Positions 1 to 64,000 of a stretch of 64,000 nt of DNA are shown piece after piece. The stretch's first letter is position 1. Each line of letters opens with the position of its first letter. The position numbers and the translations under genes are program-made. This DNA comes from Pseudoalteromonas espejiana DSM 9414 (GTDB lineage: Bacteria; Pseudomonadota; Gammaproteobacteria; Enterobacterales; Alteromonadaceae). The stretch spans positions 2,119,001 to 2,183,000 of the forward strand of contig NZ_CP011028.1 in assembly GCF_002221525.1 (NCBI RefSeq). Reading direction: 5' to 3'. Under the pieces are notes generated by a model that saw nothing but the letters and a program-made list of their open reading frames with translations, did no database searches and was not told the DNA's origin.

Positions 1-1205
1 AAATCTTTAATCTTCGCAGTTCCTTCAGATTTTAAAAAATAACGAATACTTTTAAAATCTGAGCGATTTACTATATGTGATGAATGACTCGTTATTAACG
101 TTTGAAGGTTAGGAATTGTACTAACTAAATTTTTTACTTTATCAATAAATACATATTGCATCTGTGGATGAGTATGAGCCTCAGGTTCCTCTATTATTAA
201 CAGGTTAATATCTTTGGGTGCGTCTTCAAAATCAAGCTTCCTAATTTCAATTTGGAGTATCAAGTATAAGATATTCATATATCCAAGACCGTTTAAATGT
301 TCAGGTAGCTGCTCCTCTAATTTCCCGTATATCACCTTTGAAAAATTCTCAACTACTCCTTCTGACTCTAAAGCAGAGATAACTCCCAAATTATGGAGTC
401 CTAAAAACTCCTTAGCTGTATCTAAGAACCCTTTGAATTGGCTTTTATACAGCTCATTTAGTGAAGCATCCATATCGATCATTGATTTATTAATTGCTGT
501 AATATCGTCAAATGATAATTTATTTTTTTTATTATAATAAGCTGAAGTTAGTCGCGAAAGTACTGCTTTTTTATTACCCGACTCTGAGCTCGCTACATCT
601 CTTTTAGCATGTATTACTTGAATATTTATCAGATTCTTAACTGTAGTCCAATCGCGAACTTGTTCTTCTAGCTTGACTTGATTAATCAGCTCTAAATCAC
701 TTTCATCTTCTAAAGCATAAACTTTAGTTTGTAAAAATTTATACAAATATTTTTTAATGTAATCATCATGTCTATCAGATATTTTATCTAACTCTTTCAA
801 TAAAGGATTCAATAATATCTTAGCCTCAAAGTAAATTTTAACTGACCTTTGTTTATCATCGAGATCTAAAATGAAGTCAGAAACATTAGCTAAATTATCT
901 TTTACATCATACTTAATATCTAAAAGTAAACTAATTGCTAAATTTTCAACATTAGTGTTTCTATCGATACTCAGTAGTTTTTCTCTAAGGCTGAGAGGAA
1001 AGTCATCAAATTGAAATACGGGATTTTTACTTCCTAAAAATCGTTCTAGTAAGACTATAAATGAAGTTTTTCCTGTATTATTTCGTCCGATTAGTAAAGA
1101 TAACTTGTCATCATCTTTCTTGAGCTCCTGCTCATCACCTTTTAAATTTAATACTGCATTTTTAATAAGCCGAAAATTTTTAACTTTTATTGAATTGATG
1201 TACAC
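1..1205 (-). CDS. OLD-family / RecF-like AAA ATPase, C-terminal part outside window
   Basis: The minus strand is open from a GTG start at 1205 to the left window edge, about 401 codons. The protein begins VYINSIKVKNFRLIKNA, the usual first strand of SMC/RecF-type ATPases. A Walker A, GRNNTGKTS, lies near residue 41, a GLGYMNILYL signature-like segment near residue 313, a Walker B LLIIEEPEAHTHPQ near 340, and an ITSHSSHIV switch near 372. This order is that of OLD-type ATPases, which often carry a C-terminal TOPRIM nuclease and act in phage defence. That part lies outside the window, so Gabija GajA, a stand-alone OLD nuclease or another AAA protein cannot be told apart. The GTG start follows a stop in the competing ATG frame at 1207. 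Confidence 0.8.
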   Translation of the reverse strand, partial: MYINSIKVKNFRLIKNAVLNLKGDEQELKKDDDKLSLLIGRNNTGKTSFIVLLERFLGSKNPVFQFDDFPLSLREKLLSIDRNTNVENLAISLLLDIKYDVKDNLANVSDFILDLDDKQRSVKIYFEAKILLNPLLKELDKISDRHDDYIKKYLYKFLQTKVYALEDESDLELINQVKLEEQVRDWTTVKNLINIQVIHAKRDVASSESGNKKAVLSRLTSAYYNKKNKLSFDDITAINKSMIDMDASLNELYKSQFKGFLDTAKEFLGLHNLGVISALESEGVVENFSKVIYGKLEEQLPEHLNGLGYMNILYLILQIEIRKLDFEDAPKDINLLIIEEPEAHTHPQMQYVFIDKVKNLVSTIPNLQTLITSHSSHIVNRSDFKSIRYFLKSEGTAKIKD

Positions 1206-1374
1206 ATTAGTCCCTTAATACTCGTGATTTTTTATTTCCTATATTAGTACCAAATAGCAATATATATTACTAGTTATAAACTTAAGGATTGGACTTCCCA
1301 GCTTTCACTAAACAGTTTTTAACTCAGAATAATACTGTACTTCTCATTCTTTTCTCTTTGTGAAAATTCAAAAA

Positions 1375-1404
1375 AAAGCCGAGTATTTAGAAATACTCGG
1401 CTTT
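1375..1404 (-). terminator. Intrinsic terminator of the lost GH10 copy
   Basis: A 14-bp perfect inverted repeat (AAAGCCGAGTATTT and its complement, 2-nt loop) is followed on the minus strand by a run of T. It closely resembles the hairpin at 4388-4417 behind the intact GH10 gene, and lies at the same place relative to the fossil GH10 3' end. Confidence 0.85.
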
Positions 1405-1420
1405 GACTACACAATGCGAT

Positions 1421-1590
1421 TTACTGAACTACTTCAGCAATGGTTTTAATAACTGGCTTAGGGTTTAAATTACGATCCCATAGTAATGGGTAGTTTGTTC
1501 AATTTGGGATTGGGTAGTCGTTATACTAAGGCATGCTATCAAACAACCCCGAAAAGTAACGTTGGCTACCCTACTGCGCTTTGCATAAAA
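1421..1590 (-). pseudogene. 3' remnant of a GH10 xylanase gene
   Basis: Read on the minus strand, the last about 55 codons match the C-terminus of the GH10 gene at 4440-5573. It gives NDYPIPN-stop-TNYPLLWDRNLN followed by PKPVIKTIAEVVQ and a stop, against NDYPIPNRTNYPLLW and PKPIIKTISEVVE in the intact protein. At least three in-frame stops interrupt the copy, for example where the intact gene has Arg in PNRTNY. Similarity ends abruptly near 1590, just before the terminator of the next gene. The hairpin at 1375-1404 is the matching copy of the intact gene's terminator. I read this as the tail of a tandem GH10 duplicate whose body was deleted or replaced. No start or catalytic part is left, so no function is expected. 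Confidence 0.85.
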
Positions 1591-1607
1591 AAATAAAGCC
1601 CACGAAA

Positions 1608-1637
1608 AAATAGTCTGTATAAAAATACAGACTATTT
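1608..1637 (-). terminator. Intrinsic terminator of the modular GH10 gene
   Basis: A 13-bp inverted repeat, AAATAGTCTGTAT with its complement and a 4-nt loop, is followed on the minus strand by six T. It lies about 30 bp downstream of the stop codon of the gene at 1670-3889. Confidence 0.85.
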
Positions 1638-1669
1638 GATCTGGGGTTAATTACTTCTAAGTAGGCTTA

Positions 1670-3889
1670 TTATTCAACCAAGGTTACCGATACCTCATCC
1701 ACATAAAAGTCTGCAGTGAGTTCGTTTGATTCAACATAAAGTAAAGCGGCGCTTTCCTGCGTTGTAATTGAGTGGGTGTAAGTACCCGATAGTTTAACCC
1801 AGTCGCCTGCTGCAACGGTTGTAACAGGCGTCAACTCAAGGTATTCAGTGCTAGCATGTTCTATTTGTAGTGTTAGCTTTATACCTGGCGAAACGGTACT
1901 GGTATCGTCAGATAACTTAACCCATGCCGAGACGTTATAGGTTTTATCTGCTGTAAATAGGCCTTTTACATCTTTTTGTAACCCATTCCACGTTTCTGTT
2001 CGCCCTTGTACTAAAGCGCTATTATTGCCACTGTGGGCTTGGGTTGTCTCTAAGGTTATACTTGCACTGCCACGCGCTTGCCATGAATTAAGTCCGGATT
2101 CAAAGTCGCCATTAGTTAACAGCTCTGCTGAAGGTGCTGGCTCAACTACTTCAATTAACTCTTTTAATGCATTTGCAAATCCTTGTAAGGCAGGTTTTGC
2201 AGTAAAGTCATTAAAAAATAACAGTGGCCATTCTGTTGTCGGCTCTGGCCAGTTTTGTAACCAGCTATCCTCGTCAATTACGCCCCAAATTGTAATACCA
2301 CCGCGTTGATCTTCAGGTACAGTTTCTAGGTATGTTTTAACAATATCGTAGTAGTACTGCTTTTGTTCATCTGCTCTTTCACTGGTTAGGTAAGTTAGAG
2401 GAATGCCACCTTCGTTGTTCATACGAACATCCAGCTCGGTAATTTTTACTTTAATTTTAGGGCGAATATCGACCGCTTTTTGAAGCTGAGCCTGTATGGT
2501 TGAAATATCAGGGCTGTTAAGCGATATATGCGATTGAAACCCTATACCATCAATGGGTATACCACTGTCCTGAAAGTTGTTAACCATAGATATAACAGCA
2601 TCTAATTTATCTGCATTCCAAATCAGGTTGTAATCGTTGTAATATAAGTCGGCATCAGGATCCGCCGCTCTAGCTGCTTTATAAGCTAACGGTAAATATT
2701 CAGCACCTATATTTTCAAACCATACAGATTCGTCGGCGCTATCGTTTGTGGTTTTTTCACCTCTGTATTTGCCGTTTTCCATAAACGCTTCGTTAACTAC
2801 ATCCCAACTAACGACGGTATCGTTACTCCCCTCTTCTTCAAAGTGAGCAGCAATTTGAGTGATGTGATTTTTCATCATGGTTATCCACGCGGCTTTATCA
2901 CCCTGAAAACTCTTCATCCACGGTGCTATTTGTGAGTGCCAAACAAAAACATGGCCATGTACTGTGAGTGAGTTTTGTTTAGCGTAGTTAACTAGCTCGT
3001 CTGAATCGTCATAAAAAAATTCGCCTTGGGTAGGTTGTAAATAGGTAGGTTTCATAATATTTTCAGCAGAGAGCTGATTAAAGTGTTGCTCAACAAGCGT
3101 TTTAATCTCTGGTCTGTCTATTATGCTATTGCTAAATCCACCAGCGGGTACTGCAACTCCAATGTTAAAATTAGGTGCCAATGCTTTTAAACTTTGTGCT
3201 GTTACTGCGCTGTATTGAACATCAGGTATTTCTTGTGCTGGGACATCGTCTAAAATAAAGCCTGAAAATTCGTCTAGGTATATAGACTTACCTATATTCT
3301 CTTCTTTTGAGAAGTGGATTGCCAGCCTCACTAAAGAGTCAGCTTCGGCTGTTGCGGCTGTTAATGTTATTTTTTGCCACTCGCCAGTGAATGTTTCTTT
3401 GACTAGGCTTAGCTGCCCATAATCTGGCGCAGGTGTTTGAATCCAAAAATCGGCACTGGTTCCCTCTTCACCTTTGGCCCATACACTAAACTCATAATTT
3501 TTTCCGCCAGTAATAGGGATGTCTTCGTAGGCTATTTCTATACCCCATGGATTATCGCCGAGTGTATTAACAACAACTTCAGCTGCTTTTGATCCTATAT
3601 AGCTGTTAATTCCCTCTTGTGACTCAATGATTTCTATTGTTGCTGAGGCAGTTGACTCTTGATCAGGTCTGAATACCCAGTTGCCTACTGGCGCGGTTTG
3701 ACCCGCACTGTCTTCTTCAAAACCACCATTGATTATATCAGCAGCTTCTGGTGTTTCGGTTTCTGATGTATCTGGTTCTACTATTTCAGCAACTTGAGGG
3801 ACCTCAGGGTCATTATTACTCCCTCCGCAAGCAACTAAGAGTGACATTAAAGCCACAAAAGTACTGTTACGAACAGTCAATTTTTTCAT
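1670..3889 (-). CDS. Modular GH10 endo-1,4-beta-xylanase lipoprotein with two CBM4/9-like domains
   Basis: The 739-residue protein starts with a lipoprotein signal peptide ending LLVAC, so Cys21 should be lipidated, and an acidic linker follows. A CBM4/9-like domain opens with INGGFEED (about 53-215). The GH10 catalytic domain spans roughly 235-575, with acid/base Glu367 in WDVVNEAF and nucleophile Glu485 in ITELDV. A second CBM4/9-like domain (about 590-738) begins LLTNGDFESGLNSW. The enzyme should cut beta-1,4-xylan at the outer surface or in the periplasm. It has its own terminator at 1608-1637, and two candidate operator sites lie upstream. It sits between a fossil and an intact GH10 gene, but its modular layout differs from both, so it is not a simple copy of either. 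Confidence 0.93.
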   Translation of the reverse strand: MKKLTVRNSTFVALMSLLVACGGSNNDPEVPQVAEIVEPDTSETETPEAADIINGGFEEDSAGQTAPVGNWVFRPDQESTASATIEIIESQEGINSYIGSKAAEVVVNTLGDNPWGIEIAYEDIPITGGKNYEFSVWAKGEEGTSADFWIQTPAPDYGQLSLVKETFTGEWQKITLTAATAEADSLVRLAIHFSKEENIGKSIYLDEFSGFILDDVPAQEIPDVQYSAVTAQSLKALAPNFNIGVAVPAGGFSNSIIDRPEIKTLVEQHFNQLSAENIMKPTYLQPTQGEFFYDDSDELVNYAKQNSLTVHGHVFVWHSQIAPWMKSFQGDKAAWITMMKNHITQIAAHFEEEGSNDTVVSWDVVNEAFMENGKYRGEKTTNDSADESVWFENIGAEYLPLAYKAARAADPDADLYYNDYNLIWNADKLDAVISMVNNFQDSGIPIDGIGFQSHISLNSPDISTIQAQLQKAVDIRPKIKVKITELDVRMNNEGGIPLTYLTSERADEQKQYYYDIVKTYLETVPEDQRGGITIWGVIDEDSWLQNWPEPTTEWPLLFFNDFTAKPALQGFANALKELIEVVEPAPSAELLTNGDFESGLNSWQARGSASITLETTQAHSGNNSALVQGRTETWNGLQKDVKGLFTADKTYNVSAWVKLSDDTSTVSPGIKLTLQIEHASTEYLELTPVTTVAAGDWVKLSGTYTHSITTQESAALLYVESNELTADFYVDEVSVTLVE

Positions 3890-3966
3890 CTTTTATTCCT
3901 TAAACTTAAGTAATAAATGAGTTGTTTTTAGCTAGTTAAAATAATGACAATTAGATCAACACCCTT

Positions 3967-3983
3967 TAATTCAAATTGACTAC
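3967..3983. promoter_or_regulatory. Candidate xylan-regulon operator, degenerate left arm
   Basis: TAATTC-AAATT-GACTAC resembles ATAGTC-N5-GACTAT: the right arm matches 5 of 6 and the left arm 3 of 6. It lies about 80 bp upstream of the modular GH10 start at 3889. It is supported only by similarity to better sites in this locus. Confidence 0.4.
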
Positions 3984-4174
3984 TAGGTTAACAGCAAAAA
4001 ACTTGCATTTATTTTTATTATTTTTCTGGCTATTTAAGTATTAATATTGGCTATATAAGAGTAGTCATATAATTTAATATTAATGACTTACATTAAGTTT
4101 AAATTAAATTTTCACTGTCTTTTATTGTGCGTGTAAATACAGTGTTATTGATTTAACTTAAAACCAACAATGTT

Positions 4175-4191
4175 ATAGTCTATTTAACAAT
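4175..4191. promoter_or_regulatory. Candidate xylan-regulon operator, half site plus weak arm
   Basis: ATAGTC-TATTT-AACAAT has a perfect left arm and the same variant right arm (AACAAT) as the site at 19470-19486. It lies about 290 bp upstream of the gene at 3889, further away than expected for direct repression. Confidence 0.35.
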
Positions 4192-4387
4192 AAGGATCAA
4201 GGTTAAAAACTGACCTATTACTGTAATGTGTATGCTAATTTGATCATAAAGGGATTTTTGACTAACCAGCCACAGTAACCTGAACCCTAATTAGCTAGTA
4301 TTGAAAAATGTTGAATTGAAAGTAAAAACAGAGGATGTAAGTTTATTTAGTAAAGCGTTTTATTTCTCCAAAGCTATTGCTTCAAAA

Positions 4388-4417
4388 AAAGCCGAGTATT
4401 AATAATATACCCGGCTT
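4388..4417 (-). terminator. Intrinsic terminator of the GH10 gene at 4440
   Basis: The hairpin AAAGCCGAGTATT / AATATACCCGGCTTT has one mismatch and is followed on the minus strand by a T-run. It is the intact counterpart of the hairpin at 1375-1404. Confidence 0.8.
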
Positions 4418-4439
4418 TACACTTCACACATTGACTCTT

Positions 4440-5573
4440 TTATTCGACCACTTCACTAATTGTTTTAATAATCGGTTTAGGGTTTAAATTACGATCCCAT
4501 AATAATGGGTAATTTGTTCTGTTTGGTATTGGGTAGTCGTTTTTCCACGACATGCCATCGTGCAACCCCCAAAAAGTAACGCGGTCTATTTTGTCCCGCT
4601 TTGCATAAAACAGTTCGAATAAGGCTTTATAACGTGCGTTTAACTGCGCTTTTACGTCGCTCGGTAGGCCATTTTTGTAAGGGTCAAGGTAGGTTTCAAA
4701 CTCTTCTAGCTGAAATTGTCGATGCATCATCCCTGTGCCTATTACCTGTCCTTCCTTTGTTATTGGCAGTACGTCTATATCAAGCTCAGTGATCATCACT
4801 TTTACACCTTCGGCAGCATAGGCATCAATGGCTTGCTCAATGTATTGCATTTTAGGAAAATTAAGCCCCCAGTGCGCTTGTATGCCTATGCCGTCTATTC
4901 GGATCCCTTCCTTTTTTAGCATTTTTATCATGCGAATAATGCCGTCTCTTTTAGCTGGTCGCCATGCGTTAAAATCATTGTAGTAAAGCTCCGTATTTGG
5001 AGAGTACTGCTGAGCGTATTTAAACGCGGCTTTTACCATGGTATCGCCATCGCCCACGCGTTCAACCCACACAGTAGGACGATAAGAGCCATCATCATCA
5101 ATAACTTCGTTAACTACATCCCACGCATCTACTTTGTTTTTATAGCGCCCTGCTACAAGCTCTATGTGTTTACGCATTTGTTCTAGCTGTTGCGTGGGTG
5201 TATTTGGTTTGTTTTTATGGTTTGTAAAAAACCATGCAGGTGTTTGGTTATGCCACACTAAAGTATGTCCTACGGTAAACATGTCGTTTTGCTTAGCAAA
5301 GCTTATAAATGCATCTGCGCCACTAAAATCAATGCTACCTTTACTCGGATATATTATTTCTGCCTTCATGGCGTTTTCAAGAGTAACGGTATTAAACTGC
5401 TTAGCAATAATTGACTGTGCAGCCATATTTTTGCCTGTCACTATGTCCTGATTTACTGCAACCCCCATTTTAAATGAGTCTGTAAAAATGTTTTTAAGTA
5501 GCTCGTCGGCCTTGGCTGTTGTGCAAAAAGGCAGCGAGAGGAAAAGCATAGCGAGTGTAATTTTTTTATGCAT
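4440..5573 (-). CDS. Secreted single-domain GH10 endo-1,4-beta-xylanase
   Basis: The 377-residue protein has a signal peptide of about 22 residues (hydrophobic AMLFLSLPF, cleavage near TTAKA) and one GH10 domain without binding modules. The acid/base is Glu156 in WDVVNEVIDD, the nucleophile Glu263 in ITELDID, and WHNQTPAW is the usual GH10 substrate-cleft segment. The length is typical of a catalytic domain alone. It should be an extracellular or periplasmic xylanase acting with the modular GH10 and the GH8. The start is backed by the signal peptide. The palindrome at 5639-5655, shared with the divergent SMP-30-like gene, suggests joint control. Its 3' end is the model for the fossil at 1421-1590. 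Confidence 0.93.
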   Translation of the reverse strand: MHKKITLAMLFLSLPFCTTAKADELLKNIFTDSFKMGVAVNQDIVTGKNMAAQSIIAKQFNTVTLENAMKAEIIYPSKGSIDFSGADAFISFAKQNDMFTVGHTLVWHNQTPAWFFTNHKNKPNTPTQQLEQMRKHIELVAGRYKNKVDAWDVVNEVIDDDGSYRPTVWVERVGDGDTMVKAAFKYAQQYSPNTELYYNDFNAWRPAKRDGIIRMIKMLKKEGIRIDGIGIQAHWGLNFPKMQYIEQAIDAYAAEGVKVMITELDIDVLPITKEGQVIGTGMMHRQFQLEEFETYLDPYKNGLPSDVKAQLNARYKALFELFYAKRDKIDRVTFWGLHDGMSWKNDYPIPNRTNYPLLWDRNLNPKPIIKTISEVVE

Positions 5574-5638
5574 ATGTGCTCCGTTGAGTCATTATTATTT
5601 TTTATGACAAATATCATACAACGAAATAAATAAATGAT

Positions 5639-5655
5639 ATAGTCAATTTGACTAC
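5639..5655. promoter_or_regulatory. Candidate operator shared by divergent GH10 and SMP-30-like genes
   Basis: ATAGTC-AATTT-GACTAC contains an uninterrupted 15-bp palindrome, TAGTCAA-T-TTGACTA. It lies in the 115-bp gap between two divergent genes, 66 bp from the GH10 start and 34 bp from the SMP-30-like start. It is one of the best sites of the proposed regulon. Confidence 0.65.
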
Positions 5656-5688
5656 TAAATATAAATTAATAGATTCGAGTAACTGCCC

Positions 5689-6678
5689 ATGCTAAAAACT
5701 CACAAAAAAACACTAAGTTTAATTATATTAATGCTCTGTTTAAATAAAGCTGCGCTGGCGCAGCATCCTCAAAATGCCCCCTTGCTTAATAACAATGAAA
5801 ACAATCAAACCTGTTCGATTAAACATGGCCAATCGCCTTTAATTAAAGGTATAAAACCAACCCTAGTTAGTGATAAGTTTTTGTTTTTAGAAGGCCCAAC
5901 ATGGTCAAGCCAAGACAATGCGTTTTACTTTTCAGAAATGAATTTTGCAAGTTCGCAAGCTCTCGGGCCCGACTCAACCATTTATAAATTAGTGCTGCCC
6001 AATACCCTTACCACTTATTTAAAACACAGTGGCACAAATGGTTTATATGCCAAAGGCGAAAGCCTCTATACGCTTAACCACAATACGCAGTCGCTTTCTA
6101 AAATTAATATAAAAAGTAAAACGACTACCGTACTAGTTGATAAATTTGATGGGCTAAGTTTTAGTTCGCCTAACGATATGACCATGCATAAAAATGGCGA
6201 TATATTTTTTACCGATCCCAACTGGCAACTCGGCGAACGACCTCAACAGATGCCCTATACTGGGGTTTATAAGTTAAGTAATATCGGCACACTTAGCTTA
6301 ATAGATGCCACTCTTGAAAAGCCAAACGGTATTGCGCTATCCCCAGATCAACGCACACTATACATTGGCGACTTTAGTAACCGCGTAAGCAAATATACTA
6401 TTGATAAAAGTGGTGAAATTTCACCGCGTGAAGACTTTATTAAAGTAACCTCGCCCGATGGTATAAAAGTAGATTGTGCAGGCAACATTTATGTAAGTAG
6501 CCATAGTAAGGGAGTGATTAATATTTATACTTCTAGCGGCATACTCATAGATAAAATAAAACTTGGCGCTAATGTAACTAACCTTGCTTTTGGAGGAAAA
6601 GAGAAAAAAACATTATTAATAACAACCGCTAAGGGGTTATTTACGCTTAATGTTAAAGGAGCTGGTTTAGCTAATTAA
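5689..6678 (+). CDS. Secreted SMP-30/gluconolactonase-like protein
   Basis: This 329-residue protein has an N-terminal signal peptide (hydrophobic stretch to about residue 24, LNKAALAQ). A six-bladed SMP-30/gluconolactonase/LRE fold follows, recognisable from FLEGPTWSS near 66, the SPNDMTMHKNGDIFFTDPNW segment near 159 and KPNGIALSPDQRTLYIGD near 210. Asn and Asp of these motifs are the usual metal ligands. Family members hydrolyse sugar lactones and related esters. Here the enzyme would act outside the cytoplasm, possibly on xylonolactone or on ester-linked side groups, but the substrate is inference. It is divergent from a GH10 gene across a shared palindrome, which supports a role in xylan use. 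Confidence 0.8.
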   Translation: MLKTHKKTLSLIILMLCLNKAALAQHPQNAPLLNNNENNQTCSIKHGQSPLIKGIKPTLVSDKFLFLEGPTWSSQDNAFYFSEMNFASSQALGPDSTIYKLVLPNTLTTYLKHSGTNGLYAKGESLYTLNHNTQSLSKINIKSKTTTVLVDKFDGLSFSSPNDMTMHKNGDIFFTDPNWQLGERPQQMPYTGVYKLSNIGTLSLIDATLEKPNGIALSPDQRTLYIGDFSNRVSKYTIDKSGEISPREDFIKVTSPDGIKVDCAGNIYVSSHSKGVINIYTSSGILIDKIKLGANVTNLAFGGKEKKTLLITTAKGLFTLNVKGAGLAN

Positions 6679-6686
6679 TCAAATAC

Positions 6687-6710
6687 ACCGGTGTAGAATG
6701 ATACACCGGT
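6687..6710. terminator. Hairpin between convergent genes
   Basis: ACCGGTGTA, a 6-nt loop and TACACCGGT form a 9-bp stem between the convergent SMP-30-like and GH8 genes. There is only a weak T-run on either side, so termination is likely but not certain. Confidence 0.6.
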
Positions 6711-6736
6711 ATACTTATATCAATTTATGTATAACC

Positions 6737-8017
6737 TTAATTAAGGGTATTGTTGTAAAACTTAAAGTTACCCGATACATGTAACATAGCTAACATGTAT
6801 AACGAGCCGTTATAGTAACGATAATTACCTGTTGGTTGCGATAAAGACCAAAAGTCATTAAAAAACTCATTTGCCTGTCCCGAACTTGTAGAAGCCAGTA
6901 ATGCCACTGCATTCGCTGCTTTTTGGCCTTCTCCTGCACAACCTCTATTTTGGGCCCCACCATAAGCGTAAACTTGCTCATAACAATTTTGGCTGTTATT
7001 TGTTTTAGCATAACTTAAAAAGCCAAGTGCTTTATTAACTGCATTTTTATGCCACGCCTGGGCACCCATTAAGTGTGCGTCTAAGCCAACATTCATAATT
7101 ACGCGCCATGCATCAAACTCGTACCAATGCCCAGGGTTTGCTTGGCCATTAAAAATATAGCCAATAACTGGGCTGCCATCTAAACGCGATAAAAATGTAG
7201 GTAAATTCCAATGCGGATTATCATTTACTTTTGTAAAATGGTTTTTAAGTAAGGCTCTACTTTTTGTAGCGACTGCTTTCCAATAGTTTTTGTCGGCTTG
7301 ATTAGTCACGTTATTTGCAAAGTAGTCATAAAACGCAGGTATATGATAAGAGGGATCGGTAAGGTTATCGATGTATGGTGAAAATCGAATTATTTGGTTT
7401 TCCATTAACTTATTTTTAATCGTGTTGAGCATTGTTATGGCATCGGCATAATAGTTAAATTCGCCCGAATTTCCCCATCGAGCCGAAGCATTAAGTAGTG
7501 CAAATGCAAAATATTCTTCGCCGTCAGGTGCAGGGCCTTCATCAACTTTGTATACAAAGCCATTATTGTTTAGTTTTAATTGCCACGCATATACACCGCG
7601 TTTTTTTGGATCTGGGTGATTTTCTGGATTTTTTTGATATGCTTTTGCAAAACGCCATAAGTTATCAAATTGCTGCCGCTTATTTAACATGACAGCAGCC
7701 GTCATACCCCACGACTGCCCTTCTGTTCTAATATCGTCACCTGTGTCTGGGTTTATGGCTTTAATATAATGTGCTTTATAAACACCATTTTCTGAGTATG
7801 GGTAATACAATTGCTGGGTATTATTACTTCCAAACATATTGTTAAAAGTACTATTTACCTTTTGTTGTATATTTGTTTTGCCCATTTCTTGTGCGAGGTT
7901 TCGGTAAGCGCCCGAGCTGTCTGCGCCTACACTCGATGGGTTATTGTTAAATGCAGCAATTGTTTGGTAGCTTATTAACGATAACAATAAAGTTGTAATT
8001 TTAAAAAGTACTTTCAT
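6737..8017 (-). CDS. Secreted GH8 endo-xylanase, cold-active Pseudoalteromonas type
   Basis: I place the start at 8017 (MKVLFKITT), not at the longer ATG at 8059, because AGAGGA lies 7 nt upstream and a 21-residue signal peptide follows. The mature protein would begin AFNNNPSSVG. Numbered from there, Glu78 (DIRTEGQSWGM), Asp144 (GPAPDGEEYF) and Asp281 (YEFDAWRV) fall exactly where I recall the catalytic residues of the P. haloplanktis GH8 xylanase. The precursor is 426 residues, as I remember for that enzyme. It is an inverting endo-xylanase that should work on long xylan chains outside the cell. The palindrome at 8061-8077 lies 44 bp upstream, so the gene probably has its own regulated promoter. 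Confidence 0.95.
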   Translation of the reverse strand: MKVLFKITTLLLSLISYQTIAAFNNNPSSVGADSSGAYRNLAQEMGKTNIQQKVNSTFNNMFGSNNTQQLYYPYSENGVYKAHYIKAINPDTGDDIRTEGQSWGMTAAVMLNKRQQFDNLWRFAKAYQKNPENHPDPKKRGVYAWQLKLNNNGFVYKVDEGPAPDGEEYFAFALLNASARWGNSGEFNYYADAITMLNTIKNKLMENQIIRFSPYIDNLTDPSYHIPAFYDYFANNVTNQADKNYWKAVATKSRALLKNHFTKVNDNPHWNLPTFLSRLDGSPVIGYIFNGQANPGHWYEFDAWRVIMNVGLDAHLMGAQAWHKNAVNKALGFLSYAKTNNSQNCYEQVYAYGGAQNRGCAGEGQKAANAVALLASTSSGQANEFFNDFWSLSQPTGNYRYYNGSLYMLAMLHVSGNFKFYNNTLN

Positions 8018-8060
8018 GCTTATCCTCTTTATTTGAATTATATCAGCGTGCAAACTCAAT

Positions 8061-8077
8061 ATAGTCTTTTAGACTAT
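8061..8077. promoter_or_regulatory. Candidate operator of the GH8 xylanase gene
   Basis: ATAGTC-TTTTA-GACTAT has both 6-bp arms perfect. It lies 44 bp upstream of the GH8 start. With its flanks it forms ATAGTCT-TTT-AGACTAT. Confidence 0.65.
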
Positions 8078-8166
8078 TTGATCAAGTAATTCTCAAAAAT
8101 ATTTGTTTGTTTTATAAACCAAATGAAATGTGTGAGGTGTTTAAGAAGTGTTTAAAAATACAAAAA

Positions 8167-8184
8167 GCCGCTTAATAAAGCGGC
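8167..8184 (-). terminator. Terminator after the ThuA-like gene
   Basis: GCCGCTT, a 4-nt loop and AAGCGGC are followed on the minus strand by five T. It closes the five-gene operon that ends at 8232. Confidence 0.75.
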
Positions 8185-8231
8185 CTTGAACGATGTAAAT
8201 AATACTAAAAAGTATATTTAGCGGTTATTCA

Positions 8232-9059
8232 TTAATTATTGCTTTTTAATCCTTTACCCGTGGCAGCCCAATAAATACCGCCATAAATATGCTCGGTTAA
8301 AAACTCACTGTTATACACCGCATTAGTATGGCCAAGGGCAGTATAAAATGAGCGACCGCCATCGTAATTGTGATACCACGAAATAGGATGGAATACCCCC
8401 ATGCCTGAGCCTGTTTTATTATTACCCCAATCAGCAGTTGGGTTGTAAGTTTGCTCATCCACCGTGAGTAAGTAGTTTAACTTAGTGAGCTCTGGCCCAA
8501 ACTCGTACCACTCGTCAGTCCAAAGCATTTCCTGCGGCATATGGTTTAAGCCAATAAAGTTATTATTAGGTAATTTGCTTAATACAGCTGTTTGAATAAC
8601 AGGATGAATACTAAAGGTACGCCCAACCAGCCTTTGATACCATGGCCAGTCGTATTCGGTGTCTGATGCGCTATGAATACCCACAAAGCCTTTACCTGCT
8701 TTTACAAATCGTTCAAGCGCGGCTTGCTCTTTTGGGTTTAAAATATCGCCTGTGGTTGATAAAAACACGACTACATCAACATTTTTTAAGTAGTCGTCGT
8801 TAAAATAATGGCTTTCTTCGTGCCAAATTATATTAAAAAAGTGCTTATCGGCTAAGCGTTCTAGCGCCTTAACGCCTTCGGTTTGCGACTTATGGTGCCA
8901 CCCTGCTGTTTTTGTAAATAGCAGCACATTAAATTGCTTTTTAGGGAGAGTATCAAACCCTGTAGCATAACTTTTTTGCACTGTTGTGGCACTCAGCGCC
9001 AATACAAAAAAGCTTAATAACCAACCTTTATATGCGAATCTAGGTAAAGAAAAAAACAT
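8232..9059 (-). CDS. ThuA-like domain protein, probably exported
   Basis: I choose the ATG at 9059 (MFFSLPRFAYKG) over the one at 9083 because TAGGAA stands 6 nt before it; the longer form would overlap the previous gene by 17 nt. The 275-residue protein has a hydrophobic N-terminus that could be a signal peptide. A ThuA-like, glutamine-amidotransferase-like fold follows, seen in FNVLLFTKTAGWHHKSQTEG, VVVFLSTTGDILN, FVGIHSASDTEYDWPWYQ and a late GHTNAVY. ThuA-like proteins occur in many sugar-use loci, and their chemistry is poorly known. It is the last gene of the operon starting at 13054 and is followed by a terminator. Confidence 0.82.
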   Translation of the reverse strand: MFFSLPRFAYKGWLLSFFVLALSATTVQKSYATGFDTLPKKQFNVLLFTKTAGWHHKSQTEGVKALERLADKHFFNIIWHEESHYFNDDYLKNVDVVVFLSTTGDILNPKEQAALERFVKAGKGFVGIHSASDTEYDWPWYQRLVGRTFSIHPVIQTAVLSKLPNNNFIGLNHMPQEMLWTDEWYEFGPELTKLNYLLTVDEQTYNPTADWGNNKTGSGMGVFHPISWYHNYDGGRSFYTALGHTNAVYNSEFLTEHIYGGIYWAATGKGLKSNN

Positions 9060-9066
9060 AGTATTC

Positions 9067-9777
9067 CTATTTAAAATGAACAAACATATTGGCCGTTAGC
9101 CGCCCTGTTTGTGGACACGGTGAAATATCGGTAGCCGTATTAAGCAAACTTGTATGCAGCAAATACCCAGGAAACACAATAAGCCTATTTGGCTTATATT
9201 CTATGTGCTTGGAGCACTCAAACTCACTGTGCTGTGGGGTGCAATAACTAGGTTTTGTGTTACTGCACTCAAGGATGTGTTGGGCATGCGTTAAATACGT
9301 GTTTTTGCGCTTTGTGCTTATTGTTTCAAACCCTGTTTTTTGATGCCTAAAAAACCCCGTTCCGCCATGCGGCCCCTCTCCAAGGTAATGAATAATAGCA
9401 ATTAAGTTAGGATCGTTTGTATCAAAGTGTGGCAAGGTTTGTATTGGTGATAGCTGCCGCTCCGCTTTAGTAATTAACGATAAGGTATTATCTTTTGGGT
9501 ATGGGGTAAGTGTTTGTTCAATATTAAATACATTATAAAACCCCTGTATAAGAGGTTTTAAATAATCAACCACACATTGCTTTGGAAGCGGCATGCGTAA
9601 ACCCGGGTATTGAGTGAGTTTGTCGGGTTTAAACTCCCCTTGGTTTTTACCATAATTTTGCGCTAAATTTATCAGCTTTTGCGGCTCTCTTAGGTAGTCA
9701 TCAATTATAATAATTGGCGTTTGCTCTTGCCCTATAAACTCATACTGCGGTTGTAAATTATTGCCAAGTGTTAGCAT
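9067..9777 (-). CDS. DUF6445-like protein, probable 2-oxoglutarate/Fe(II)-oxygenase fold
   Basis: This 236-residue protein has no signal peptide. The segments PIIIIDDYLREPQKLINLA near 20, LPHFDTNDPNLIAIIHYLG near 125 and GFFRHQKTGF near 147, and the late RLIVFPGYLLHTSLL and GRLTANMFVHF, follow the layout of DUF6445 proteins. The HFD pair and a distant H are consistent with an iron-binding double-stranded beta-helix. Members are commonly neighbours of tryptophan-halogenase-like genes and TonB-dependent receptors. Here only 5 bp separate it from the halogenase gene. Its reaction is unknown to me, and the oxygenase fold is inference. Confidence 0.7.
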   Translation of the reverse strand: MLTLGNNLQPQYEFIGQEQTPIIIIDDYLREPQKLINLAQNYGKNQGEFKPDKLTQYPGLRMPLPKQCVVDYLKPLIQGFYNVFNIEQTLTPYPKDNTLSLITKAERQLSPIQTLPHFDTNDPNLIAIIHYLGEGPHGGTGFFRHQKTGFETISTKRKNTYLTHAQHILECSNTKPSYCTPQHSEFECSKHIEYKPNRLIVFPGYLLHTSLLNTATDISPCPQTGRLTANMFVHFK

Positions 9778-9782
9778 AGTGC

Positions 9783-11267
9783 TTAGTTAGCCTTGCAATA
9801 ATGATTAATAAAATCGATGTGGCTCGGTAAACTATTTGCTTTTTTAGCCACATGATTTTTTATTGAATCTAAAAAACGCTTTAACTCATCATCGCTCATG
9901 CTATCTACAATGGGGTGATAATTTTGTGGTATTAGCCCTTGCCCTAACATCACTTGTAACCACGATGCTTCACCAAATAACTCTTGTTCTGCTTTATAAA
10001 CATGCCCACTTTGCTTAAATAATTCGATGCGTTTGGCAAGCGACGCTGGTATTGGCATGTTTTTACAGTAGCGCCAAAAGTCGCTATCGGTGCGCTGCGT
10101 CACATAGTAATGAAGTACAATAAAGTCGCGAATGTTTTCGGCCTCAAAGCGCATTTTGTTATTAAAGTCATCCTGATAGCACGACTCAATTGCTTTGGTA
10201 GGCATGTTTTGCATTAACCTAATAATGCTTTGCTGAATTAAATGAATACTGGTTGATTCAAGCGGCTCTATAAAACCACTCGCTAAGCCAATAGCTACGC
10301 AGTTTTTGTTCCAATGTTTACGCCGTGTACCTGTACGGTATTTTATAACGCGAGGTTCATTAATGGGTTTGCCTTCTACGTTATTTAGGAGCGCTGCTTT
10401 AGCCTCATCATCGCTCATATATTTACTACAAAACACTAAGCCATTACCACGGCGGCTTTGCAGTGGTATTTGCCACTGCCAACCCCATTTATGTGCCATG
10501 GCACGCGTGTATGGCACTATTGGGCTTACTAATTCAGTTTGTACTGCCACAGCGCTATCGCAAGGGAGCCAATGGTTCCAATCTTCGTATCCGGTGTGTA
10601 GGGCTTGCTCTATTAATAAGCCTTTAAAGCCGGTGCAATCTATAAATAAATCGCCCTCAATAATTTGACCATCACCTAAAGTAAGCGATTTTATAAAGCC
10701 ATTGGTAGGCTCTAGGTTTACTTTGCTTATCATGCCTTCTATGCGTTTTGCGCCGTTTTGCTGTGCAAAATTTCGTAAAAATTTAGCGTACAAGCCAGCA
10801 TCTAATTGATAAGCATGATTACGGTCTTGATTCGGCACTACGGCAAATTTACCCAAACGACTTGCTACGTGCTCTGTGCAATAATCGCCAATATCGGCTG
10901 CAACGCCTTGTTGTATGCCTTTTAGCCAAAAGTGTTGAAAACCCGCAGCCCAACAGCCTTGCCCTATATAGCCAAATGAATGAAAGTAGCTTTGCTGATT
11001 TTGTTTCCATCCCTCAAACGATATGCCTAATTTAAAGGTGGCATTTGTGGCAGCCATGAATTCTGGTTCGCTAATTTTTAGTAAATCATGAAATATATGC
11101 AGCGTAGGAATAGTTGACTCCCCCACTCCTACAGTAGGTATTAAATCAGATTCAACCAAGCACACTTCAATATTTTTACCTAACAGCTTTGCTATTGCAG
11201 CGCTGCACATCCAACCAGCGGTGCCGCCTCCTGCTATTACTATTTTTTTAATTGCATTTTGATTCAT
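9783..11267 (-). CDS. Tryptophan-halogenase-like flavoprotein
   Basis: The 494-residue protein has all main marks of flavin-dependent halogenases. The FAD motif GGGTAGW is at 13-19, Lys79 (TFKLGI) matches the catalytic lysine of PrnA, the GWQWQIP form of the WxWxIP motif is near 262-268, and Glu337 in EPLES matches the second active-site residue. Such enzymes use FADH2, oxygen and halide to make hypohalous acid that halogenates an aromatic substrate. No flavin reductase is visible nearby. It lies in an operon with SapC-like, cupin-like and DUF6445 genes beside a TonB-dependent receptor, a set I know from other polysaccharide loci where its role is unresolved. Free tryptophan as substrate is not implied. 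Confidence 0.88.
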   Translation of the reverse strand: MNQNAIKKIVIAGGGTAGWMCSAAIAKLLGKNIEVCLVESDLIPTVGVGESTIPTLHIFHDLLKISEPEFMAATNATFKLGISFEGWKQNQQSYFHSFGYIGQGCWAAGFQHFWLKGIQQGVAADIGDYCTEHVASRLGKFAVVPNQDRNHAYQLDAGLYAKFLRNFAQQNGAKRIEGMISKVNLEPTNGFIKSLTLGDGQIIEGDLFIDCTGFKGLLIEQALHTGYEDWNHWLPCDSAVAVQTELVSPIVPYTRAMAHKWGWQWQIPLQSRRGNGLVFCSKYMSDDEAKAALLNNVEGKPINEPRVIKYRTGTRRKHWNKNCVAIGLASGFIEPLESTSIHLIQQSIIRLMQNMPTKAIESCYQDDFNNKMRFEAENIRDFIVLHYYVTQRTDSDFWRYCKNMPIPASLAKRIELFKQSGHVYKAEQELFGEASWLQVMLGQGLIPQNYHPIVDSMSDDELKRFLDSIKNHVAKKANSLPSHIDFINHYCKAN

Positions 11268-11289
11268 ATTTCAAACCTTACAAGTACGC

Positions 11290-12300
11290 TTAGCGTCTTA
11301 ACTTATTTTGTAATTCGGCTCTTAATTTACGCGCAGTAAGCTCATCCATTGGCTTAGCTAAAATAGACTGTGCAAGCTCTGGGATATGATTAAATTCGTT
11401 ATCGGCAAATATGTAGTAATTAAACAAACGTTGCCATGCAGCGCGCTCATGCTTTGGTAAATTACGTATATTTAAAATAGCAAGGTGCAGTGCATTAGTC
11501 GGTTGTCCATACACTGCGGGGGTATTTTTAAACCAATAATTAAACAGTATATTTAAACTGCCAAGCCCCTCTACTTGGTGCCACCACATACTGGGTAAAA
11601 TAAGTGCATCGCCCGCTTCCAGATCTACAGATATTGCTGCTTTTAGGGCTTGTTTAAACTTAGGGTATTTTGTGAAGTTAGCCGCTGTAGTAGTGGTTAA
11701 ACTTATAGGTTGACCACCGGGTGCTTTATCAAGCGGGCCTATATATAAATTATCTATTTGATCGGGGGCAAATAACGTAAAACGCCTTTTACCTGCAACG
11801 CAACATGCTAAATTTTGCGCTACGTCGTAATGTGCTGGCACAGTAACTTTTCCGCCTGCCCATACATTAAATAAACAGCCTTCGTTTAATGTGTTAACGC
11901 GACAGTGTTTAACCAAACCAGGTAAGCACTGTGCAATACTAGTAGAGCCAATGTATAAGGTGTCGGCTTGCGGGTTATTAGCACTTTGCGTTATTTGCTC
12001 AAGCGCGTTAATAAATGGCGCTTGTTGATTAGTAAAATTAAAACCACTCATATCGTAGTTATACCCTACAACCCCACTTTGACTGGCGGGTATTGTGCAA
12101 GTATTAACTAAAAATCCTTGGTAAAACGGCGTTAAATAATCAATTGCTGAAGCATCAGATTTTTTAGCGGCAATAACTAGGGGCCATTCGTCTACAAACC
12201 CTTTTAAAACAATAGGGACAGACGAGTTTAAAAGCTCCTTGGGTAGTGTACTGGGAGTTAAACCACTGAGTGTTTGAATTTTATTTACTAAATTTACCAT
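11290..12300 (-). CDS. Cupin-like (JmjC-type) domain protein
   Basis: The most likely start is the ATG at 12300 (MVNLVNKIQTL), which gives 336 residues and leaves a 10-bp gap to the previous gene. An upstream ATG at 12345 would overlap it by 35 bp, and neither has a strong ribosome-binding site. VPIVLKGFVDEWPLV opens the domain. The metal-binding pattern is seen in VPAHYDVAQNLACCVAGKRRFTLF (HxD) and LILPSMWWHQVEGLGSLNILFNYWF (distal H), as in Cupin_8/JmjC-like hydroxylases that use iron and 2-oxoglutarate. Together with the halogenase and DUF6445 it suggests oxidative chemistry on a shared, unknown target. Confidence 0.8.
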   Translation of the reverse strand: MVNLVNKIQTLSGLTPSTLPKELLNSSVPIVLKGFVDEWPLVIAAKKSDASAIDYLTPFYQGFLVNTCTIPASQSGVVGYNYDMSGFNFTNQQAPFINALEQITQSANNPQADTLYIGSTSIAQCLPGLVKHCRVNTLNEGCLFNVWAGGKVTVPAHYDVAQNLACCVAGKRRFTLFAPDQIDNLYIGPLDKAPGGQPISLTTTTAANFTKYPKFKQALKAAISVDLEAGDALILPSMWWHQVEGLGSLNILFNYWFKNTPAVYGQPTNALHLAILNIRNLPKHERAAWQRLFNYYIFADNEFNHIPELAQSILAKPMDELTARKLRAELQNKLRR

Positions 12301-12310
12301 AGTTAAGCAC

Positions 12311-13054
12311 TTATACCGCGTGCTTTTGTAGCTTAAGTTGCTCATTTTTAAGCGCGATCAAATCGCGTACGTGTACTTGCGAGGCGATGATCATATATAT
12401 ACACGCTAAATAGCCTTGCGAATGCAATTGCTCAATTGTATCGGGGCTTAGCTTATTAAGCACATCTTCGTTTATAGTGTAAAAACCGAGTAAGTTATGC
12501 TTAACCCCATTTATTAAATCAAGCTCTAGCGATACAGATTCAAGTAAACCATATTTAATTAGTGCTTTAATAAAGGGTTGATTTTCTTGTAACCCATGAT
12601 GAAGATTATCAAGTACATTTATTATATTTTCGAGGTATTCGCTGTTGCCTCCATGCTCCAAAAATAGATTAACACCCTGCTTTGTTGACACTTTTGGCGA
12701 GTCTAAATCAATACTAAGCATTCGCTCTTGCGTTGCCACACCGTTTTGAGTGGTATTTTGAGTCGCGATAGAAAAAGGCAGGCGCTGCATGCTAAGAGGT
12801 ATGTAATGTGCTTGCCATTGCTGGTTTGCTAAAAATAAGTTTTCGTCTTTATTTATGCCATACAAACACACTGGTGAAAATGCGTTCGAGGTTTTATTTT
12901 TAGTAAAAAATATTGGGTAATGTGCCTGAGCAGCCCTAAATTCGCTCACAAAAGTTTCGCTGTACCAAACCCCATCTCCTAAATGTGTGCTGCGTGCGGG
13001 GTTTATTTTTAAATGCTGATGATCAACATTATTTAATAATGCATGATTAGCCAT
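12311..13054 (-). CDS. SapC-like protein
   Basis: This 247-residue protein matches the SapC family by the early HYPIFFTKNKTSNAFSPVCLYGI segment, NQQWQAHYIPLSMQRLPFSI and the later DSPKVSTKQGVNLFLEHGG. SapC was named from a Campylobacter S-layer export gene. Here, without S-layer genes and with a TonB receptor, halogenase and cupin gene around it, that name says little about function. It has no signal peptide. It is the first gene of a five-gene minus-strand operon (13054 to 8232) that starts after the receptor's terminator, with a weak operator-like site 70 bp upstream. Confidence 0.8.
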   Translation of the reverse strand: MANHALLNNVDHQHLKINPARSTHLGDGVWYSETFVSEFRAAQAHYPIFFTKNKTSNAFSPVCLYGINKDENLFLANQQWQAHYIPLSMQRLPFSIATQNTTQNGVATQERMLSIDLDSPKVSTKQGVNLFLEHGGNSEYLENIINVLDNLHHGLQENQPFIKALIKYGLLESVSLELDLINGVKHNLLGFYTINEDVLNKLSPDTIEQLHSQGYLACIYMIIASQVHVRDLIALKNEQLKLQKHAV

Positions 13055-13125
13055 GGATTGTGTGCTCCAATTATTATTGTGTGTCTTTACTTATCCGTTA
13101 ACGAATTTAATGTAACAAATAAGTT

Positions 13126-13142
13126 AAATTCATATTGACTAT
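13126..13142. promoter_or_regulatory. Candidate operator upstream of the SapC operon
   Basis: AAATTC-ATATT-GACTAT has a perfect right arm and a 4-of-6 left arm. It lies about 70 bp upstream of the SapC start, in the gap that also holds the receptor's terminator. Confidence 0.4.
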
Positions 13143-13183
13143 AACAGGTAGGTGTTACTATTACTAGCGTAAAAAGCGCAAAA

Positions 13184-13204
13184 AAAGCCGCAAAATGCGG
13201 CTTT
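13184..13204 (-). terminator. Terminator after the TonB-dependent receptor gene
   Basis: AAAGCCGCA, a 3-nt loop and TGCGGCTTT are followed on the minus strand by a T-run. It lies 50 bp beyond the receptor's stop codon and separates it from the SapC operon. Confidence 0.8.
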
Positions 13205-13253
13205 AATTTAGTAACCTAAATACTTAATAAGTAAGTTACAAGTTTAATATTTA

Positions 13254-16200
13254 CTAAAAATTATAACGTACACCTAAACCGTAACGAGAGCCTGTTTGAG
13301 TGATGTTATAAATGAGTTCTTCTTTACGTCCGTACGATGTTACGTACTCGTCAGTGATATTTATACCTTCAATAAATACGGTAAGTCCTTCTACTGCGGG
13401 TACCTCGTAACTTACGTTGAAATCTATTTGATGATATTCATCGGTGTAAATGGGGGCGGTTAAATCACCATTTACACGACGCTCATTTAAAAACGAATCA
13501 CGCCAGTTATATGCAATACGAGCTTGTAAGCCTTCTTTATCGTAAAAGAACACTAAATTTGCTGTATCACTTAACCCTACAAGTGCTTCGGTATCATCAA
13601 GAGAGTCGTTGTCGTATTCAAGACCAGAGTCAACTAAGGTGTAGTTAAAAATACCACCAAAACCGGACTCGCCAAATAAGTGCTGAATATTAAATTCAAA
13701 CCCATCTATTGTGTATTCTTGGTCACCATTTACAGGTACGTTAATTCTGAAATTAACTGTTTCGTCGGTTTCAGGGTCGCCAACAATAGTTCCTCCATCT
13801 AACTCACCGTTTTCATCAAAATTAGGCTGTACATTTGGATCATCTGCAAAGTTTTCAAAAATATATGTTCGAATAGCCAGGTTAGACGCATCAGCACCCA
13901 ATGCACTTTGGGCTGCTCTAAATTTTTCACCGTTTAATGGATCGGCAAGATTAAAAATATCCGAATCTATTGTGCCAGTTGTGATCCAATTGGTTACGTC
14001 TTTCTTAAAGTAGCCAAACGATACATAACTGCCCTCAGCGTAATACCATTCACTTGATAAGTCGTAGTTTATTGATTCAAGTGGTTTAAGGCCTGGATTA
14101 CCAGAGCCACCTGAGTAGCCACTTAGACTGCCTCCCGTGTTAATGGTTGTACCTCCTTGTAACTGACCATAACCTGCTCTTGAAATAGTTTTGCTGGCTG
14201 CTGCGCGGATCATAACATCCTCAACTACTTCAATATTAAAGTTGATATTAGGCAGTAGTTGACTGTAATCAGCCGATTGACTCAGTGTTTCGATTCCCGT
14301 TACGCCGGTAACTGATGTGGCTGTATCTTCGTTCCACTCTACACGGCTATACCCTGGCGCCGTCGCTTTAGAAAATACGTCTGTTTTTTCGTACCTCAAA
14401 CCTACTTGTAGGTCGAAGAACATATCATTTAGCTCACCTTTGTAATTAACTTGGAAATAAGCAGACTGTGTTTCTTCCTCAGTGAACCTATTAGTGGCGG
14501 CATCCCAATTAGTTGAAGCACAAAATTGTCCTTCTCCATTTGGTCCTGCAGCCGCACCTACCGCTGCTTTACAATCACCATAAAGGCTATCGACGTTAGC
14601 AACAGGGTCGGCAAGCTCCGCAGCATTAACAATGGTGTCAAAATCGGCAAAGAAAATAGTATTAAATAAATCGTAATCAGCTTGCGTAGCTGTACCTTCA
14701 AAGTTACCTGCTTTGGCTTCAAACTTATCTAAAATTGTATCTTGTCGCCAATCAATATCAGAAAAATCGCCTTCAACGCCTACACCACCCCAGTCAGGAC
14801 GCTGCACTTGGGTATGACGGTAATGATTATTTACTGTATTAACTGCTATACCAAAATCAATACTTAGGTTGTCGTCGATGTAGTAGTCACCTGATATTTG
14901 CGTCTGATCGATTTCTGAATCGTATTTATCGTTTGCAAACCAGCTACCCGATAAACGCATTGTGCTCGGGTTAAAGTTTTCAATGTTACCAATAGCAATA
15001 CCTGGTAAGTCACCAGTTAAATCAAGCCCTGAGCGAGAACGAGTATACGAAGGTAGCTGAATATTGTTACGTGTACCGTGGCGCGGATCGGTCGCTTCCA
15101 TTGACGCTTTTGAACTGTGATGATCAAACTCTAAAGTCAGTTTGTCAGATACAATCCATTCTAAGTTAAAACCAATTGAATCGGTTACTTCTTCACGTCC
15201 CCATGCGCCAACAGTTAATGACGTGTCACGGTAGTCAGCATCGCTGTTTATATCGTAAATTTCTGAGTATATAAGCGGGTATGAGTTAGGCTCACCAGCC
15301 CAAACCGACTCGCTTCTGTCGCCTGCATAATTAAACCATACTGATGCATCTGTATGCTGCTCTTCAATGGTGGTTCTAAATGTTGTGTAATCAAGGGTTG
15401 CGGTTATATTTTCAACCGGCTGGTACTGAAATACTAGCTGGCCGTTTACACGTTCGCGCTGACGTTCTTCAAATACATAACGTGGTTGTTGTGGATTTGA
15501 ATATATACCCGAAGTTGGCCTATTTGTTCCGCCTTCAGCCCCGGCAGGTACACCGCCCCACCCTGTATTTGTATAATCAGATGCTCTGTAGCCTTGGTCT
15601 TGCAAAAACTGTTGCATACCACTTTCGCGTTCTTGGTAACTACCTGAAATAGATATACCAAATTTATCGTCACCAAATGTTTGCGAATACAAGCCGCTTA
15701 ACTCTGGTGTAACGCTTCCTTCGTCTGTTGATTGATCGTCAACGGCTTTAACACCAAACGACGCTTTTATACCTGGACTATTTAGGGGTCTGTTGGTTGT
15801 TAAATTTATAGTTGCACCGATACCACCTGAGGTAACACTAGCGTCTGATGTTTTATAAACTTGTACACCTGATACGCTTTCAGATGCGACATTCGCAAAG
15901 TCGAATGTTCTATTACCAGTAGTGTTGGGAAGTTGTCGGCCATTTATTGTTATTAAATTATTTGCCGGGCCAAAACCACGAACAGTAACACGGCTACCTT
16001 CGCCTCCTGCTCTATCTATTGATACACCGGTAATACGTTGTAACGATTCAGCAAGGTTAGTATCAGGAAATTTCCCCATATCCTCAGCCGAAATTGCATC
16101 AACAATTCCTGAGGAGTCACGCTTAATATCCATTGAGCGCTGCAATGAACCTCTGATACCAGTTACCTGTATTATTTCTACATCTTCGTCTACAGCGGAT

Positions 16201-16286
16201 TCAGCAGCATAGCTTTGGTGAGGAAGCGCAACCGATCCTATTGCAGCGAGAATGGCTGTTGAAATTATCTTTCTCTTAAACATCAT
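13254..16286 (-). CDS. TonB-dependent receptor, likely for xylo-oligosaccharides
   Basis: The 1010-residue protein has a signal peptide (about 1-28, ending QSYAA), a TonB-box-like EIIQVTG near 38-44 and a plug domain with MGKFPDTNLAESLQRITGV and GSRVTVRGFGP. A large beta-barrel ends in SRYGLGVRYNF, a normal C-terminal sorting signal with terminal Phe. The length suits large glycan receptors of Alteromonadales and Xanthomonadales. It would take xylan fragments made by the GH10 and GH8 enzymes across the outer membrane, using TonB energy. The substrate is inferred from the surrounding genes. A 10-bp inverted repeat (16451-16479) and a perfect 17-bp palindrome (16581-16597) lie upstream. Confidence 0.93.
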   Translation of the reverse strand: MMFKRKIISTAILAAIGSVALPHQSYAAESAVDEDVEIIQVTGIRGSLQRSMDIKRDSSGIVDAISAEDMGKFPDTNLAESLQRITGVSIDRAGGEGSRVTVRGFGPANNLITINGRQLPNTTGNRTFDFANVASESVSGVQVYKTSDASVTSGGIGATINLTTNRPLNSPGIKASFGVKAVDDQSTDEGSVTPELSGLYSQTFGDDKFGISISGSYQERESGMQQFLQDQGYRASDYTNTGWGGVPAGAEGGTNRPTSGIYSNPQQPRYVFEERQRERVNGQLVFQYQPVENITATLDYTTFRTTIEEQHTDASVWFNYAGDRSESVWAGEPNSYPLIYSEIYDINSDADYRDTSLTVGAWGREEVTDSIGFNLEWIVSDKLTLEFDHHSSKASMEATDPRHGTRNNIQLPSYTRSRSGLDLTGDLPGIAIGNIENFNPSTMRLSGSWFANDKYDSEIDQTQISGDYYIDDNLSIDFGIAVNTVNNHYRHTQVQRPDWGGVGVEGDFSDIDWRQDTILDKFEAKAGNFEGTATQADYDLFNTIFFADFDTIVNAAELADPVANVDSLYGDCKAAVGAAAGPNGEGQFCASTNWDAATNRFTEEETQSAYFQVNYKGELNDMFFDLQVGLRYEKTDVFSKATAPGYSRVEWNEDTATSVTGVTGIETLSQSADYSQLLPNINFNIEVVEDVMIRAAASKTISRAGYGQLQGGTTINTGGSLSGYSGGSGNPGLKPLESINYDLSSEWYYAEGSYVSFGYFKKDVTNWITTGTIDSDIFNLADPLNGEKFRAAQSALGADASNLAIRTYIFENFADDPNVQPNFDENGELDGGTIVGDPETDETVNFRINVPVNGDQEYTIDGFEFNIQHLFGESGFGGIFNYTLVDSGLEYDNDSLDDTEALVGLSDTANLVFFYDKEGLQARIAYNWRDSFLNERRVNGDLTAPIYTDEYHQIDFNVSYEVPAVEGLTVFIEGINITDEYVTSYGRKEELIYNITQTGSRYGLGVRYNF

Positions 16287-16450
16287 AGTGTCCTTTTTCT
16301 TATTTAATTATTATTGACGTACTGCAAGATTTTTAAGATTTTCTCAAACCATAATTGTAAACGATTTGTTTCATCTTTTTCTGCCAATAAATAACTTTGT
16401 GTGTGTATGTTTTAAACGTTTTACAAAGACCACAACCAGTTTCAAGCTAA

Positions 16451-16479
16451 TGTTATTTAAATAAAATCCTTAAATAACA
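16451..16479. repeat. Inverted repeat upstream of the TonB receptor
   Basis: TGTTATTTAA, a 9-nt spacer and TTAAATAACA form a 10-bp AT-only inverted repeat, 165 bp upstream of the receptor start. It could be a 5' leader hairpin or a second protein-binding site. No T-run follows on the minus strand. Confidence 0.5.
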
Positions 16480-16580
16480 TCAGGTTCATGCTAATTCTTT
16501 GTGCTTTTTTACTTTAAAATATTTTCATTTCTTCATATTTCCTCATTTCCCTCATATATTGAATATTCAAGATAAATATA

Positions 16581-16597
16581 ATGGTCATATTGACCAT
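16581..16597. promoter_or_regulatory. Candidate operator upstream of the TonB receptor
   Basis: ATGGTC-ATATT-GACCAT is perfectly symmetrical in both arms and has the same 17-bp length and 5-bp centre as the other sites, with A/T to G/C changes at matching positions of each arm. It lies 295 bp upstream of the receptor start. Confidence 0.5.
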
Positions 16598-16667
16598 ATC
16601 TTTTCACGACAAATAAAATCGCTATCTGTGTTTAACAGCAAATTTGAATTGTTTATGGATATTTATA

Positions 16668-17735
16668 TTAAGCTTGTTCATACGGGCTAATCGTTTTTAT
16701 TTTTCCACTTTCATCATGCTCAAGTTTGGCCATTTTTATACTGCGTAAATGGGTTTGCCCGCCAGATAAGGTGCTGTCATGATAAAATAAAAACCAACTA
16801 CCATTGTGTTTTACAATTGAGTGATGAGTGGTCCATCCCAATACTGGGTTCAAAATAACGCCTTGATAAGTAAATGGACCATATGGGTTATCGCCTGTTG
16901 CATAAACAATTTTATGTGTATCACCCGTTGAATATGAAAAGTAATAAACCCCGTTATGTTTATGTACCCAAGGCCCTTCAAAAAAGCGGCGGTGGTTGTC
17001 GCACACTGTGATCGCAGCTCCGCTTTCATCTAAAACAACCACCTCTTTTACGTCTTCACTTAGGCTGATCATATTATCTGAGAGTTTGGCTACACGCGCA
17101 GGTATTGCGGGTTCTCCCGGTTTAGGGTAAATATTTTGTTCGTTAAAATTGCTCGTTTGCCAATTTTGTAATTGACCGCCCCACAACCCCCCAAAATATA
17201 AGTAATGGCTTGAATCTTCATCTTCAAACACCGCAGGGTCAATGCTAAATGTACCTTGAATATAATCATCTTCGGCTTTAAATGGACCTGTTGGGCTGTC
17301 ACTTTTTGCAACACCAATTCTAAAAATGCCTTGCTGATCGCGTGCGGGAAAATAAAGATAATACTGCCCAAGCTTATGCGCGGCATCGGGAGCCCACATT
17401 TGCTTACTTGCCCATTTCACGTCGTCTACACAAAGTGCTACACCATGGTCTATGACTTTACCTGTACTTTCCTCCAGCGAAAGCACATGGTAGTCACGCA
17501 TCGCAAAGTGGTCACCGTTATCATTAATTTCATTTTTTGATTCAATGTCGTGTGACGGGTAAATATACATTGTACCGTTAAACACATGTGCTGACGGGTC
17601 AGCGGTATACATGTGTTCAACCAATACATTGTGATTTTGTATTAGTGAGTTGGCGCGTTGTAAATCTTTTAATTGTTTAAGTTCAGCGTCACTTAATCCA
17701 TTAGATGGGGGCGCTGCTTGCGCTGTATTTTGCAT
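16668..17735 (-). CDS. Cytoplasmic GH43 beta-xylosidase / arabinofuranosidase
   Basis: The 355-residue GH43 protein has no signal peptide. The catalytic base is probably Asp46 (YTADPSAHVF), the pKa-tuning Asp166 lies in GTFSIDPAVF, and the general acid Glu253 in RFFEGPWVHK. HHSIVKHNGSWFLFYHD is a typical late GH43 strand, and WAPDAAH (about 115) is also conserved. As the only internal glycosidase visible here it should release xylose, or arabinose, from imported oligosaccharides. It lies 61 bp downstream of the GPH symporter gene in the same direction, so import and hydrolysis are probably co-transcribed. Confidence 0.88.
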   Translation of the reverse strand: MQNTAQAAPPSNGLSDAELKQLKDLQRANSLIQNHNVLVEHMYTADPSAHVFNGTMYIYPSHDIESKNEINDNGDHFAMRDYHVLSLEESTGKVIDHGVALCVDDVKWASKQMWAPDAAHKLGQYYLYFPARDQQGIFRIGVAKSDSPTGPFKAEDDYIQGTFSIDPAVFEDEDSSHYLYFGGLWGGQLQNWQTSNFNEQNIYPKPGEPAIPARVAKLSDNMISLSEDVKEVVVLDESGAAITVCDNHRRFFEGPWVHKHNGVYYFSYSTGDTHKIVYATGDNPYGPFTYQGVILNPVLGWTTHHSIVKHNGSWFLFYHDSTLSGGQTHLRSIKMAKLEHDESGKIKTISPYEQA

Positions 17736-17796
17736 TTTAACTCCTAGTATTGTCTGCCCAATTTGTGCTTTTAAAACAAAAAATTGAGATGCTAAA

Positions 17797-19152
17797 TTAG
17801 TCTATTGTTTTACTATCAGCCAATTGCGTTTGAATGCGTTTTACTTCGGGCTCGGTAAGTTTGTAACGCGTTATAAAAATTAAACATACCACGGTACAAA
17901 TGACTGGAATGCCAGCAAAGGCGAGTAGAATTCCTGATAGCGTGTGTTCTGATTGTGCTTGATTAGGTACGTAGGCGTACCCTGATAATATCCAACCAGC
18001 AATGGCACCACCTATTGCAAAGCCTAGTTTGATAGCCAGTAAGTGGCCCGAAAAAGTTACTGCAGTTAATCTGCGCCCAACCTTTAATGCGCCATAGTCG
18101 ACGGTATCTGCCACCATAGAAAACATGATTGGGGTAATAATCATATGGGCAAAGTTTGCAATAAAATAAACGATAAAAATGGTTACGATGGCGTCACTTT
18201 CTAATACATAAAACATACTATGAGAAATAATTACGACGACTAAAGCAACGATGAAAAGTGTTTTCTTTTCAATAAATTTGGTTAAAAAATTAGTAGATAC
18301 AGCACCGAGTACTGAGCCTATTGCTGAAAGCGTTAAAAAATTTGATAGAAGTGATGCTTCACCAACATAATATTTGATGTAATGTGGTGCAACCGATGCT
18401 CTGACACCTATTAAAATTAATGTAGCTATGCTAATAGCAGCAATAACAACCCATTGATCATTTTTAAATAAGCTTAAAAACTCTATAAATGCATTACCTT
18501 TATTTTGTTTAGGTTCGACTTGAGTTGTTTCCTTTGTCATTGAAAAACATAATAAAAAGCATACAGCAGCTAAACCACCCAAAAACACCATAGCCAATGG
18601 ATAGCCTACAACGTCATTTCCCTCGCCAAAAAAGGCAACCAGTTTTGGCAGTGCCCAAACAATAACCAGTAAAGCCGCCATTGCCATAGCAAAGCGATAC
18701 GACTGAAGTGAAGCTCTTTCTGTTGGATCATTTGTCATTACAGCACCAAGCGCACCATAAGGTATATTAATTGCCGTATAACACGTCATTAATAATGCAT
18801 AGGTAAAGTACGCATATATTAATTTACCTGTTGAATCAAAATCAGGTGTTATAAACGCTAAACACGCGAATACTCCATAGGGAATAGCTAAAAATAAAAT
18901 ATAAGGTCGATAAGAACCCCACCTAGTACGCGTTCTATCTGCAATACTTCCCATTATTGGATCAGTTACACCATCAAATAACCTTACAGCTAGAAGTAAG
19001 GTTCCTGCCGCTGCTGCAGATAAACCGTAGACATCGGTATAAAATATCAACATAAAGTTAGCAACCATCTGAAATACAATGTTGCTAGCTGTATCACCAA
19101 GGCCATACCCTATTTTTTCTTTAATTGTGAGTGTGTTTTTTTTATTGTTCAT
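17797..19152 (-). CDS. GPH-family sugar:cation symporter
   Basis: The 451-residue inner-membrane protein has about twelve membrane segments and the marks of the glycoside-pentoside-hexuronide family. These are KIGYGLGDTASNIVFQ at the N-terminus, the RLFDGVTDPIMGSIADRTRTRWGSYRPYIL loop near 59 and a late MIITPIMFSMVADTVDYG. Relatives (MelB, XynP/XynB-like) take up disaccharides or xylosides with sodium or protons. Its place before a GH43 gene suggests xylobiose or other short xylo-oligosaccharides. The candidate operator at 19181-19197 lies 29 bp upstream, where a bound repressor would block the promoter. Confidence 0.9.
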   Translation of the reverse strand: MNNKKNTLTIKEKIGYGLGDTASNIVFQMVANFMLIFYTDVYGLSAAAAGTLLLAVRLFDGVTDPIMGSIADRTRTRWGSYRPYILFLAIPYGVFACLAFITPDFDSTGKLIYAYFTYALLMTCYTAINIPYGALGAVMTNDPTERASLQSYRFAMAMAALLVIVWALPKLVAFFGEGNDVVGYPLAMVFLGGLAAVCFLLCFSMTKETTQVEPKQNKGNAFIEFLSLFKNDQWVVIAAISIATLILIGVRASVAPHYIKYYVGEASLLSNFLTLSAIGSVLGAVSTNFLTKFIEKKTLFIVALVVVIISHSMFYVLESDAIVTIFIVYFIANFAHMIITPIMFSMVADTVDYGALKVGRRLTAVTFSGHLLAIKLGFAIGGAIAGWILSGYAYVPNQAQSEHTLSGILLAFAGIPVICTVVCLIFITRYKLTEPEVKRIQTQLADSKTID

Positions 19153-19180
19153 GTGTGCTCAATTTTCAATTCAAATCGAT

Positions 19181-19197
19181 ATAGTCAAAAATACTAT
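19181..19197. promoter_or_regulatory. Candidate operator of the symporter-GH43 operon
   Basis: ATAGTC-AAAAA-TACTAT has a perfect left arm and a 5-of-6 right arm. It lies 29 bp upstream of the symporter start. Confidence 0.6.
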
Positions 19198-19469
19198 ATG
19201 CATTTTTTATGTATGTAAACATTTATGTTACATTTTTACTCAACTGGTAATTCATTTAATACTTGTCGCTAATTTTTAGTTGAATTTAGTAACATATAAA
19301 GGCATTAGTCGTTCAATAAAAAACCACTACCTCGAAAAAATAAAAAAATGCGCAGACGCATCAAATCAGGTACATCTCGAATAATGGGTAATTAAATAGA
19401 TGTGGTTGTTTTAGATAGGGTTTATAAATGTTTTTTATTTGCGCTTTAAGCACCTTTTATATACTCTTA

Positions 19470-19486
19470 ATAGTCTTTATAACAAT
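19470..19486. promoter_or_regulatory. Candidate autoregulatory operator of the Nudix regulator
   Basis: ATAGTC-TTTAT-AACAAT has a perfect left arm and a 4-of-6 right arm. It lies 30 bp upstream of the regulator start and shares its variant right arm with the site at 4175-4191. Confidence 0.45.
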
Positions 19487-19515
19487 ATCTATGTATCGCT
19501 TTGGCTGAGTAATTT

Positions 19516-20244
19516 ATGCACCATAAAACATCAAACATTCCAAATACTATTGGCGAAGAATCGATTCCTGATGACTGCATTAGCAATCTAACCGTAGATA
19601 ATATTATATTTGCTATTCATGAAGGTAAGTTAAAGGTCTTGCTGGTTAAATATAATCGCGGCCTTGCAACCAGCCAGTGGGGTTTAATCGGTCATTGGGT
19701 TCGAAAAGACGAAAACTTAGACAGCGCAGCTTTGCGTGTTGTTAAAAGTACAACTGGTGTTGAAAACCTTTATTTAGACCAGTTAGGTGCATTTGGTAAT
19801 GTAGACCGCTACCCAGCTAGGCGAATTATTACTATTGTTTACTACTCGCTAGTACGCTTTGAAGAAACGAATCTTGTAAGTGGCGATAACGCTTTAGAGT
19901 GTGAGTGGTTTGATGTAAACAACGCACCTGCTTTAATGTTTGACCACGCCGACATTTTAAAAAGTGGCCTTGATTACTTGCGCTATAAAGTAAGGCATGA
20001 GCCTATCGGTTTTAGTTTACTCCCTGAAAAATTCACTCTGCTTGAGCTACAAGGAATTTATGAGTCGATTTTAAATAAGTCACTCGATAAACCTAACTTT
20101 AGACGTAAGTTTCAAAAAATGAACTTGCTAATAAACTGCAAAGAAAAACAAACCAACGTCGCTCACCGAGCTGCTACTTTGTATCGTTTTGATATAAACG
20201 TCTATGAAAAATTAAGAGAGTTTGGTTTTACATTTGAGTTTTAA
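19516..20244 (+). CDS. Nudix-type (NrtR family) transcriptional regulator
   Basis: The 242-residue protein has an N-terminal Nudix-like domain (about 20-150) and a C-terminal winged-helix-like part (about 155-240, with LLEKFTLLELQGIYESIL and PNFRRKFQKMNLL), the NrtR layout. The Nudix box is degenerate: where active enzymes have REUxEE, this has RVVKSTTG, so the domain probably senses a ligand rather than hydrolysing one. NrtR-family proteins bind nucleotide-sugar-like effectors in NAD metabolism, and some relatives control pentose genes. It is divergent from the symporter gene and at the end of the locus, which makes it the best candidate to bind the ATAGTC-N5-GACTAT palindromes. A pentose or xylo-oligomer effector is inference. 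Confidence 0.85.
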   Translation: MHHKTSNIPNTIGEESIPDDCISNLTVDNIIFAIHEGKLKVLLVKYNRGLATSQWGLIGHWVRKDENLDSAALRVVKSTTGVENLYLDQLGAFGNVDRYPARRIITIVYYSLVRFEETNLVSGDNALECEWFDVNNAPALMFDHADILKSGLDYLRYKVRHEPIGFSLLPEKFTLLELQGIYESILNKSLDKPNFRRKFQKMNLLINCKEKQTNVAHRAATLYRFDINVYEKLREFGFTFEF

Positions 20245-20714
20245 ATACACAGATATAGTTACGGAATTATACCCTAGAGTTAATCAATCCAGAACAAAAG
20301 TAGAAAAACACTGTAAATTGAAAACTTTTAAATAGGCTGGACTTCACATCGTTATTTATTGTACTGGTATACCCTCACTAAACCTGTTTCAGCTTTTTGT
20401 TAATTAGATACAGTGTTCAGTCTATACGCTAGAGCTAATTTGCTATGATTACTTTTCCGTTTTCTAATGATACGTGTTCTGATCTGATATTGTAGTGGCA
20501 CAACGATCAAACTATTAAGACAAGTAAATTTTTGTGATCTTTTCATTAGGTAAAAGCCAATATCTAAATTGTTAGTATCTTACCTATATCCAAAATTATA
20601 AATAATAACTTACATAATAATATAGCTTAACTACCTGAGAGAAGAGTTGAAGTTCACCTCTTTAAAGAATATAGTAAAATTTAACTTTAACTTTAGCTAT
20701 AGAGATTTAGGGTT
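20245..20714. other. 470-bp AT-rich gene-free stretch at the left edge of the mobile region
   Basis: No ORF, tRNA-like sequence or strong terminator was recognised. The base composition becomes visibly richer in AT from here on. The left end of the mobile region may lie here, but I see no copy of the tRNA-Val fragment found at 30189-30233. Confidence 0.5.
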
Positions 20715-21179
20715 ATGAGTGACTTAAAAAACTTTTTTAAGAGTTTAAATTTAGCTAGCTCTACTCCATCTACAAAAAAACAATCATATATTTATAAACG
20801 CGAAATCGATAAATTTCTAGAAAGATATTTTTTGTTATCAGTCATTGAAGTTATGGAACTTTTAAAAATAAAGGATCCAATTGAACTAAAAGCGATAGTA
20901 GCTGACAATAAGCTATTTACTGTAAGTAACATCTATTCTAAAGGACAGTTAGGCTTCCCTTCTTTTCAATTTGATTTTACAGATAAATCTGTTAGAACTA
21001 TAAACATTAAAATACTAAAACTAGCCAGCTCATCCTACGAAAACTGGGATTTAGCTTTTTGGTTCAATAGTTTTAACAATAATTTAGAATGCAGCTATAT
21101 AGAAGCAATGAATCAGCCTGAAATTTACGAAGAACTTCTTCACGCTGTAGAAAGTAATCTAAAAACAGACATTTTTTAA
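20715..21179 (+). CDS. MbcA/ParS/Xre-antitoxin-like protein
   Basis: This 154-residue protein has a C-terminal segment (about 110-150), NWDLAFWFNSFNNNLECSY then EAMNQPEIYEELLHAVES. This follows the W-LA-W--S-N--L pattern of the toxin-binding domain of MbcA/ParS-type antitoxins. Before it stands GQLGFPSFQFDF, seen in many DNA-binding relatives of that group. The first 70 residues are helical, with a possible helix-turn-helix around VIEVMELLKIKDPIELKAIV. No RES-domain or other toxin gene lies beside it; the next gene is a convergent repressor. It may be an orphan antitoxin-like regulator of the mobile element. The family link is by pattern only. Confidence 0.55.
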   Translation: MSDLKNFFKSLNLASSTPSTKKQSYIYKREIDKFLERYFLLSVIEVMELLKIKDPIELKAIVADNKLFTVSNIYSKGQLGFPSFQFDFTDKSVRTINIKILKLASSSYENWDLAFWFNSFNNNLECSYIEAMNQPEIYEELLHAVESNLKTDIF

Positions 21180-21184
21180 ATTTA

Positions 21185-21403
21185 CTATTTTTTGTGCGCA
21201 ATTATCTCTTCAATTTTACAATCGAAATATTCGCACAACGCGTCTAATGTCCGCGTTGTTGTGGAGTAATTATTATTATTTGCCATTTTTGACATAGCGG
21301 CTTTATTTACTCCTGCGGCATTTGCAACTTCATCTAACGTAATTTTACGCCCTTCTTTCAATGACTTAGCTGCGATTAAGTCCTTTAAATTATAAACAAT
21401 CAT
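21185..21403 (-). CDS. Small Cro/CI-type repressor
   Basis: The 72-residue protein is almost entirely one helix-turn-helix domain. ITLDEVANAAGVNKAAMSKM holds the two DNA-contacting helices, and TRTLDALCEYFDCKIEEIIAH is the usual C-terminal part of such small Xre/Cro proteins. It is encoded opposite the excisionase and integrase, across an 87-bp gap with two 22-bp direct repeats. This is the layout of an immunity-type switch that holds excision genes off. It should therefore control the excisionase-integrase-HD operon, and perhaps itself. Confidence 0.8.
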   Translation of the reverse strand: MIVYNLKDLIAAKSLKEGRKITLDEVANAAGVNKAAMSKMANNNNYSTTTRTLDALCEYFDCKIEEIIAHKK

Positions 21404-21427
21404 CTCAATACAACCAATTATTTAAAA

Positions 21428-21449
21428 AGTTTCTTTACAGGATACTTTT
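21428..21449. promoter_or_regulatory. Direct repeat, copy 1, in the repressor-excisionase gap
   Basis: AGTTTCTT-N3-AGGATACTTTT occurs here and again at 21469-21490, 41 bp further on, about four helical turns. The copies agree at 19 of 22 positions. They are likely binding sites for the repressor or excisionase. Confidence 0.55.
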
Positions 21450-21468
21450 GATGTGATTTAATCAATTT

Positions 21469-21490
21469 AGTTTCTTGTGAGGATACTTTT
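21469..21490. promoter_or_regulatory. Direct repeat, copy 2, overlapping the excisionase ribosome-binding site
   Basis: This is the second copy of AGTTTCTT-N3-AGGATACTTTT. The GAGG of the excisionase ribosome-binding site lies inside it and the ATG follows directly at 21491, so binding here could block both transcription and translation. Confidence 0.55.
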
Positions 21491-21742
21491 ATGATTAAAA
21501 ATGAATTTACTCTACTATCAGCTAAAGAGCTCTCAGCTTTTATTAAGTTCAGCCCAGATTACATTAACCGTAAGTTGAAAGACAATGTTTTTTTTGAAGG
21601 CAAACACTACATCCGGCCTTTCGGCTCAAGAAAAATATTTTATCTTTTAGAAACTGTAATGGAAGAAATGTATGACACTGCAGCTAAAGCTAAACGTGAA
21701 CTTATAATTCCTCTTGCAAATGGAGGTGTATGTTATGGCTAA
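21491..21742 (+). CDS. Excisionase-like DNA-binding protein
   Basis: The 83-residue protein has a small winged-helix-like start, FTLLSAKELSAFIKFSPDYINRKL, then FFEGKHYIRPFGSRKIFYLLETVMEEM. This is the usual look of recombination directionality factors encoded just before phage-type integrases. The stop overlaps the integrase start by 8 bp, so the two are translationally coupled. It should steer the integrase towards excision. The call rests on size, composition and position more than on a firm motif. Confidence 0.7.
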   Translation: MIKNEFTLLSAKELSAFIKFSPDYINRKLKDNVFFEGKHYIRPFGSRKIFYLLETVMEEMYDTAAKAKRELIIPLANGGVCYG

Positions 21743-22946
21743 AGTAAGAAGTAGAAATGATAAGTTGTTTTTTGATTTTTATTATCAAAATATACGATGT
21801 CGTGAGCAGACCTTACTCAAGGATACAAAAGCTAATCGTATCAAACTTGAGAAAGTTCTAGAAAGTATTGAAATTCAAATTATGCTCGATCGTTTTGTTT
21901 ATCGAGAAATGTTTCCGAATAGTAACCGTTGCAAAGCTTTTAAACTGTTTGATGACCAGATAGAAGCTATAAAAGCTAATGAACCGAATAAAGCAGATGT
22001 TATTTTACACAATGTACCTAACTTTGAAGCATTTGCTTATGAGTGGCTAGAAGAAAGTAAAATTCATTGGAAAATTAGTCATTTTAAAAATGTGTCTATG
22101 ATCTTTAAGCGTTATTTAATCCCTGAATTTGGCAAGTTTAATCTTGATGAAATAAGCCGTGCTCATATTATTAAATATCGCGCGAGTATATTAGAGCCTA
22201 AACGCAGTAGTAAAAAGCAATTGAGTAATGATTGGATCAATCATGTTATGACACCTCTTAGAGGTATACTTAAAGAAGCATCATTAAGATATGATTTTCA
22301 AACTCCTTTTAACAATATAAAACCACTAAAAGTAGTTAAAACTAAAATAGAACCTTTTTCACTCAATGAAGTTCAGCAGTTTCTTAAGTATGTAAGAAGT
22401 GATTTTCGCAATTATTATACCGTGCGCTTTTTTACTGCTATACGAACAGCAGAGATTGATGGCCTCAAGTGGGAATACGTTAACTTCGATCGAAATGAAA
22501 TTATTATTCATGAAACCTTAGTTGATGGCAATGTTGAGACACCTAAAACAGCTACATCATATAGGAATATCCAACTTTCTAGAGTTGTTGTTGATGCGTT
22601 AAAAACACAATTCAAAATAACTGGTAAGAACACTTATGTTTTTTGTAATAAAAAAGGTAACCCTCTGGACCATCGAAATATAACTAAAAGGGTATGGTAC
22701 CCAACGCTAGAAGAGCTTTCTTTAAAGATGAGACGCCCTTATCAAACGAGGCATACATGCGCAACTTTATGGCTTTCTGCTGGAGAAAATCCTGAATGGA
22801 TAGCTAAACAAATGGGTCACAGCACGACTAAAATGCTATTTGAAGTTTATAGCCGTTATGTTCCTAACAATACTCGGCAAGATGGTAGTGCTTTTGACCG
22901 CCTACTCCTAAATGCCAACATTGAAGAAGAGGCTACTTATGAATAA
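21735..22946 (+). CDS. Tyrosine-type site-specific integrase, arm-binding (DUF3596-like) N-terminus
   Basis: The start at 21735 (MAKVRSRNDKLFF) is preferred because GGAGG stands 8-9 bp before it, giving 403 residues. The N-terminus resembles the arm-type DNA-binding domain DUF3596, and the middle (about 105-195) is the SAM-like core-binding domain. The catalytic set is complete: Arg in FTAIRTAEIDGLKW, Lys in ETPKTATSYRNIQL, H-x-x-R in YQTRHTCATLW (as TRHT), His in MGHSTTKM and Tyr in EVYSRYVP. It should integrate and excise the element. It lies more than 7 kb from the tRNA-Val fragment, so which att site it uses is open. Confidence 0.9.
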   Translation: MAKVRSRNDKLFFDFYYQNIRCREQTLLKDTKANRIKLEKVLESIEIQIMLDRFVYREMFPNSNRCKAFKLFDDQIEAIKANEPNKADVILHNVPNFEAFAYEWLEESKIHWKISHFKNVSMIFKRYLIPEFGKFNLDEISRAHIIKYRASILEPKRSSKKQLSNDWINHVMTPLRGILKEASLRYDFQTPFNNIKPLKVVKTKIEPFSLNEVQQFLKYVRSDFRNYYTVRFFTAIRTAEIDGLKWEYVNFDRNEIIIHETLVDGNVETPKTATSYRNIQLSRVVVDALKTQFKITGKNTYVFCNKKGNPLDHRNITKRVWYPTLEELSLKMRRPYQTRHTCATLWLSAGENPEWIAKQMGHSTTKMLFEVYSRYVPNNTRQDGSAFDRLLLNANIEEEATYE

Positions 22947-23796
22947 CTATATTTATGGTTGGTTAAAAAATTTACATATTTATGGAACTTTGCCAACAGC
23001 CAATTGTGAGCTCTTAATAAGTAAGCAAGTAATTTTCGCTATTACATCTGCTGATATTGCTAGAAAATCCCAAATAGTATCTGGCTTGGCTCAATTTCAG
23101 TTAACTCACGATATAATGGGTAACCATATTGTTTGTAATATAGAGCCAATACTTTCTCAATGTAACGAACAGCAGTATCTTAATTTAACGTCGATGATAA
23201 ATAATACAAATGAGCATTTAATAGCACGATTTTTTAAGTTACTTAGCTTTGTCACATGTAGTGAGTTGCAGCCTTTTATTGATTTTATTTTGACTAAACA
23301 AAGTATTTTACAAAAATTTATACAAGCACCAGCTAGCTTAAACCACCATCACTCTTATACCCATGGGTTGTTTGAACACAGTATAGAGGTAGCTGAAATT
23401 GCATTTAATAACGCTAAACACTTAAAACATTCCAGTATAGAATGCCAAGCTGCATTAGTAGCTGGCTTATTCCATGATATTGGTAAAATATTTGTCATGC
23501 TACATCAAGCCAGCGATCGCTATATACCTGGACCACACGAAGGTTATAACTTTGCTATCTTAGCTGAACCCTTAGCGAAGCTAGGTAGTTGTAATAGGCA
23601 GTTGCTGGAGTTATTAAGCAGTTTATTAGCTGCCAAGCCATCTGGCTATAAAGCGAGATATGCAATTGAACATATTGTGCAACAAGCTGACCGATGCTCT
23701 TCTGAATCTGCTTTTATACATGCTAAATTTCAAGAACTTCCTGATTATTATCATTTTTGCAAAGTTGGCGACAAAGTACTTAAAAGAATAAGTTAA
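22939..23796 (+). CDS. HD-domain protein related to TraI_2/MobH relaxase N-termini
   Basis: The ATG at 22939 (MNNYIYGWLKN) overlaps the integrase stop by 8 bp and follows AGAGG, giving 285 residues. The middle carries a metal-binding HD pattern, LNHHHSYTHGLFEHSIEVAEIA near 140 and ALVAGLFHDIGKIFVM near 177. Its wording is close to the TraI_2 domain of MobH relaxases, where the HD and flanking histidines bind metal for DNA nicking. No helicase or coupling protein is present, so a full conjugation relaxase is unlikely. It may be a nuclease or phosphohydrolase that helps mobilise the element. It converges with the recombinase operon, overlapping by 4 bp. Confidence 0.7.
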   Translation: MNNYIYGWLKNLHIYGTLPTANCELLISKQVIFAITSADIARKSQIVSGLAQFQLTHDIMGNHIVCNIEPILSQCNEQQYLNLTSMINNTNEHLIARFFKLLSFVTCSELQPFIDFILTKQSILQKFIQAPASLNHHHSYTHGLFEHSIEVAEIAFNNAKHLKHSSIECQAALVAGLFHDIGKIFVMLHQASDRYIPGPHEGYNFAILAEPLAKLGSCNRQLLELLSSLLAAKPSGYKARYAIEHIVQQADRCSSESAFIHAKFQELPDYYHFCKVGDKVLKRIS

Positions 23797-26700
23797 AGTT
23801 CATAAGGCTCTTCGTCAGTCCTATAACTTATAATGAGCAACAATTGAAGGAAGCTCATTAAACTATGGTGGCGCCTCGCCCTTTTATATGCCCCCTTACT
23901 GCCCTCTACTGTAATTAATAGCCCTATTTCTAAAAAGCCATTGCCATTATGTTTACCTAAAAACTTACCTTCCTGAATAGAAGCATTTTCAATACCGCTA
24001 TCGCTCAAGCCATACGAAGATATTAATTGTTGCCAATAAGACTTTGCTTGAACAGCACTTTCATTTTTTAAATCTACTTGATGAAAACGAAATCTGAAAT
24101 GCCTCGCTTTTAATTTAAAAGTTATACATAAATTAAAAAAGTTACATATAACTGCATCTTTAGGACAACGAAGAGCGAAATCTTTTCCTGCAGCAGCATA
24201 TTTTAAAATTTGTAGAGAATCAAATGTTTCATTAAGTGTTATATTATTTTGACTTAATAAAGTATCGAATTTTTGACATAAGTAATAAAATGCTTTTTGT
24301 GAATAAACTCTTTTTAACTGCCCTTTAGTATCGTTTAAACTTGGGAAATTAGGAATTAAGGGTAGATTTTTGCCTTTCCTAGGATATTCCTTACTTACTT
24401 TAACAGCATTGCCATATAATTTTTTAACGAGATCTACAGGAAGTGAGTAATTTATTGCAGTGTCGTTTATTGAGTGAAATTCTAGCGATTTGAGTACGTT
24501 TGCATAATCTAATGTTTTTATTTTTTTATCAACTTTAAACTTATTTTTAAAACCATTAAACGACGGTATGATTAAGTTACTAACATTACCCGCATATTGG
24601 ATAGAATAATCTTGCTCTTGTTTTTTACTATAAAATTCGATTCTTTCAATTAAACTTTCACCCGGCATCACTACTTTAGACTTAGCTCTTCCTACACATT
24701 CAGATAAAAAGCACTTAGATACAATATATGTTTGATTCATTTGAGAGCAATGCTGTATATCCTTCAAATGTAGATAACTATTTAACGTCGACACTGTGAC
24801 TTTATGACCAAGTAAATGAGACAGAAAAAACATTTTTGAACGAGTATTTTCTTTAACTTTTAATCTTCTTTTGAAGTGATTAATAAAAACTTGATCAAAT
24901 AAGTCATCTTCAAATATAGATAAAGACTGCCTTCCTGCTAACATCAAGTTTACATTTAACTTGTACCATGTCCAATTTGCAAAGCTATGTCTTAGATGAT
25001 GAATCCTTAGAGTGTGGTCCTGAGTATAGTAATGCAGTAATTGCGTTAATAGATCGTATGCTTTATTTACGCTAACAGAGCAGTTAAATAACAATGAATT
25101 TGATGACTTATTTTCAGTATCTTTTTGAACGTTATAGAAGCTTCTGAGCTTGGCTAAATGCTCTTTTGGCCATAATGCATCAAGAGGAAGCTCTCTTCTT
25201 GCCGATGATGTTTTTAAAGCTCTTATTTTATTTGGTCTGATTGATAGTAGAACCCAATCATATTCGCCTTCATTTGGCTTGATAGGTGAAACCTGAATAT
25301 CACCAAAGTACAGTTTAGCGGCTTCATTTCGACGTAGGCCACTATAAAAACAAAAACACATCAACAAATATGCATATAGTTCAACAAGACTATTATTAAG
25401 GTTGTTACTTAAATATTCCAGAATTGCGCTTGCATGACTCGCTGACAATAAATTAGCATCAACTTTGCTTTGAACAGGTGCTATATCAAGATCATCAATG
25501 CACAAATCTTTGACAATTTCTGATTCAATCAAAAATTCGGAAAGGTAGTATAAGTATTTTTTTCTTGGCGCTGAGGTAAAATATTCGGTCGCATCATTTA
25601 ATTTTATTGCCCAATCAGATGCCGAAATTATTGCTAAATCAGTTTGAGTAAAAACCGTTAAAAAAGGTTTGCTAATACTTTTTACATAATCAATTACTGT
25701 TCCTATTTTTAATCTTCTTTTAGCTACCCCCCCCTCTTTCAAAAGATAATAAAGCCAGCCACATAAGATATAAAAATAAATACTATTTTTTTCATTTTTC
25801 AGTTCTTGTTCAACAAATCTAATGCACTGTACCCTTGAAGCCCTTTGGCTATTAAGTTCTTTTAGGCTTTTATAGATGTGCTCTAACTTAAGTATCACTA
25901 ATTTAGGCTCAATATAATCAAAACTATCACTATCAAATGGTAATAGCTTATTAAACTTATTGAATTTATTATTTATTTTTGCTACTTCATCTGCAATCAA
26001 TGCCTTATTACTGATTAATCTTACAAAGGCTGTTTGAGGTAGGCCGGTACAGGTACTAGGCCGTAAATACATCTGATAGTCGATAGGGCTGAGGTTGATT
26101 ATTGCATCTATTTTTCTAAGTGTTCGTAATTTTAGAAGTGACAAACTTTGCCAATTCTTCCCTGATGTCTCAGTTAAGAATTTTGTTATATAGTCTTTTA
26201 ATCTATTTTTATTTAGTAGTGCCTTCTCGCACTGCTTCACAGAGGCTTGATGCTGCAATAGTAGAAGAACAACAGCATCACATAGTACGTATCGTAGCTC
26301 CTCTTTTTCTATTTTTCTATACCAAAATACCAACCCATCTAGATACATTAAAGTATAGGGGGTATTTATAATAGTAATAAGCTCGTCAAAGTGAACACCT
26401 GTTGTCATATATAAAAATAAGGCCAGTCGGCCTAAGCGACCTTTCATTGATAAATTGGCTGTCGGTGTTTGTAGCTCTTTGTTTAATAATGACTTTACAT
26501 GTAGTGCTACAGGTAACTTTATTAATTCGATTGGTGATAACATGGGTTTATCACGCTTTAATACGACAACTTGAGAAATTCTTGAAGATTCAATACCGTA
26601 ATGCTTTAAGCCGTACTTTAATATTGCATCAATAATCATTAGTTGAAGTTGCTTAGCTGCTAAATCTTCTTTAAGCCGTGATTTTAAAACATCCATTTCA

Positions 26701-26915
26701 ATTGCAAGTACATTTTCATCTGACTTTTGAAAACATCTAAGCATCATTATACATAGCTTTTTGTATTCTTTTAAAAAAGCCACATCACTCAATCTAATAC
26801 CAAAATCATCATCTAATAAATTTTTATATGCATGTTCAATTTGTTGATAACATGGATGAAACTTATCTTCTTTTTTAAGTTTATTTAAATAAGATCGGAC
26901 TTTAGAGTTTGCCAT
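23793..26915 (-). CDS. Very large tyrosine recombinase, third gene of the trio
   Basis: The 1040-residue protein has a tyrosine-recombinase catalytic domain at about 505-715. Arg lies in FYSGLRRNEAAKL near 525, Lys in IRALKTSSARRELPL near 560, H-x-x-R in IHHLRHSFANW near 639, His in LSHLLGHKVTV near 700 and the candidate nucleophile Tyr in LNSYLHLK near 713. About 500 residues before it and 300 after it match nothing I recognise. The start has an ideal AGGAGG site 3-4 bp before the ATG, inside the preceding gene (31-bp overlap). Together with its two partners it looks like a multi-recombinase transposition module, in the spirit of Tn554 TnpABC, RIT or gamma-mobile-trio elements. Confidence 0.75.
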   Translation of the reverse strand: MANSKVRSYLNKLKKEDKFHPCYQQIEHAYKNLLDDDFGIRLSDVAFLKEYKKLCIMMLRCFQKSDENVLAIEMDVLKSRLKEDLAAKQLQLMIIDAILKYGLKHYGIESSRISQVVVLKRDKPMLSPIELIKLPVALHVKSLLNKELQTPTANLSMKGRLGRLALFLYMTTGVHFDELITIINTPYTLMYLDGLVFWYRKIEKEELRYVLCDAVVLLLLQHQASVKQCEKALLNKNRLKDYITKFLTETSGKNWQSLSLLKLRTLRKIDAIINLSPIDYQMYLRPSTCTGLPQTAFVRLISNKALIADEVAKINNKFNKFNKLLPFDSDSFDYIEPKLVILKLEHIYKSLKELNSQRASRVQCIRFVEQELKNEKNSIYFYILCGWLYYLLKEGGVAKRRLKIGTVIDYVKSISKPFLTVFTQTDLAIISASDWAIKLNDATEYFTSAPRKKYLYYLSEFLIESEIVKDLCIDDLDIAPVQSKVDANLLSASHASAILEYLSNNLNNSLVELYAYLLMCFCFYSGLRRNEAAKLYFGDIQVSPIKPNEGEYDWVLLSIRPNKIRALKTSSARRELPLDALWPKEHLAKLRSFYNVQKDTENKSSNSLLFNCSVSVNKAYDLLTQLLHYYTQDHTLRIHHLRHSFANWTWYKLNVNLMLAGRQSLSIFEDDLFDQVFINHFKRRLKVKENTRSKMFFLSHLLGHKVTVSTLNSYLHLKDIQHCSQMNQTYIVSKCFLSECVGRAKSKVVMPGESLIERIEFYSKKQEQDYSIQYAGNVSNLIIPSFNGFKNKFKVDKKIKTLDYANVLKSLEFHSINDTAINYSLPVDLVKKLYGNAVKVSKEYPRKGKNLPLIPNFPSLNDTKGQLKRVYSQKAFYYLCQKFDTLLSQNNITLNETFDSLQILKYAAAGKDFALRCPKDAVICNFFNLCITFKLKARHFRFRFHQVDLKNESAVQAKSYWQQLISSYGLSDSGIENASIQEGKFLGKHNGNGFLEIGLLITVEGSKGAYKRARRHHSLMSFLQLLLIISYRTDEEPYEL

Positions 26916-29422
26916 CCTACCTCCTTAAATAACTTATCTAAAATAGGTAGCAATTCATTTACAGCGTCAATGTAATTAAGTGCTGAGTAATCTGCTAAGG
27001 GAACTTCACCAGACTGCCAATGGCCCATTTGAAAGTTTACAAGCTCTGAATTAACTTTGTTATACAGCAAACTACTTTTAAGCCAATGCCTTCCTGCATT
27101 TGCAGGTATATCATGCTCTGCGTGTAACCTAAGAACTAATTCTGTAGGAGAAATACCCCTAGTCACAATCCCTGATCTTTGTCTCTGAAATATGAATAAA
27201 GGTCCATGATTTATACGTGAATTTCTAATTAGCTTAAACCATTGACAAGATTCTTTATAATCGAGGCCTAAAGTTTTAGAGGTAGCATCTAAATAACCAT
27301 CTATTGACTGACATAACTTGGGTTCTAATACTCTTATTAACCCTCTCAAACAACTAAGATGCTCTTGATATGCGGTTACTTGCTCATTTAAAATAGAAGG
27401 TAAACAAACTAATCTGGAGTGAGTGAAATCACTATCATCTTTATCACTTATCCCCATCAGGTTTAGCGATGGAAAATATAGAGAAAAAGTTGGTAACGGG
27501 TTCCAAACAGCCCGATATCCAGTTCCAAACATTAGCATCCATGCCGTATAGACTGTGAACGCATTATGATATTTTAAAATTGCATCTAGTTGTTTAAAAG
27601 AGTTTAACTTGGCATTTTCAACTTCTAATGCCAAAGCTGCTATTAGCGCTTTAACTGTCATATCTTCTGGAGTAAATTTAGAACCAAACCTACGATTCTG
27701 CTTATCAAAACACTTTAATTCAAAAAGTTTAATAGGGAATTTTTCTTTACAATAATCATAGTAATCAGACTCAACTTCTTGCCAAAATTCAAAAATCCTT
27801 TCACATCGCGTAACGTCATCAATATTGCTGTAGCTCCTAGATACTCGAGTAGAATACATTTTTACATCGTAACTAAAGTCTATATAAATAGGGTCTATCA
27901 CACCTGTTGCATTAATATAATTCCCAATAAAATTACTAATGCTACTAATGCTTAGCCTTCCGCTATAAGATTTATCTGATATTTTTTTTAGTTTTTTGGC
28001 TATACTGCTTTCAAGTGCTGCAAAATTGTCTACGTTAATAATTAAGCCTTCTTTCCTGCCGTTTAAGTATTTAATTATTAAATCTGTCAAAAATGTAGGA
28101 CACGCAGTAAATACACCATTAGCTGTTTTTATAAGGCCAACTTTTTTAATCGATGGTTTAGCAGTTTGAGTTATTGGGAAATACCACCAGCCTCTGGCAT
28201 TTTCATCTAAAAACAAACCTCGTGTTTTTTCATCTATTTTATTAAATACCTGTAAGCTTTTTATCTCATTAAAAGTCTTACCCAATAAAAACATTAGCCA
28301 ACATAATATCGCTAACTCAATATTTTTATCGGAACGGCCGTACTTAGTTAATGTGTCAAATAATAAGCCCAACTCTGAAGCCTTTAATAATCGCGTATCT
28401 TGATAAGCGATATTATGGGCTCGATGTACATTGCGAGTTACATCTATCTGTTTTTTTTTCTTAGAAGCAGGACTAAAAACCATTTCAATGCTTTGATGAT
28501 CAGTTTTGTCTCGTGCAGTATTACTTTCATTATTGTCAATCACAAAGGGCATCTGAACTTCAGAATCGTCAAGGTTTAGACCTTCTGTATCCGATAAGAA
28601 AGCTCTAGATGGAATTAAAACAGACAAATCATCGATCGCGCCAGTTATTGGTAATGTATTAGGTTTTTTATACCACTTAACAATAGAGTCTATTTGTCGA
28701 CTACCATGTTTATACTGCCGGGCTGGCTGCCAGTCGTTCCTATAAAAATGAATTAAAGTATTTAAGTAGGCCCTATCAGAGACATTACTAGTATATATAT
28801 CCTTATTAGTAATTGACTCTAATCGACTGGCAATTGACGAAGAAGGCTCAAGGTAATCTGTTAAAATTTTATCTTTATCAGGTTCAAAGGCAATATTAGA
28901 TTTTCTCATTAATAATCGAAATTTATTACAAACCTCTGCTTCTCTTGTTGATGAGCTTGTAGCTAATTCAGGGTCTGTGAGTGTATCTATTACTTTAAAA
29001 TAATTACCAATAAAATTAGCAAGCAGGTTTAATGATTTTGAATCTTGCTTATACTCATATGATTTAATAAGTAATACATAGAACGGTATCTCATTACACC
29101 ATCCGTTTTTATAAGTACTCCGATTAAAACTCTCTTTTAATGTTGTATCTAGCTCAACACCATACTCATTAAAGGCAGAATAAATATACTCAGGAAGACA
29201 TAATTCACTTTTAGTAAACTCCCTTAGATTTCGTGACGCATCATTCATCCTTTTTAACAATAAAAAAACTTGTGATAAGGCGCATAAATCTTCAGGAGCA
29301 CTTATGCGGAGAGTAAAATCATCAAAGTCAGATTTTATATCCTCGTTACTAATTTCCAAGTTCAACTTTTTGCAATACAACTCAATATGCTCCAGAAGCT
29401 TAATTTTTAGCATACCTGTCAT
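26885..29422 (-). CDS. Large tyrosine-recombinase-like protein, second gene of the trio
   Basis: The 845-residue protein ends in a recombinase-like domain (about 610-840). GTGYRAVWNPL near 636 could hold the first catalytic Arg, ANAGRHWLKSSLLYNKV near 776 is the box II region, and FQMGHWQSGEVPLADYSALNY supplies the His and Tyr candidates. In box II the pattern is H-x-x-Lys rather than the usual H-x-x-Arg, so activity is uncertain. The first 600 residues are unrecognised. Its start overlaps the stop of the small upstream gene as ATGA, and its end overlaps the next start by 31 bp, so the three are surely made together. Confidence 0.7.
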   Translation of the reverse strand: MTGMLKIKLLEHIELYCKKLNLEISNEDIKSDFDDFTLRISAPEDLCALSQVFLLLKRMNDASRNLREFTKSELCLPEYIYSAFNEYGVELDTTLKESFNRSTYKNGWCNEIPFYVLLIKSYEYKQDSKSLNLLANFIGNYFKVIDTLTDPELATSSSTREAEVCNKFRLLMRKSNIAFEPDKDKILTDYLEPSSSIASRLESITNKDIYTSNVSDRAYLNTLIHFYRNDWQPARQYKHGSRQIDSIVKWYKKPNTLPITGAIDDLSVLIPSRAFLSDTEGLNLDDSEVQMPFVIDNNESNTARDKTDHQSIEMVFSPASKKKKQIDVTRNVHRAHNIAYQDTRLLKASELGLLFDTLTKYGRSDKNIELAILCWLMFLLGKTFNEIKSLQVFNKIDEKTRGLFLDENARGWWYFPITQTAKPSIKKVGLIKTANGVFTACPTFLTDLIIKYLNGRKEGLIINVDNFAALESSIAKKLKKISDKSYSGRLSISSISNFIGNYINATGVIDPIYIDFSYDVKMYSTRVSRSYSNIDDVTRCERIFEFWQEVESDYYDYCKEKFPIKLFELKCFDKQNRRFGSKFTPEDMTVKALIAALALEVENAKLNSFKQLDAILKYHNAFTVYTAWMLMFGTGYRAVWNPLPTFSLYFPSLNLMGISDKDDSDFTHSRLVCLPSILNEQVTAYQEHLSCLRGLIRVLEPKLCQSIDGYLDATSKTLGLDYKESCQWFKLIRNSRINHGPLFIFQRQRSGIVTRGISPTELVLRLHAEHDIPANAGRHWLKSSLLYNKVNSELVNFQMGHWQSGEVPLADYSALNYIDAVNELLPILDKLFKEVGWQTLKSDLI

Positions 29423-29997
29423 AATTTAATCACTTTTGTACTAATTTTAAGCCATTTACATAACTCTGTTTTTGTTTTGATAGCTGGAAATAAAGTGCGC
29501 CATTCTGCCGAATTAAGTACTGAATGCTCATCTTTAAATAAGCAAATAAGTAATTCAGATATTAAAGGACCGGATGCATTAAAGTATTGTTTAAGGAGGA
29601 GTCGCACAATATCATTAAGAAAAATTAAACGCCTCAGTTCGGGTGTCGGACGATAAGGAAGAACCAAGCATGGGGTAAGCTGATTTGATTGGTTTTGAAG
29701 TCGACAAACTTTATGAAATGTAAATAAGCCAGAAACTAGTTTTAACTTTTCGGTATCAGTTTTGTATCCAATTATTGGGGCTTGATAAGCATCCAGCTTC
29801 CAAGTGGTAATTGTATCAAAGCTATCGTTTGAACTTGGTTTTAAAAACGAAAATAAATTTGCTTTACTGATTAAATTATCAGTAGCTTTTTCAAGGGATA
29901 TATTTTCAACGATAATATTCTCGAATGTAGCTCTATCTAATAATTCGCCAACCTTTTTTAGCTTTCCTTCGATGTTATCGTTAATCATATTAAGCAC
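29419..29997 (-). CDS. Small unrecognised first gene of the recombinase trio
   Basis: This 192-residue protein matches no family I know. It is rich in Leu, Lys and Thr, has no signal peptide or membrane segment, and has a central PCLVLPYRPTPELRRLIFLND stretch. The start may be 29997 (MLNMIND) or 29988 (MINDNIEG); the second is nearer the size expected from its neighbours' tight packing. It is coupled to the following recombinase gene by an ATGA overlap. In other three-gene recombinase modules the small protein is an accessory DNA-binding factor, so an accessory role is a reasonable guess but no more. Confidence 0.6.
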   Translation of the reverse strand: MLNMINDNIEGKLKKVGELLDRATFENIIVENISLEKATDNLISKANLFSFLKPSSNDSFDTITTWKLDAYQAPIIGYKTDTEKLKLVSGLFTFHKVCRLQNQSNQLTPCLVLPYRPTPELRRLIFLNDIVRLLLKQYFNASGPLISELLICLFKDEHSVLNSAEWRTLFPAIKTKTELCKWLKISTKVIKL

Positions 29998-30188
29998 CAG
30001 AACAATAAGTAGTCAATTTTGACATTTTCATAATGTGCCTAAATAGTGCCTTAATCAACCTTTAAATGCTCAAAAAACACTCAAAACTCTATCGGCATAT
30101 TAAAGAGGACGAAATAAATCTTTGTTATTAAAGCTAATTATATATATTTACAGAAGTTTATTTTTAGCGAAGGAGTTAAACTAACGTC

Positions 30189-30233
30189 TTGACATGGTAT
30201 AGGTCGGTGGTTCGAATCCACTCAGTCGTACCA
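30189..30233 (+). other. 3' fragment of tRNA-Val(GAC), probable attachment site
   Basis: The 45 nt run from the anticodon loop TTGACAT (anticodon GAC) through GGTAT, variable loop, T-arm GGTGG-TTCGAAT-CCACT and 3' acceptor strand to a terminal ACCA. The count is exactly that of tRNA positions 32-76. The bases before 30189 do not form the D-arm or the matching 5' halves, so this is not a complete gene. Integrases that target tRNA genes leave just such a 3' copy at one end of the element and an intact tRNA at the other. No intact partner occurs in the window. Confidence 0.88.
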
Positions 30234-30332
30234 AATATATACCTTCCTAGCATACACTTATAAAAACAGCATAACTTTTATTTAATGAAGAATACTTAAT
30301 AAAAATATTAATAAAGCGTGAGCGAGTAAGTG

Positions 30333-30430
30333 CTAGGGTCTGTTGTTCTTTCAAGGTTAAATTTCAGCAGCGTGTTGCGTTTTTTTAAGCAAGGCAGAGC
30401 TGATGAAGTGTGATTATTACCCATAAATAG
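30333..30430. mobile_element. Possible terminal fragment of an insertion element
   Basis: CTAGGGTCTGTTG at 30333-30345 resembles, from memory, terminal repeats of insertion elements in Shewanella and Pseudoalteromonas. No transposase gene and no second end were found, so this is only a hint. Confidence 0.25.
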
Positions 30431-30658
30431 GCAATAACGTATCGTAGATACCAAACATGCATTGCCGAACAAGTTCTTTCTAAGGACGATTTATTCTTTG
30501 TTTCTTACATGGATATAGGCGCCCAATATTGCATTACAGCAGCTCTAAAGTCGGTGGCAGGTTTATATAAAGTGACTGACCGTGTAGTTACCAACGATAC
30601 ATATGGTGTAGTACTTGACGGAAGAAGGCTTACGGTAAGTTTTAATTTAGACTTTTAA
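30431..30658 (+). pseudogene. C-terminal remnant of a TonB-dependent receptor
   Basis: The plus strand is open from 30431, just after a stop, to a TAA at 30656-30658, about 75 codons, with an internal ATG at 30509. The reading includes DDLFFVSYMDIGAQYCITAA, later YKVTDRVVTND and YGVVLDGRRLTVSFNLDF. The order 'theoretical metal/cofactor-free barrel strand, TN--Y, yGR-, alternating hydrophobic end with terminal Phe' is that of the last strands of TonB-dependent receptors. The signal peptide, plug and most of the barrel are missing. A terminator follows at 30673-30697. I take it as the tail of a receptor gene lost when mobile DNA entered the region. Confidence 0.5.
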
Positions 30659-30672
30659 TACTACCTAATCTC

Positions 30673-30697
30673 AAGAGCGCTTTAATAAGGCGCTCTT
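30673..30697 (+). terminator. Hairpin after the receptor remnant
   Basis: AAGAGCGC, a 9-nt loop and GCGCTCTT form an 8-bp stem 15 bp beyond the stop. Only a weak T-rich tail follows. Confidence 0.6.
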
Positions 30698-30875
30698 AGC
30701 TCAAAATAAGCGTGTTTTAACCCAACGTTATCAATGCCCTTTACTATTTTTTGCGACTTAAAAATAGCTCATCTACACATCTTTTTCGCTTTGCTACATA
30801 ATTTCATACCATTTAAACATCAATACCCTATAATTTTAAAACTAGGTTTAATAATAAATGTATAAAGGTGGTTGA

Positions 30876-32507
30876 ATGCGGGGCGTTTTTGTTTGGTTGT
30901 TATGCATTATAAACGTATATATTAGTTGTGAAGTAAGTGCCGCTGCGTTAAATGAAACTAAAACCGTAGTAGTTGATCATAATTTATGGCGACCTGTTAC
31001 TGCCACTCGTTCTGATGCTGCGGTACAAGAGTTTATTAACGACTATTCAAAAAGTACCGCAAAAAATAACTTACTAGGTCAACAAGGAGCTGTTGTTGCA
31101 AGCATTCCTATAACCAACAATGTGGCTGGAAGTTGGTATGTTTTACCAATAGCTAACTTTATAGATACTGGCATTGCCTTTTGGCAGGATGAAGAAAATA
31201 ATTTAACCCAAATTGCTGACTTTTCTCAAAGCCACACCCAACAAACTGCAATTTTAATGCATGGTCAAGCCTTTAAGCTTAACCTACCTAAAGCTGGCAA
31301 AGGTACATTATGGATTTACTTAAATGCTAAGCACTACCCTACTCCTGCCAATATTCATTTTATAAACGAGAGCACCTTTATACCTCAGCAATTTCACATA
31401 AACGCATTAACTTTAATTGGTATTTCAGTGATGCTTACGCTTGCTGCTATGGCGCTCATTATGTTTTTAAAAACAAAACAAAACGTTGCCTTTTTTTGTG
31501 CAGGGTATATAGGTTTACATGGTATAGGCTGGGCCTGCGCATCAGGTGCTTTAAGTGGCTTTTATGCAAGTAACATTATAAACCTACACTATTTGGGTAT
31601 GTATATATTTTCGTTTGCAATTGGCTGTGCATCGGCTTACGCCTATTGCTTGTTTAATTTTAAAGAATTACCTAAAAACCGCATTGGTAATTTTTTAAAA
31701 TATTTTTCGGTATGTGCCCTAGCAATTGGGGTTATTAACTTAGTTTTACCTTTTTACTATGTATTTTATTTGGCACATTTACTTGCTGCCATATGGGTAG
31801 TTTTAAGCTTGGTTGTTGGTTTTTCAATGCTTAAACTTAACGATTTTAGAGCTAAATACTTTTTTATTGGCAACTTAATTTACAGTGTATCGCTTATGCT
31901 TTACGTCGCGATTCATATTAACTTTTTACAGGCCAAATCAGCTGAGCTAGTGGTTGTGTTAGCCCTTGCTGTTGACTGCATATGCATTTTGCTGTCTTTA
32001 TCAGAGTGGTTAAAACTAAAACAACATGAGTTTGTAAATATACTGCATCAATCTCGGTATGATCCGCTTACTAAAGTAGGTAACCGGTTACTATTAAACG
32101 ACCACCTACTTGAGCTATCAGGTTCATATATTATTGTATTTATAGATTGTGATGGTGTTAAAACAATCAATGATCAATTAGGCCATGCCAAAGGGGATGA
32201 ATTTTTAGTAAGTACTGCACAGTTAATGCAAAGTGCGCTTTCTAATAAAGGGGATGTTTACAGAACAGGCGGCGATGAGTTTATCTGGTTATGCAAAGTA
32301 AAAAACAATGAAGCGCTGAGCTCTCTTTCGCACGAAATAACACTAACTTTAAATACCTTACACGAAAATATAGTTGAGCAGTGGCCGCAATCTGGCATTA
32401 GTTTTGGTATTGCTACCAGTAACGAGTGCACTAACCACGCCGAGTGTTTAACACTTGCAGATGAGCGTATGTACATATTAAAGTCTGCGCATAAAAAGTG
32501 CGCTTAA
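30876..32507 (+). CDS. 7TM-type membrane diguanylate cyclase (GGDEF)
   Basis: The 543-residue protein has a signal peptide (about 1-24) and a periplasmic sensory part to about 175. A 7TMR-like block of hydrophobic segments (about 175-375) and a C-terminal GGDEF domain follow. The domain has FIDCDGVKTINDQLGHAKGD and an intact RTGGDEFIW, so it should make cyclic di-GMP from two GTP. The inhibitory RxxD motif normally five residues before GGDEF is absent (SNKGDVY), so product inhibition of the usual kind is not expected. It is monocistronic and first in the core block right of the mobile region. Confidence 0.88.
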   Translation: MRGVFVWLLCIINVYISCEVSAAALNETKTVVVDHNLWRPVTATRSDAAVQEFINDYSKSTAKNNLLGQQGAVVASIPITNNVAGSWYVLPIANFIDTGIAFWQDEENNLTQIADFSQSHTQQTAILMHGQAFKLNLPKAGKGTLWIYLNAKHYPTPANIHFINESTFIPQQFHINALTLIGISVMLTLAAMALIMFLKTKQNVAFFCAGYIGLHGIGWACASGALSGFYASNIINLHYLGMYIFSFAIGCASAYAYCLFNFKELPKNRIGNFLKYFSVCALAIGVINLVLPFYYVFYLAHLLAAIWVVLSLVVGFSMLKLNDFRAKYFFIGNLIYSVSLMLYVAIHINFLQAKSAELVVVLALAVDCICILLSLSEWLKLKQHEFVNILHQSRYDPLTKVGNRLLLNDHLLELSGSYIIVFIDCDGVKTINDQLGHAKGDEFLVSTAQLMQSALSNKGDVYRTGGDEFIWLCKVKNNEALSSLSHEITLTLNTLHENIVEQWPQSGISFGIATSNECTNHAECLTLADERMYILKSAHKKCA

Positions 32508-32722
32508 ATATGTTAAAAGGTTATTGTTTAAATTTACTTAAGCTAAATTCTGCTTTAAATTCATCAGGCTTACTTAATAATACATACACTCTGCATGAAA
32601 TTTTTTAAACGTCCATACAGTACAAATCAATCGCTAACAAAGTTATACTAGTTAGAATTTGTCAGACGCAAATAGCTGTGAGATAAATTACTCGATTAAA
32701 TTACACAAGATAGGAGTTGTTC

Positions 32723-33379
32723 ATGGAACATATTATTTCGGGCGTCGCTAAGTTTCAAAAAGAAGTTTTTCCTGCTAAAAAAGCGGCATTTCAAAAGCTC
32801 GCAAATGGCCAAAACCCAGAAGTGTTATTTATTACCTGTGCCGACTCGCGTATTGACCCTAACTTAGTGACCCAAACTGAGCCTGGTGAATTATTTATTT
32901 GCCGTAATGCAGGCAACATTGTACCTCCGCACAGCAACCAAACCGGCGGCATGACCGCATCAATTGAATTTGCCGTTGCTGCTTTAGGTGTTTCTCACAT
33001 TATTATTTGTGGCCACTCTGATTGTGGGGCAATGAAAGGCGCTATTAACACCGAAGGGCTTGCAAGCTTACCGCATGTAAAAGAGTGGTTAGGTCATAGC
33101 CGTGTAGCCACCGAAGTGGTAAAAGAAAAATGTGGTTGTACAGCGCTCACAAACGATGAACACTTAGGTCTGGTTACCGAAGAAAACGTTATTCAGCAAT
33201 TACAGCACATTAAAACCCACCCTGCGGTAGCAGCAAAAATTGCAACAAACCAAATCAAATTACATGGTTGGGTGTACGATTTTGAATCGGCTGAAATTAA
33301 AACATACGATGAAGCAACACGCACATTCAAGCCTGTAGAAGATACCTACGTAGAAACTCTAGCTAGCCAAGATAAGTAA
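32723..33379 (+). CDS. can: Beta-class carbonic anhydrase
   Basis: The start is the ATG at 32723, with TAGGAG 6 bp before it; an upstream TTG is only an apparent start. The 218-residue protein has the zinc ligands Cys39, His98 and Cys101 (CADSRIDPN and CGHSDCGAMKGA), with the Asp41/Arg43 dyad intact. It converts CO2 to bicarbonate in the cytoplasm, supplying carboxylation reactions at ambient CO2. The length and motifs fit the Can/CynT group, and I use 'can' since no cyanase gene is near. A hairpin at 33413-33447 closes the gene. Confidence 0.92.
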   Translation: MEHIISGVAKFQKEVFPAKKAAFQKLANGQNPEVLFITCADSRIDPNLVTQTEPGELFICRNAGNIVPPHSNQTGGMTASIEFAVAALGVSHIIICGHSDCGAMKGAINTEGLASLPHVKEWLGHSRVATEVVKEKCGCTALTNDEHLGLVTEENVIQQLQHIKTHPAVAAKIATNQIKLHGWVYDFESAEIKTYDEATRTFKPVEDTYVETLASQDK

Positions 33380-33412
33380 CCTCAAGCAAGCAATGCAGGT
33401 TTAATACTAATC

Positions 33413-33447
33413 ACTCTTACCTAACTTATACATTATTAGGTAAGAGT
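33413..33447 (+). terminator. Terminator after carbonic anhydrase
   Basis: ACTCTTACCTAA and TTAGGTAAGAGT form a 12-bp perfect stem with an 11-nt loop, 34 bp beyond the stop. The T-rich tail after the stem is short. Confidence 0.65.
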
Positions 33448-33680
33448 AATTCTTTAGTTATGTATTTATTTTGCTGTTTAACCATAAATGCATTTAAGCA
33501 GTACTTAAATTAGCTTTGTGTAAATTAGTTATATTAGTGACAAGTATGGCCTTACGGTATAAACATTTGTTTATAAGTTTGTTATTTGAAAACGGCTATT
33601 AAAGCAAACCATGTACAAACACAGCTCGTTTCACAGTGTTACTAAAAAAATTACTAATTAATCACCCTAGTATTTCAATG

Positions 33681-34331
33681 TTAAAGCAAAGGCTTTAAAA
33701 ATCGGTTTTTGCGTGGAAGGTAGTTATCGTCGTAATCGAGTGAAACAATAATTCGCTCTGCTTTACCTAGCAATTCACTTCGCGGAATTAATCCTATTAC
33801 GCGTGAATCTGCACTGTGGTCGCGGTTATCACCCATAGCTAAATAATAGTCATCAGGAATAGTGATTTTATTAAAACCCGAAAGCCGTGAAGGTGTGTTT
33901 GCTACTCGAATCGTGTGCTTATGGCCGTTTAAATCCTCTATTTTATCTAAAGAATCAACATTGCTTTGCAGGTTATTATATTTAAGTTTTACGCCATTTA
34001 TAACCAGCTCATTATTATAAAGCGCCACCGTATCGCCGGGCACACCAATTACACGCTTTATTAATCGGTTATCTGCGGCTTGCGAGTCAAATACAATAAT
34101 ATCGCCTGTTTTGGGGTCGGCTAATTTTACTAAAGAAATGTGTGTAAAAGGAATGCGTAAATCGTAAGCCATTTTATCGGTTAAAATTCTGTCGCCTTCT
34201 AAAATTGTGGGCTTCATTGACCCCGTAGGCACTTCGTACCAATCAGCTACTGCACTTCTAAACACACTCATTAAGGCAATAAAAACAATTAACGAGCGGT
34301 TATTTTTCCAAAATTTATAAAGCGGCTTCAT
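33681..34331 (-). CDS. lepB: Signal peptidase I
   Basis: The 216-residue protein has one N-terminal membrane segment (about 13-28) and the Ser-Lys dyad of type I signal peptidases, Ser38 in VPTGSMKPT and Lys92 in NRLIKRVIGVPGD. MGDNRDHSADSR (about 168) is also typical. It cleaves signal peptides of exported proteins on the periplasmic side. It is shorter than E. coli LepB, which has two membrane segments, and no lepA or rnc is near. It may therefore be a second, stand-alone signal peptidase, and the symbol is used in the family sense. Confidence 0.88.
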   Translation of the reverse strand: MKPLYKFWKNNRSLIVFIALMSVFRSAVADWYEVPTGSMKPTILEGDRILTDKMAYDLRIPFTHISLVKLADPKTGDIIVFDSQAADNRLIKRVIGVPGDTVALYNNELVINGVKLKYNNLQSNVDSLDKIEDLNGHKHTIRVANTPSRLSGFNKITIPDDYYLAMGDNRDHSADSRVIGLIPRSELLGKAERIIVSLDYDDNYLPRKNRFLKPLL

Positions 34332-34430
34332 ATCAAGTCCCTACATATTATAAGTAACAGTATGACTAGCTTAATACTGAGCAGTTCAATGAAGAATGTA
34401 ACAAAAAGTGTGTGCGGGGTTTAAGGCATG

Positions 34431-34456
34431 ATTACCAAGGCTTAAGCCTTGGTAAT
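34431..34456. repeat. 26-bp perfect palindrome
   Basis: A perfect palindrome centred on GGCTTAAGCC lies just beyond the stop of the DUF2999-like gene and upstream of lepB. No T-run follows on either strand. It may act as a weak terminator or transcript-stabilising hairpin. Confidence 0.6.
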
Positions 34457-34472
34457 TAATAACGCTTGAAGC

Positions 34473-34727
34473 TTATTGCTGGTTTAGCTTGTCTTTCGCT
34501 TCTTTAACTTTTTCAAAGTCTAAGCCGAGTTCGTCAGTGGCTTCTTTAATTAAGTGTGGCTGAGTCATAACCACGGCCATTAACTGCTGTAGTTTTTCAG
34601 GCGGGATACCAAGCTCTTGTACTAATGCCATTGCCATCATTGGATTTTGTGTAAAGGCTTCAAACAACGCTTTTACTTTTTCGTCGCTCACGTTGTGCTC
34701 TTTAAGTATTGCTAGTATTGGGTTCAT
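34473..34727 (-). CDS. DUF2999-like small protein
   Basis: This 84-residue helical protein, rich in Met, Glu and Leu (NPMMAMALVQELGIPPEKLQ), looks like DUF2999 proteins of marine gammaproteobacteria, whose role I do not know. It has no signal peptide or membrane segment. A palindrome follows its stop. It is on the same strand as the quinone oxidoreductase gene, about 100 bp downstream, and could be co-transcribed with it. Confidence 0.6.
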   Translation of the reverse strand: MNPILAILKEHNVSDEKVKALFEAFTQNPMMAMALVQELGIPPEKLQQLMAVVMTQPHLIKEATDELGLDFEKVKEAKDKLNQQ

Positions 34728-34830
34728 TTTTAACCTTGTGTGTTTTGTACGTATTTTATATTTACTAAATTATATTAGCTGAGCCATGCATTAACAACGT
34801 CAACGCACGTCTGAGTGTTACATCTGGTGG

Positions 34831-35793
34831 TTATTCTACAAGTAAAACAACTTTACCTGCATTTTCATTACGCTCTAAAATAGCGTGCGCTTCGTTTGCA
34901 TCGCTCCAAGGCAATGTTTTATACACGTTAAAATCGTATTTTTTGGCGGCTATGTCGCTATAAAAACGTGCCACTAAGTCATCACGTAGTTGGCGCTTAA
35001 ACTCAATGCTCCGGTTTCTAAGTGTTGATGCATGAAACGAAATGCGCTTGCGTAAAAGCGCCGCAAAATCAACTTCGGCAAAACGCCCATCTAAAAAGGC
35101 AAGCATAACAATTTGACAATCCATTGCTGCAATAGCTGCATTTTTATTTAAATAGCTGCCCGATACAGGGTCGACAATTACATTAGCGCTTAAGTTATTG
35201 TCCTGCATGTACTGAACAAAGTCGGTAGTTTTGTAATTAATAGCGTGATCGGCGCCAAGCGCTTTAGCATGCTGACATTTTTCATCTGTGCCTGCAGTGG
35301 TAACAACCGTAGCCCCAGCACTTTTAGCCATTTGAATAGCCGCGCCCCCTACACCACTTGCCCCTGCATGTATTAACGCTGTTTGGCCTTTTTGTAATTT
35401 ACCTAGTTCAAACATGGCACCAAAAGCAGTTAAATACACTTCGCTAATGGCTGCCCCTTCAACCATGGTTAGCTCGTCAGGTAATTCCATTAATTGTTTG
35501 GCATCTACAGCAACATATTCACTATAAGCACCACCTGCGCATAAGCTAAAAATGCGTTTATTTAACCAACTTTTGTCAACTTCGCTACCAAGCTCAACTA
35601 CTGTGCCTGCGCACTCTAAACCTAAAATGGGGCTATCCCCTTCTGGCGCTGGATATTTACCTTGGCGCTGCATACAATCTGCACGGTTAACACCTATTGC
35701 GGCAACTTTAACTAATACTTCATGGCTTTTTAAAACCGGTTTGTCGGTTTCACTCAATGCAAGGGTGCCACCCTCATGAGAAATATATTTCAT
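34831..35793 (-). CDS. NAD(P)H quinone oxidoreductase, PIG3-like
   Basis: The 320-residue protein is a zinc-independent medium-chain dehydrogenase/reductase. GVNRADCMQRQGKYPAPEG near 33 is typical of the PIG3/TP53I3 quinone oxidoreductase group. The nucleotide-binding motif is HAGASGVGGAAIQMAKSAGATVVTT near 143. It reduces quinones or other electrophilic carbonyls using NADPH and would serve detoxification in the cytoplasm. The exact substrate cannot be read from the sequence. Confidence 0.85.
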   Translation of the reverse strand: MKYISHEGGTLALSETDKPVLKSHEVLVKVAAIGVNRADCMQRQGKYPAPEGDSPILGLECAGTVVELGSEVDKSWLNKRIFSLCAGGAYSEYVAVDAKQLMELPDELTMVEGAAISEVYLTAFGAMFELGKLQKGQTALIHAGASGVGGAAIQMAKSAGATVVTTAGTDEKCQHAKALGADHAINYKTTDFVQYMQDNNLSANVIVDPVSGSYLNKNAAIAAMDCQIVMLAFLDGRFAEVDFAALLRKRISFHASTLRNRSIEFKRQLRDDLVARFYSDIAAKKYDFNVYKTLPWSDANEAHAILERNENAGKVVLLVE

Positions 35794-35853
35794 TGTTGCT
35801 CCGTATTAAGTTTTATAAAATTTATAATAGTTAAGACATGGGGTTAGTTATTT

Positions 35854-37629
35854 TTATTTAAACCGCCAACTTTGTTTATACGGGTACACATCGGGCAAGT
35901 AACCTGCTTTTACTTGCTGTTGGCAACCTTGCCAAAATTCAGCTAAAAACAAATTACTGTGCAACTTATTAAAATGGTTAAACGCAGCGTCGTTTGCGCT
36001 AAAAAATACCTTAAATTGGCTCGGGAATATGTCATTTTCTGCTATATCAAAGTAAGTATTACTGCTTAACTCCTCAAGCGCATTTTGAGCATTTGGCACG
36101 TCTCTAAAGTGACAATCGGTAAGTGGGCATATTTCATCATAATCGTAAAATACAACACGCCCCCAACGGGTTACACCAAAGTTTTTCATAAGCATGTCGC
36201 CAGGAAATATATTGGCACCGGCAAGGTCTTTAATCGCTTTACCGTAGTCGTCCATAACTTGCTGCAATGCTTTGTTATTACAACTATTGATATATAAGTT
36301 AAGTGGCGTCATTTTGCGCTCAACATAAACGTGTTTTAATATAAGTGCCTTGCCCGATATAACCATACTGCTGCCAATTTGCGCTTTCATTTGGTTAAGT
36401 AGCTCGTCGCTAAAGCGGCTTAGGTCAAACGCTAAATATCTAAATTCGTGCGTATCGACCAAGCGACCTACTCGGTCGGCTTGTTTTACAAAATTGTATT
36501 TGTCTTTCACTTGCGCTTTTGTGGCTGTTTTTGGCGCGCTAAATTTGTCTTTTATTACTTTATAAACGTAGTCTAGCCCTTCAATGGTAAATACCAGCAT
36601 AACCATACCAGGGGTGCCAGGCGCTGCTATGTATTTAAAAGTAGCAGGGCTATTTTTAGTGGTATCAACCTTGTAACGGTAAAACTCTGTTTTAGCATGC
36701 TTAATAAAACCAATCGCATTAAATAATTCAAAGCGTTTTTTATGGGGCATAAGCACGCTTAAATAATCCACATAACGCGCGGGTTGGTCGGTATCCACCA
36801 TAAAATAGGTGCGGGCAAAACCAAACAACAAACTAAGCTGATCGGCCCCCATCATTACGGCATCAAGCTTTAGCCCTTTACTGGTATTTAAAATGGCGAT
36901 GGCAAAAGGCATGTTATCGCCATTTTTAGCGATACAGCGCCCTATTAAGTAGCAGGCTTTGTTTCTAAAAAATAGAGAGTTTGCGTATTCTATAAACCCG
37001 TTGTTTAAATTTATAAGCTCATACACTTGTTTACATTGCTGCTTTGCACCTGCCATTAACGTTGTTTGTAATGCCTGTAAATCAGTATCTAAATGACTAA
37101 AAGGCACTCTAAATGCTTGGCGGGTAATAAGTGTTTTAACCGCATGGCCAAACCCGTCTTTAAACGATATTCGGCTGACTAAATTTTCGTACGAGCGAGG
37201 CTCGCTTCTGTACTTTGCCTTTAATACAAACAAATGCACGGTGCGAATTTTTTTATCGTCCCAAATAGCGCCAAAGGTAGAATTAAAAAAGGTATGCGCG
37301 ATGGGTTTGTTTTCATGACTTTGTACCATATCGCCGTATATATTTTTAGCTAGCTGCCATGTTTGCGGACAATTAAGCTCGCTGTAGGCGATAACCCGCA
37401 ACGCATTACTCACATTTTTTACTTCGCGTTCGTACACCTGTAAGCGTTCTCGCATGGCACTTTGTACATCGTGATATTTTTGTTGTTCAAACCTGCTCTG
37501 CGCACCCAGTGTTATATTTAAAAACTGCGCAAACATCGCTTCAAAGCCTGCAAAAACAGCGCGAGCCAACTTAGTGGCTATAACTTGTTGTAACGCATTA
37601 TCTGGTTGATTAGTTGACGTTTTTGGCAT
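35854..37629 (-). CDS. aceK: Isocitrate dehydrogenase kinase/phosphatase
   Basis: I prefer the ATG at 37629 (MPKTSTNQPDN), giving 591 residues, close to the 578 of E. coli AceK; the ORF is open to 37695. FAGFEAMFAQFLNITLGAQSRFEQ matches the AceK N-terminus, the ATP-binding loop is near TPGMVMLVFTIEG, and GVTRWGRVVFYDYDEICPLTDC matches its late kinase segment. AceK phosphorylates isocitrate dehydrogenase, switching carbon between the TCA cycle and the glyoxylate shunt, and reverses the reaction. aceA and aceB are not in the window, but an icd gene lies 2.4 kb away. A LysR-type gene is divergent from it. Confidence 0.92.
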   Translation of the reverse strand: MPKTSTNQPDNALQQVIATKLARAVFAGFEAMFAQFLNITLGAQSRFEQQKYHDVQSAMRERLQVYEREVKNVSNALRVIAYSELNCPQTWQLAKNIYGDMVQSHENKPIAHTFFNSTFGAIWDDKKIRTVHLFVLKAKYRSEPRSYENLVSRISFKDGFGHAVKTLITRQAFRVPFSHLDTDLQALQTTLMAGAKQQCKQVYELINLNNGFIEYANSLFFRNKACYLIGRCIAKNGDNMPFAIAILNTSKGLKLDAVMMGADQLSLLFGFARTYFMVDTDQPARYVDYLSVLMPHKKRFELFNAIGFIKHAKTEFYRYKVDTTKNSPATFKYIAAPGTPGMVMLVFTIEGLDYVYKVIKDKFSAPKTATKAQVKDKYNFVKQADRVGRLVDTHEFRYLAFDLSRFSDELLNQMKAQIGSSMVISGKALILKHVYVERKMTPLNLYINSCNNKALQQVMDDYGKAIKDLAGANIFPGDMLMKNFGVTRWGRVVFYDYDEICPLTDCHFRDVPNAQNALEELSSNTYFDIAENDIFPSQFKVFFSANDAAFNHFNKLHSNLFLAEFWQGCQQQVKAGYLPDVYPYKQSWRFK

Positions 37630-37745
37630 GTTTACACCACTTTTATTTTTACCACTTATAGCGGTTATTTTTATTAATTGTTTACACCTTAGCAAGTAGG
37701 CTTTAATTTAGGTAATTAATAAAGCATATAAATAAAATTGATCAT

Positions 37746-38693
37746 ATGAATATACGCAACGTCGATCTCAACTTATTAGTGTACTTAAACGTACTCATTG
37801 ATGAAAAAAGTGTTTCAAAAGCTGCAAATAAACTCGCGCTAACACAACCAGCCATGAGTAACGCACTTAAACGATTACGTGATTTATTTGACGACCCGCT
37901 ACTTGTGCGTGCCGCAGGCTCTATGACGCCAACCACAAAAGCACTTAGCTTAAAACCAGAGATCGAATCGCTTTTAAAAATGGCGGAGGCCATTACTCAA
38001 CCTAGTGAGCAATTTAACCCTACCACCGCTGAGGTTACCTTTAGAATAATGGCAAACGACTACATTGAGTCGACTTTAATTGCCCCTTTTATTACCGAGC
38101 AGCTCACTAGAAACCCCGGCGTTAACTTTGATGTACTCAGCCCAAGCGATGTAAATCTGCAAGATATGGAAAAAGGCACTATCGATTTAGCTATAAATCG
38201 TTTTAACGGCCTGCCTCGCTCGTTTCATCAAGCCAGTGTATGGCGCGATAATTATTGCTGTTTAACACATCCTAAAAATACTTTTTTACAACACCCTAGC
38301 CTTGATGATTACCTACAAAAAGAACACATTTGGGTAAACCGAGCCGGCTGGGGGCCAGAAGCCGCCGTTACCAACAAATCGGGAAAGCAAAAGCTAGGCT
38401 GGGTAGATGAAGCACTTTGGCAGTTAGAGCAAACCCGAAAAATACGGGTGTTTACCCGCCACTACATGATTGCAAGTTTGCTATGCCAATCAGAGCAACT
38501 TATTGCTACTTTACCGCGTAGGCAGGCTAAATTATTAACCACTCATACTGATTTAGTAATAAGCCCAGTACCATTTCAAATAGTCCCTATTGAGGTAAAA
38601 ATGATATGGAGCCCACTACTTCACCATGCTCCCGCACACCAATGGTTACGCCGTGAGCTGCTTGAGTTTGCTAAAACGGTGGCTGATAGGTAA
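37746..38693 (+). CDS. LysR-type transcriptional regulator
   Basis: The 315-residue protein has the N-terminal LysR helix-turn-helix (LLVYLNVLIDEKSVSKAANKLALTQPAMSNALKRLR, in pieces from about 9 to 45) and a C-terminal effector-binding domain from about 90. The segment DDPLLVRAAGSMTPT is typical of the NodD-like branch. It is divergent from aceK, with about 115 bp between starts, so it may control aceK as well as itself. Target and effector are unknown. Confidence 0.88.
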   Translation: MNIRNVDLNLLVYLNVLIDEKSVSKAANKLALTQPAMSNALKRLRDLFDDPLLVRAAGSMTPTTKALSLKPEIESLLKMAEAITQPSEQFNPTTAEVTFRIMANDYIESTLIAPFITEQLTRNPGVNFDVLSPSDVNLQDMEKGTIDLAINRFNGLPRSFHQASVWRDNYCCLTHPKNTFLQHPSLDDYLQKEHIWVNRAGWGPEAAVTNKSGKQKLGWVDEALWQLEQTRKIRVFTRHYMIASLLCQSEQLIATLPRRQAKLLTTHTDLVISPVPFQIVPIEVKMIWSPLLHHAPAHQWLRRELLEFAKTVADR

Positions 38694-38772
38694 TTTATTA
38701 TTCCCATTTAATCAGGCACAAAATTTTTAGTATTGAACATGATGTCCAACCTTATTTTTTCTAAAGAATATA

Positions 38773-39222
38773 ATGATAAACAAACTAAATAATAAGAATA
38801 CCGAGATAGCAAATATAATTTTTGCTGTATTTCAAAAATCCTATGCTATTGAAGCTAAATTGATAGATGCGCTAAACTTTCCTCCTTTAGCACGTAAGGC
38901 TAAAGATATTAAAAAGTCAAAAACAACCTTTTATGGCTTCACCGAAAATGAATATTTAGCAGCGGTTATTGAAGTAAGTATAAATAATGAGTGTTTAGAT
39001 ATTTGTAGTTTAACCGTTGAACCTCGCTATTTTAAAAAAGGTATCGCAAGTAAGCTAATAAATTACGCTTTAAAACTAGATGATATCTCTTATGCAAGAG
39101 TTGAGACTGCAATTGCTAATACTCCTGCAATAAAGTTATATAAAAAGCATGGTTTTGAAGAGTTTAAAAGGTGGACACCGTCACATGGTATAGAAAAGCT
39201 GGCGATGTCGGTTTTAACTTAA
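38773..39222 (+). CDS. GNAT-family N-acetyltransferase
   Basis: The 149-residue protein has the GNAT acetyl-CoA pattern in LTVEPRYFKKGIASKLINYAL near 92, followed by ETAIANTPAIKLYKKHGFEEF near 116, the common end of the fold. The substrate cannot be told. The gene stands alone, has a slightly AT-richer look than its neighbours, and is followed by a strong 17-bp hairpin. Confidence 0.82.
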   Translation: MINKLNNKNTEIANIIFAVFQKSYAIEAKLIDALNFPPLARKAKDIKKSKTTFYGFTENEYLAAVIEVSINNECLDICSLTVEPRYFKKGIASKLINYALKLDDISYARVETAIANTPAIKLYKKHGFEEFKRWTPSHGIEKLAMSVLT

Positions 39223-39244
39223 GCGTTATTTTAAATTGGTAATA

Positions 39245-39290
39245 AAAAGCGCCATGGTATTCAACTTTGGGAAAATACCATGGCGCTTTT
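39245..39290 (+). terminator. Strong hairpin after the acetyltransferase gene
   Basis: A 17-bp perfect stem (AAAAGCGCCATGGTATT with its complement) encloses a 12-nt loop. The stem begins and ends with A/T runs, so it can work on both strands. Confidence 0.75.
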
Positions 39291-39511
39291 GAAATCGTAG
39301 AAATAGGAGTGAACCCTACCCTTTATGTATAGCAACCTTGGTGCCAACCCAGTAATAAATAAAAAGCCATTTAAAATCAATTTACTAGCTTAGCTTTACT
39401 TTAGCTTATTATTTAACATGTCCCAGTTTTGTGCATTTAAGTCGGTTTTTGCACCACTTTAATTACGATACAAAGTGGGGGTGAACATGATTTTTCTTAG
39501 CCATAATTTCA

Positions 39512-39530
39512 ATATTGATAAAATCAATAT
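39512..39530. promoter_or_regulatory. 19-bp inverted repeat upstream of an unknown gene
   Basis: ATATTGAT-AAA-ATCAATAT lies 82 bp before the start of the gene at 39612. It may be a regulator-binding site. Its A/T content makes chance possible. Confidence 0.4.
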
Positions 39531-39611
39531 CAGTTATTGAGAACAACAATTTCATTAATAATACACTTAGCGCTAGAGTGAAGTTAAGCCAACAAACTAA
39601 GAGTAATTATT

Positions 39612-40043
39612 ATGACAACGACAAGCTTCACACAACAAGACGGGTTATTTATTGATGCTAATTTACATCAATTTATTACGCAGCAGCTTTGCACTAAAAC
39701 TAACACCGCAGAGACCTACCAAGCACTAGCAACATTAGTTGATGAGTTTGGCTGTAAATGCCGTAAAACAAAGCACCAACCCGATGACATTTTAGAAGTT
39801 GATACTTTACTAAATGCGTACCAACGTAAAAATCATCCACTGTGCCATGTAGATGCACAAACAACCGAGGCAGTTTTAGACGAATACAGCTGCCAAGTGC
39901 CTGCGATTATTGTTGTAGCGTTAATGGATACACTTAGCGGTACACAATGTGATGAGCCAAACGCGCACGACATTTACCACCGCGCTGCACAATTAACTAA
40001 TCAGCCATGTGTACACAAAGCTAAAACTGCCACAGCAGCTTAA
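39612..40043 (+). CDS. Unrecognised 143-residue protein
   Basis: I do not recognise this protein. It has no signal peptide and no clear membrane segment. It holds seven Cys, some close together (FGCKCRKTKHQPDD near 47) and others near YSCQVPAII and PCVHKAKTA, and several His, so metal binding is conceivable. The start follows AAGAGTAATT. It converges with icd, 12 bp away, and no hairpin separates them. Codon use looks like the surrounding core genes. Confidence 0.6.
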   Translation: MTTTSFTQQDGLFIDANLHQFITQQLCTKTNTAETYQALATLVDEFGCKCRKTKHQPDDILEVDTLLNAYQRKNHPLCHVDAQTTEAVLDEYSCQVPAIIVVALMDTLSGTQCDEPNAHDIYHRAAQLTNQPCVHKAKTATAA

Positions 40044-40055
40044 TTATGGTTGCGT

Positions 40056-41306
40056 TTAAAAATGCTCGATAACCTTTTGTGCAAAGTCACTGCAGCTTAG
40101 GGTTATCGAGTTATTAATATTAGGCGCTAAATCAAAGGTTACATTTGCACTTTTTAGTGTGTTTTCTAATGCGTTTTCAACTAAATCTGCTGCTTCATCC
40201 CACTTCATAAATTTAAGCATTAATACCGCGCTTAAAATACTACTGCTAGGATTAGCTTTATTTTGCCCTGCTATTCGCTCAAAGGTGCCATGGGTTGGTT
40301 CAAAAAAAGCCACATCGTTATTTAAATTGGCTGCAGGCATTATTCCTACGCCCCCCACTTGCGCGCTAAGCATATCGGCCAAAAAGTCGCCATTTTGATT
40401 TGTTGTTGCCACTACATCAAATTGCTCTGGGTTCATTAAGCATTGCTGCAGCATATTATCAGCAATAACTTCTTTTAAAATAAGAGGCGGGTTGTTTTCT
40501 CGTGGTATTTGCAGCCAGCGGCCATTTTGATGAGGTACTGCGTTAAATTCACTTTGAGCTAAAGCAAATCCCCAGCGTTTAAAGGCACCATCGGTAAATT
40601 TAAGCACATTGCCTTTATGCACAAGCGTTAGCGATTCACTGTTATTTTTAAGTGCATACCTAATTGCATAGCGTACTAGGCGCTCTGAGCCCTCTTTTGA
40701 TATATTTTTTATGCCAATGCCACACTCTTGAGTAAACCTCAGCCGAGTTACGCCCATTTCTTCACATAAAAAGTCGAGCATTTTTTCGCTCTCTACGCTG
40801 CCGGCTTGCCACTCTATACCCGAATAAACATCTTCGCTGCTATCTCGAAGCACAGTAATGTTAGTTAATAATGGATTTTTTAAAGGTGAAGGCAACGCAC
40901 TAAAACCTTTAATAGTGCGCATATTTACAAACAAATCCATTTCATGCCTAAGCGCTACATTTAATGAGCGAAAACCTCCGCCAAGCGGCGTAGTTAAAGG
41001 TCCTTTAATTGCTATTTTACAAGCACGTACTGCGTTAATGGTCTCTTGTGGAAACCAATCACCATCATATAATTTTGCCGCTTGTTCGCCATTGAATACC
41101 TGCATCCAATGGATTTTTTTACTCAAGCCATAGCAATGTTCAACAGCACTGTTAACCACATGGCGCATTATGGGTGTTACATCTTGCCCCACTCCATCAC
41201 CATTTATATAAGCAATAATTGGCTCATTTGGAATTAACCACTCGCCCTTGGTGTTAATGGTAATGTGTTCTCCTAATTCAGGTACTTTTATATGCTGGTA
41301 CTGCAT
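40056..41306 (-). CDS. icd: NADP-dependent isocitrate dehydrogenase
   Basis: The 416-residue protein aligns by eye over its whole length with E. coli Icd. GPLTTPLGGGFRSLNVALRHE holds the substrate-binding Ser and Arg, with the Ser being the AceK target. The run from VLRDSSEDVYSGIEW, through CGIGIKNISKEGSERLVRYA and LVHKGNVLKFTDGAFKRWGF, to EPTHGTFERIAGQNKANPSS is also conserved. It makes 2-oxoglutarate, CO2 and NADPH. The sequence differs from E. coli Icd at many usually stable positions, so it may be a second isozyme. The presence of aceK nearby fits control by phosphorylation. Confidence 0.88.
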   Translation of the reverse strand: MQYQHIKVPELGEHITINTKGEWLIPNEPIIAYINGDGVGQDVTPIMRHVVNSAVEHCYGLSKKIHWMQVFNGEQAAKLYDGDWFPQETINAVRACKIAIKGPLTTPLGGGFRSLNVALRHEMDLFVNMRTIKGFSALPSPLKNPLLTNITVLRDSSEDVYSGIEWQAGSVESEKMLDFLCEEMGVTRLRFTQECGIGIKNISKEGSERLVRYAIRYALKNNSESLTLVHKGNVLKFTDGAFKRWGFALAQSEFNAVPHQNGRWLQIPRENNPPLILKEVIADNMLQQCLMNPEQFDVVATTNQNGDFLADMLSAQVGGVGIMPAANLNNDVAFFEPTHGTFERIAGQNKANPSSSILSAVLMLKFMKWDEAADLVENALENTLKSANVTFDLAPNINNSITLSCSDFAQKVIEHF

Positions 41307-41426
41307 GGCTCACCTAACTTAAATAACAAATTAATTTATTAAACCACGCTTGGTCAGCTAAGTATGTAATTTGCTTTTTATAGTTGTTATTACTTTAAAA
41401 AATAGCCAAGCTAACGTGCATTTGGG

Positions 41427-42170
41427 CTACTTCCTGTAATCGGCAAATAGGTATTTATTAAAGCTATAATGGCTTTGTATCACGGCTATAACAAAGCCTG
41501 CTTTGCCATCTAAAAAGCCCAATCTCAAAAAGTAATGACGAATAAATGCAAATAACGATGACCCAATTGCTTTGCCTATAGATACGCTTTTATCTTTTTT
41601 TAATAACTGATCGGCGCCAATATTTGCATAACCATTGCGTTTATTAATATAAGCGAATAGATCTTCATATTGATAATGTAATAAATCAGCTTTTAAATTA
41701 ACTAATTTACAACCTTTTGTTATCACCGACTCATGGACTAAATTGGCATTATAATTAGTTATTTTTTTATTATAAATACGTGCAATCCGGCTTGGATACC
41801 AACCACTGTGACGAATAAACTTGCCACAAAAATGAGTTAAACGGTTCAGCACTAAAATAGAATTATTATCAATTCTATTGAGTGTATTTATGATCTCTTT
41901 GTGCAGTTCTTCACTAACAACTTCATCGCAATCAATAGCAAACACCCAATCGTTGCTAGCAAGTGCTTCGGCCCTTCTACGCTGTTCTCCAAAGCCTTCC
42001 CAGTCTTCTCGAATAGCAATTTTGTTTGTGTAGCGCTTGGCTATATCAAGTGTTTTATCTGTACTGCCAGAGTCGACTATAATAATTTCATCTGCCCATT
42101 TTACTGACTCTAAACATCGCTCTAATGTGCTTTCTTCATTTTTACAAATAATACAAACTGATAACTTCAA
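41427..42170 (-). CDS. GT2 glycosyltransferase, WaaE/KdtX-like
   Basis: The 247-residue protein has a GT-A fold. LSVCIICKNEESTLERCLESV is the start, DEIIIVDSGSTDKTLDIAK the nucleotide-sugar site and FAIDCDEVVSEEL the metal-binding DxD-like motif. EDWEGFGEQRRRAEALA and HFCGKFIRHSGWYPSRIARI are characteristic of the WaaE/KdtX group, which adds a beta-1,4-glucose to inner-core heptose of lipopolysaccharide. It likely works in core assembly at the cytoplasmic side of the inner membrane. No other core genes are next to it. Confidence 0.85.
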   Translation of the reverse strand: MKLSVCIICKNEESTLERCLESVKWADEIIIVDSGSTDKTLDIAKRYTNKIAIREDWEGFGEQRRRAEALASNDWVFAIDCDEVVSEELHKEIINTLNRIDNNSILVLNRLTHFCGKFIRHSGWYPSRIARIYNKKITNYNANLVHESVITKGCKLVNLKADLLHYQYEDLFAYINKRNGYANIGADQLLKKDKSVSIGKAIGSSLFAFIRHYFLRLGFLDGKAGFVIAVIQSHYSFNKYLFADYRK

Positions 42171-42357
42171 TGTTATTCCTTTTAATACCTAAACCAATGC
42201 GCAGGCATTATAAACAGATTAAAAAATGTAGAAAGAAAATAACCTAAATTAATTTATTTGGCATTAAATATACTCCACTTATCACACACTTTACCTTAAA
42301 GGGTTTTTAATAAATTAATTTACTATACTATTTAAGTTACTTAACTGGAGCGATTTA

Positions 42358-43158
42358 ATGAAATATATAGTTTTAATTTTTCTATTAACTGCCTTAAAAG
42401 TACATTCGGTAGAACTCGTTTTTTACGACCTTGATTCTCTATCACCTGATGGTCAAAAAAAGGTATCGACTTGGGTAAAGCAAAGTCTTAAAAAAACACA
42501 AAAGACACTGAGCCCTTTGCAGCAAAGTACCTTGCCTATTTATTTAAAACCTCAATATATCGCTTTTGAGCCTGTGCCATGGGCCAGCGTAAAACGAAAT
42601 AACCCCGATGGACTTGAGCTACACATTGACCGCTATGCAAGCTTAAACGCATTGACTAAAGACTGGACGCTCTACCATGAGCTTTCGCACTTATATTTGC
42701 CCTTATTGCCTTATTCAGGCTTTTGGTTAAGCGAAGGGTTTGCCAGCTACATGCAAAACGTAATTATGCGCAACAGTGGTGTTATTACTCACGCTCAGTT
42801 TGTACAGCGTTTACATGCAGGATTTGAGCGTGCAAGATTGCAAACTAAAACAAAAAACCAGCCTCTTAATAAGCTTTCAAGTGATATGTGGGCGCAACGA
42901 GCACAGCAACGTGTGTATTGGACTGGTGCCGCTTTTTTTGCAGAAGCCGATTTAGCATTACAAAAACAAGGGCGTAACTTGGCAGAAATAGTAAAACAAT
43001 ATCAACTGTGCTGCAGAACTGCGCGAGCAAGTGCTAAGGCCCTTATAAAAGATTTTGATAAGCTGTCACGCAGTAGTATTTTTACAAGCTTATATGCGCA
43101 ATATAATACCCGAACAGACTTTCCTACCATTACAAAGCGCCAACTTAATAAGCTTTAA
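42358..43158 (+). CDS. Exported gluzincin-type metallopeptidase-like protein
   Basis: The 266-residue protein has a signal peptide (about 1-16) and a zinc-peptidase motif, LYHELSHLYLP near 106 (HExxH), with LSEGFASYMQ about 18 residues later supplying the third ligand Glu. This is the gluzincin (peptidase MA / M1-like) arrangement. The substrate is unknown. It is likely periplasmic. Its last 4 bp overlap the end of the convergent hydrolase gene. No partner genes suggest a pathway. Confidence 0.72.
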   Translation: MKYIVLIFLLTALKVHSVELVFYDLDSLSPDGQKKVSTWVKQSLKKTQKTLSPLQQSTLPIYLKPQYIAFEPVPWASVKRNNPDGLELHIDRYASLNALTKDWTLYHELSHLYLPLLPYSGFWLSEGFASYMQNVIMRNSGVITHAQFVQRLHAGFERARLQTKTKNQPLNKLSSDMWAQRAQQRVYWTGAAFFAEADLALQKQGRNLAEIVKQYQLCCRTARASAKALIKDFDKLSRSSIFTSLYAQYNTRTDFPTITKRQLNKL

Positions 43159-43700
43159 ACGCTTTTTATGTAGTTACAATATTTATTAAGCGCCTGAGCA
43201 TTAAAGTTTTCTGAGTATTCGTTCATAAAGCCGTGTAAAAAAGGCGTTTGAATGCAATTAACATTGCTCTTTGCCGTTAATTTTTCAATTATTTCACTTA
43301 AATTGAAATGAACCTCACTTTCAGGAAATATAAATTCGCAGGGCTTTTTTGCCTCTGTGGCTAAGTTGTTTCTAATTTGCGAAGGATAAAACCCAAAAAG
43401 CTTTTTAAGGTGTGGATTGCCTGTTAGTAACTGAGCGCGCCATACTGCACTTGCCCCTGCACTAAATGCAATACATGTGGTTGGCTGCGTTAAGGCGTTT
43501 AAAACATTTAATACATTCGCTGCATAATTGTCGTGGCCACACCCCACTTTAAATTTATTATAATAATATTGTTCACTATCATAAGGTTGCATTACGCCTT
43601 TGTATGGGTCAATCACTCTAGTATTACTCGAAATAAGCCCTGATAAGTTCATTAATGGGGATGTTAAACCAAAAATATCGCTAATTATTACGTAATTCAT
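43155..43700 (-). CDS. Alpha/beta-hydrolase-like protein (dienelactone hydrolase type)
   Basis: The 181-residue protein has a nucleophile elbow-like CIAFSAGASAVWRAQ near 76, a late acidic PESEVHF and a final His in TPFLHGFMNEYS near 155, in the order of a compact alpha/beta hydrolase. The elbow reads AFSAG rather than GxSxG. The N-terminus YVIISDIFGLTS starts as dienelactone-hydrolase-like proteins do. Substrate unknown; no signal peptide. Confidence 0.6.
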   Translation of the reverse strand: MNYVIISDIFGLTSPLMNLSGLISSNTRVIDPYKGVMQPYDSEQYYYNKFKVGCGHDNYAANVLNVLNALTQPTTCIAFSAGASAVWRAQLLTGNPHLKKLFGFYPSQIRNNLATEAKKPCEFIFPESEVHFNLSEIIEKLTAKSNVNCIQTPFLHGFMNEYSENFNAQALNKYCNYIKSV

Positions 43701-43951
43701 ACTTACCCTTAAAAGGTTAAAAATCGCATTTATAAGCAGTTGATAAAATTAAGTATAAATAATTTTTATATAAATAGCTTGCACACATTTTTTATTTAGG
43801 TTACCTTTCTTCTCTGGTCTTAAAAAACCATCGCGGTTAACCTTTTTACCCTGATCCAGTAAGCCCCGCAAAACGTATATTTTAAAGCTAAGTTATTGTA
43901 CGGCGAGAACCCCATTAATACCTTGATGATTTTTTTAATATCATCGCAAAA

Positions 43952-43973
43952 GTGTCATAAAGATCGTCAACAC
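43952..43973 (+). promoter_or_regulatory. Candidate PHO box
   Basis: GTGTCATAAAG-ATCGTCAACAC resembles the PhoB consensus of two CTGTCATAAAT repeats. The first repeat is near perfect, the second weaker. It lies about 95 bp upstream of the 55-residue ORF at 44069. Confidence 0.4.
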
Positions 43974-44068
43974 TGTAATGAAGCTAAACACAACATCGTT
44001 AATTTATTAACTGCATTTGGCTATAAAAATAGCGCAGAGTAAATAACAAGAATAAAGTGAGTTTTATT

Positions 44069-44236
44069 ATGTCTTATAAATACAATGGATCTATGATCCA
44101 AATTGCCCATCCGGTGCAATCTATTTCAGTAAACAAACAACGTGTTATTTTTAGTGATACACAAGGTTTGAAAAACGCAATGTTTCAAAAAGCGAGCGAA
44201 GCTCGTGAGTTTGTAAAGTGGCTTAAAGCTAACTAA
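44069..44236 (+). CDS. Small unrecognised 55-residue protein
   Basis: An ORF begins at ATG 44069 (MSYKYNGSMIQIAHPVQSIS) and ends LKAN-TAA, with AAGTGAG 9-10 bp before the start. It has a balanced, soluble composition, with an EAREFVKWLKA helix at the end, and a strong terminator 47 bp after the stop. The coding look of the sequence, the ribosome-binding site and the terminator together make a real small gene likely. A possible PHO box upstream suggests phosphate control. I do not know its role. Confidence 0.65.
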   Translation: MSYKYNGSMIQIAHPVQSISVNKQRVIFSDTQGLKNAMFQKASEAREFVKWLKAN

Positions 44237-44282
44237 ACACTGCAAACCATTAATTGCATAAACAGTTAATGTTAATAAAATG

Positions 44283-44308
44283 TGCCAGCTTTGTAGCTGG
44301 CATTTTAC
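44283..44308 (+). terminator. Terminator after the small ORF
   Basis: TGCCAGCT, a 4-nt loop and AGCTGGCA are followed by TTTTACTTTT, with A's on the 5' side. It is a good intrinsic terminator on the plus strand. Confidence 0.8.
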
Positions 44309-44367
44309 TTTTAGATACTTAATTGACTACAATAGCTTTAATCTCATTATTTTAGGTAGTTGTAGTA

Positions 44368-45222
44368 ATGCTACGGGCATTTTTTTGTATCACATTTTAT
44401 TTATGTGTTTCCCCACTCAGTTACGCCCATACAATCAATTGGCTAACGCACGACTTTGCCCCTTACTACATATTAAATGGTGAGTATCAGCATCAAGGGC
44501 GAGACGAAAGCGTCATATCCCTACTTGAAAAACAACTCCCTCATGTAACCTTTAATAGGTTGGTTATTCCCTCGGGTAAAGTAACGCAAGAACTTGCAAA
44601 TAAGTCTGCTAACAATTGTGCTTTATCACTTTATAAAAATGAATTTAGAAAAGAGTTTATTTATTTTACTGAGCAAAGCTCAACAACAGGGCTCTCTCCC
44701 TCTGTAGCTATGCATAAAAAGCTAGCGCAATCACTTGAAGTCGCTAATGGCGAACAGGTGTCTTTACACGATTTGCTAGCAGAGAAAAAGCTCACTTTAG
44801 GGGTGTCTATGAGCCGCTCTTATGGTGAGCAGTTAGACACTGTTATAAACACCACACCCGATGTTGATATTGTTATTCGGCCAACACGAAACAGCCTAGC
44901 AAGCTTAACGTATATGCTTAATTTAAAACGCCTTGATATTTTATTAGGCTACCCTAGTGAACATTACTATTTAGCAAAGTCTATGCACTTTGACGAAAAC
45001 CTAACTCAGCGCTCAATTACAGAGGCCCCAGCACTAAGTTATGGCTATATAGGTTGTACTAAAAACGCCCAAGGCGCTAAAAATATACAGCTATTAAATG
45101 AGCAATTAAAAGTTATTAAGCAAACAGAGCAATACCACCAAGTGTTACTGCGCTGGCTTCCTGCGCAGCTTAAACCTTTACTCGAATCAAGAATACACAA
45201 CACAAAAAACGCCGCTCGTTAA
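44368..45222 (+). CDS. Periplasmic substrate-binding-like protein (family 3 / TIGR02285 type)
   Basis: The 284-residue protein has a signal peptide (about 1-20, ending SYAH). It then starts INWLTHDFAPYYILNGEYQHQG as do extracellular solute-binding family 3 relatives. LSLYKNEFRKEFIYFTEQ near 92 and TLGVSMSRSYGEQLD near 148 fit the two-lobed fold. Such proteins without a transport partner are often sensors or of unknown role. An earlier start at 44280 in another frame is only a shadow. Confidence 0.68.
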   Translation: MLRAFFCITFYLCVSPLSYAHTINWLTHDFAPYYILNGEYQHQGRDESVISLLEKQLPHVTFNRLVIPSGKVTQELANKSANNCALSLYKNEFRKEFIYFTEQSSTTGLSPSVAMHKKLAQSLEVANGEQVSLHDLLAEKKLTLGVSMSRSYGEQLDTVINTTPDVDIVIRPTRNSLASLTYMLNLKRLDILLGYPSEHYYLAKSMHFDENLTQRSITEAPALSYGYIGCTKNAQGAKNIQLLNEQLKVIKQTEQYHQVLLRWLPAQLKPLLESRIHNTKNAAR

Positions 45223-45298
45223 AGCAGCGTTTTATACCAATTCGCTTAATTAAGTGTTCTATTTCGAGAATTGGTATTATTTTACACTAGGTTATTTA

Positions 45299-45877
45299 TT
45301 ACTGGCGTACGCCTTCAATTGATAGGCCTATATCTACATGGGTAGACGCAGGGCCTAAATTGTAGTCAATGCCGTAATCGGCCAATTTTAAACTGGTTTC
45401 GCCTTCAAAGCCTGCGCGATAGCAACCCCATGGATCTTGCCCTTCGCCTACCTTATTCATCTCAAAAGTAATGCTTTTAGTTACACCATGTAGGGTAAAA
45501 TCACCAGTTACCGTGGCAGTATCATCGTCGGTAAATTTCACATTAGTACTTTTAAATGACGCGCTTGGGTATTTGCTTACGTTTAAAAAATCCTTACCAC
45601 GTAAGTGTTTATCACGCTCTGCATGATTTGAGTCTAAGCTCGCTGTATCTATGTTCACTAGAATATTAGAGCCCGTTTGCGCTTTAGTGTCGTAGCTAAA
45701 GCTACCATCAAAGGTATTAAAACGGCCATGCAACCAGCTATAGCCTAAATGCTTAATTTTAAATGTGACAAATGCATGAGCCCCTTGTGTATCAATTACA
45801 TACTCTGCGGCACTTGCTGCTGTGGTAGATAGCATCATTGCACCTGATATTGCTGCGCTTAGTAATCGTTTTTTCAT
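45299..45877 (-). CDS. yceI: YceI-family periplasmic lipocalin-like protein
   Basis: The 192-residue protein has a signal peptide of about 23 residues (ending TAASAA) and the YceI pattern: AHAFVTFKIKHLGYSWLHGRF, FNTFDGSFSYD, DSNHAERDKHLRGKDFLNV and FTLHGVTKSITFE. YceI proteins bind isoprenoid-like lipids in the periplasm. Its start is 1 bp after the stop of the cytochrome b561 gene, so the two form an operon, as in E. coli yceJ-yceI. Confidence 0.9.
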   Translation of the reverse strand: MKKRLLSAAISGAMMLSTTAASAAEYVIDTQGAHAFVTFKIKHLGYSWLHGRFNTFDGSFSYDTKAQTGSNILVNIDTASLDSNHAERDKHLRGKDFLNVSKYPSASFKSTNVKFTDDDTATVTGDFTLHGVTKSITFEMNKVGEGQDPWGCYRAGFEGETSLKLADYGIDYNLGPASTHVDIGLSIEGVRQ

Positions 45878-45878
45878 T

Positions 45879-46427
45879 TTAATATTCCTTTGGTTTAATC
45901 ATTCTAATTAAGGTTTTATCTTTATCGATAAAATGATGTTTTAACGCGCCTAGTGCATGTAAAACACTTAAGCCAATTAAAATACAGGCGCCGTAGTAAT
46001 GAATTTCTCCAGCAATATCGGCTTGTTCGTCAAAAGTAAAATCAAGGGCAGAAACACTTAATACGCTAAATACGTTTATTGGCCTACCATCTGCTGTAGA
46101 AATTAAATAGCCCGACACCATAATTACAGCCAAAATGAGGTACATAACAATATGCGCGGTATGCGCTAATTGGTTCATTACTTTGTTACTACTTAGTGAT
46201 TTGGGCTGATTGCTAAATAAGCGCCATAAAACTCTAAAAACAAAAACAGCAGCTAAAGTAATACCAATACTTTTATGCAAATCTAGCGAGCCTTTATACC
46301 AACTGTCGTAGTAAGTTAATTCAACCATATAAAGGCCTAGGCCAAACAAGCCAAGCACAGTGATTGCCATTAACCAATGCAACAAAATGGCTATAAGACC
46401 GTAAGAACTAAATGTATTTTTAAACAT
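45879..46427 (-). CDS. Cytochrome b561 (YceJ-like)
   Basis: The 182-residue inner-membrane protein has four hydrophobic segments and the heme-ligand histidines expected of cytochrome b561: IAILLHWLMAITV near 16, DLHKSIGITLA near 48, AHTAHIVMYLILA near 90 and YGACILIGLSVLHALGALKHHFID near 149. It would pass electrons between the quinone pool and a periplasmic partner. It is the first gene of a two-gene operon with yceI. Confidence 0.88.
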   Translation of the reverse strand: MFKNTFSSYGLIAILLHWLMAITVLGLFGLGLYMVELTYYDSWYKGSLDLHKSIGITLAAVFVFRVLWRLFSNQPKSLSSNKVMNQLAHTAHIVMYLILAVIMVSGYLISTADGRPINVFSVLSVSALDFTFDEQADIAGEIHYYGACILIGLSVLHALGALKHHFIDKDKTLIRMIKPKEY

Positions 46428-46557
46428 GGTGCGCCCTTAAAATTCAATTAAATTAGGATATAGAGCGCTGGGAGAAATGAAAATAGCATTTACAAACAGC
46501 TTACGTGCATATACGCACAGAAGTTGCTAAAGCTACGTTATTAAAGTGGTTTAATAG

Positions 46558-47400
46558 TTATAAATTAGGTGAGTCGGTAAGGTTTATATAAATTAAGCTC
46601 TGAGGAGTGACTTGTAAGCAGCTAATTAAACCTTCTTTTATAAGCTCAAGCATGGCAATAAAGCTTACCACAACACCACTGCGCCCTTCACTGAGTGTAA
46701 ATAAGTCACTAAATGGCAGCGCTTTGTTTGCTTTACTCAGCTGTAATAATATTTGGCTCATGCGCTCACGGGTTGAGAGTACTTCGGCAGTTATCTGGTG
46801 ATGCTCAAATGTTTTAGCCCGTGCCATTACATCACTTAAGGCAAGCATTAAATCTTTTAGCTCTACATCGGGCAGGTTTTGGGAGGTATCTTCAATTACA
46901 GGCATTGCAGCGTGGGCTATATAAATATCACGGCCAACACGCGGGATTGAATCTATGTTTTCCGCCGCTTTTTTAAATTGTTCATACTCTTGCAAGCGTT
47001 TAATTAGCTCTGCGCGTGGGTCTTCCTCTTCTTCAAGCTCCTCATGCACAGGCAATAATAAACGCGATTTAATTTGTGCTAGTAGCGCGGCCATTACTAA
47101 ATATTCACCCGCAAGCTCAAGCTGAAACTCGCTCATCATTTCTACATAACTTACATACTGTTCGGTAATACTAAAAATAGAAAGCTCAAGCACATCTAGC
47201 TTATGCTTTTTAATTAAATACAACAGTAAATCGAGCGGGCCTTCAAAGGTTTCTAAAATAACCTCAAGCGCATCGGGGGGAATATATAAATCTTCGGGTT
47301 TATCAACAACTGCTTTGCCATGCAAAAAAGCCAGTGGCAGCTTTTGCTGCACTGGCTCAACGTTGTTAATAACTACAGGGCTTTGGGTTGTATCACTCAC
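46558..47400 (-). CDS. scpA: Segregation and condensation protein A
   Basis: The 280-residue protein matches ScpA by LETFEGPLDLLLYLIKKHKLDVLELSIFSI (in pieces, about 48-77), VMAALLAQIKSRLLLP near 102 and the C-terminal winged-helix part. ScpA is the kleisin of the SMC-ScpAB condensin. It is third in rnm-yciO-scpA, with 5 bp between yciO and scpA. scpB, the usual next gene, is not downstream; a 130-bp gap and the cytochrome b561 gene follow instead. Confidence 0.9.
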   Translation of the reverse strand: MSDTTQSPVVINNVEPVQQKLPLAFLHGKAVVDKPEDLYIPPDALEVILETFEGPLDLLLYLIKKHKLDVLELSIFSITEQYVSYVEMMSEFQLELAGEYLVMAALLAQIKSRLLLPVHEELEEEEDPRAELIKRLQEYEQFKKAAENIDSIPRVGRDIYIAHAAMPVIEDTSQNLPDVELKDLMLALSDVMARAKTFEHHQITAEVLSTRERMSQILLQLSKANKALPFSDLFTLSEGRSGVVVSFIAMLELIKEGLISCLQVTPQSLIYINLTDSPNL

Positions 47401-47405
47401 ACACG

Positions 47406-48026
47406 TTACTCAAATGGGCTGGTATCGCCACAGCCTACACGCAGTATTTGTATGTCATCTTCAGACAAATCAATAACGGTTGTTGCTTGCTCTGCCAAGT
47501 GGCCGCCATCAATAATTAAGTCAACGTGTTTATCTAAGCGTTCTAAAATTTCATCCGGGTCTGATTCTGTAAACTCTTCACCAGGTAAAATAAGTGAGCA
47601 CGACATAAGTGGCTCACCAAGCGCTGCTAACAATGCACACGCAGTGGGATGTTCTATAACACGCATACCAATGGTTTTTTTCTTATCGTTTAATAAACGC
47701 TTTGGTACCTCTTTAGTGCCTTTAAAAATAAAGGTATAAGGCCCTGGCGTATTATTTTTAATAAGCCTAAACATTTGGTTATCTACACGTGCGTACGTTG
47801 CAAGCTCAGATAAATCGCGGCAAACAAGGGTAAAGTTATGGTGTTTTTCTATACCACGAATGCGCTCAATGCGCTCTTTAGCTTGTTTGTTACCTAAGTT
47901 ACAGCCTATTGCATAACCTGAATCTGTTGGGTAAACCACAACCCCACCTTGTTTAATAATATCAACTGCTTGGTTAATCAGTCGTGGTTGTGGATTATCA
48001 GGGTGAATATGAATTAATTGGCTCAT
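47406..48026 (-). CDS. yciO: YciO, Sua5/YrdC-family protein
   Basis: The start at 48026 (MSQLIHIHPDNPQPRLI) matches the E. coli YciO N-terminus and has AGGAGC about 10 bp before it, giving 206 residues; the ORF is open to 48074. VVVYPTDSGYAIGC, FTLVCRDLSELATYA and PGPYTFIFKGTKEVP are Sua5/YrdC-type segments. TsaC/Sua5 make threonylcarbamoyl-AMP for tRNA modification, and YciO is the divergent paralogue. Its start overlaps the rnm stop as ATGA. Confidence 0.9.
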   Translation of the reverse strand: MSQLIHIHPDNPQPRLINQAVDIIKQGGVVVYPTDSGYAIGCNLGNKQAKERIERIRGIEKHHNFTLVCRDLSELATYARVDNQMFRLIKNNTPGPYTFIFKGTKEVPKRLLNDKKKTIGMRVIEHPTACALLAALGEPLMSCSLILPGEEFTESDPDEILERLDKHVDLIIDGGHLAEQATTVIDLSEDDIQILRVGCGDTSPFE

Positions 48027-48877
48027 GTTAATGCTCCTTCTTGCCCTTCCCATAATTGCCAAACACCTTGGCAATCTTTTGGTAAGTATAAGTTTTTACC
48101 TAGCTCTAAATAACTAGTTGGAAAATGAAAGTCTGAACCTTGTGAGCACAATAGCTCGTACTCTCGGCTTAATTGGCCTAAAAATTGGCGCTCTGTTGGG
48201 GCCTGTTGCGGTTGCGCAACTTCCATTGCATCGCCCCCTACGCTTTTGTATTCAACTAACAATTTGCGTAACCACTTATTAGACATTTGATACCGCCCCG
48301 GATGGGCCAGTACTGCAACACCACCAGCAGCATGTATCGCCTCTATCGCGGTTTGCATATTGCACCAACTACTTGGTACATAGCCTGTTTTGCTGCGCCC
48401 TAGGTATTTTTTAAATACCCCGGGAAAGTTTTTAGCGACGCCTCGCTCTATTAATGCACGTGCAAAATGAGCACGGGTTATTTGCGCGTTTTCAGCAAGG
48501 GCTTTGGCTTGTTCGTAAATGCCGTCAAAGCCATTTTTTGCAAGTCGTTTACCAATTTCTATGGCTCTTTCGTCTCGCTTTTGCTGCTGCGACGATAACA
48601 ACGATGTAAGGGCATTGTTATTAATATCAATGTTTAAGCCTACAATATGTATTTCAAAGCTTTCCCACTTGGTAGAAATTTCAACCCCAGAAATTAGCTC
48701 AAGTGGTAAGTTTTCTGATTTGATAAGCGCTCGAGCATCTTCAATGGCTGCCACAGTATCGTGATCGGTTATAGCAAACACATCAATATTTTTTTCTACT
48801 GCGCGGTGTAATAATTGCTCAACCGTTAAATGCCCGTCTGAATGCGTTGTATGACTATGTAAATCGTATTTTATCAA
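48023..48877 (-). CDS. rnm: RNase AM (YciV), PHP-domain 5'-3' exonuclease
   Basis: The 284-residue PHP-domain protein starts YDLHSHTTHSDGHLTVEQLL and has FAITDHDTVAAI near 35, GVEISTKWE near 64, VAVLAHPGRYQMS near 192 and CSQGSDFHFP near 250, all metal ligands in order. YciV/Rnm trims 5' ends of rRNAs and acts on short nucleic acids. It heads the rnm-yciO-scpA operon and is divergent from trp, as in many gammaproteobacteria. Confidence 0.9.
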   Translation of the reverse strand: MIKYDLHSHTTHSDGHLTVEQLLHRAVEKNIDVFAITDHDTVAAIEDARALIKSENLPLELISGVEISTKWESFEIHIVGLNIDINNNALTSLLSSQQQKRDERAIEIGKRLAKNGFDGIYEQAKALAENAQITRAHFARALIERGVAKNFPGVFKKYLGRSKTGYVPSSWCNMQTAIEAIHAAGGVAVLAHPGRYQMSNKWLRKLLVEYKSVGGDAMEVAQPQQAPTERQFLGQLSREYELLCSQGSDFHFPTSYLELGKNLYLPKDCQGVWQLWEGQEGALT

Positions 48878-48959
48878 AAGAAAACTGCTTAAATTTAAGG
48901 GTTGTAGATGTTTATATTAGTATAACAACTTTTTTGACTAAATTGTTTTAAATAAACAC

Positions 48960-48989
48960 TTGACACAAAAGCGCTAAATACGTTTTACT
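48960..48989 (+). promoter_or_regulatory. Candidate trp operon promoter
   Basis: TTGACA at 48960-48965 is a perfect -35 and TTTACT at 48984-48989 a fair -10 with 18-bp spacing. Transcription would begin near 48996, about 30 bp before the first leader peptide. No TrpR operator of the E. coli type was seen. Confidence 0.6.
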
Positions 48990-49024
48990 GTAGCCACTTT
49001 CAGACACATTAAGAATTAATAAAA

Positions 49025-49069
49025 ATGATCAATTCAATTCAACACACTATTTGGTGGTGGCACTCATAA
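49025..49069 (+). CDS. trpL: trp leader peptide 1 (three Trp codons)
   Basis: A 14-codon ORF reads MINSIQHTIWWWHS followed by TAA. Three consecutive TGG codons sit near its end, as in known trp leader peptides, and an intrinsic terminator lies 39 bp after the stop. Ribosome stalling at the Trp codons would favour an antiterminator, for which GGGT and GAAT (49076-49086) can pair with ATTC and ACCC (about 49103-49113). The ribosome-binding site is weak (TAAGAA). Confidence 0.85.
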   Translation: MINSIQHTIWWWHS

Positions 49070-49107
49070 TTTTTGGGTGATGAATTGTCGTGTCTAGCAA
49101 ATATTCA

Positions 49108-49133
49108 AAACCCGCAACTATGCGGGTTTTTTT
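49108..49133 (+). terminator. trp attenuator 1
   Basis: AAACCCGCA, a 4-nt loop and TGCGGGTTT are followed by a T-run. It is the terminator partner of leader peptide 1. Confidence 0.88.
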
Positions 49134-49180
49134 ATAACTAAATTTTACGTATTTAATTTTATTTTTTGAGGCAAAAAAAC

Positions 49181-49231
49181 ATGAATAACGGTCTTACTCT
49201 TACACATCGTTGGTGGTGGCGCCTGATATAG
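49181..49231 (+). CDS. trp leader peptide 2 (three Trp codons)
   Basis: A 16-codon ORF reads MNNGLTLTHRWWWRLI followed by TAG. Again three TGG codons stand together. A good GAGG ribosome-binding site lies 9 bp before the ATG. It starts 48 bp after the first attenuator's T-run. GCGGG just after its end (about 49231-49235) can pair with CCCGC of the following terminator. GGTAATGAT (about 49238-49246) can pair with ATCGTTATT (49264-49272) with some G-U pairs, a clear antiterminator. Apart from WWW the peptide is unlike leader 1. Confidence 0.88.
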   Translation: MNNGLTLTHRWWWRLI

Positions 49232-49274
49232 CGGGACGGTAATGATCTGTTTGTAATTTAGATATCGTTATTCT

Positions 49275-49313
49275 AACCCCGCATTGCAAAAGCATTGCGG
49301 GGTTTTATTTTTT
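49275..49313 (+). terminator. trp attenuator 2
   Basis: AACCCCGCA pairs with TGCGGGGTT, with an inner TGC-AAAA-GCA, and a TTTTATTTTTT tail follows. It ends 13 bp before trpE and is the terminator partner of leader peptide 2. Confidence 0.9.
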
Positions 49314-49326
49314 GAGGGAATGAGGT

Positions 49327-50895
49327 TTGATTTTTAGTCATATAACTACCACACCAGGCGAAGTGACCAGTATTACACAAGTTCGCGACTACATAAGTAG
49401 TCCACTTGCACTGTATGGTGCACTTAATAAGCCTAATTCACTACTGCTTGAGTCGGCCGAAATTGATTCTAAAGACAGTGTTAAAAGTTTAATTTTAGTC
49501 GATTGTGCTTTGCGCATTGTATGCCAAGGTAAAAACGTAACGGTAACTGCTCAATCTAATAATGGTAAGCAGCTACTCCCATACTTAAAAGCCAATGTAC
49601 AAAGCTGTGAAGCAACACTTAGCGATACAACATTATCACTTGTGTATAATACCGATGCTACTGATATAGATGAAGCCAGTAAGCTTGTAGCCGATAACGC
49701 ATTTAGTGCCTTACGTACATGTATAAACAGTATTAAAAGCACCACCGAAAACCCATTTTCGGTATTTTTAGGCGGTGTATTTGCTTACGACATGGTCGCT
49801 AACTTTGAGCAATTAAGTGATGTACCCGATGGCGAAAACACCTGCCCAGATTACGTATTTTACCTAGCCGAAACCTTAGTAGTTATTGATCATCAAAAAC
49901 AAACCACTGAGCTTATTGGTAATGTATTTAATGGCCCAGACGTACATGCAAATTGCTTTGAAGTAGGTAAAGAGCTTGAACGCTTAAATAGCCTTTGCGA
50001 CAGCGCAGCAGAATTTAGCGCCCCAATGCAAACAGGCAAGTGCGATGTAAACGTTGATATAAGCGATGAAAGCTACTGCGAACAAGTAGTAAAACTTAAA
50101 AAGAATATTGTAGATGGCGATATTTTTCAGGTGGTGCCTTCGCGTACTTTTTCATTGCCCTGCCCTGACTCATTACACGCTTACAGCCAACTTAAAAAGC
50201 AAAACCCAAGCCCATACATGTTTTACATGCGCGACGAAGAGTTTGCTTTATTTGGTGCATCTCCTGAGTCGGCGCTTAAGTACGATGTAACTAATCAACA
50301 AGTTGAAGTGTATCCAATTGCAGGTACCCGAGCTCGCGGTAAGTTTGCAAACGGACAAATAAACCCAGACTTAGACAGCCGTATTGAGCTTGAACTAAGA
50401 AACGATCAAAAAGAACGTGCTGAGCATTTAATGTTGGTAGATTTAGCGCGTAACGACGTAGCCCGTATAAGTGTGGCTGGTACTCGCCATGCCAAAGAGC
50501 TTTTAAAAGTAGACCGCTATTCACAAGTAATGCATTTAGTGTCGCGCGTGGTAGGTACTTTAAAACCAGAACTTGACGCCTTGCATGCTTATCAGGCCTG
50601 TATGAACATGGGCACACTTGTTGGTGCACCTAAAGTACGTGCTGCAGAGCTTGTTCGTCAAACCGAAGGCAAACGCCGTGGTAGCTACGGTGGCGCTGTA
50701 GGTTATTTAACGGGTGATGGTGCAATGGATAGCTGTATTGTTATTCGCTCTGCGTTTGTAAAAAACAATACAGCCTATGTGCAAGCCGGTGCCGGTGTGG
50801 TATTTGATTCAGACCCTCAATCAGAAGCAAACGAAACCCGCGCCAAAGCACAAGCGGTTATTACCGCCATTAAATCGACTTATGAGGCGGTATAA
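49327..50895 (+). CDS. trpE: Anthranilate synthase component I
   Basis: The 522-residue protein has the chorismate-binding signatures IVDGDIFQVVPSRTFSLP near 262, YPIAGTRARGKF near 330, HLMLVDLARNDVARIS near 365, and the late GSYGGAVGYLTGDGAMDSCI. It makes anthranilate from chorismate with TrpG. The N-terminal LLLESA segment, the usual Trp feedback site, is present near 38. The start is TTG at 49327, with GAGGG 8 bp before it; the ATG at 49320 runs into a stop after five codons. A weak start may add to control by the two attenuators. Confidence 0.93.
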   Translation: MIFSHITTTPGEVTSITQVRDYISSPLALYGALNKPNSLLLESAEIDSKDSVKSLILVDCALRIVCQGKNVTVTAQSNNGKQLLPYLKANVQSCEATLSDTTLSLVYNTDATDIDEASKLVADNAFSALRTCINSIKSTTENPFSVFLGGVFAYDMVANFEQLSDVPDGENTCPDYVFYLAETLVVIDHQKQTTELIGNVFNGPDVHANCFEVGKELERLNSLCDSAAEFSAPMQTGKCDVNVDISDESYCEQVVKLKKNIVDGDIFQVVPSRTFSLPCPDSLHAYSQLKKQNPSPYMFYMRDEEFALFGASPESALKYDVTNQQVEVYPIAGTRARGKFANGQINPDLDSRIELELRNDQKERAEHLMLVDLARNDVARISVAGTRHAKELLKVDRYSQVMHLVSRVVGTLKPELDALHAYQACMNMGTLVGAPKVRAAELVRQTEGKRRGSYGGAVGYLTGDGAMDSCIVIRSAFVKNNTAYVQAGAGVVFDSDPQSEANETRAKAQAVITAIKSTYEAV

Positions 50896-50896
50896 A

Positions 50897-51502
50897 ATGA
50901 GCACTGCAAACCCAATAAAAATATACTTTTTAGATAACTTTGATTCATTTAGTTACAACCTTGTTGATGAACTAACCATGTTAGGCTGTGAGCTTGTTGT
51001 TTACAGAAACAACATAAGCGCTGAGGTTATCTTTAGCAAAATGCAACAAGAGCCGGGCCAAGTGCTGTTGGTGCTTTCGCCAGGCCCTGGCGCGCCAAGT
51101 GACGCTGGCTGTTTAATGGAGTTGATTGAACTTGCTAAAGGGCAATTTCCTATGCTTGGTATTTGTTTAGGGCAACAAGCATTAACACAAAGTTACGGTG
51201 GAGTAATCGGCCATGCGGGTGAAACCGTACATGGTAAGTCATCGATCATTGATTTAAATGCACACCCTGTTTTTGATGGTATGGGAAGCACCATGCCTGT
51301 GGCGCGTTATCATTCATTAATGGCAACAAAAGTGCCTGAAAATATAGACGTGATTGCGCAATTTGACGATATCCCGATGGCAATATACCACCACGGCGAT
51401 AACGCACTGGGCTATCAATTTCATCCTGAATCAATACTTACACCTAATGGTGCGATGCTATTACAACAAAGTATTGCGTATTTAACTCGCGCTAATAAAT
51501 AG
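50897..51502 (+). CDS. trpG: Anthranilate synthase glutamine amidotransferase
   Basis: The start at 50897 (MSTANPIKIYFLDNFDSFSYN), 1 bp after the trpE stop, gives 201 residues; the ORF is open further upstream inside trpE. It is a class I amidotransferase with nucleophile Cys90 in MLGICLGQQAL and His/Glu in GYQFHPESILTPNG, and LSPGPGAP forms the oxyanion site. It passes ammonia from glutamine to TrpE. It is a separate trpG, not fused to trpD as in E. coli. Confidence 0.93.
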   Translation: MSTANPIKIYFLDNFDSFSYNLVDELTMLGCELVVYRNNISAEVIFSKMQQEPGQVLLVLSPGPGAPSDAGCLMELIELAKGQFPMLGICLGQQALTQSYGGVIGHAGETVHGKSSIIDLNAHPVFDGMGSTMPVARYHSLMATKVPENIDVIAQFDDIPMAIYHHGDNALGYQFHPESILTPNGAMLLQQSIAYLTRANK

Positions 51503-51510
51503 AGGCCAGT

Positions 51511-52548
51511 ATGAGCACAGAATTAAATTCAGATTTAAGCGTACAACAAGCCATTGAGCTGCTAATTAGCAACCAATCGCTGAGCTTTTCGCAAGCAAAA
51601 GCATTATTCGATGAAATAATGCAAGGCAATATGAGCGAAATAGAACTAACCGCATTACTTATTAGCCTTAAAATAAAAGGCGAAGTGAGCGATGAAATTG
51701 CAGGCGCTGCCGCATCAATGCGTGAAAACGCGGTTACTTTTAATACAACTAGTACACAACTTGCCGATAGCTGCGGCACCGGTGGTGATGGCTCAAATAC
51801 CATTAATATAAGTACTACTGCTGCAATTGTGGCAGCCGCTGCGGGTATTAATATGGTAAAACATGGTAATCGCAGCGTATCGAGTAATTCAGGCTCAGCC
51901 GATTTACTCAAAGCACTGGGCATTAATATTGATATGAGCCCAGAACAAGCTGCACAATGCCTTGAGCAAACACACTTTACCTTTTTGTTTGCACCGCATT
52001 ACCACAGCGGCGTACGCCATGCGATGGGCGTACGTACTGCACTTAAAACACGTACAATTTTTAATATTTTAGGCCCCCTTGCTAATCCTGCTGCACCTGA
52101 TGTTCAGTTACTGGGGGTTTACGACGAGTCGCTATGTATGCCAATGGCGCAAACGCTTAAAACATTAGGCACAAAGCGCGCAATGATAGTTCATGGCTCA
52201 GGTACTGACGAAATCGCCCTGCACGGCCCAACCAATGTAGTTGAGCTTAACAATGGCGAAATAACCCACTACACATTAAGCCCAAGCGACTTTGACCTTG
52301 CAAACTATTCACTTGAACAACTAGCCGGTGAAGGCCCACAATACAACGCAAATGCAAGCCTTGCCATATTAAAAGGTAAAGGCACAGACGCACACAACGC
52401 TGCCATTGTGGTTAATGTTGCTGCACTTTTATACCTAAGCGGTAAAGTGCAATCATTAAAAGACGGCGCACAACAGGTACAAACATTACTCAGTTCAGGC
52501 AAAGCCATGGACACATTAAATGCAATTATTGAGGTAAGTCATGGCTAA
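51511..52548 (+). CDS. trpD: Anthranilate phosphoribosyltransferase
   Basis: The 345-residue protein shows DSCGTGGDGSNTINISTTAA (about 86), the PRPP-binding glycine loop, KHGNRSVSSNSGSADLL near 117 and RTIFNILGPLANPA near 185. It transfers phosphoribose to anthranilate. The gene lies 8 bp after trpG and overlaps trpCF by 8 bp. The full-length N-terminal helical domain is present. Confidence 0.94.
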   Translation: MSTELNSDLSVQQAIELLISNQSLSFSQAKALFDEIMQGNMSEIELTALLISLKIKGEVSDEIAGAAASMRENAVTFNTTSTQLADSCGTGGDGSNTINISTTAAIVAAAAGINMVKHGNRSVSSNSGSADLLKALGINIDMSPEQAAQCLEQTHFTFLFAPHYHSGVRHAMGVRTALKTRTIFNILGPLANPAAPDVQLLGVYDESLCMPMAQTLKTLGTKRAMIVHGSGTDEIALHGPTNVVELNNGEITHYTLSPSDFDLANYSLEQLAGEGPQYNANASLAILKGKGTDAHNAAIVVNVAALLYLSGKVQSLKDGAQQVQTLLSSGKAMDTLNAIIEVSHG

Positions 52549-53905
52549 TGTATTAGACAAAATTGTTGCTGATAAAAAATTAGAGCTCATTGAGCGCAAA
52601 GCTGCCCGCCCGCTTGAAAGCTTCAAGCATCTTGCAGAGCCTACCAGCCGCAGCTTTTATAAAGCGCTAGCGGCGCCTGGTACACAATTTATTTTAGAGT
52701 GTAAAAAAGCCTCTCCTTCAAAAGGGTTAATACGCGAGCCGTTTGATTTAACAGAGATCACCTCTGTTTATAAAAAATACGCTACCTGCATGAGCGTACT
52801 TACAGATGCTAAGTACTTTCAAGGTAGCTATGATTACTTAGAATTTGTACGCAGCCAAGTAGAGCAACCACTTATTTGTAAAGACTTTTTTATAGATGAG
52901 TACCAAGTGTATATGGCGCGAATTTACGGCGGTGATGCTATTTTATTAATGCTTTCAGTGCTTGATGATGAGCAATATAAAGCGCTACACGCAGTAGCAG
53001 ATACCCTTAATATGTCGGTACTAACTGAAGTAAGTAACGAAGAAGAAGTGCACCGCGCCCTTGCACTCAATGCACAAATTATAGGTATTAATAACCGCGA
53101 CCTACGCGATTTAAGCACCGACTTAGCCACCACCGAAAAACTGCGTAAACTCATTCCTGCAGATAAAGTGGTTATTTCAGAGTCTGGTATTTATACCCAT
53201 CAAGATGTTAAACGCCTAGCACCGCTATGCGATGGCTTTTTAATTGGCAGCTCCCTAATGGCCGAGCGCGATTTAGAGCAAGCCTGTAAAAAAATAATAC
53301 TTGGTGATAACAAAGTATGTGGTTTAACACGCAGCCAAGACGCACAAGCAGCTTATAACAGTGGTGCTGTGTATGGTGGGCTTATTTTTCACCCTAAATC
53401 ACCACGGTATGTAGATTTAGACTGTGCTATTGAGCTTACCCAAAGCGCTCCGCTAAACTTTGTAGGTGTATTTGTAAATGCACCAATTGAGCAAGTAGCT
53501 CAATACGCAAGTGTGTTAAAATTAGCGGCAGTTCAATTACATGGACAAGAAAGTGACGATTACATTGCCACTTTGCGTACACAACTACCTAACGGGTGTG
53601 AAATTTGGAAAGCACAAGCAATTAAAGATGCATTACCAACACCTGTAAATGGCGTAGAGCGCCACCTTTACGATACTCACAGCGATACACAAGCTGGTGG
53701 TACAGGTAAAGCATTCGATTGGTCGGTGCTTCGCGATGCAACCACACCGTTTATGCTAGCGGGTGGCTTAAATCCAGAAAATATTAAAGACGCGCTTTCT
53801 CAAGGTGCCCTTGGCCTTGACCTAAACTCAGGCGTTGAAGAATCTGCGGGTAAAAAGTGCCCTAACAAATTACAAAATGCTTTTACAAGTATTAGAAATT
53901 ATTGA
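52541..53905 (+). CDS. trpCF: Bifunctional indoleglycerol-phosphate synthase / PRA isomerase
   Basis: In this 454-residue fusion, residues 1 to about 255 are TrpC ([55 protein letters not shown]), and about 256-454 are TrpF ([63 protein letters not shown]). The two catalyse the isomerase and ring-closing steps to indole-3-glycerol phosphate. The fusion is as in enteric bacteria. Confidence 0.94.
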
Positions 53906-53912
53906 GGTTAAA

Positions 53913-55097
53913 ATGCAAAATCCAGCTTATTTTGGCGAGTTTGGCGGTATGTTTGTACCTGAGCTACTTGTCCCTGCGCTTAAGCAGTTAGAAAACGAAT
54001 TTAACAAAGCACAAAAAGATCCTGAGTTTCAGGAAGAGTTTACCAAGTTACTCAACGAGTATGCAGGACGCCCTACGCCACTTACTTTAACGCGTAACTT
54101 AATTAAAAACCCTAAAGTTAAGCTTTACCTAAAACGCGAAGATTTATTACACGGTGGCGCGCACAAAACCAACCAAGTACTTGGTCAAGCGTTGCTAACT
54201 AAGCGTATGGGTAAAAAAGAAGTTATTGCAGAAACGGGCGCAGGCCAACACGGCGTTGCAACAGCTCTTGCGTGTGCATTACTTGGCTTAAAATGCCGAA
54301 TTTATATGGGTGCTAAAGATGTTGAGCGCCAACAGCCAAACGTATTTAGAATGAAATTAATGGGCGCAGAGGTTATTCCGGTAACCGCGGGCTCTGGCAC
54401 ATTAAAAGATGCGGTAAACGAAGCACTACGTGACTGGTCTGCAAATTATCAAGAGGCGCATTACTTACTTGGTACCGCTGCGGGGCCTCACCCATTCCCA
54501 ACAATTGTACGAGAGTATCAAAAAATTATTGGTGAAGAAGCTAAACAGCAAATACTAAAAGCTGAAGGCCGCTTACCCGATGCGGTACTTGCGTGTGTTG
54601 GCGGTGGCTCTAACGCTATTGGTATGTTTACAGACTTTATCGACGAGCCAAGTGTAAAACTCATTGGTGTGGAGCCTGCTGGTAAAGGGTTAGATACCCA
54701 CGAGCACGGCGCTACCATATGTAAAGGCACCAAAGGCATTTTACATGGTACGTATACTTACATTATGCAAAACGACGATGGTCAAATCGAAGAGTCATAC
54801 TCGGTATCTGCTGGTCTTGATTACCCAGCAGTTGGCCCACAGCACGCGTTTTTACACGAATCAGGTCGTGCACAATATGTTGGTATTACCGATACAGAAG
54901 CACTTGATGCGTTCCAAGCGCTGGCTAAAAATGAAGGTATTATTCCAGCTCTTGAATCAAGCCATGCCCTTGCTTATGCACTTAAATACGCAGAAGAGCA
55001 AACAGAAGAAAGCATTTTAGTGGTTAACTTAAGTGGCCGTGGCGACAAAGATTTAACGCACGTACACACTGTTTTATCACAAGGAGGTCAACTATGA
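53913..55097 (+). CDS. trpB: Tryptophan synthase beta chain
   Basis: The start at 53913 ([19 protein letters not shown]) gives 394 residues and has TGAGG before it; the ORF is open into trpCF. The PLP lysine lies in [15 protein letters not shown] near 86, the phosphate-binding loop is [12 protein letters not shown] near 231, and [12 protein letters not shown] is also present. It joins indole and serine to tryptophan in the TrpA2B2 complex. The stop overlaps the trpA start as ATGA. Confidence 0.95.
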
Positions 55098-55915
55098 GCC
55101 AGTTAAATACAGATCGTTACGGTAAAACATTTGCTGCACTTAATGAGCAAAAACAAGGTGCATTTGTACCCTTTGTTACTATTGGTGACCCTGGTAAAGA
55201 GCAAAGTATTGCCATTATTAAAAGCCTAATTGACGGTGGCGCTGATGCACTAGAGCTTGGTATTCCGTTTTCAGATCCAATCGCCGATGGCCCAGTTATT
55301 CAAGCTGCTAATATTCGCGCGCTTGATGTAAATATTAACACCCAAGATTGCTTTGATATTATTAAAGAAATACGCGATTACAATGCAGATATTCCTATTG
55401 GTTTGTTACTGTACTCTAACCTTGTGTTTAAGCGCGGCCTTGAGGCATTTTATAAAGATGCAAAAGCGGCGGGCGTAGATTCAATTTTAGTTGCTGATGT
55501 GCCACTGCATGAGTCTAAAATGTTTAGAAAAGCCGCTATGGCAAACGGTGTAGACCCAATATTTATTGCTACACCTAATGCTGATGACGATACACTGCGC
55601 CAATGTGCGTCTTACGGGCGTGGTTACACGTATTTACTATCGCGTGCAGGTGTTACCGGTACCGATACTAAAGCACAAATGCCAGCGGGCAACATTGTTA
55701 CTAAATTAAAAGAATACCATGCAGCCCCTGCTTTATTGGGCTTTGGTATTTCAACACCCGATGATGTAAAAGCAGCGCTAAATGCAGGTGCCGCCGGTGC
55801 AATTTCAGGCTCAGCCGTCGTTAAAATTATTGAGGCTAATCTTAATGATTTAGACGCAATGACCGCTCAGTTAAAAGCGTTTGTAAGTGAAATGAAAGCG
55901 GCAACCGCATTATAA
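55094..55915 (+). CDS. trpA: Tryptophan synthase alpha chain
   Basis: The 273-residue protein has the catalytic Glu in [18 protein letters not shown] near 50, Asp in [12 protein letters not shown] near 135 and [15 protein letters not shown] near 177, with the phosphate site [11 protein letters not shown] and [10 protein letters not shown]. It releases indole from indoleglycerol phosphate for channelling to TrpB. It is the last gene of the operon, closed by a strong terminator. Confidence 0.95.
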
Positions 55916-55935
55916 AACGTATAAATTTACGCATT

Positions 55936-55966
55936 AAAAAAGGGCATTTTAAATGCCCTTTTTTAT
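55936..55966 (+). terminator. Terminator of the trp operon
   Basis: AAAAAGGGCATTT pairs with AAATGCCCTTTTT, and a T-rich tail follows. Placed between convergent genes, it can work on both strands. Confidence 0.88.
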
Positions 55967-55989
55967 TTTAATAATCGAACTTATAAAGC

Positions 55990-56568
55990 TTAGTGAGCTT
56001 GGTGCTTACCTTCTAAAATTTCTTCAATAAATTTAGCGTTAAATGCTTCTAAATCTGCGGGGCTTCTACTTGTTACTAAGCCTTGATCAACACTAACTTC
56101 TTCATCTACCCAATTTGCGCCAGCGTTAATTAAATCACTTTTAATACTTGGGAATGAAGTGACAGTGCGATCGCGTAATTTATTTATCTCGGCAAGTAGC
56201 CAAGGCGCGTGGCAAATAGCCGCTACAGGTTTATTTTTTTCGGCCCCAAAAAATCCATCTATAAAGGCCTTTGCGTGTTTATCTTGACGAAGAGAATCTG
56301 GGTTAAATAAACCGCCAGGCAACATAAGTGCATCGTAATCGCTGGCACTTGCATTAGTTACAAGCTTATCCACGCTTACTTTGTCGCCCCATTTGTCTTC
56401 GTCCCAACCGGTGATCTGACCTTCTTTAATAGATACTATTTCAATATCGGCACCTGCGTTTAATAAAGCATCTCGTGGAGATAACAGTTCACTTTGTTCA
56501 AAGCCATCTGTAGCTAAAATTGCAATTTTTTTGCCTTGTAAACGTGTGCTGGTTTGTAATGTAGTCAT
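55990..56568 (-). CDS. DJ-1/PfpI-family type 1 amidotransferase-like protein
   Basis: The 192-residue protein has the nucleophile elbow VAAICHAPWLLAE with Cys near 118 followed by His, AILATDGFEQSELLSPRDAL near 15 and LMLPGGLFNPDSLR near 80. It fits the PfpI/YhbO group, linked to stress resistance and repair of glycated or oxidised molecules. It is monocistronic. It has AGGAG about 6 bp before its start. Confidence 0.88.
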   Translation of the reverse strand: MTTLQTSTRLQGKKIAILATDGFEQSELLSPRDALLNAGADIEIVSIKEGQITGWDEDKWGDKVSVDKLVTNASASDYDALMLPGGLFNPDSLRQDKHAKAFIDGFFGAEKNKPVAAICHAPWLLAEINKLRDRTVTSFPSIKSDLINAGANWVDEEVSVDQGLVTSRSPADLEAFNAKFIEEILEGKHQAH

Positions 56569-56806
56569 TTAGATCTCCTTATAACATTTTATAAAGTGTT
56601 CGAATCACGTTTATAAAAGCATAAGAAATGCCAACCTTAAATCATTGATAAATATAAATATTTATAATTAACATGACTAAAGGCATGTAAATCATTTAGA
56701 GGTTATGAATAATCTACACAAACCAGATACAACACAGCTTTAATACTCGATAATTAAAATACTGAAGCTTCGCTTTTCGCATGAACAAGTCCAGCGCCTA
56801 CAACTT

Positions 56807-56902
56807 ATGCTTGGCATTATGTTTATTCTTGTAGGCGTACTACTTATTGGTGTGATGGGCAAAGCCCAAAATTTTTATTTTAATAGCACCAAAAGGAACT
56901 AA
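56807..56902 (+). CDS. Possible small membrane protein
   Basis: A short ORF from ATG 56807 (MLGIMFILVGVLLIGVMGKA) to TAA at 56902 encodes 31 residues with one membrane segment and a charged tail. The frame stays open upstream for about 20 more codons with helical, charged residues (HEQVQRLQL), but without an ATG. The hydrophobic pattern is protein-like. No clear ribosome-binding site supports any start. Confidence 0.3.
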   Translation: MLGIMFILVGVLLIGVMGKAQNFYFNSTKRN

Positions 56903-56912
56903 GTAAACTTAT

Positions 56913-57182
56913 TTAAAGAAGATCTTTTAATGCTTTAGCAGGTTTAAATACCGCTTTATTAGCGCCTTCTATTTCAATGGCCTCACCGGTTTGCGGATTA
57001 CGTCCTGTACGTGCTGGGTAGTAACTTAATGCAAAGGTACCAAAACCATTTATTTGCACTTGGTCGCCTTCCGAGAGCGATTTAGTAATTACTTTTTGTA
57101 AGCTTGTTATGGCAGCTTGGCTGTCTTTTTTTGTAAGTTCACTGCTTTTGGCTATTTGGGCAATAAGTTGGGCTTTGTTCAT
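56913..57182 (-). CDS. HU-family DNA-binding protein
   Basis: The 89-residue protein is a typical HU/IHF fold: MNKAQLIAQIAKSSELTKKD start, GDQVQINGFGTFALSYYPAR, and the DNA-intercalating arm GRNPQTGEAIEI followed by VFKPAKALKDLL. It binds and bends DNA without much sequence preference. Its arm and N-terminus differ from hupA/hupB of enterics, so it may be an extra HU paralogue. Confidence 0.92.
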   Translation of the reverse strand: MNKAQLIAQIAKSSELTKKDSQAAITSLQKVITKSLSEGDQVQINGFGTFALSYYPARTGRNPQTGEAIEIEGANKAVFKPAKALKDLL

Positions 57183-57352
57183 GTTAGGCTCCTAAATGCA
57201 CGCTTACTCAGGGTTGGTTAAGCGTAAGAATATGATGATGAATAAATAAAGCCACGCAGGCTAAGGCTTACAGGGCAACAAGTCAACCTTGATGTAGCCT
57301 ATAAATAGTGGTAAAACCTTGTTGACTTCTTTTTGTATAATTTAGGTAGTAT

Positions 57353-57928
57353 ATGCACGCATTTATTGAATACATTCCGCTCATATTATTTTTTGCGGTA
57401 TTTAAATTAGTAGATATTTACTGGGCCACAGGCCTTTTAATGGTCACTACGCTTATTCAAGTTGCGTATAGCTACTATAAGCATGGTACCGTCCCTACCC
57501 GCCAATGGCTGTTTTTTGGCATTGCCGCTGTATTTGGTACGCTTACGTTGGTATTACACGACGAGCAATATATTAAGTGGAAAGCCACCCTTATTTACGC
57601 AGGTTTAAGTTTAACGCTTCTTATCAGCCGCTACGCGCTAAATAAAAACCTAGTAAAAAAAGGATTAAGTTCAATACTCGAAAACGCGAACGATTCAAAA
57701 CAAGAAATTTCCGTGCCAGAGCCGCTATGGAACAAACTTAACTTAATGTGGGTTGCTATAACGGCTGGTATTGCAGTGCTCAATATTTACATTGCTTATA
57801 ATTTTTCGCTCGATTTTTGGGTTAACTTTAAAGTGTTTGGCTTAATGGGCATTACGTTTGTGAGTATTTTTGCCACCATTATTGCTTTATACAAATACCT
57901 ACCAGATGAAGAAGAACCTGCTAAGTAA
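57353..57928 (+). CDS. yciB: Inner-membrane septation protein YciB
   Basis: The 191-residue protein has five membrane segments and matches YciB/IspZ. YIPLILFFAVFKLVDIYWAT is at the N-terminus, GTLTLVLHDEQYIKWKATLIY near 65, PEPLWNKLNLMWV near 122 and VNFKVFGLMG near 162. YciB links envelope synthesis and cell division. It lies between trp and yciI, an order often seen in gammaproteobacteria. Confidence 0.92.
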   Translation: MHAFIEYIPLILFFAVFKLVDIYWATGLLMVTTLIQVAYSYYKHGTVPTRQWLFFGIAAVFGTLTLVLHDEQYIKWKATLIYAGLSLTLLISRYALNKNLVKKGLSSILENANDSKQEISVPEPLWNKLNLMWVAITAGIAVLNIYIAYNFSLDFWVNFKVFGLMGITFVSIFATIIALYKYLPDEEEPAK

Positions 57929-57995
57929 GTCCTTCTCGTCATAAAAGTGTCGTCTTTGCTTGTTAGTTTGTAAAAAAACGCAATCAGAGACGCCC

Positions 57996-58637
57996 TTGAA
58001 CGCCAATCAATATCGCTGGTTTGAATTTACCCTTATATTTGTATTATTGCCTATAATAGGCTTTTCCCTTCGTAGTTATTTAGCTAATTGGCTAATACCC
58101 GCACTAATAGTTTTAATGAGTGTGTGCTGTATGTTGCTACTTAGCGACCCTCACTTTAAGCGCTTTAGACTCACAACCCTTGGGCAGTTTTCGGCAGTTA
58201 GACGCAGGCTTTTTAGTTTCTTTTTTTTAGGCGCCCTGTTTTCCGGCGTTTTTTACGGCATTATTCACCAAGAGAATTGGTTTAGCCTACCCCGAAACTC
58301 TTTTAACGACTGGCTATTACTCATTTTTTTATACCCGTTACTTTCGGTATTGCCGCAAGAACTAATATTTAGAACCTACTTTTTTCATCGTTATAAACGC
58401 ATTATGCCCAGAAAAAATCTTCGTATTGTGGTTAGCGCCACGGTGTTTGCGCTTGCGCATGTAGTGTATGCAAATTGGGTAGCCGTAGGATTAGCATTTT
58501 TAGGCGGGTTGTTATTTTCGTTTACTTATGCGCAAAGCCGCTCAACCATAGTGTGCGTTATTGAGCATAGTTTATGGGGGTTATGGATGTTCACTTTAGG
58601 TATTGGCAGCTCGTTAGACTCAGGCGCTTTAAGCTAA
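57996..58637 (+). CDS. CPBP-family intramembrane metalloprotease
   Basis: There is no ATG near the N-terminus. TTG at 57996 (NANQYRWFEF follows), with AGAGA before it, or TTG at 57960 are the candidates, giving 213 or 225 residues. The protein has several membrane segments and CPBP (Abi/Rce1-like) motifs: LPQELIFRTYFF near 120 (E-x-x-x-R; the usual first Glu is Gln), VFALAHVVYANW near 150 and VIEHSLWGLWMF near 187. Family members cleave prenylated or signal peptides in the membrane. It lies just after yciB and before a bidirectional terminator. Confidence 0.78.
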   Translation: MNANQYRWFEFTLIFVLLPIIGFSLRSYLANWLIPALIVLMSVCCMLLLSDPHFKRFRLTTLGQFSAVRRRLFSFFFLGALFSGVFYGIIHQENWFSLPRNSFNDWLLLIFLYPLLSVLPQELIFRTYFFHRYKRIMPRKNLRIVVSATVFALAHVVYANWVAVGLAFLGGLLFSFTYAQSRSTIVCVIEHSLWGLWMFTLGIGSSLDSGALS

Positions 58638-58664
58638 CAATATTTGGCTGCCAATTAAAAACAA

Positions 58665-58690
58665 AAAAGCCGCGTATAAACGCGGCTTTT
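58665..58690. terminator. Bidirectional terminator between convergent genes
   Basis: AAAAGCCGCG, a 6-nt loop and CGCGGCTTTT stand between the CPBP gene and the convergent NSS transporter gene, with A and T runs suited to both directions. Confidence 0.85.
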
Positions 58691-58706
58691 GGTATGCTCA
58701 TTTTTA

Positions 58707-60131
58707 CTAAAAGCCAAATAGCTTTAAAGCAAAAAACTTTGTGGCAACCGTATTAATAAATATCACCAGTAGAATAATAGGGATAAACGTTGAAAGCGAA
58801 AAGTTAACGTATTTTTCCATAAAGCTGCCAGCGTATTTAGGCGAGCCTTGGCTTAGCTCTTGTGTTAAACGTGCTTTTTTCCAGCGGTACATTACAAACA
58901 AACACACCATTAAGCCATTTAGCGGTAAAATTGTGTCGTAAAATACATCATAAACAATATCAAAAAAGCTCTTATTTCCACCACCGTAACTGGTAAACGA
59001 AGTTAAGCTATCTACCATACCAAACGACATTGTACATAATATAGTTAATACACCTGTTGCTAAGGTTAAAATGCCAAGTGCTTTTTTACGGCTTATGCCC
59101 TTACGATCGCTTAACGTTGCAGTAGGTACTTCTACAATGGAAACCAGTGAAGTAATTGCTGCAAAAAATACTAATAAAAAGAACGAGAACGCAACGGCTG
59201 ATGCGCCAAAGTAACCAATGTCGTTTTGTAGGGCTAATAGTATTTTTGGCAAGTATACAAATATCATTGAAACAGATGAGTCAGAAAGCGCGGCTGGGTC
59301 TGTATTTGGATCAAAGCTAAATATGGCGGGTAACACCATTAAACCCGCTACAAATGCCACTAACGAGTCGGTAATGGCAACCATTTTAGCACTACCTACT
59401 ATGTCGTCTTTTTTAGAAATATAAGACGCGTAGGTCATTAATATACCCATACCTAACGAAAGTGAGAAAAACGCTTGGCTTAATGCACCATTAAGTACGC
59501 TTGCACTCATTTTAGAAAAATCAGGAATTACATAATACTTAACACCGGCCATTGCGTTATCAAGGGTAAGTACGTAAGCAACAAGTGCTAATAGCATTAC
59601 AAACAGCGCAGGCATTAAAAATTTAGCCGCTTTTTCAATGCCTTGCTTAACCCCACCGAGCAAAATAAGGTTAACAATAATAACCACTACTGCCATATAA
59701 CCAAACACAGTGTAGCTGTTAATAAAACTGCCAAAGTGGCTGGGATCGGCCAATATATCAAGGTTACCAACTGCGGTTTGGCTTAAATAGCCAAAAATCC
59801 ACACAGTAATTACCATGTAAAATACAGCAATCATAAATGGCGTTAAAACCGCTAAGAACCCAGCAAACTTCCATTTTTTATCGTTATTAGCTAATGCTTT
59901 GTATGAACCAAGGGGATCTTTTTGAGCGTTACGCCCCATTGCCATTTCGGCCATCATTACTGGTAAACAAATAAAAGCAACAAACAAGGCGTAGACGAGT
60001 AAAAAAGCACCACCACCGTTTTTAGTTGCAGAAACAGGAAAACCTACTAAGTTGCCAATACCTACTGCCGAGCCTGCTGCAGCGAGTATAAAGCCAAGAC
60101 GGGAGCTAAAGTGCTCTCTATTATTGCTCAT
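58707..60131 (-). CDS. Sodium-dependent transporter, NSS/SNF family
   Basis: The 474-residue inner-membrane protein has about eleven to twelve membrane segments. [23 protein letters not shown] holds the sodium and substrate loop of the first helix, and [29 protein letters not shown] follows. It resembles LeuT/TnaT-like amino-acid transporters. Substrate is unknown; being near trp does not by itself indicate tryptophan, as yciI and yciB lie around it. The gene converges with the CPBP gene. Confidence 0.9.
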
Positions 60132-60317
60132 GTATTAACCTTGTTATTTTTTAGTTATTCCAGCGACTCTACCAGTGTTATGCCGCGCTTTTCAAGCAAT
60201 TACACGCTAAAAAAAATTAAATACTGTAAACCTAGCTTTAAAGGTAATTTGTTCACCAACGATCAACGTTGTGCTAGTATTTGCGTTATTAAAGTTAACA
60301 TTTTTTTGAGAATTACT

Positions 60318-60620
60318 ATGTTGTACATGATTTATTCAACCGACGTTGAAAACAGTTTATCGCTTAGAAAAGAAGCCCGCCCTGCCCATTTAGCGCGTTT
60401 AAGCGAACTAGACTCTCAAAACCGTTTATTTGTTGCGGGCCCGCTTCCTGCAATCGATAGTGAAGACCCTCAAGATGCTGGTTTTACCGGTTCATTAGTT
60501 ATTGCTGAATTTGAGTCATTAGAAAAAGCACGTGAGTGGGCAGCAGCCGACCCATATGTTGCGGCAGGTGTGTATGCTAATTCAGTTGTTAAGCCCTATA
60601 AAAAAGTATTACCAGCGTAA
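60318..60620 (+). CDS. yciI: YciI family protein
   Basis: The start at 60318 ([20 protein letters not shown]) matches E. coli YciI and gives 100 residues; the ORF is open from 60111. [23 protein letters not shown] contains the conserved His, [17 protein letters not shown] and [18 protein letters not shown] the rest of the ferredoxin-like fold. Its role is not firmly known, and a hydrolase or dehalogenase-like activity has been proposed for relatives. Confidence 0.9.
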
Positions 60621-60625
60621 CGAAC

Positions 60626-60657
60626 ACCCTGAATTAAAACGTTAATTAATTCAGGGT
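60626..60657 (+). terminator. Hairpin after yciI
   Basis: ACCCTGAATTAA and TTAATTCAGGGT form a 12-bp stem with an 8-nt loop, 6 bp after the stop. No strong T-run follows. Confidence 0.6.
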
Positions 60658-60773
60658 TGGTTCACGGCAAATTAATTAAGCTAGCGGACGTAAAGCTCAT
60701 ATTAAACGTTTTTACTTGAGTTTTAGTAGCTTAGTTAATTAGAATAGCTGGGTTTGATCTAGGAGTTCCCGTC

Positions 60774-61034
60774 ATGCGTGTATTATTAACCCTTGGTTTA
60801 ATTGCTTGTATTAGCGTCAGTGGCGCCGTACACGCAAGTGCAACTGCTCATAAAGCAGTAAAAACTGAGATCAGTAAAAAGAAAGCCGTAATACTTGCAA
60901 AAGAAGAAACAGACGGTAAAACCTTAAAAATTACAGAACAAGCAAAATTTTATACTGTACGTATACTCAAATCTGACGGCCACGTCGTTGATTTACATAT
61001 AAATAAAAAAACCGGCGAAGTGAAAAAGGATTAA
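60774..61034 (+). CDS. Small periplasmic PepSY-like protein
   Basis: The 86-residue protein has a signal peptide (about 1-22, ending AVHASA) and a PepSY-like rest, with KKKAVILAKEETDGKTLKIT and VRILKSDGHVVDLHINKKTGEV showing the alternating strand and a final KKTGEV. PepSY proteins often sit with two-component systems and may modulate the sensor. It lies 3 bp before the response regulator and begins the operon, with AGGAG 8 bp before its start. Confidence 0.8.
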   Translation: MRVLLTLGLIACISVSGAVHASATAHKAVKTEISKKKAVILAKEETDGKTLKITEQAKFYTVRILKSDGHVVDLHINKKTGEVKKD

Positions 61035-61037
61035 CAA

Positions 61038-61712
61038 ATGCGAATTTTAGTTATAGAAGATGATTTACACTTAGCAGATAACCTACGTAATGCCTTAGAA
61101 AAAGAGCGTTACAGTGTAGATTTATGCCACGATGGTGAAGCAGGCCTTTTCCACATTACAGAATACCCGCTAGATATGGCGGTTGTTGATTTAGGTTTAC
61201 CAAAAATTGATGGTATTGAGCTTATTAACAAAGCACGTGCACAAGGCGTAACAATCCCTATTTTAATTTTAACAGCACGCGACCGTTGGCAAGATAAAGT
61301 TGAAGGCCTTGATGCAGGTGCTGATGATTACTTAACTAAGCCATTTCATGTTGAAGAATTAATTGCACGTTGTAACGCGCTTATTCGTCGTAGTGCGGGT
61401 AAAGCAAACCCAGAAATGACTGCAGGTCCAATTAAAATTCATACTCGTTCACAACAAGTATGGGTTGATGATAAAGAACTTAGCCTTACAGCATATGAGT
61501 ACAAAGTACTTGAATACTTAATGGTTAACCCGCAAAAAGTAATTTCTAAGTCAGAACTTACTGAACATATTTACGACCAAGATTTCGATCTTGATTCTAA
61601 CGTAATCGAAGTATTTGTACTGCGCTTACGCAAAAAATTAGACCCTGAAGGCACATTAAACCCAGTAGAGACACTACGTGGGCGTGGTTACAGGCTTAAA
61701 AGCCAGTGGTAG
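61038..61712 (+). CDS. OmpR/PhoP-type response regulator
   Basis: The 224-residue protein has a receiver domain with phosphoacceptor Asp51 (MAVVDLGLPKIDG), acidic pair Glu7/Asp8 and Lys in DDYLTKPFHVEEL near 105. The winged-helix effector domain has KVISKSELTEHIYDQDFD and VEVFVLRLRKKLDPEG-like segments. ILTARDRWQDKVEGLDAGADD is typical of the PhoP group. It should regulate genes in reply to the kinase encoded next, whose start overlaps by 7 bp. Confidence 0.92.
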   Translation: MRILVIEDDLHLADNLRNALEKERYSVDLCHDGEAGLFHITEYPLDMAVVDLGLPKIDGIELINKARAQGVTIPILILTARDRWQDKVEGLDAGADDYLTKPFHVEELIARCNALIRRSAGKANPEMTAGPIKIHTRSQQVWVDDKELSLTAYEYKVLEYLMVNPQKVISKSELTEHIYDQDFDLDSNVIEVFVLRLRKKLDPEGTLNPVETLRGRGYRLKSQW

Positions 61713-63043
61713 CAGCACAAATATCGCTTAAAATAAGGCAAGGATTTATCCTTGTCTTTGTTTTAATAGTGGCACTGCCCATTTTATTTTATTCCATTGG
61801 TAAAGCCTATTATGCTTCGCTTGTGGAAACCACCGAAAAAAACTTAGAAGCCCACTTATACTCCCTCATTTCTGAAGTCGACTTTACTGAGCGCGGCATC
61901 ATTATGCCCAGCACTATTTTAACGCCAGAATTAAATAACCTTAACTCAGATACTTACGCAATGATTTACCGTGATGATGTGCCTGTGTGGCATTCAGAGT
62001 CAGCAGTAAATGTAAACTTTAAACCTGAGTATATTGAGCCTAAAGCCGGTGCTGCTGATTTTAGACGCGTTGTTTACAATAATGCGGTGTACTGGCAACT
62101 TAGCTTAACGGTTATTTTAAATAATATTGATCAGTCAGAGCAGGCCCGTTTTATTTTATTAAAACGAAACGATGCGCTCTTGCGCCTTATGGATGGCTTT
62201 AAGCAAACCTTAGTAGACTGGATGTTTATTATGGGTATTGCGATTGCAGCCTTAATGGCGATTGGCTTTATTTGGAGTGGCAGACCGCTGCAACGCCTAG
62301 ATAAAGAAATAAAAGCGATTGAATCGGGCGATATTCAAGAGATTAAAGGCCTTTACCCTGTTGAGTTACAAACAATTAAGTCTGACCTAAATTTATTACT
62401 TGAGTCGCAACAACGACAAAAAGAGCGTTACAGAGCCTCTTTAAGCGATTTAGCACATGCACTTAAAACACCACTTGCCGTTTTAAAATCAAGCCCGCTT
62501 GCAAACGATGCCGATGCACAAGAGCAACTTGATAGAATTAATGTGATGATCGAACATCAGTTAAAACGCGCTGCAACGGGTGCATCTGACACATGGAAAA
62601 AACAAACCCCAGTTAAGCCTGTGGTTGATTCTATTTTAAGTGCCATGTCTAAAGTGTACCGCGATAAAGACATTATATTTAATTGCACAGTAACCGATAA
62701 AGATTACTTTTTAGGGGACCAAACCGACTTAATGGAATTATTGGGTAACTTAATTGATAACGCCTGTAAAGCATGTCGCTCGCAAGTAGAAGTACAAGTA
62801 ATCCAAAGCAAAACACTGTGCATTGGTATAAGTGACGACGGCCCTGGTGTACCAGAGGATAAACGCGAGTCTTTATTAACCCGAGGAACGCGCCTTGATA
62901 CATACGAAAGCGGGCACGGTGTCGGAATGGCTATCGTATCTGACTTAGTTAAATCGTATAACGGTAATTTAACTATTAATAAGTCTGATACGTTAGGCGG
63001 TGCACAATTTATTTTAGAGTTTGATTACAATGACAAAAAGTAG
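61706..63043 (+). CDS. PhoQ-like sensor histidine kinase
   Basis: The 445-residue protein starts at a GTG at 61706 overlapping the regulator stop. It has two membrane segments (about 15-32 and 170-192) framing a periplasmic sensor, a HAMP-like linker and a dimerisation box SDLAHALKTPLAVLKSS near 248 with the phosphoacceptor His. The ATPase domain has ELLGNLIDNACKACRSQ (N box), GISDDGPGVPED (G1) and GHGVGMAIVSDLVKSYNG (G2). The layout is PhoQ-like. The signal is unknown, since the sensor lacks an obvious acidic metal-binding cluster. Confidence 0.9.
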   Translation: MVAAQISLKIRQGFILVFVLIVALPILFYSIGKAYYASLVETTEKNLEAHLYSLISEVDFTERGIIMPSTILTPELNNLNSDTYAMIYRDDVPVWHSESAVNVNFKPEYIEPKAGAADFRRVVYNNAVYWQLSLTVILNNIDQSEQARFILLKRNDALLRLMDGFKQTLVDWMFIMGIAIAALMAIGFIWSGRPLQRLDKEIKAIESGDIQEIKGLYPVELQTIKSDLNLLLESQQRQKERYRASLSDLAHALKTPLAVLKSSPLANDADAQEQLDRINVMIEHQLKRAATGASDTWKKQTPVKPVVDSILSAMSKVYRDKDIIFNCTVTDKDYFLGDQTDLMELLGNLIDNACKACRSQVEVQVIQSKTLCIGISDDGPGVPEDKRESLLTRGTRLDTYESGHGVGMAIVSDLVKSYNGNLTINKSDTLGGAQFILEFDYNDKK

Positions 63044-63434
63044 TATTTCGGTTGCGCTTGTTAGCTTTATAACCTTCTCAGGGCATGTGTATGCTCAGCA
63101 AGGGTGCCAACTTGAGCACAATGCAACGCCAAGCCAAACTAAGCTTTATACACAGTGCTTGGATACGAAAATAAATCAAGCAAAGTATACTCAGGGTACA
63201 TGGATTCAAAAGCGTAAGTACGAGCTAACAAAGTTAGAAGAGCAAAGCGGTAATACTCAAGTACTATCATTATTTTTAAGAAGCGTTAGCAACCACGAAA
63301 AATACATAGAGGCGAGCTGCCAATGGCGATATATATTAAAACTGCCCAATGCAAGCAAAGCCGCAATTGACTATAAACTGTGTGAGTTAGACCTTATTGA
63401 GCAATTTACTAACGTATTAAAAACACCTATTTAA
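63030..63434 (+). CDS. Unrecognised exported protein at the end of the two-component operon
   Basis: The ATG at 63030 (MTKSSISVALVSFITFSGHV) overlaps the kinase stop by 14 bp; a TTG at 63021 is less likely. The 134-residue protein has a signal peptide (about 1-23, ending HVYAQ) and four Cys in the mature part (QGCQLEH, YTQCLDTK, ASCQWRY, KLCELDL), enough for two disulfides. The spacing faintly recalls LprI/DUF1311 lysozyme-inhibitor-like proteins, but I cannot confirm it. Linked translation with the kinase suggests an envelope-stress role. Confidence 0.6.
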   Translation: MTKSSISVALVSFITFSGHVYAQQGCQLEHNATPSQTKLYTQCLDTKINQAKYTQGTWIQKRKYELTKLEEQSGNTQVLSLFLRSVSNHEKYIEASCQWRYILKLPNASKAAIDYKLCELDLIEQFTNVLKTPI

Positions 63435-63441
63435 ATAGGTG
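63424..63441. repeat. 18-bp perfect palindrome across a stop codon
   Basis: CACCTATTTAAATAGGTG spans the stop codon of the gene at 63030-63434. It may stabilise the transcript end together with the terminator that follows. Confidence 0.55.
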
Positions 63442-63449
63442 AAATTTAT

Positions 63450-63484
63450 AAAGCGATTAATGAGTTTCATTAATCGCTTTTTTG
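63450..63484 (+). terminator. Terminator of the two-component operon
   Basis: AAAGCGATTAATGA, a 3-nt loop and TCATTAATCGCTTT are followed by a T-run. It separates the operon from the convergent permease gene and can probably work both ways. Confidence 0.88.
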
Positions 63485-63490
63485 TGTGTA

Positions 63491-64000
63491 TTAATTTTTA
63501 ATATTTTCCCCTGTGCCAAGCAACGTCGCTACCCAGCGTCCTTCGTCACTTGCCTCAAGCGCAATTTTTACAATCATCGTTAGCGGAACCGACAGCAACA
63601 TACCCACAGTGCCGAGCAGCCAGCCCCAAAATATTAACGACAAAAATACCACCAAGGTAGAAAGCCCTAGCCCTTTGCCCATAAATTTTGGCTCTACAAT
63701 ATTACCCATTACAGTGTTAATTGTTAAATAACCGGCCCCTACAAGCCCCGCTGTTAATGGTCCTTGTGTAATAAGTGCTAATAGCACGGCAGGCACAGCT
63801 GCAATGATAGAGCCGATATTAGGAATGTAATTAAACATAAAGGCAAGCACGCCCCAAAGTACAAAGTAATCAACATCTAAAATCCATAAGTAAAAGGCAG
63901 CAATTATCCCCGTGCCTAAACTAACTAAGGTTTTAATAGCTAAGTAAGAGTTAATAGAAACCAAAAACCGGTCAATTTGCTCCATTTTGCGATCAGGGTC
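63491..64000 (-). CDS. AI-2E family permease (PerM-like), N-terminal part outside window
   Basis: The minus strand is open from the right edge (DPDRKMEQIDRF) to the stop at 63491, about 169 codons, so this is the C-terminal part of the protein. It has membrane segments and the typical GVLAFMFNYIPNIGSIIAAVPAVLLAL, then NIVEPKFMGKGLGLSTLVVFLSLIFWGWLLG. These are the last half of AI-2E/UPF0118 permeases, of which some export AI-2 and others act as ion antiporters. The substrate cannot be told. Confidence 0.88.
   Translation of the reverse strand, partial: DPDRKMEQIDRFLVSINSYLAIKTLVSLGTGIIAAFYLWILDVDYFVLWGVLAFMFNYIPNIGSIIAAVPAVLLALITQGPLTAGLVGAGYLTINTVMGNIVEPKFMGKGLGLSTLVVFLSLIFWGWLLGTVGMLLSVPLTMIVKIALEASDEGRWVATLLGTGENIKN

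Follow-up and report, generated by a model that had tools for sequence, protein, structure and literature searches.

It is highly probable that the trp operon of Pseudoalteromonas espejiana DSM 9414 is governed by serial ribosome-mediated attenuation, with two tryptophan (Trp) attenuator units on one transcript ahead of trpE, and the two-attenuator arrangement seems to be kept across nearly the whole genus Pseudoalteromonas. The anatomy of the units, their alternative pairings, one conserved sigma-70-type promoter and the conservation of these parts were read here from sequence, both in the window (the whole stretch of DNA analyzed, 64,000 nucleotides) and in the corresponding loci of relatives. 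The parts of the locus are listed below.

48023-48877, minus strand: gene for RNase Rnm, the divergent neighbour on the other flank of the leader region
48960..48989, plus strand: sigma-70-type promoter conserved in the genus, -35 TTGACA at 48960-48965, 18-nt spacer, -10 TTTACT at 48984-48989
49025..49069, plus strand: leader ORF 1, MINSIQHTIWWWHS and stop, ATG at 49025 to TAA at 49069, Trp codons at 49052-49060, no Shine-Dalgarno site
49061..49079, plus strand: unit 1 protector hairpin (1:2), CACTCA at 49061-49066 with TGGGTG at 49074-49079, based on pair conservation
49074..49114, plus strand: unit 1 antiterminator (2:3), TGGGT at 49074-49078 with ACCCG at 49110-49114 plus TGAAT at 49081-49085 with ATTCA at 49103-49107, based on fold and conservation
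49107..49133, plus strand: terminator 1 (3:4), stem 49107-49130, T run to 49133, based on fold and conservation
49181..49231, plus strand: leader ORF 2, MNNGLTLTHRWWWRLI and stop, ATG at 49181 to TAG at 49231, Trp codons at 49211-49219, Shine-Dalgarno GAGG upstream
49231..49282, plus strand: unit 2 antiterminator (2:3), GCGGG at 49231-49235 with CCCGC at 49278-49282 plus GGTAATGAT at 49238-49246 with ATCGTTATT at 49264-49272, based on fold and conservation
49275..49313, plus strand: terminator 2 (3:4), stem 49275-49304, T-rich tail, based on fold
49327..50895, plus strand: trpE with a TTG start (TIGR00565, 708 bits), first gene of trpE-trpG-trpD-trpCF-trpB-trpA, the rest of which match other Trp families

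The original prediction had described a pair of short ORFs with three Trp codons in a row apiece, each followed by its own hairpin and T run, and had interpreted them as serial attenuators; the observation is confirmed by the window sequence, the folds and the genus counts given below, and the interpretation is supported. Across the 64 kb window, the triple-Trp sequence TGGTGGTGG has just two occurrences, 49052 and 49211, each on the plus strand. Transcription would start near 48996. Leader 1 has no ATG, GTG or TTG start other than ATG 49025, given the in-frame stop at 49010-49012. The unit 1 protector lies directly 3' of the Trp codons of this leader. A simple promoter and terminator scan called neither terminator, nor the promoter at 48960-48989; it missed the latter because its rule accepts a -10 box only with A in the second place, where TTTACT has T.

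Both terminators are far more stable than expected by chance, at -14.2 kcal/mol (z -4.8) for terminator 1 and -21.1 kcal/mol (z -6.0) for terminator 2, with none of 200 dinucleotide shuffles as stable in either case. When the 3' terminator arm is withheld, each antiterminator is the minimum-energy fold, that of unit 2 with the pairing originally drawn (-15.5 kcal/mol) and that of unit 1, as anticipated, weaker (-10.5 kcal/mol). Neither antiterminator stands out against shuffles when the window sequence is taken alone (z -1.4 and -1.0; 14 and 30 of 200 shuffles as stable), and the support for both comes from conservation, not from the window fold. The Rfam Trp_leader model (RF00513) matched both units end to end, with 34.1 bits (E 3e-5) for unit 1 and 24.2 bits (E 0.012) for unit 2, neither of which reaches the gathering score of 41; at gathering level no Rfam family, T-box included, was matched in the whole window. 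With a Trp-codon ORF, a terminator and a mutually exclusive antiterminator in each, both units appear to fit the ribosome-mediated trp attenuator of the trpL type.

For the genus as a whole, DNA upstream of trpE was taken from 108 of 108 species genomes (30 loci, including that of the P. espejiana genome itself, plus 78 stretches), and TrpE was found in every one of them. Two Trp leaders precede trpE in 105 genomes and a single leader in the remaining 3. Conservation of leader 1 and its hairpin had been named beforehand as a check that could overturn the prediction; WWW in leader 1 and terminator 1, as called by a strict finder, are each present in 108/108 genomes. Leader 1 varies from 14 to 21 codons and comprises 43 different peptides, all the while keeping its frame open and its WWW invariant. 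Leader 2 comprises 51 different peptides and has at least three consecutive Trp in 100 of the 105 genomes, two in 4, and W-G-W in 1, namely Pseudoalteromonas lipolytica CGMCC 1.8499 (L029 / L035). The aligned start codon of trpE (n = 108) is TTG in 90, GTG in 13 and ATG in 4, with no start codon at the partial match in G061; the trpE of that genome (G061:C2:1770224-1771683) matches in two pieces with internal stops and is broken or mis-assembled. A third ORF with two neighbouring Trp, 586-667 nt upstream in ten genomes, was dropped as unrelated.

The strict finder called terminator 2 in 55/105 genomes, and all 15 of the 15 viewed by eye among the 50 missed cases have a GC stem, bulged or with a long loop, followed by a T run; under a looser rule, arms were located for both terminators in every one of the 105 two-leader genomes. 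One locus (L135) carries ~265 extra nt between terminator 2 and trpE, an insertion whose long arms pair with each other. When the 3' arm is left out of the fold, the 5' arm of the terminator pairs upstream in 52/59 unique sequences for unit 1 and 54/59 for unit 2. Compared with dinucleotide-shuffled upstream bodies, the antiterminator of unit 1 has a mean z of -2.4 and lies below all 60 shuffles in 17/59 sequences, and that of unit 2 has a mean z of -1.09 and does so in 1/59. The evidence for the unit 2 antiterminator, weakly above shuffles across the genus, is therefore weaker than that for unit 1. Of the six pairs in the unit 1 protector, five were counted, each kept in 56 to 59 of the 59 unique sequences, and one pair changes on both sides (GC 51, AU 4, UA 3; n = 59). 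RNAalifold, run on a plain MAFFT alignment, recovered two elements of unit 1, its protector and its terminator, and for unit 2 just three protector pairs, with neither antiterminator nor terminator 2 among the structures recovered.

A single promoter appears to feed both units, as had been predicted. The TTGACA-18-TTTACT promoter is the best match in 92/105 genus members, with a close variant in the other 13, and its -35 and -10 boxes form the strongest conserved block upstream of leader 1 in an alignment of 103 unique sequences (after collapsing one duplicate and omitting a long sequence that has an insertion). In the same alignment the stretch from terminator 1 to leader 2 shows no conservation. 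A promoter in this interval, which would make the units independent, was the other finding that could have counted against the prediction, and no conserved or above-chance sigma-70-type promoter is present there: sigma-70-type scores of at least 9 occur upstream of leader 1 in 101/105 genomes, in the inter-unit interval in 2/105, and in shuffled intervals in 40/525. A second sigma-70 promoter between the units was rejected on these grounds. The interval is A+T-rich and may hide a weak or non-sigma-70 promoter that feeds unit 2 alone, so that each transcript would meet one attenuator, but the interval is unconserved and its sigma-70-like sites are no commoner than in shuffles, which makes this arrangement very improbable.

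Under serial attenuation, a single promoter would give rise to one leader RNA carrying two complete ribosome-mediated Trp attenuators, in each of which a ribosome would translate a short peptide with three Trp codons. When Trp-tRNA is plentiful, the ribosome would clear the Trp codons and the terminator would form; when it is scarce, the ribosome would stall, strand 2 would become available to strand 3, and RNA polymerase would continue. The polymerase would have to pass both units to reach trpE, and read-through would accordingly be about the product of the two, with logarithmic sensitivities adding. We infer translation of the leaders, their response to Trp, the independence of the units, multiplied read-through and the steepness of the response, the last of which would result if the serial switches act independently.

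The two checkpoints may be unequal, because leader 1, in a feature that the original prediction overlooked, is without a Shine-Dalgarno site in 100/105 genomes. Its mean anti-SD duplex energy (-0.73 kcal/mol) is that of other ATGs (-0.68 kcal/mol; 372 background ATGs from the upstream stretches of 40 genomes), compared with -4.38 kcal/mol for leader 2 and -6.4 kcal/mol for trpE, and it reaches -4 kcal/mol or lower in 5/105 genomes; in the window the values are -1.4 kcal/mol for leader 1 and -5.6 kcal/mol for leader 2. A missing Shine-Dalgarno site does not exclude initiation, although leader 1 may be poorly translated for this reason, and the checkpoints may differ in strength or in other signals sensed. 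Taken further, the background-level anti-SD energy of leader 1 could mean that unit 1 is mainly a Trp-insensitive brake, in which a rarely translated leader lets the 1:2 and 3:4 hairpins form (superattenuation) and unit 2 alone senses Trp. We think this unlikely, since WWW is invariant in leader 1 (108/108) while leader 2 is the more variable (5/105 with fewer than three Trp consecutively), and since an ORF that is not read offers no explanation for the conservation of its open frame and of antiterminator 1. Two Trp-sensing units, possibly of unequal strength, are the preferred reading.

The likely gain from two such units is low basal expression in the absence of a Trp repressor. None of 395 genomes of the wider family has a match to TrpR (PF01371) that passes the cut-off; weak matches below it occur in 27/395 genomes, none of them in Pseudoalteromonas, and the E. 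coli and B. subtilis controls were positive. The listing of this survey names 20 Pseudoalteromonas genomes, and the draw of the same size used for the peptide-pattern search described below holds 32. With no TrpR over the cut-off, attenuation may be the sole Trp-specific control. According to a published model, the E. coli trp attenuator has a basal read-through of 10-15% since TrpR adds ~70-fold control, and the attenuation-only his operon is supposed to need a lower one (PMC1183508). By our own arithmetic from that 10-15%, basal read-through would come to about 1-2% with two trp-like units in series. Absence of TrpR as the cause of a double instead of a single attenuator was rejected: many one-leader relatives are without TrpR too, with 0/395 passing. 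Doubling is one solution among others in lineages without TrpR.

On the evidence of four further genes, tandem leaders as a general habit of this genome were rejected. One candidate leader each (L334, L335, L337, L338) was found in the same genome before hisG (MRLNLTTVHHHHHSPE), leuA (a Leu run) and two acetolactate synthase genes, within 500 nt of these four genes; for one of the four, no terminator was found. Two terminators would release two small RNAs, and the trp leader peptide peTrpL of Sinorhizobium meliloti is reported to act in trans (PMC7298713), so that two copies might be kept for an action of terminated leader RNAs or peptides on other genes. Outside the Trp run, however, the peptides diverge between species (43 and 51 different ones), which does not suggest a conserved trans activity, and we give this explanation hardly any credence.

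The original prediction had called the two leaders unrelated, which is right for the peptides as they now stand in the window and probably wrong for their origin. In four deep-branching species (L185-L188), whose TrpE is 69-70% identical to the query, both peptides include WWWHS and the stretches after WWW are near copies in the two units, aligning far above shuffles. Alignment of unit with unit in one of them (L186) scores 35, compared with a maximum of 17.5 in 200 shuffles, and the first 20 bases are identical; in the window the score is 14.5, the shuffle maximum is 16.5, and the likeness is gone. The units thus probably arose by an old duplication, though common function also constrains their sequences.

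In a midpoint-rooted TrpE tree of 80 named sequences, two of the four near-copy species (L072, L073) branch first within the genus. The one-leader strain NBT06-2 (L067) branches next, inside the two-leader genus, on a long branch that makes its placement uncertain. P. lipolytica (L035) was scored as one-leader in the tree tally solely because its leader 2 reads WGW. The loci L176, L179 and L180 (the last being NBT06-2) have one Trp leader followed by two back-to-back terminators, and the retention of both terminators without leader 2 points to its loss, which we regard as probable in these three.

Relatives outside the genus were represented by 70 loci from all 51 other genera of the family and by 40 loci from 13 other families of the order. 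The family loci comprise 42 with one leader, 5 with two leaders, 13 with a leader and a further ORF whose peptide contains WFIWW, 7 with no more than the WFIWW ORF inside the stretch, and 3 with none. Leader pairs in which a terminator-like hairpin follows each member were seen in genus g29 (L197; Algicola L078 is similar) and in a member of g45 (L194; Rheinheimera mesophila L098); these double units were judged from folds, the strict finder having seen one of the two terminators. Among the loci of other families, 28 have one leader, 5 a leader and a WRW ORF, and 7 none (one upstream ORF, in L262, was discounted). The WRW ORF, short and containing Trp-Arg-Trp, is the second one, after the trp attenuator and before trpE (L232, L233, L269, L242 and L243, in families f12 and f11), and no terminator was found after it in these five loci.

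The WFIWW ORF encodes a peptide of 18-20 aa ending in WF(I/L)WWL(L/Q)P(I/L)YAG and the stop, and lies after a trp attenuator and upstream of trp genes (L304-L333; L219, L223, L225, L226, L274, L276, L277, L285-L287, L291, L293, L301). The pattern WF(I/L)WWL.P.YAG, defined once the peptide was known from nine genera, has one match each in 82/395 genomes from 18/52 genera, with none in 32 Pseudoalteromonas genomes, and a reversed control pattern never matched. A Trp leader and terminator stand upstream in all 30 of the 82 pattern loci that were read (3 genera). From the stop of the ORF to the start of the following long ORF there are 30-39 nt in 29/30 loci, the exception being L322, where the script picked an earlier ATG. 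In seven loci (L206, L216, L221, L222, L278, L282, L289) the WFIWW ORF lies ~1.1 kb before the TrpE match, perhaps with a further gene ahead of trpE in these operons. Synonymous codon differences within the ORF suggest that selection acts on the peptide itself, which is a candidate for a Trp-sensing or arrest peptide or for a translational checkpoint.

A tentative reading of these distributions, to which we assign slightly less than even chances, is that bacteria of this family, which gave no TrpR above the cut-off, regained tight control of trp by placing Trp checkpoints one after another on a single leader RNA. Pseudoalteromonas would have doubled the attenuator, some Rheinheimera and Algicola would likewise have two, and a sister group of genera would have added, after a single attenuator, the strongly conserved second Trp-rich peptide WF(I/L)WWL(L/Q)P(I/L)YAG, which in the loci read ends ~35 nt before the long ORF taken as trpE and could work at the level of translation. 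On this reading a second checkpoint arose several times, in more than one form.

Attenuation of trp is the textbook RNA switch, and the usual account joins a single hairpin race to TrpR. A lineage apparently without TrpR and with two serial hairpin races makes it testable how low basal expression and high sensitivity can come from attenuation alone. The genus offers a natural two-stage system, and species with one leader and two terminators, or with fewer Trp codons in leader 2, are ready-made variants of it.

No prior report of two serial leader-peptide attenuators for one amino acid was found in searches of open-licence PMC papers. Tandem riboswitches, such as those for glycine (PMC3766115) and that of metE in Bacillus clausii (PMC3641672), also place two RNA switches before one operon. 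Unlike the units described here, tandem riboswitches and T-boxes sense a ligand or tRNA directly, without a leader peptide. Tandem trp T-boxes occur in Gram-positive bacteria. The rimP leader of some Gammaproteobacteria resembles the trp leader in its tandem terminators, the upstream one with a potential antiterminator, and differs in that its description, as far as available, includes no amino-acid leader peptide (PMC2965389). In the Salmonella mgtCBR leader, two short leader ORFs likewise share one leader RNA; they are reported to respond additively to two different signals, ATP and proline-charged tRNA, without intrinsic-type terminators (PMC3641672), whereas here the same amino acid appears to be addressed twice, both ORFs having Trp codon runs, and two intrinsic-type terminators are present. 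The three cis RNAs listed beside trpE of Shewanella piezotolerans, not described as attenuators in the text available (PMC5471319), could be an unrecognised parallel. The trpL leader of E. coli and Salmonella shares with the present units a short Trp-codon ORF, a protector, an antiterminator and an intrinsic terminator before trpE. It differs in that leader 1 here is without a Shine-Dalgarno site and in that E. coli has TrpR, for which the genomes of this family gave no match above the cut-off. The RF00513 model describes one such unit, and both units here match it below gathering; where E. coli and Salmonella have one, Pseudoalteromonas has two in series.
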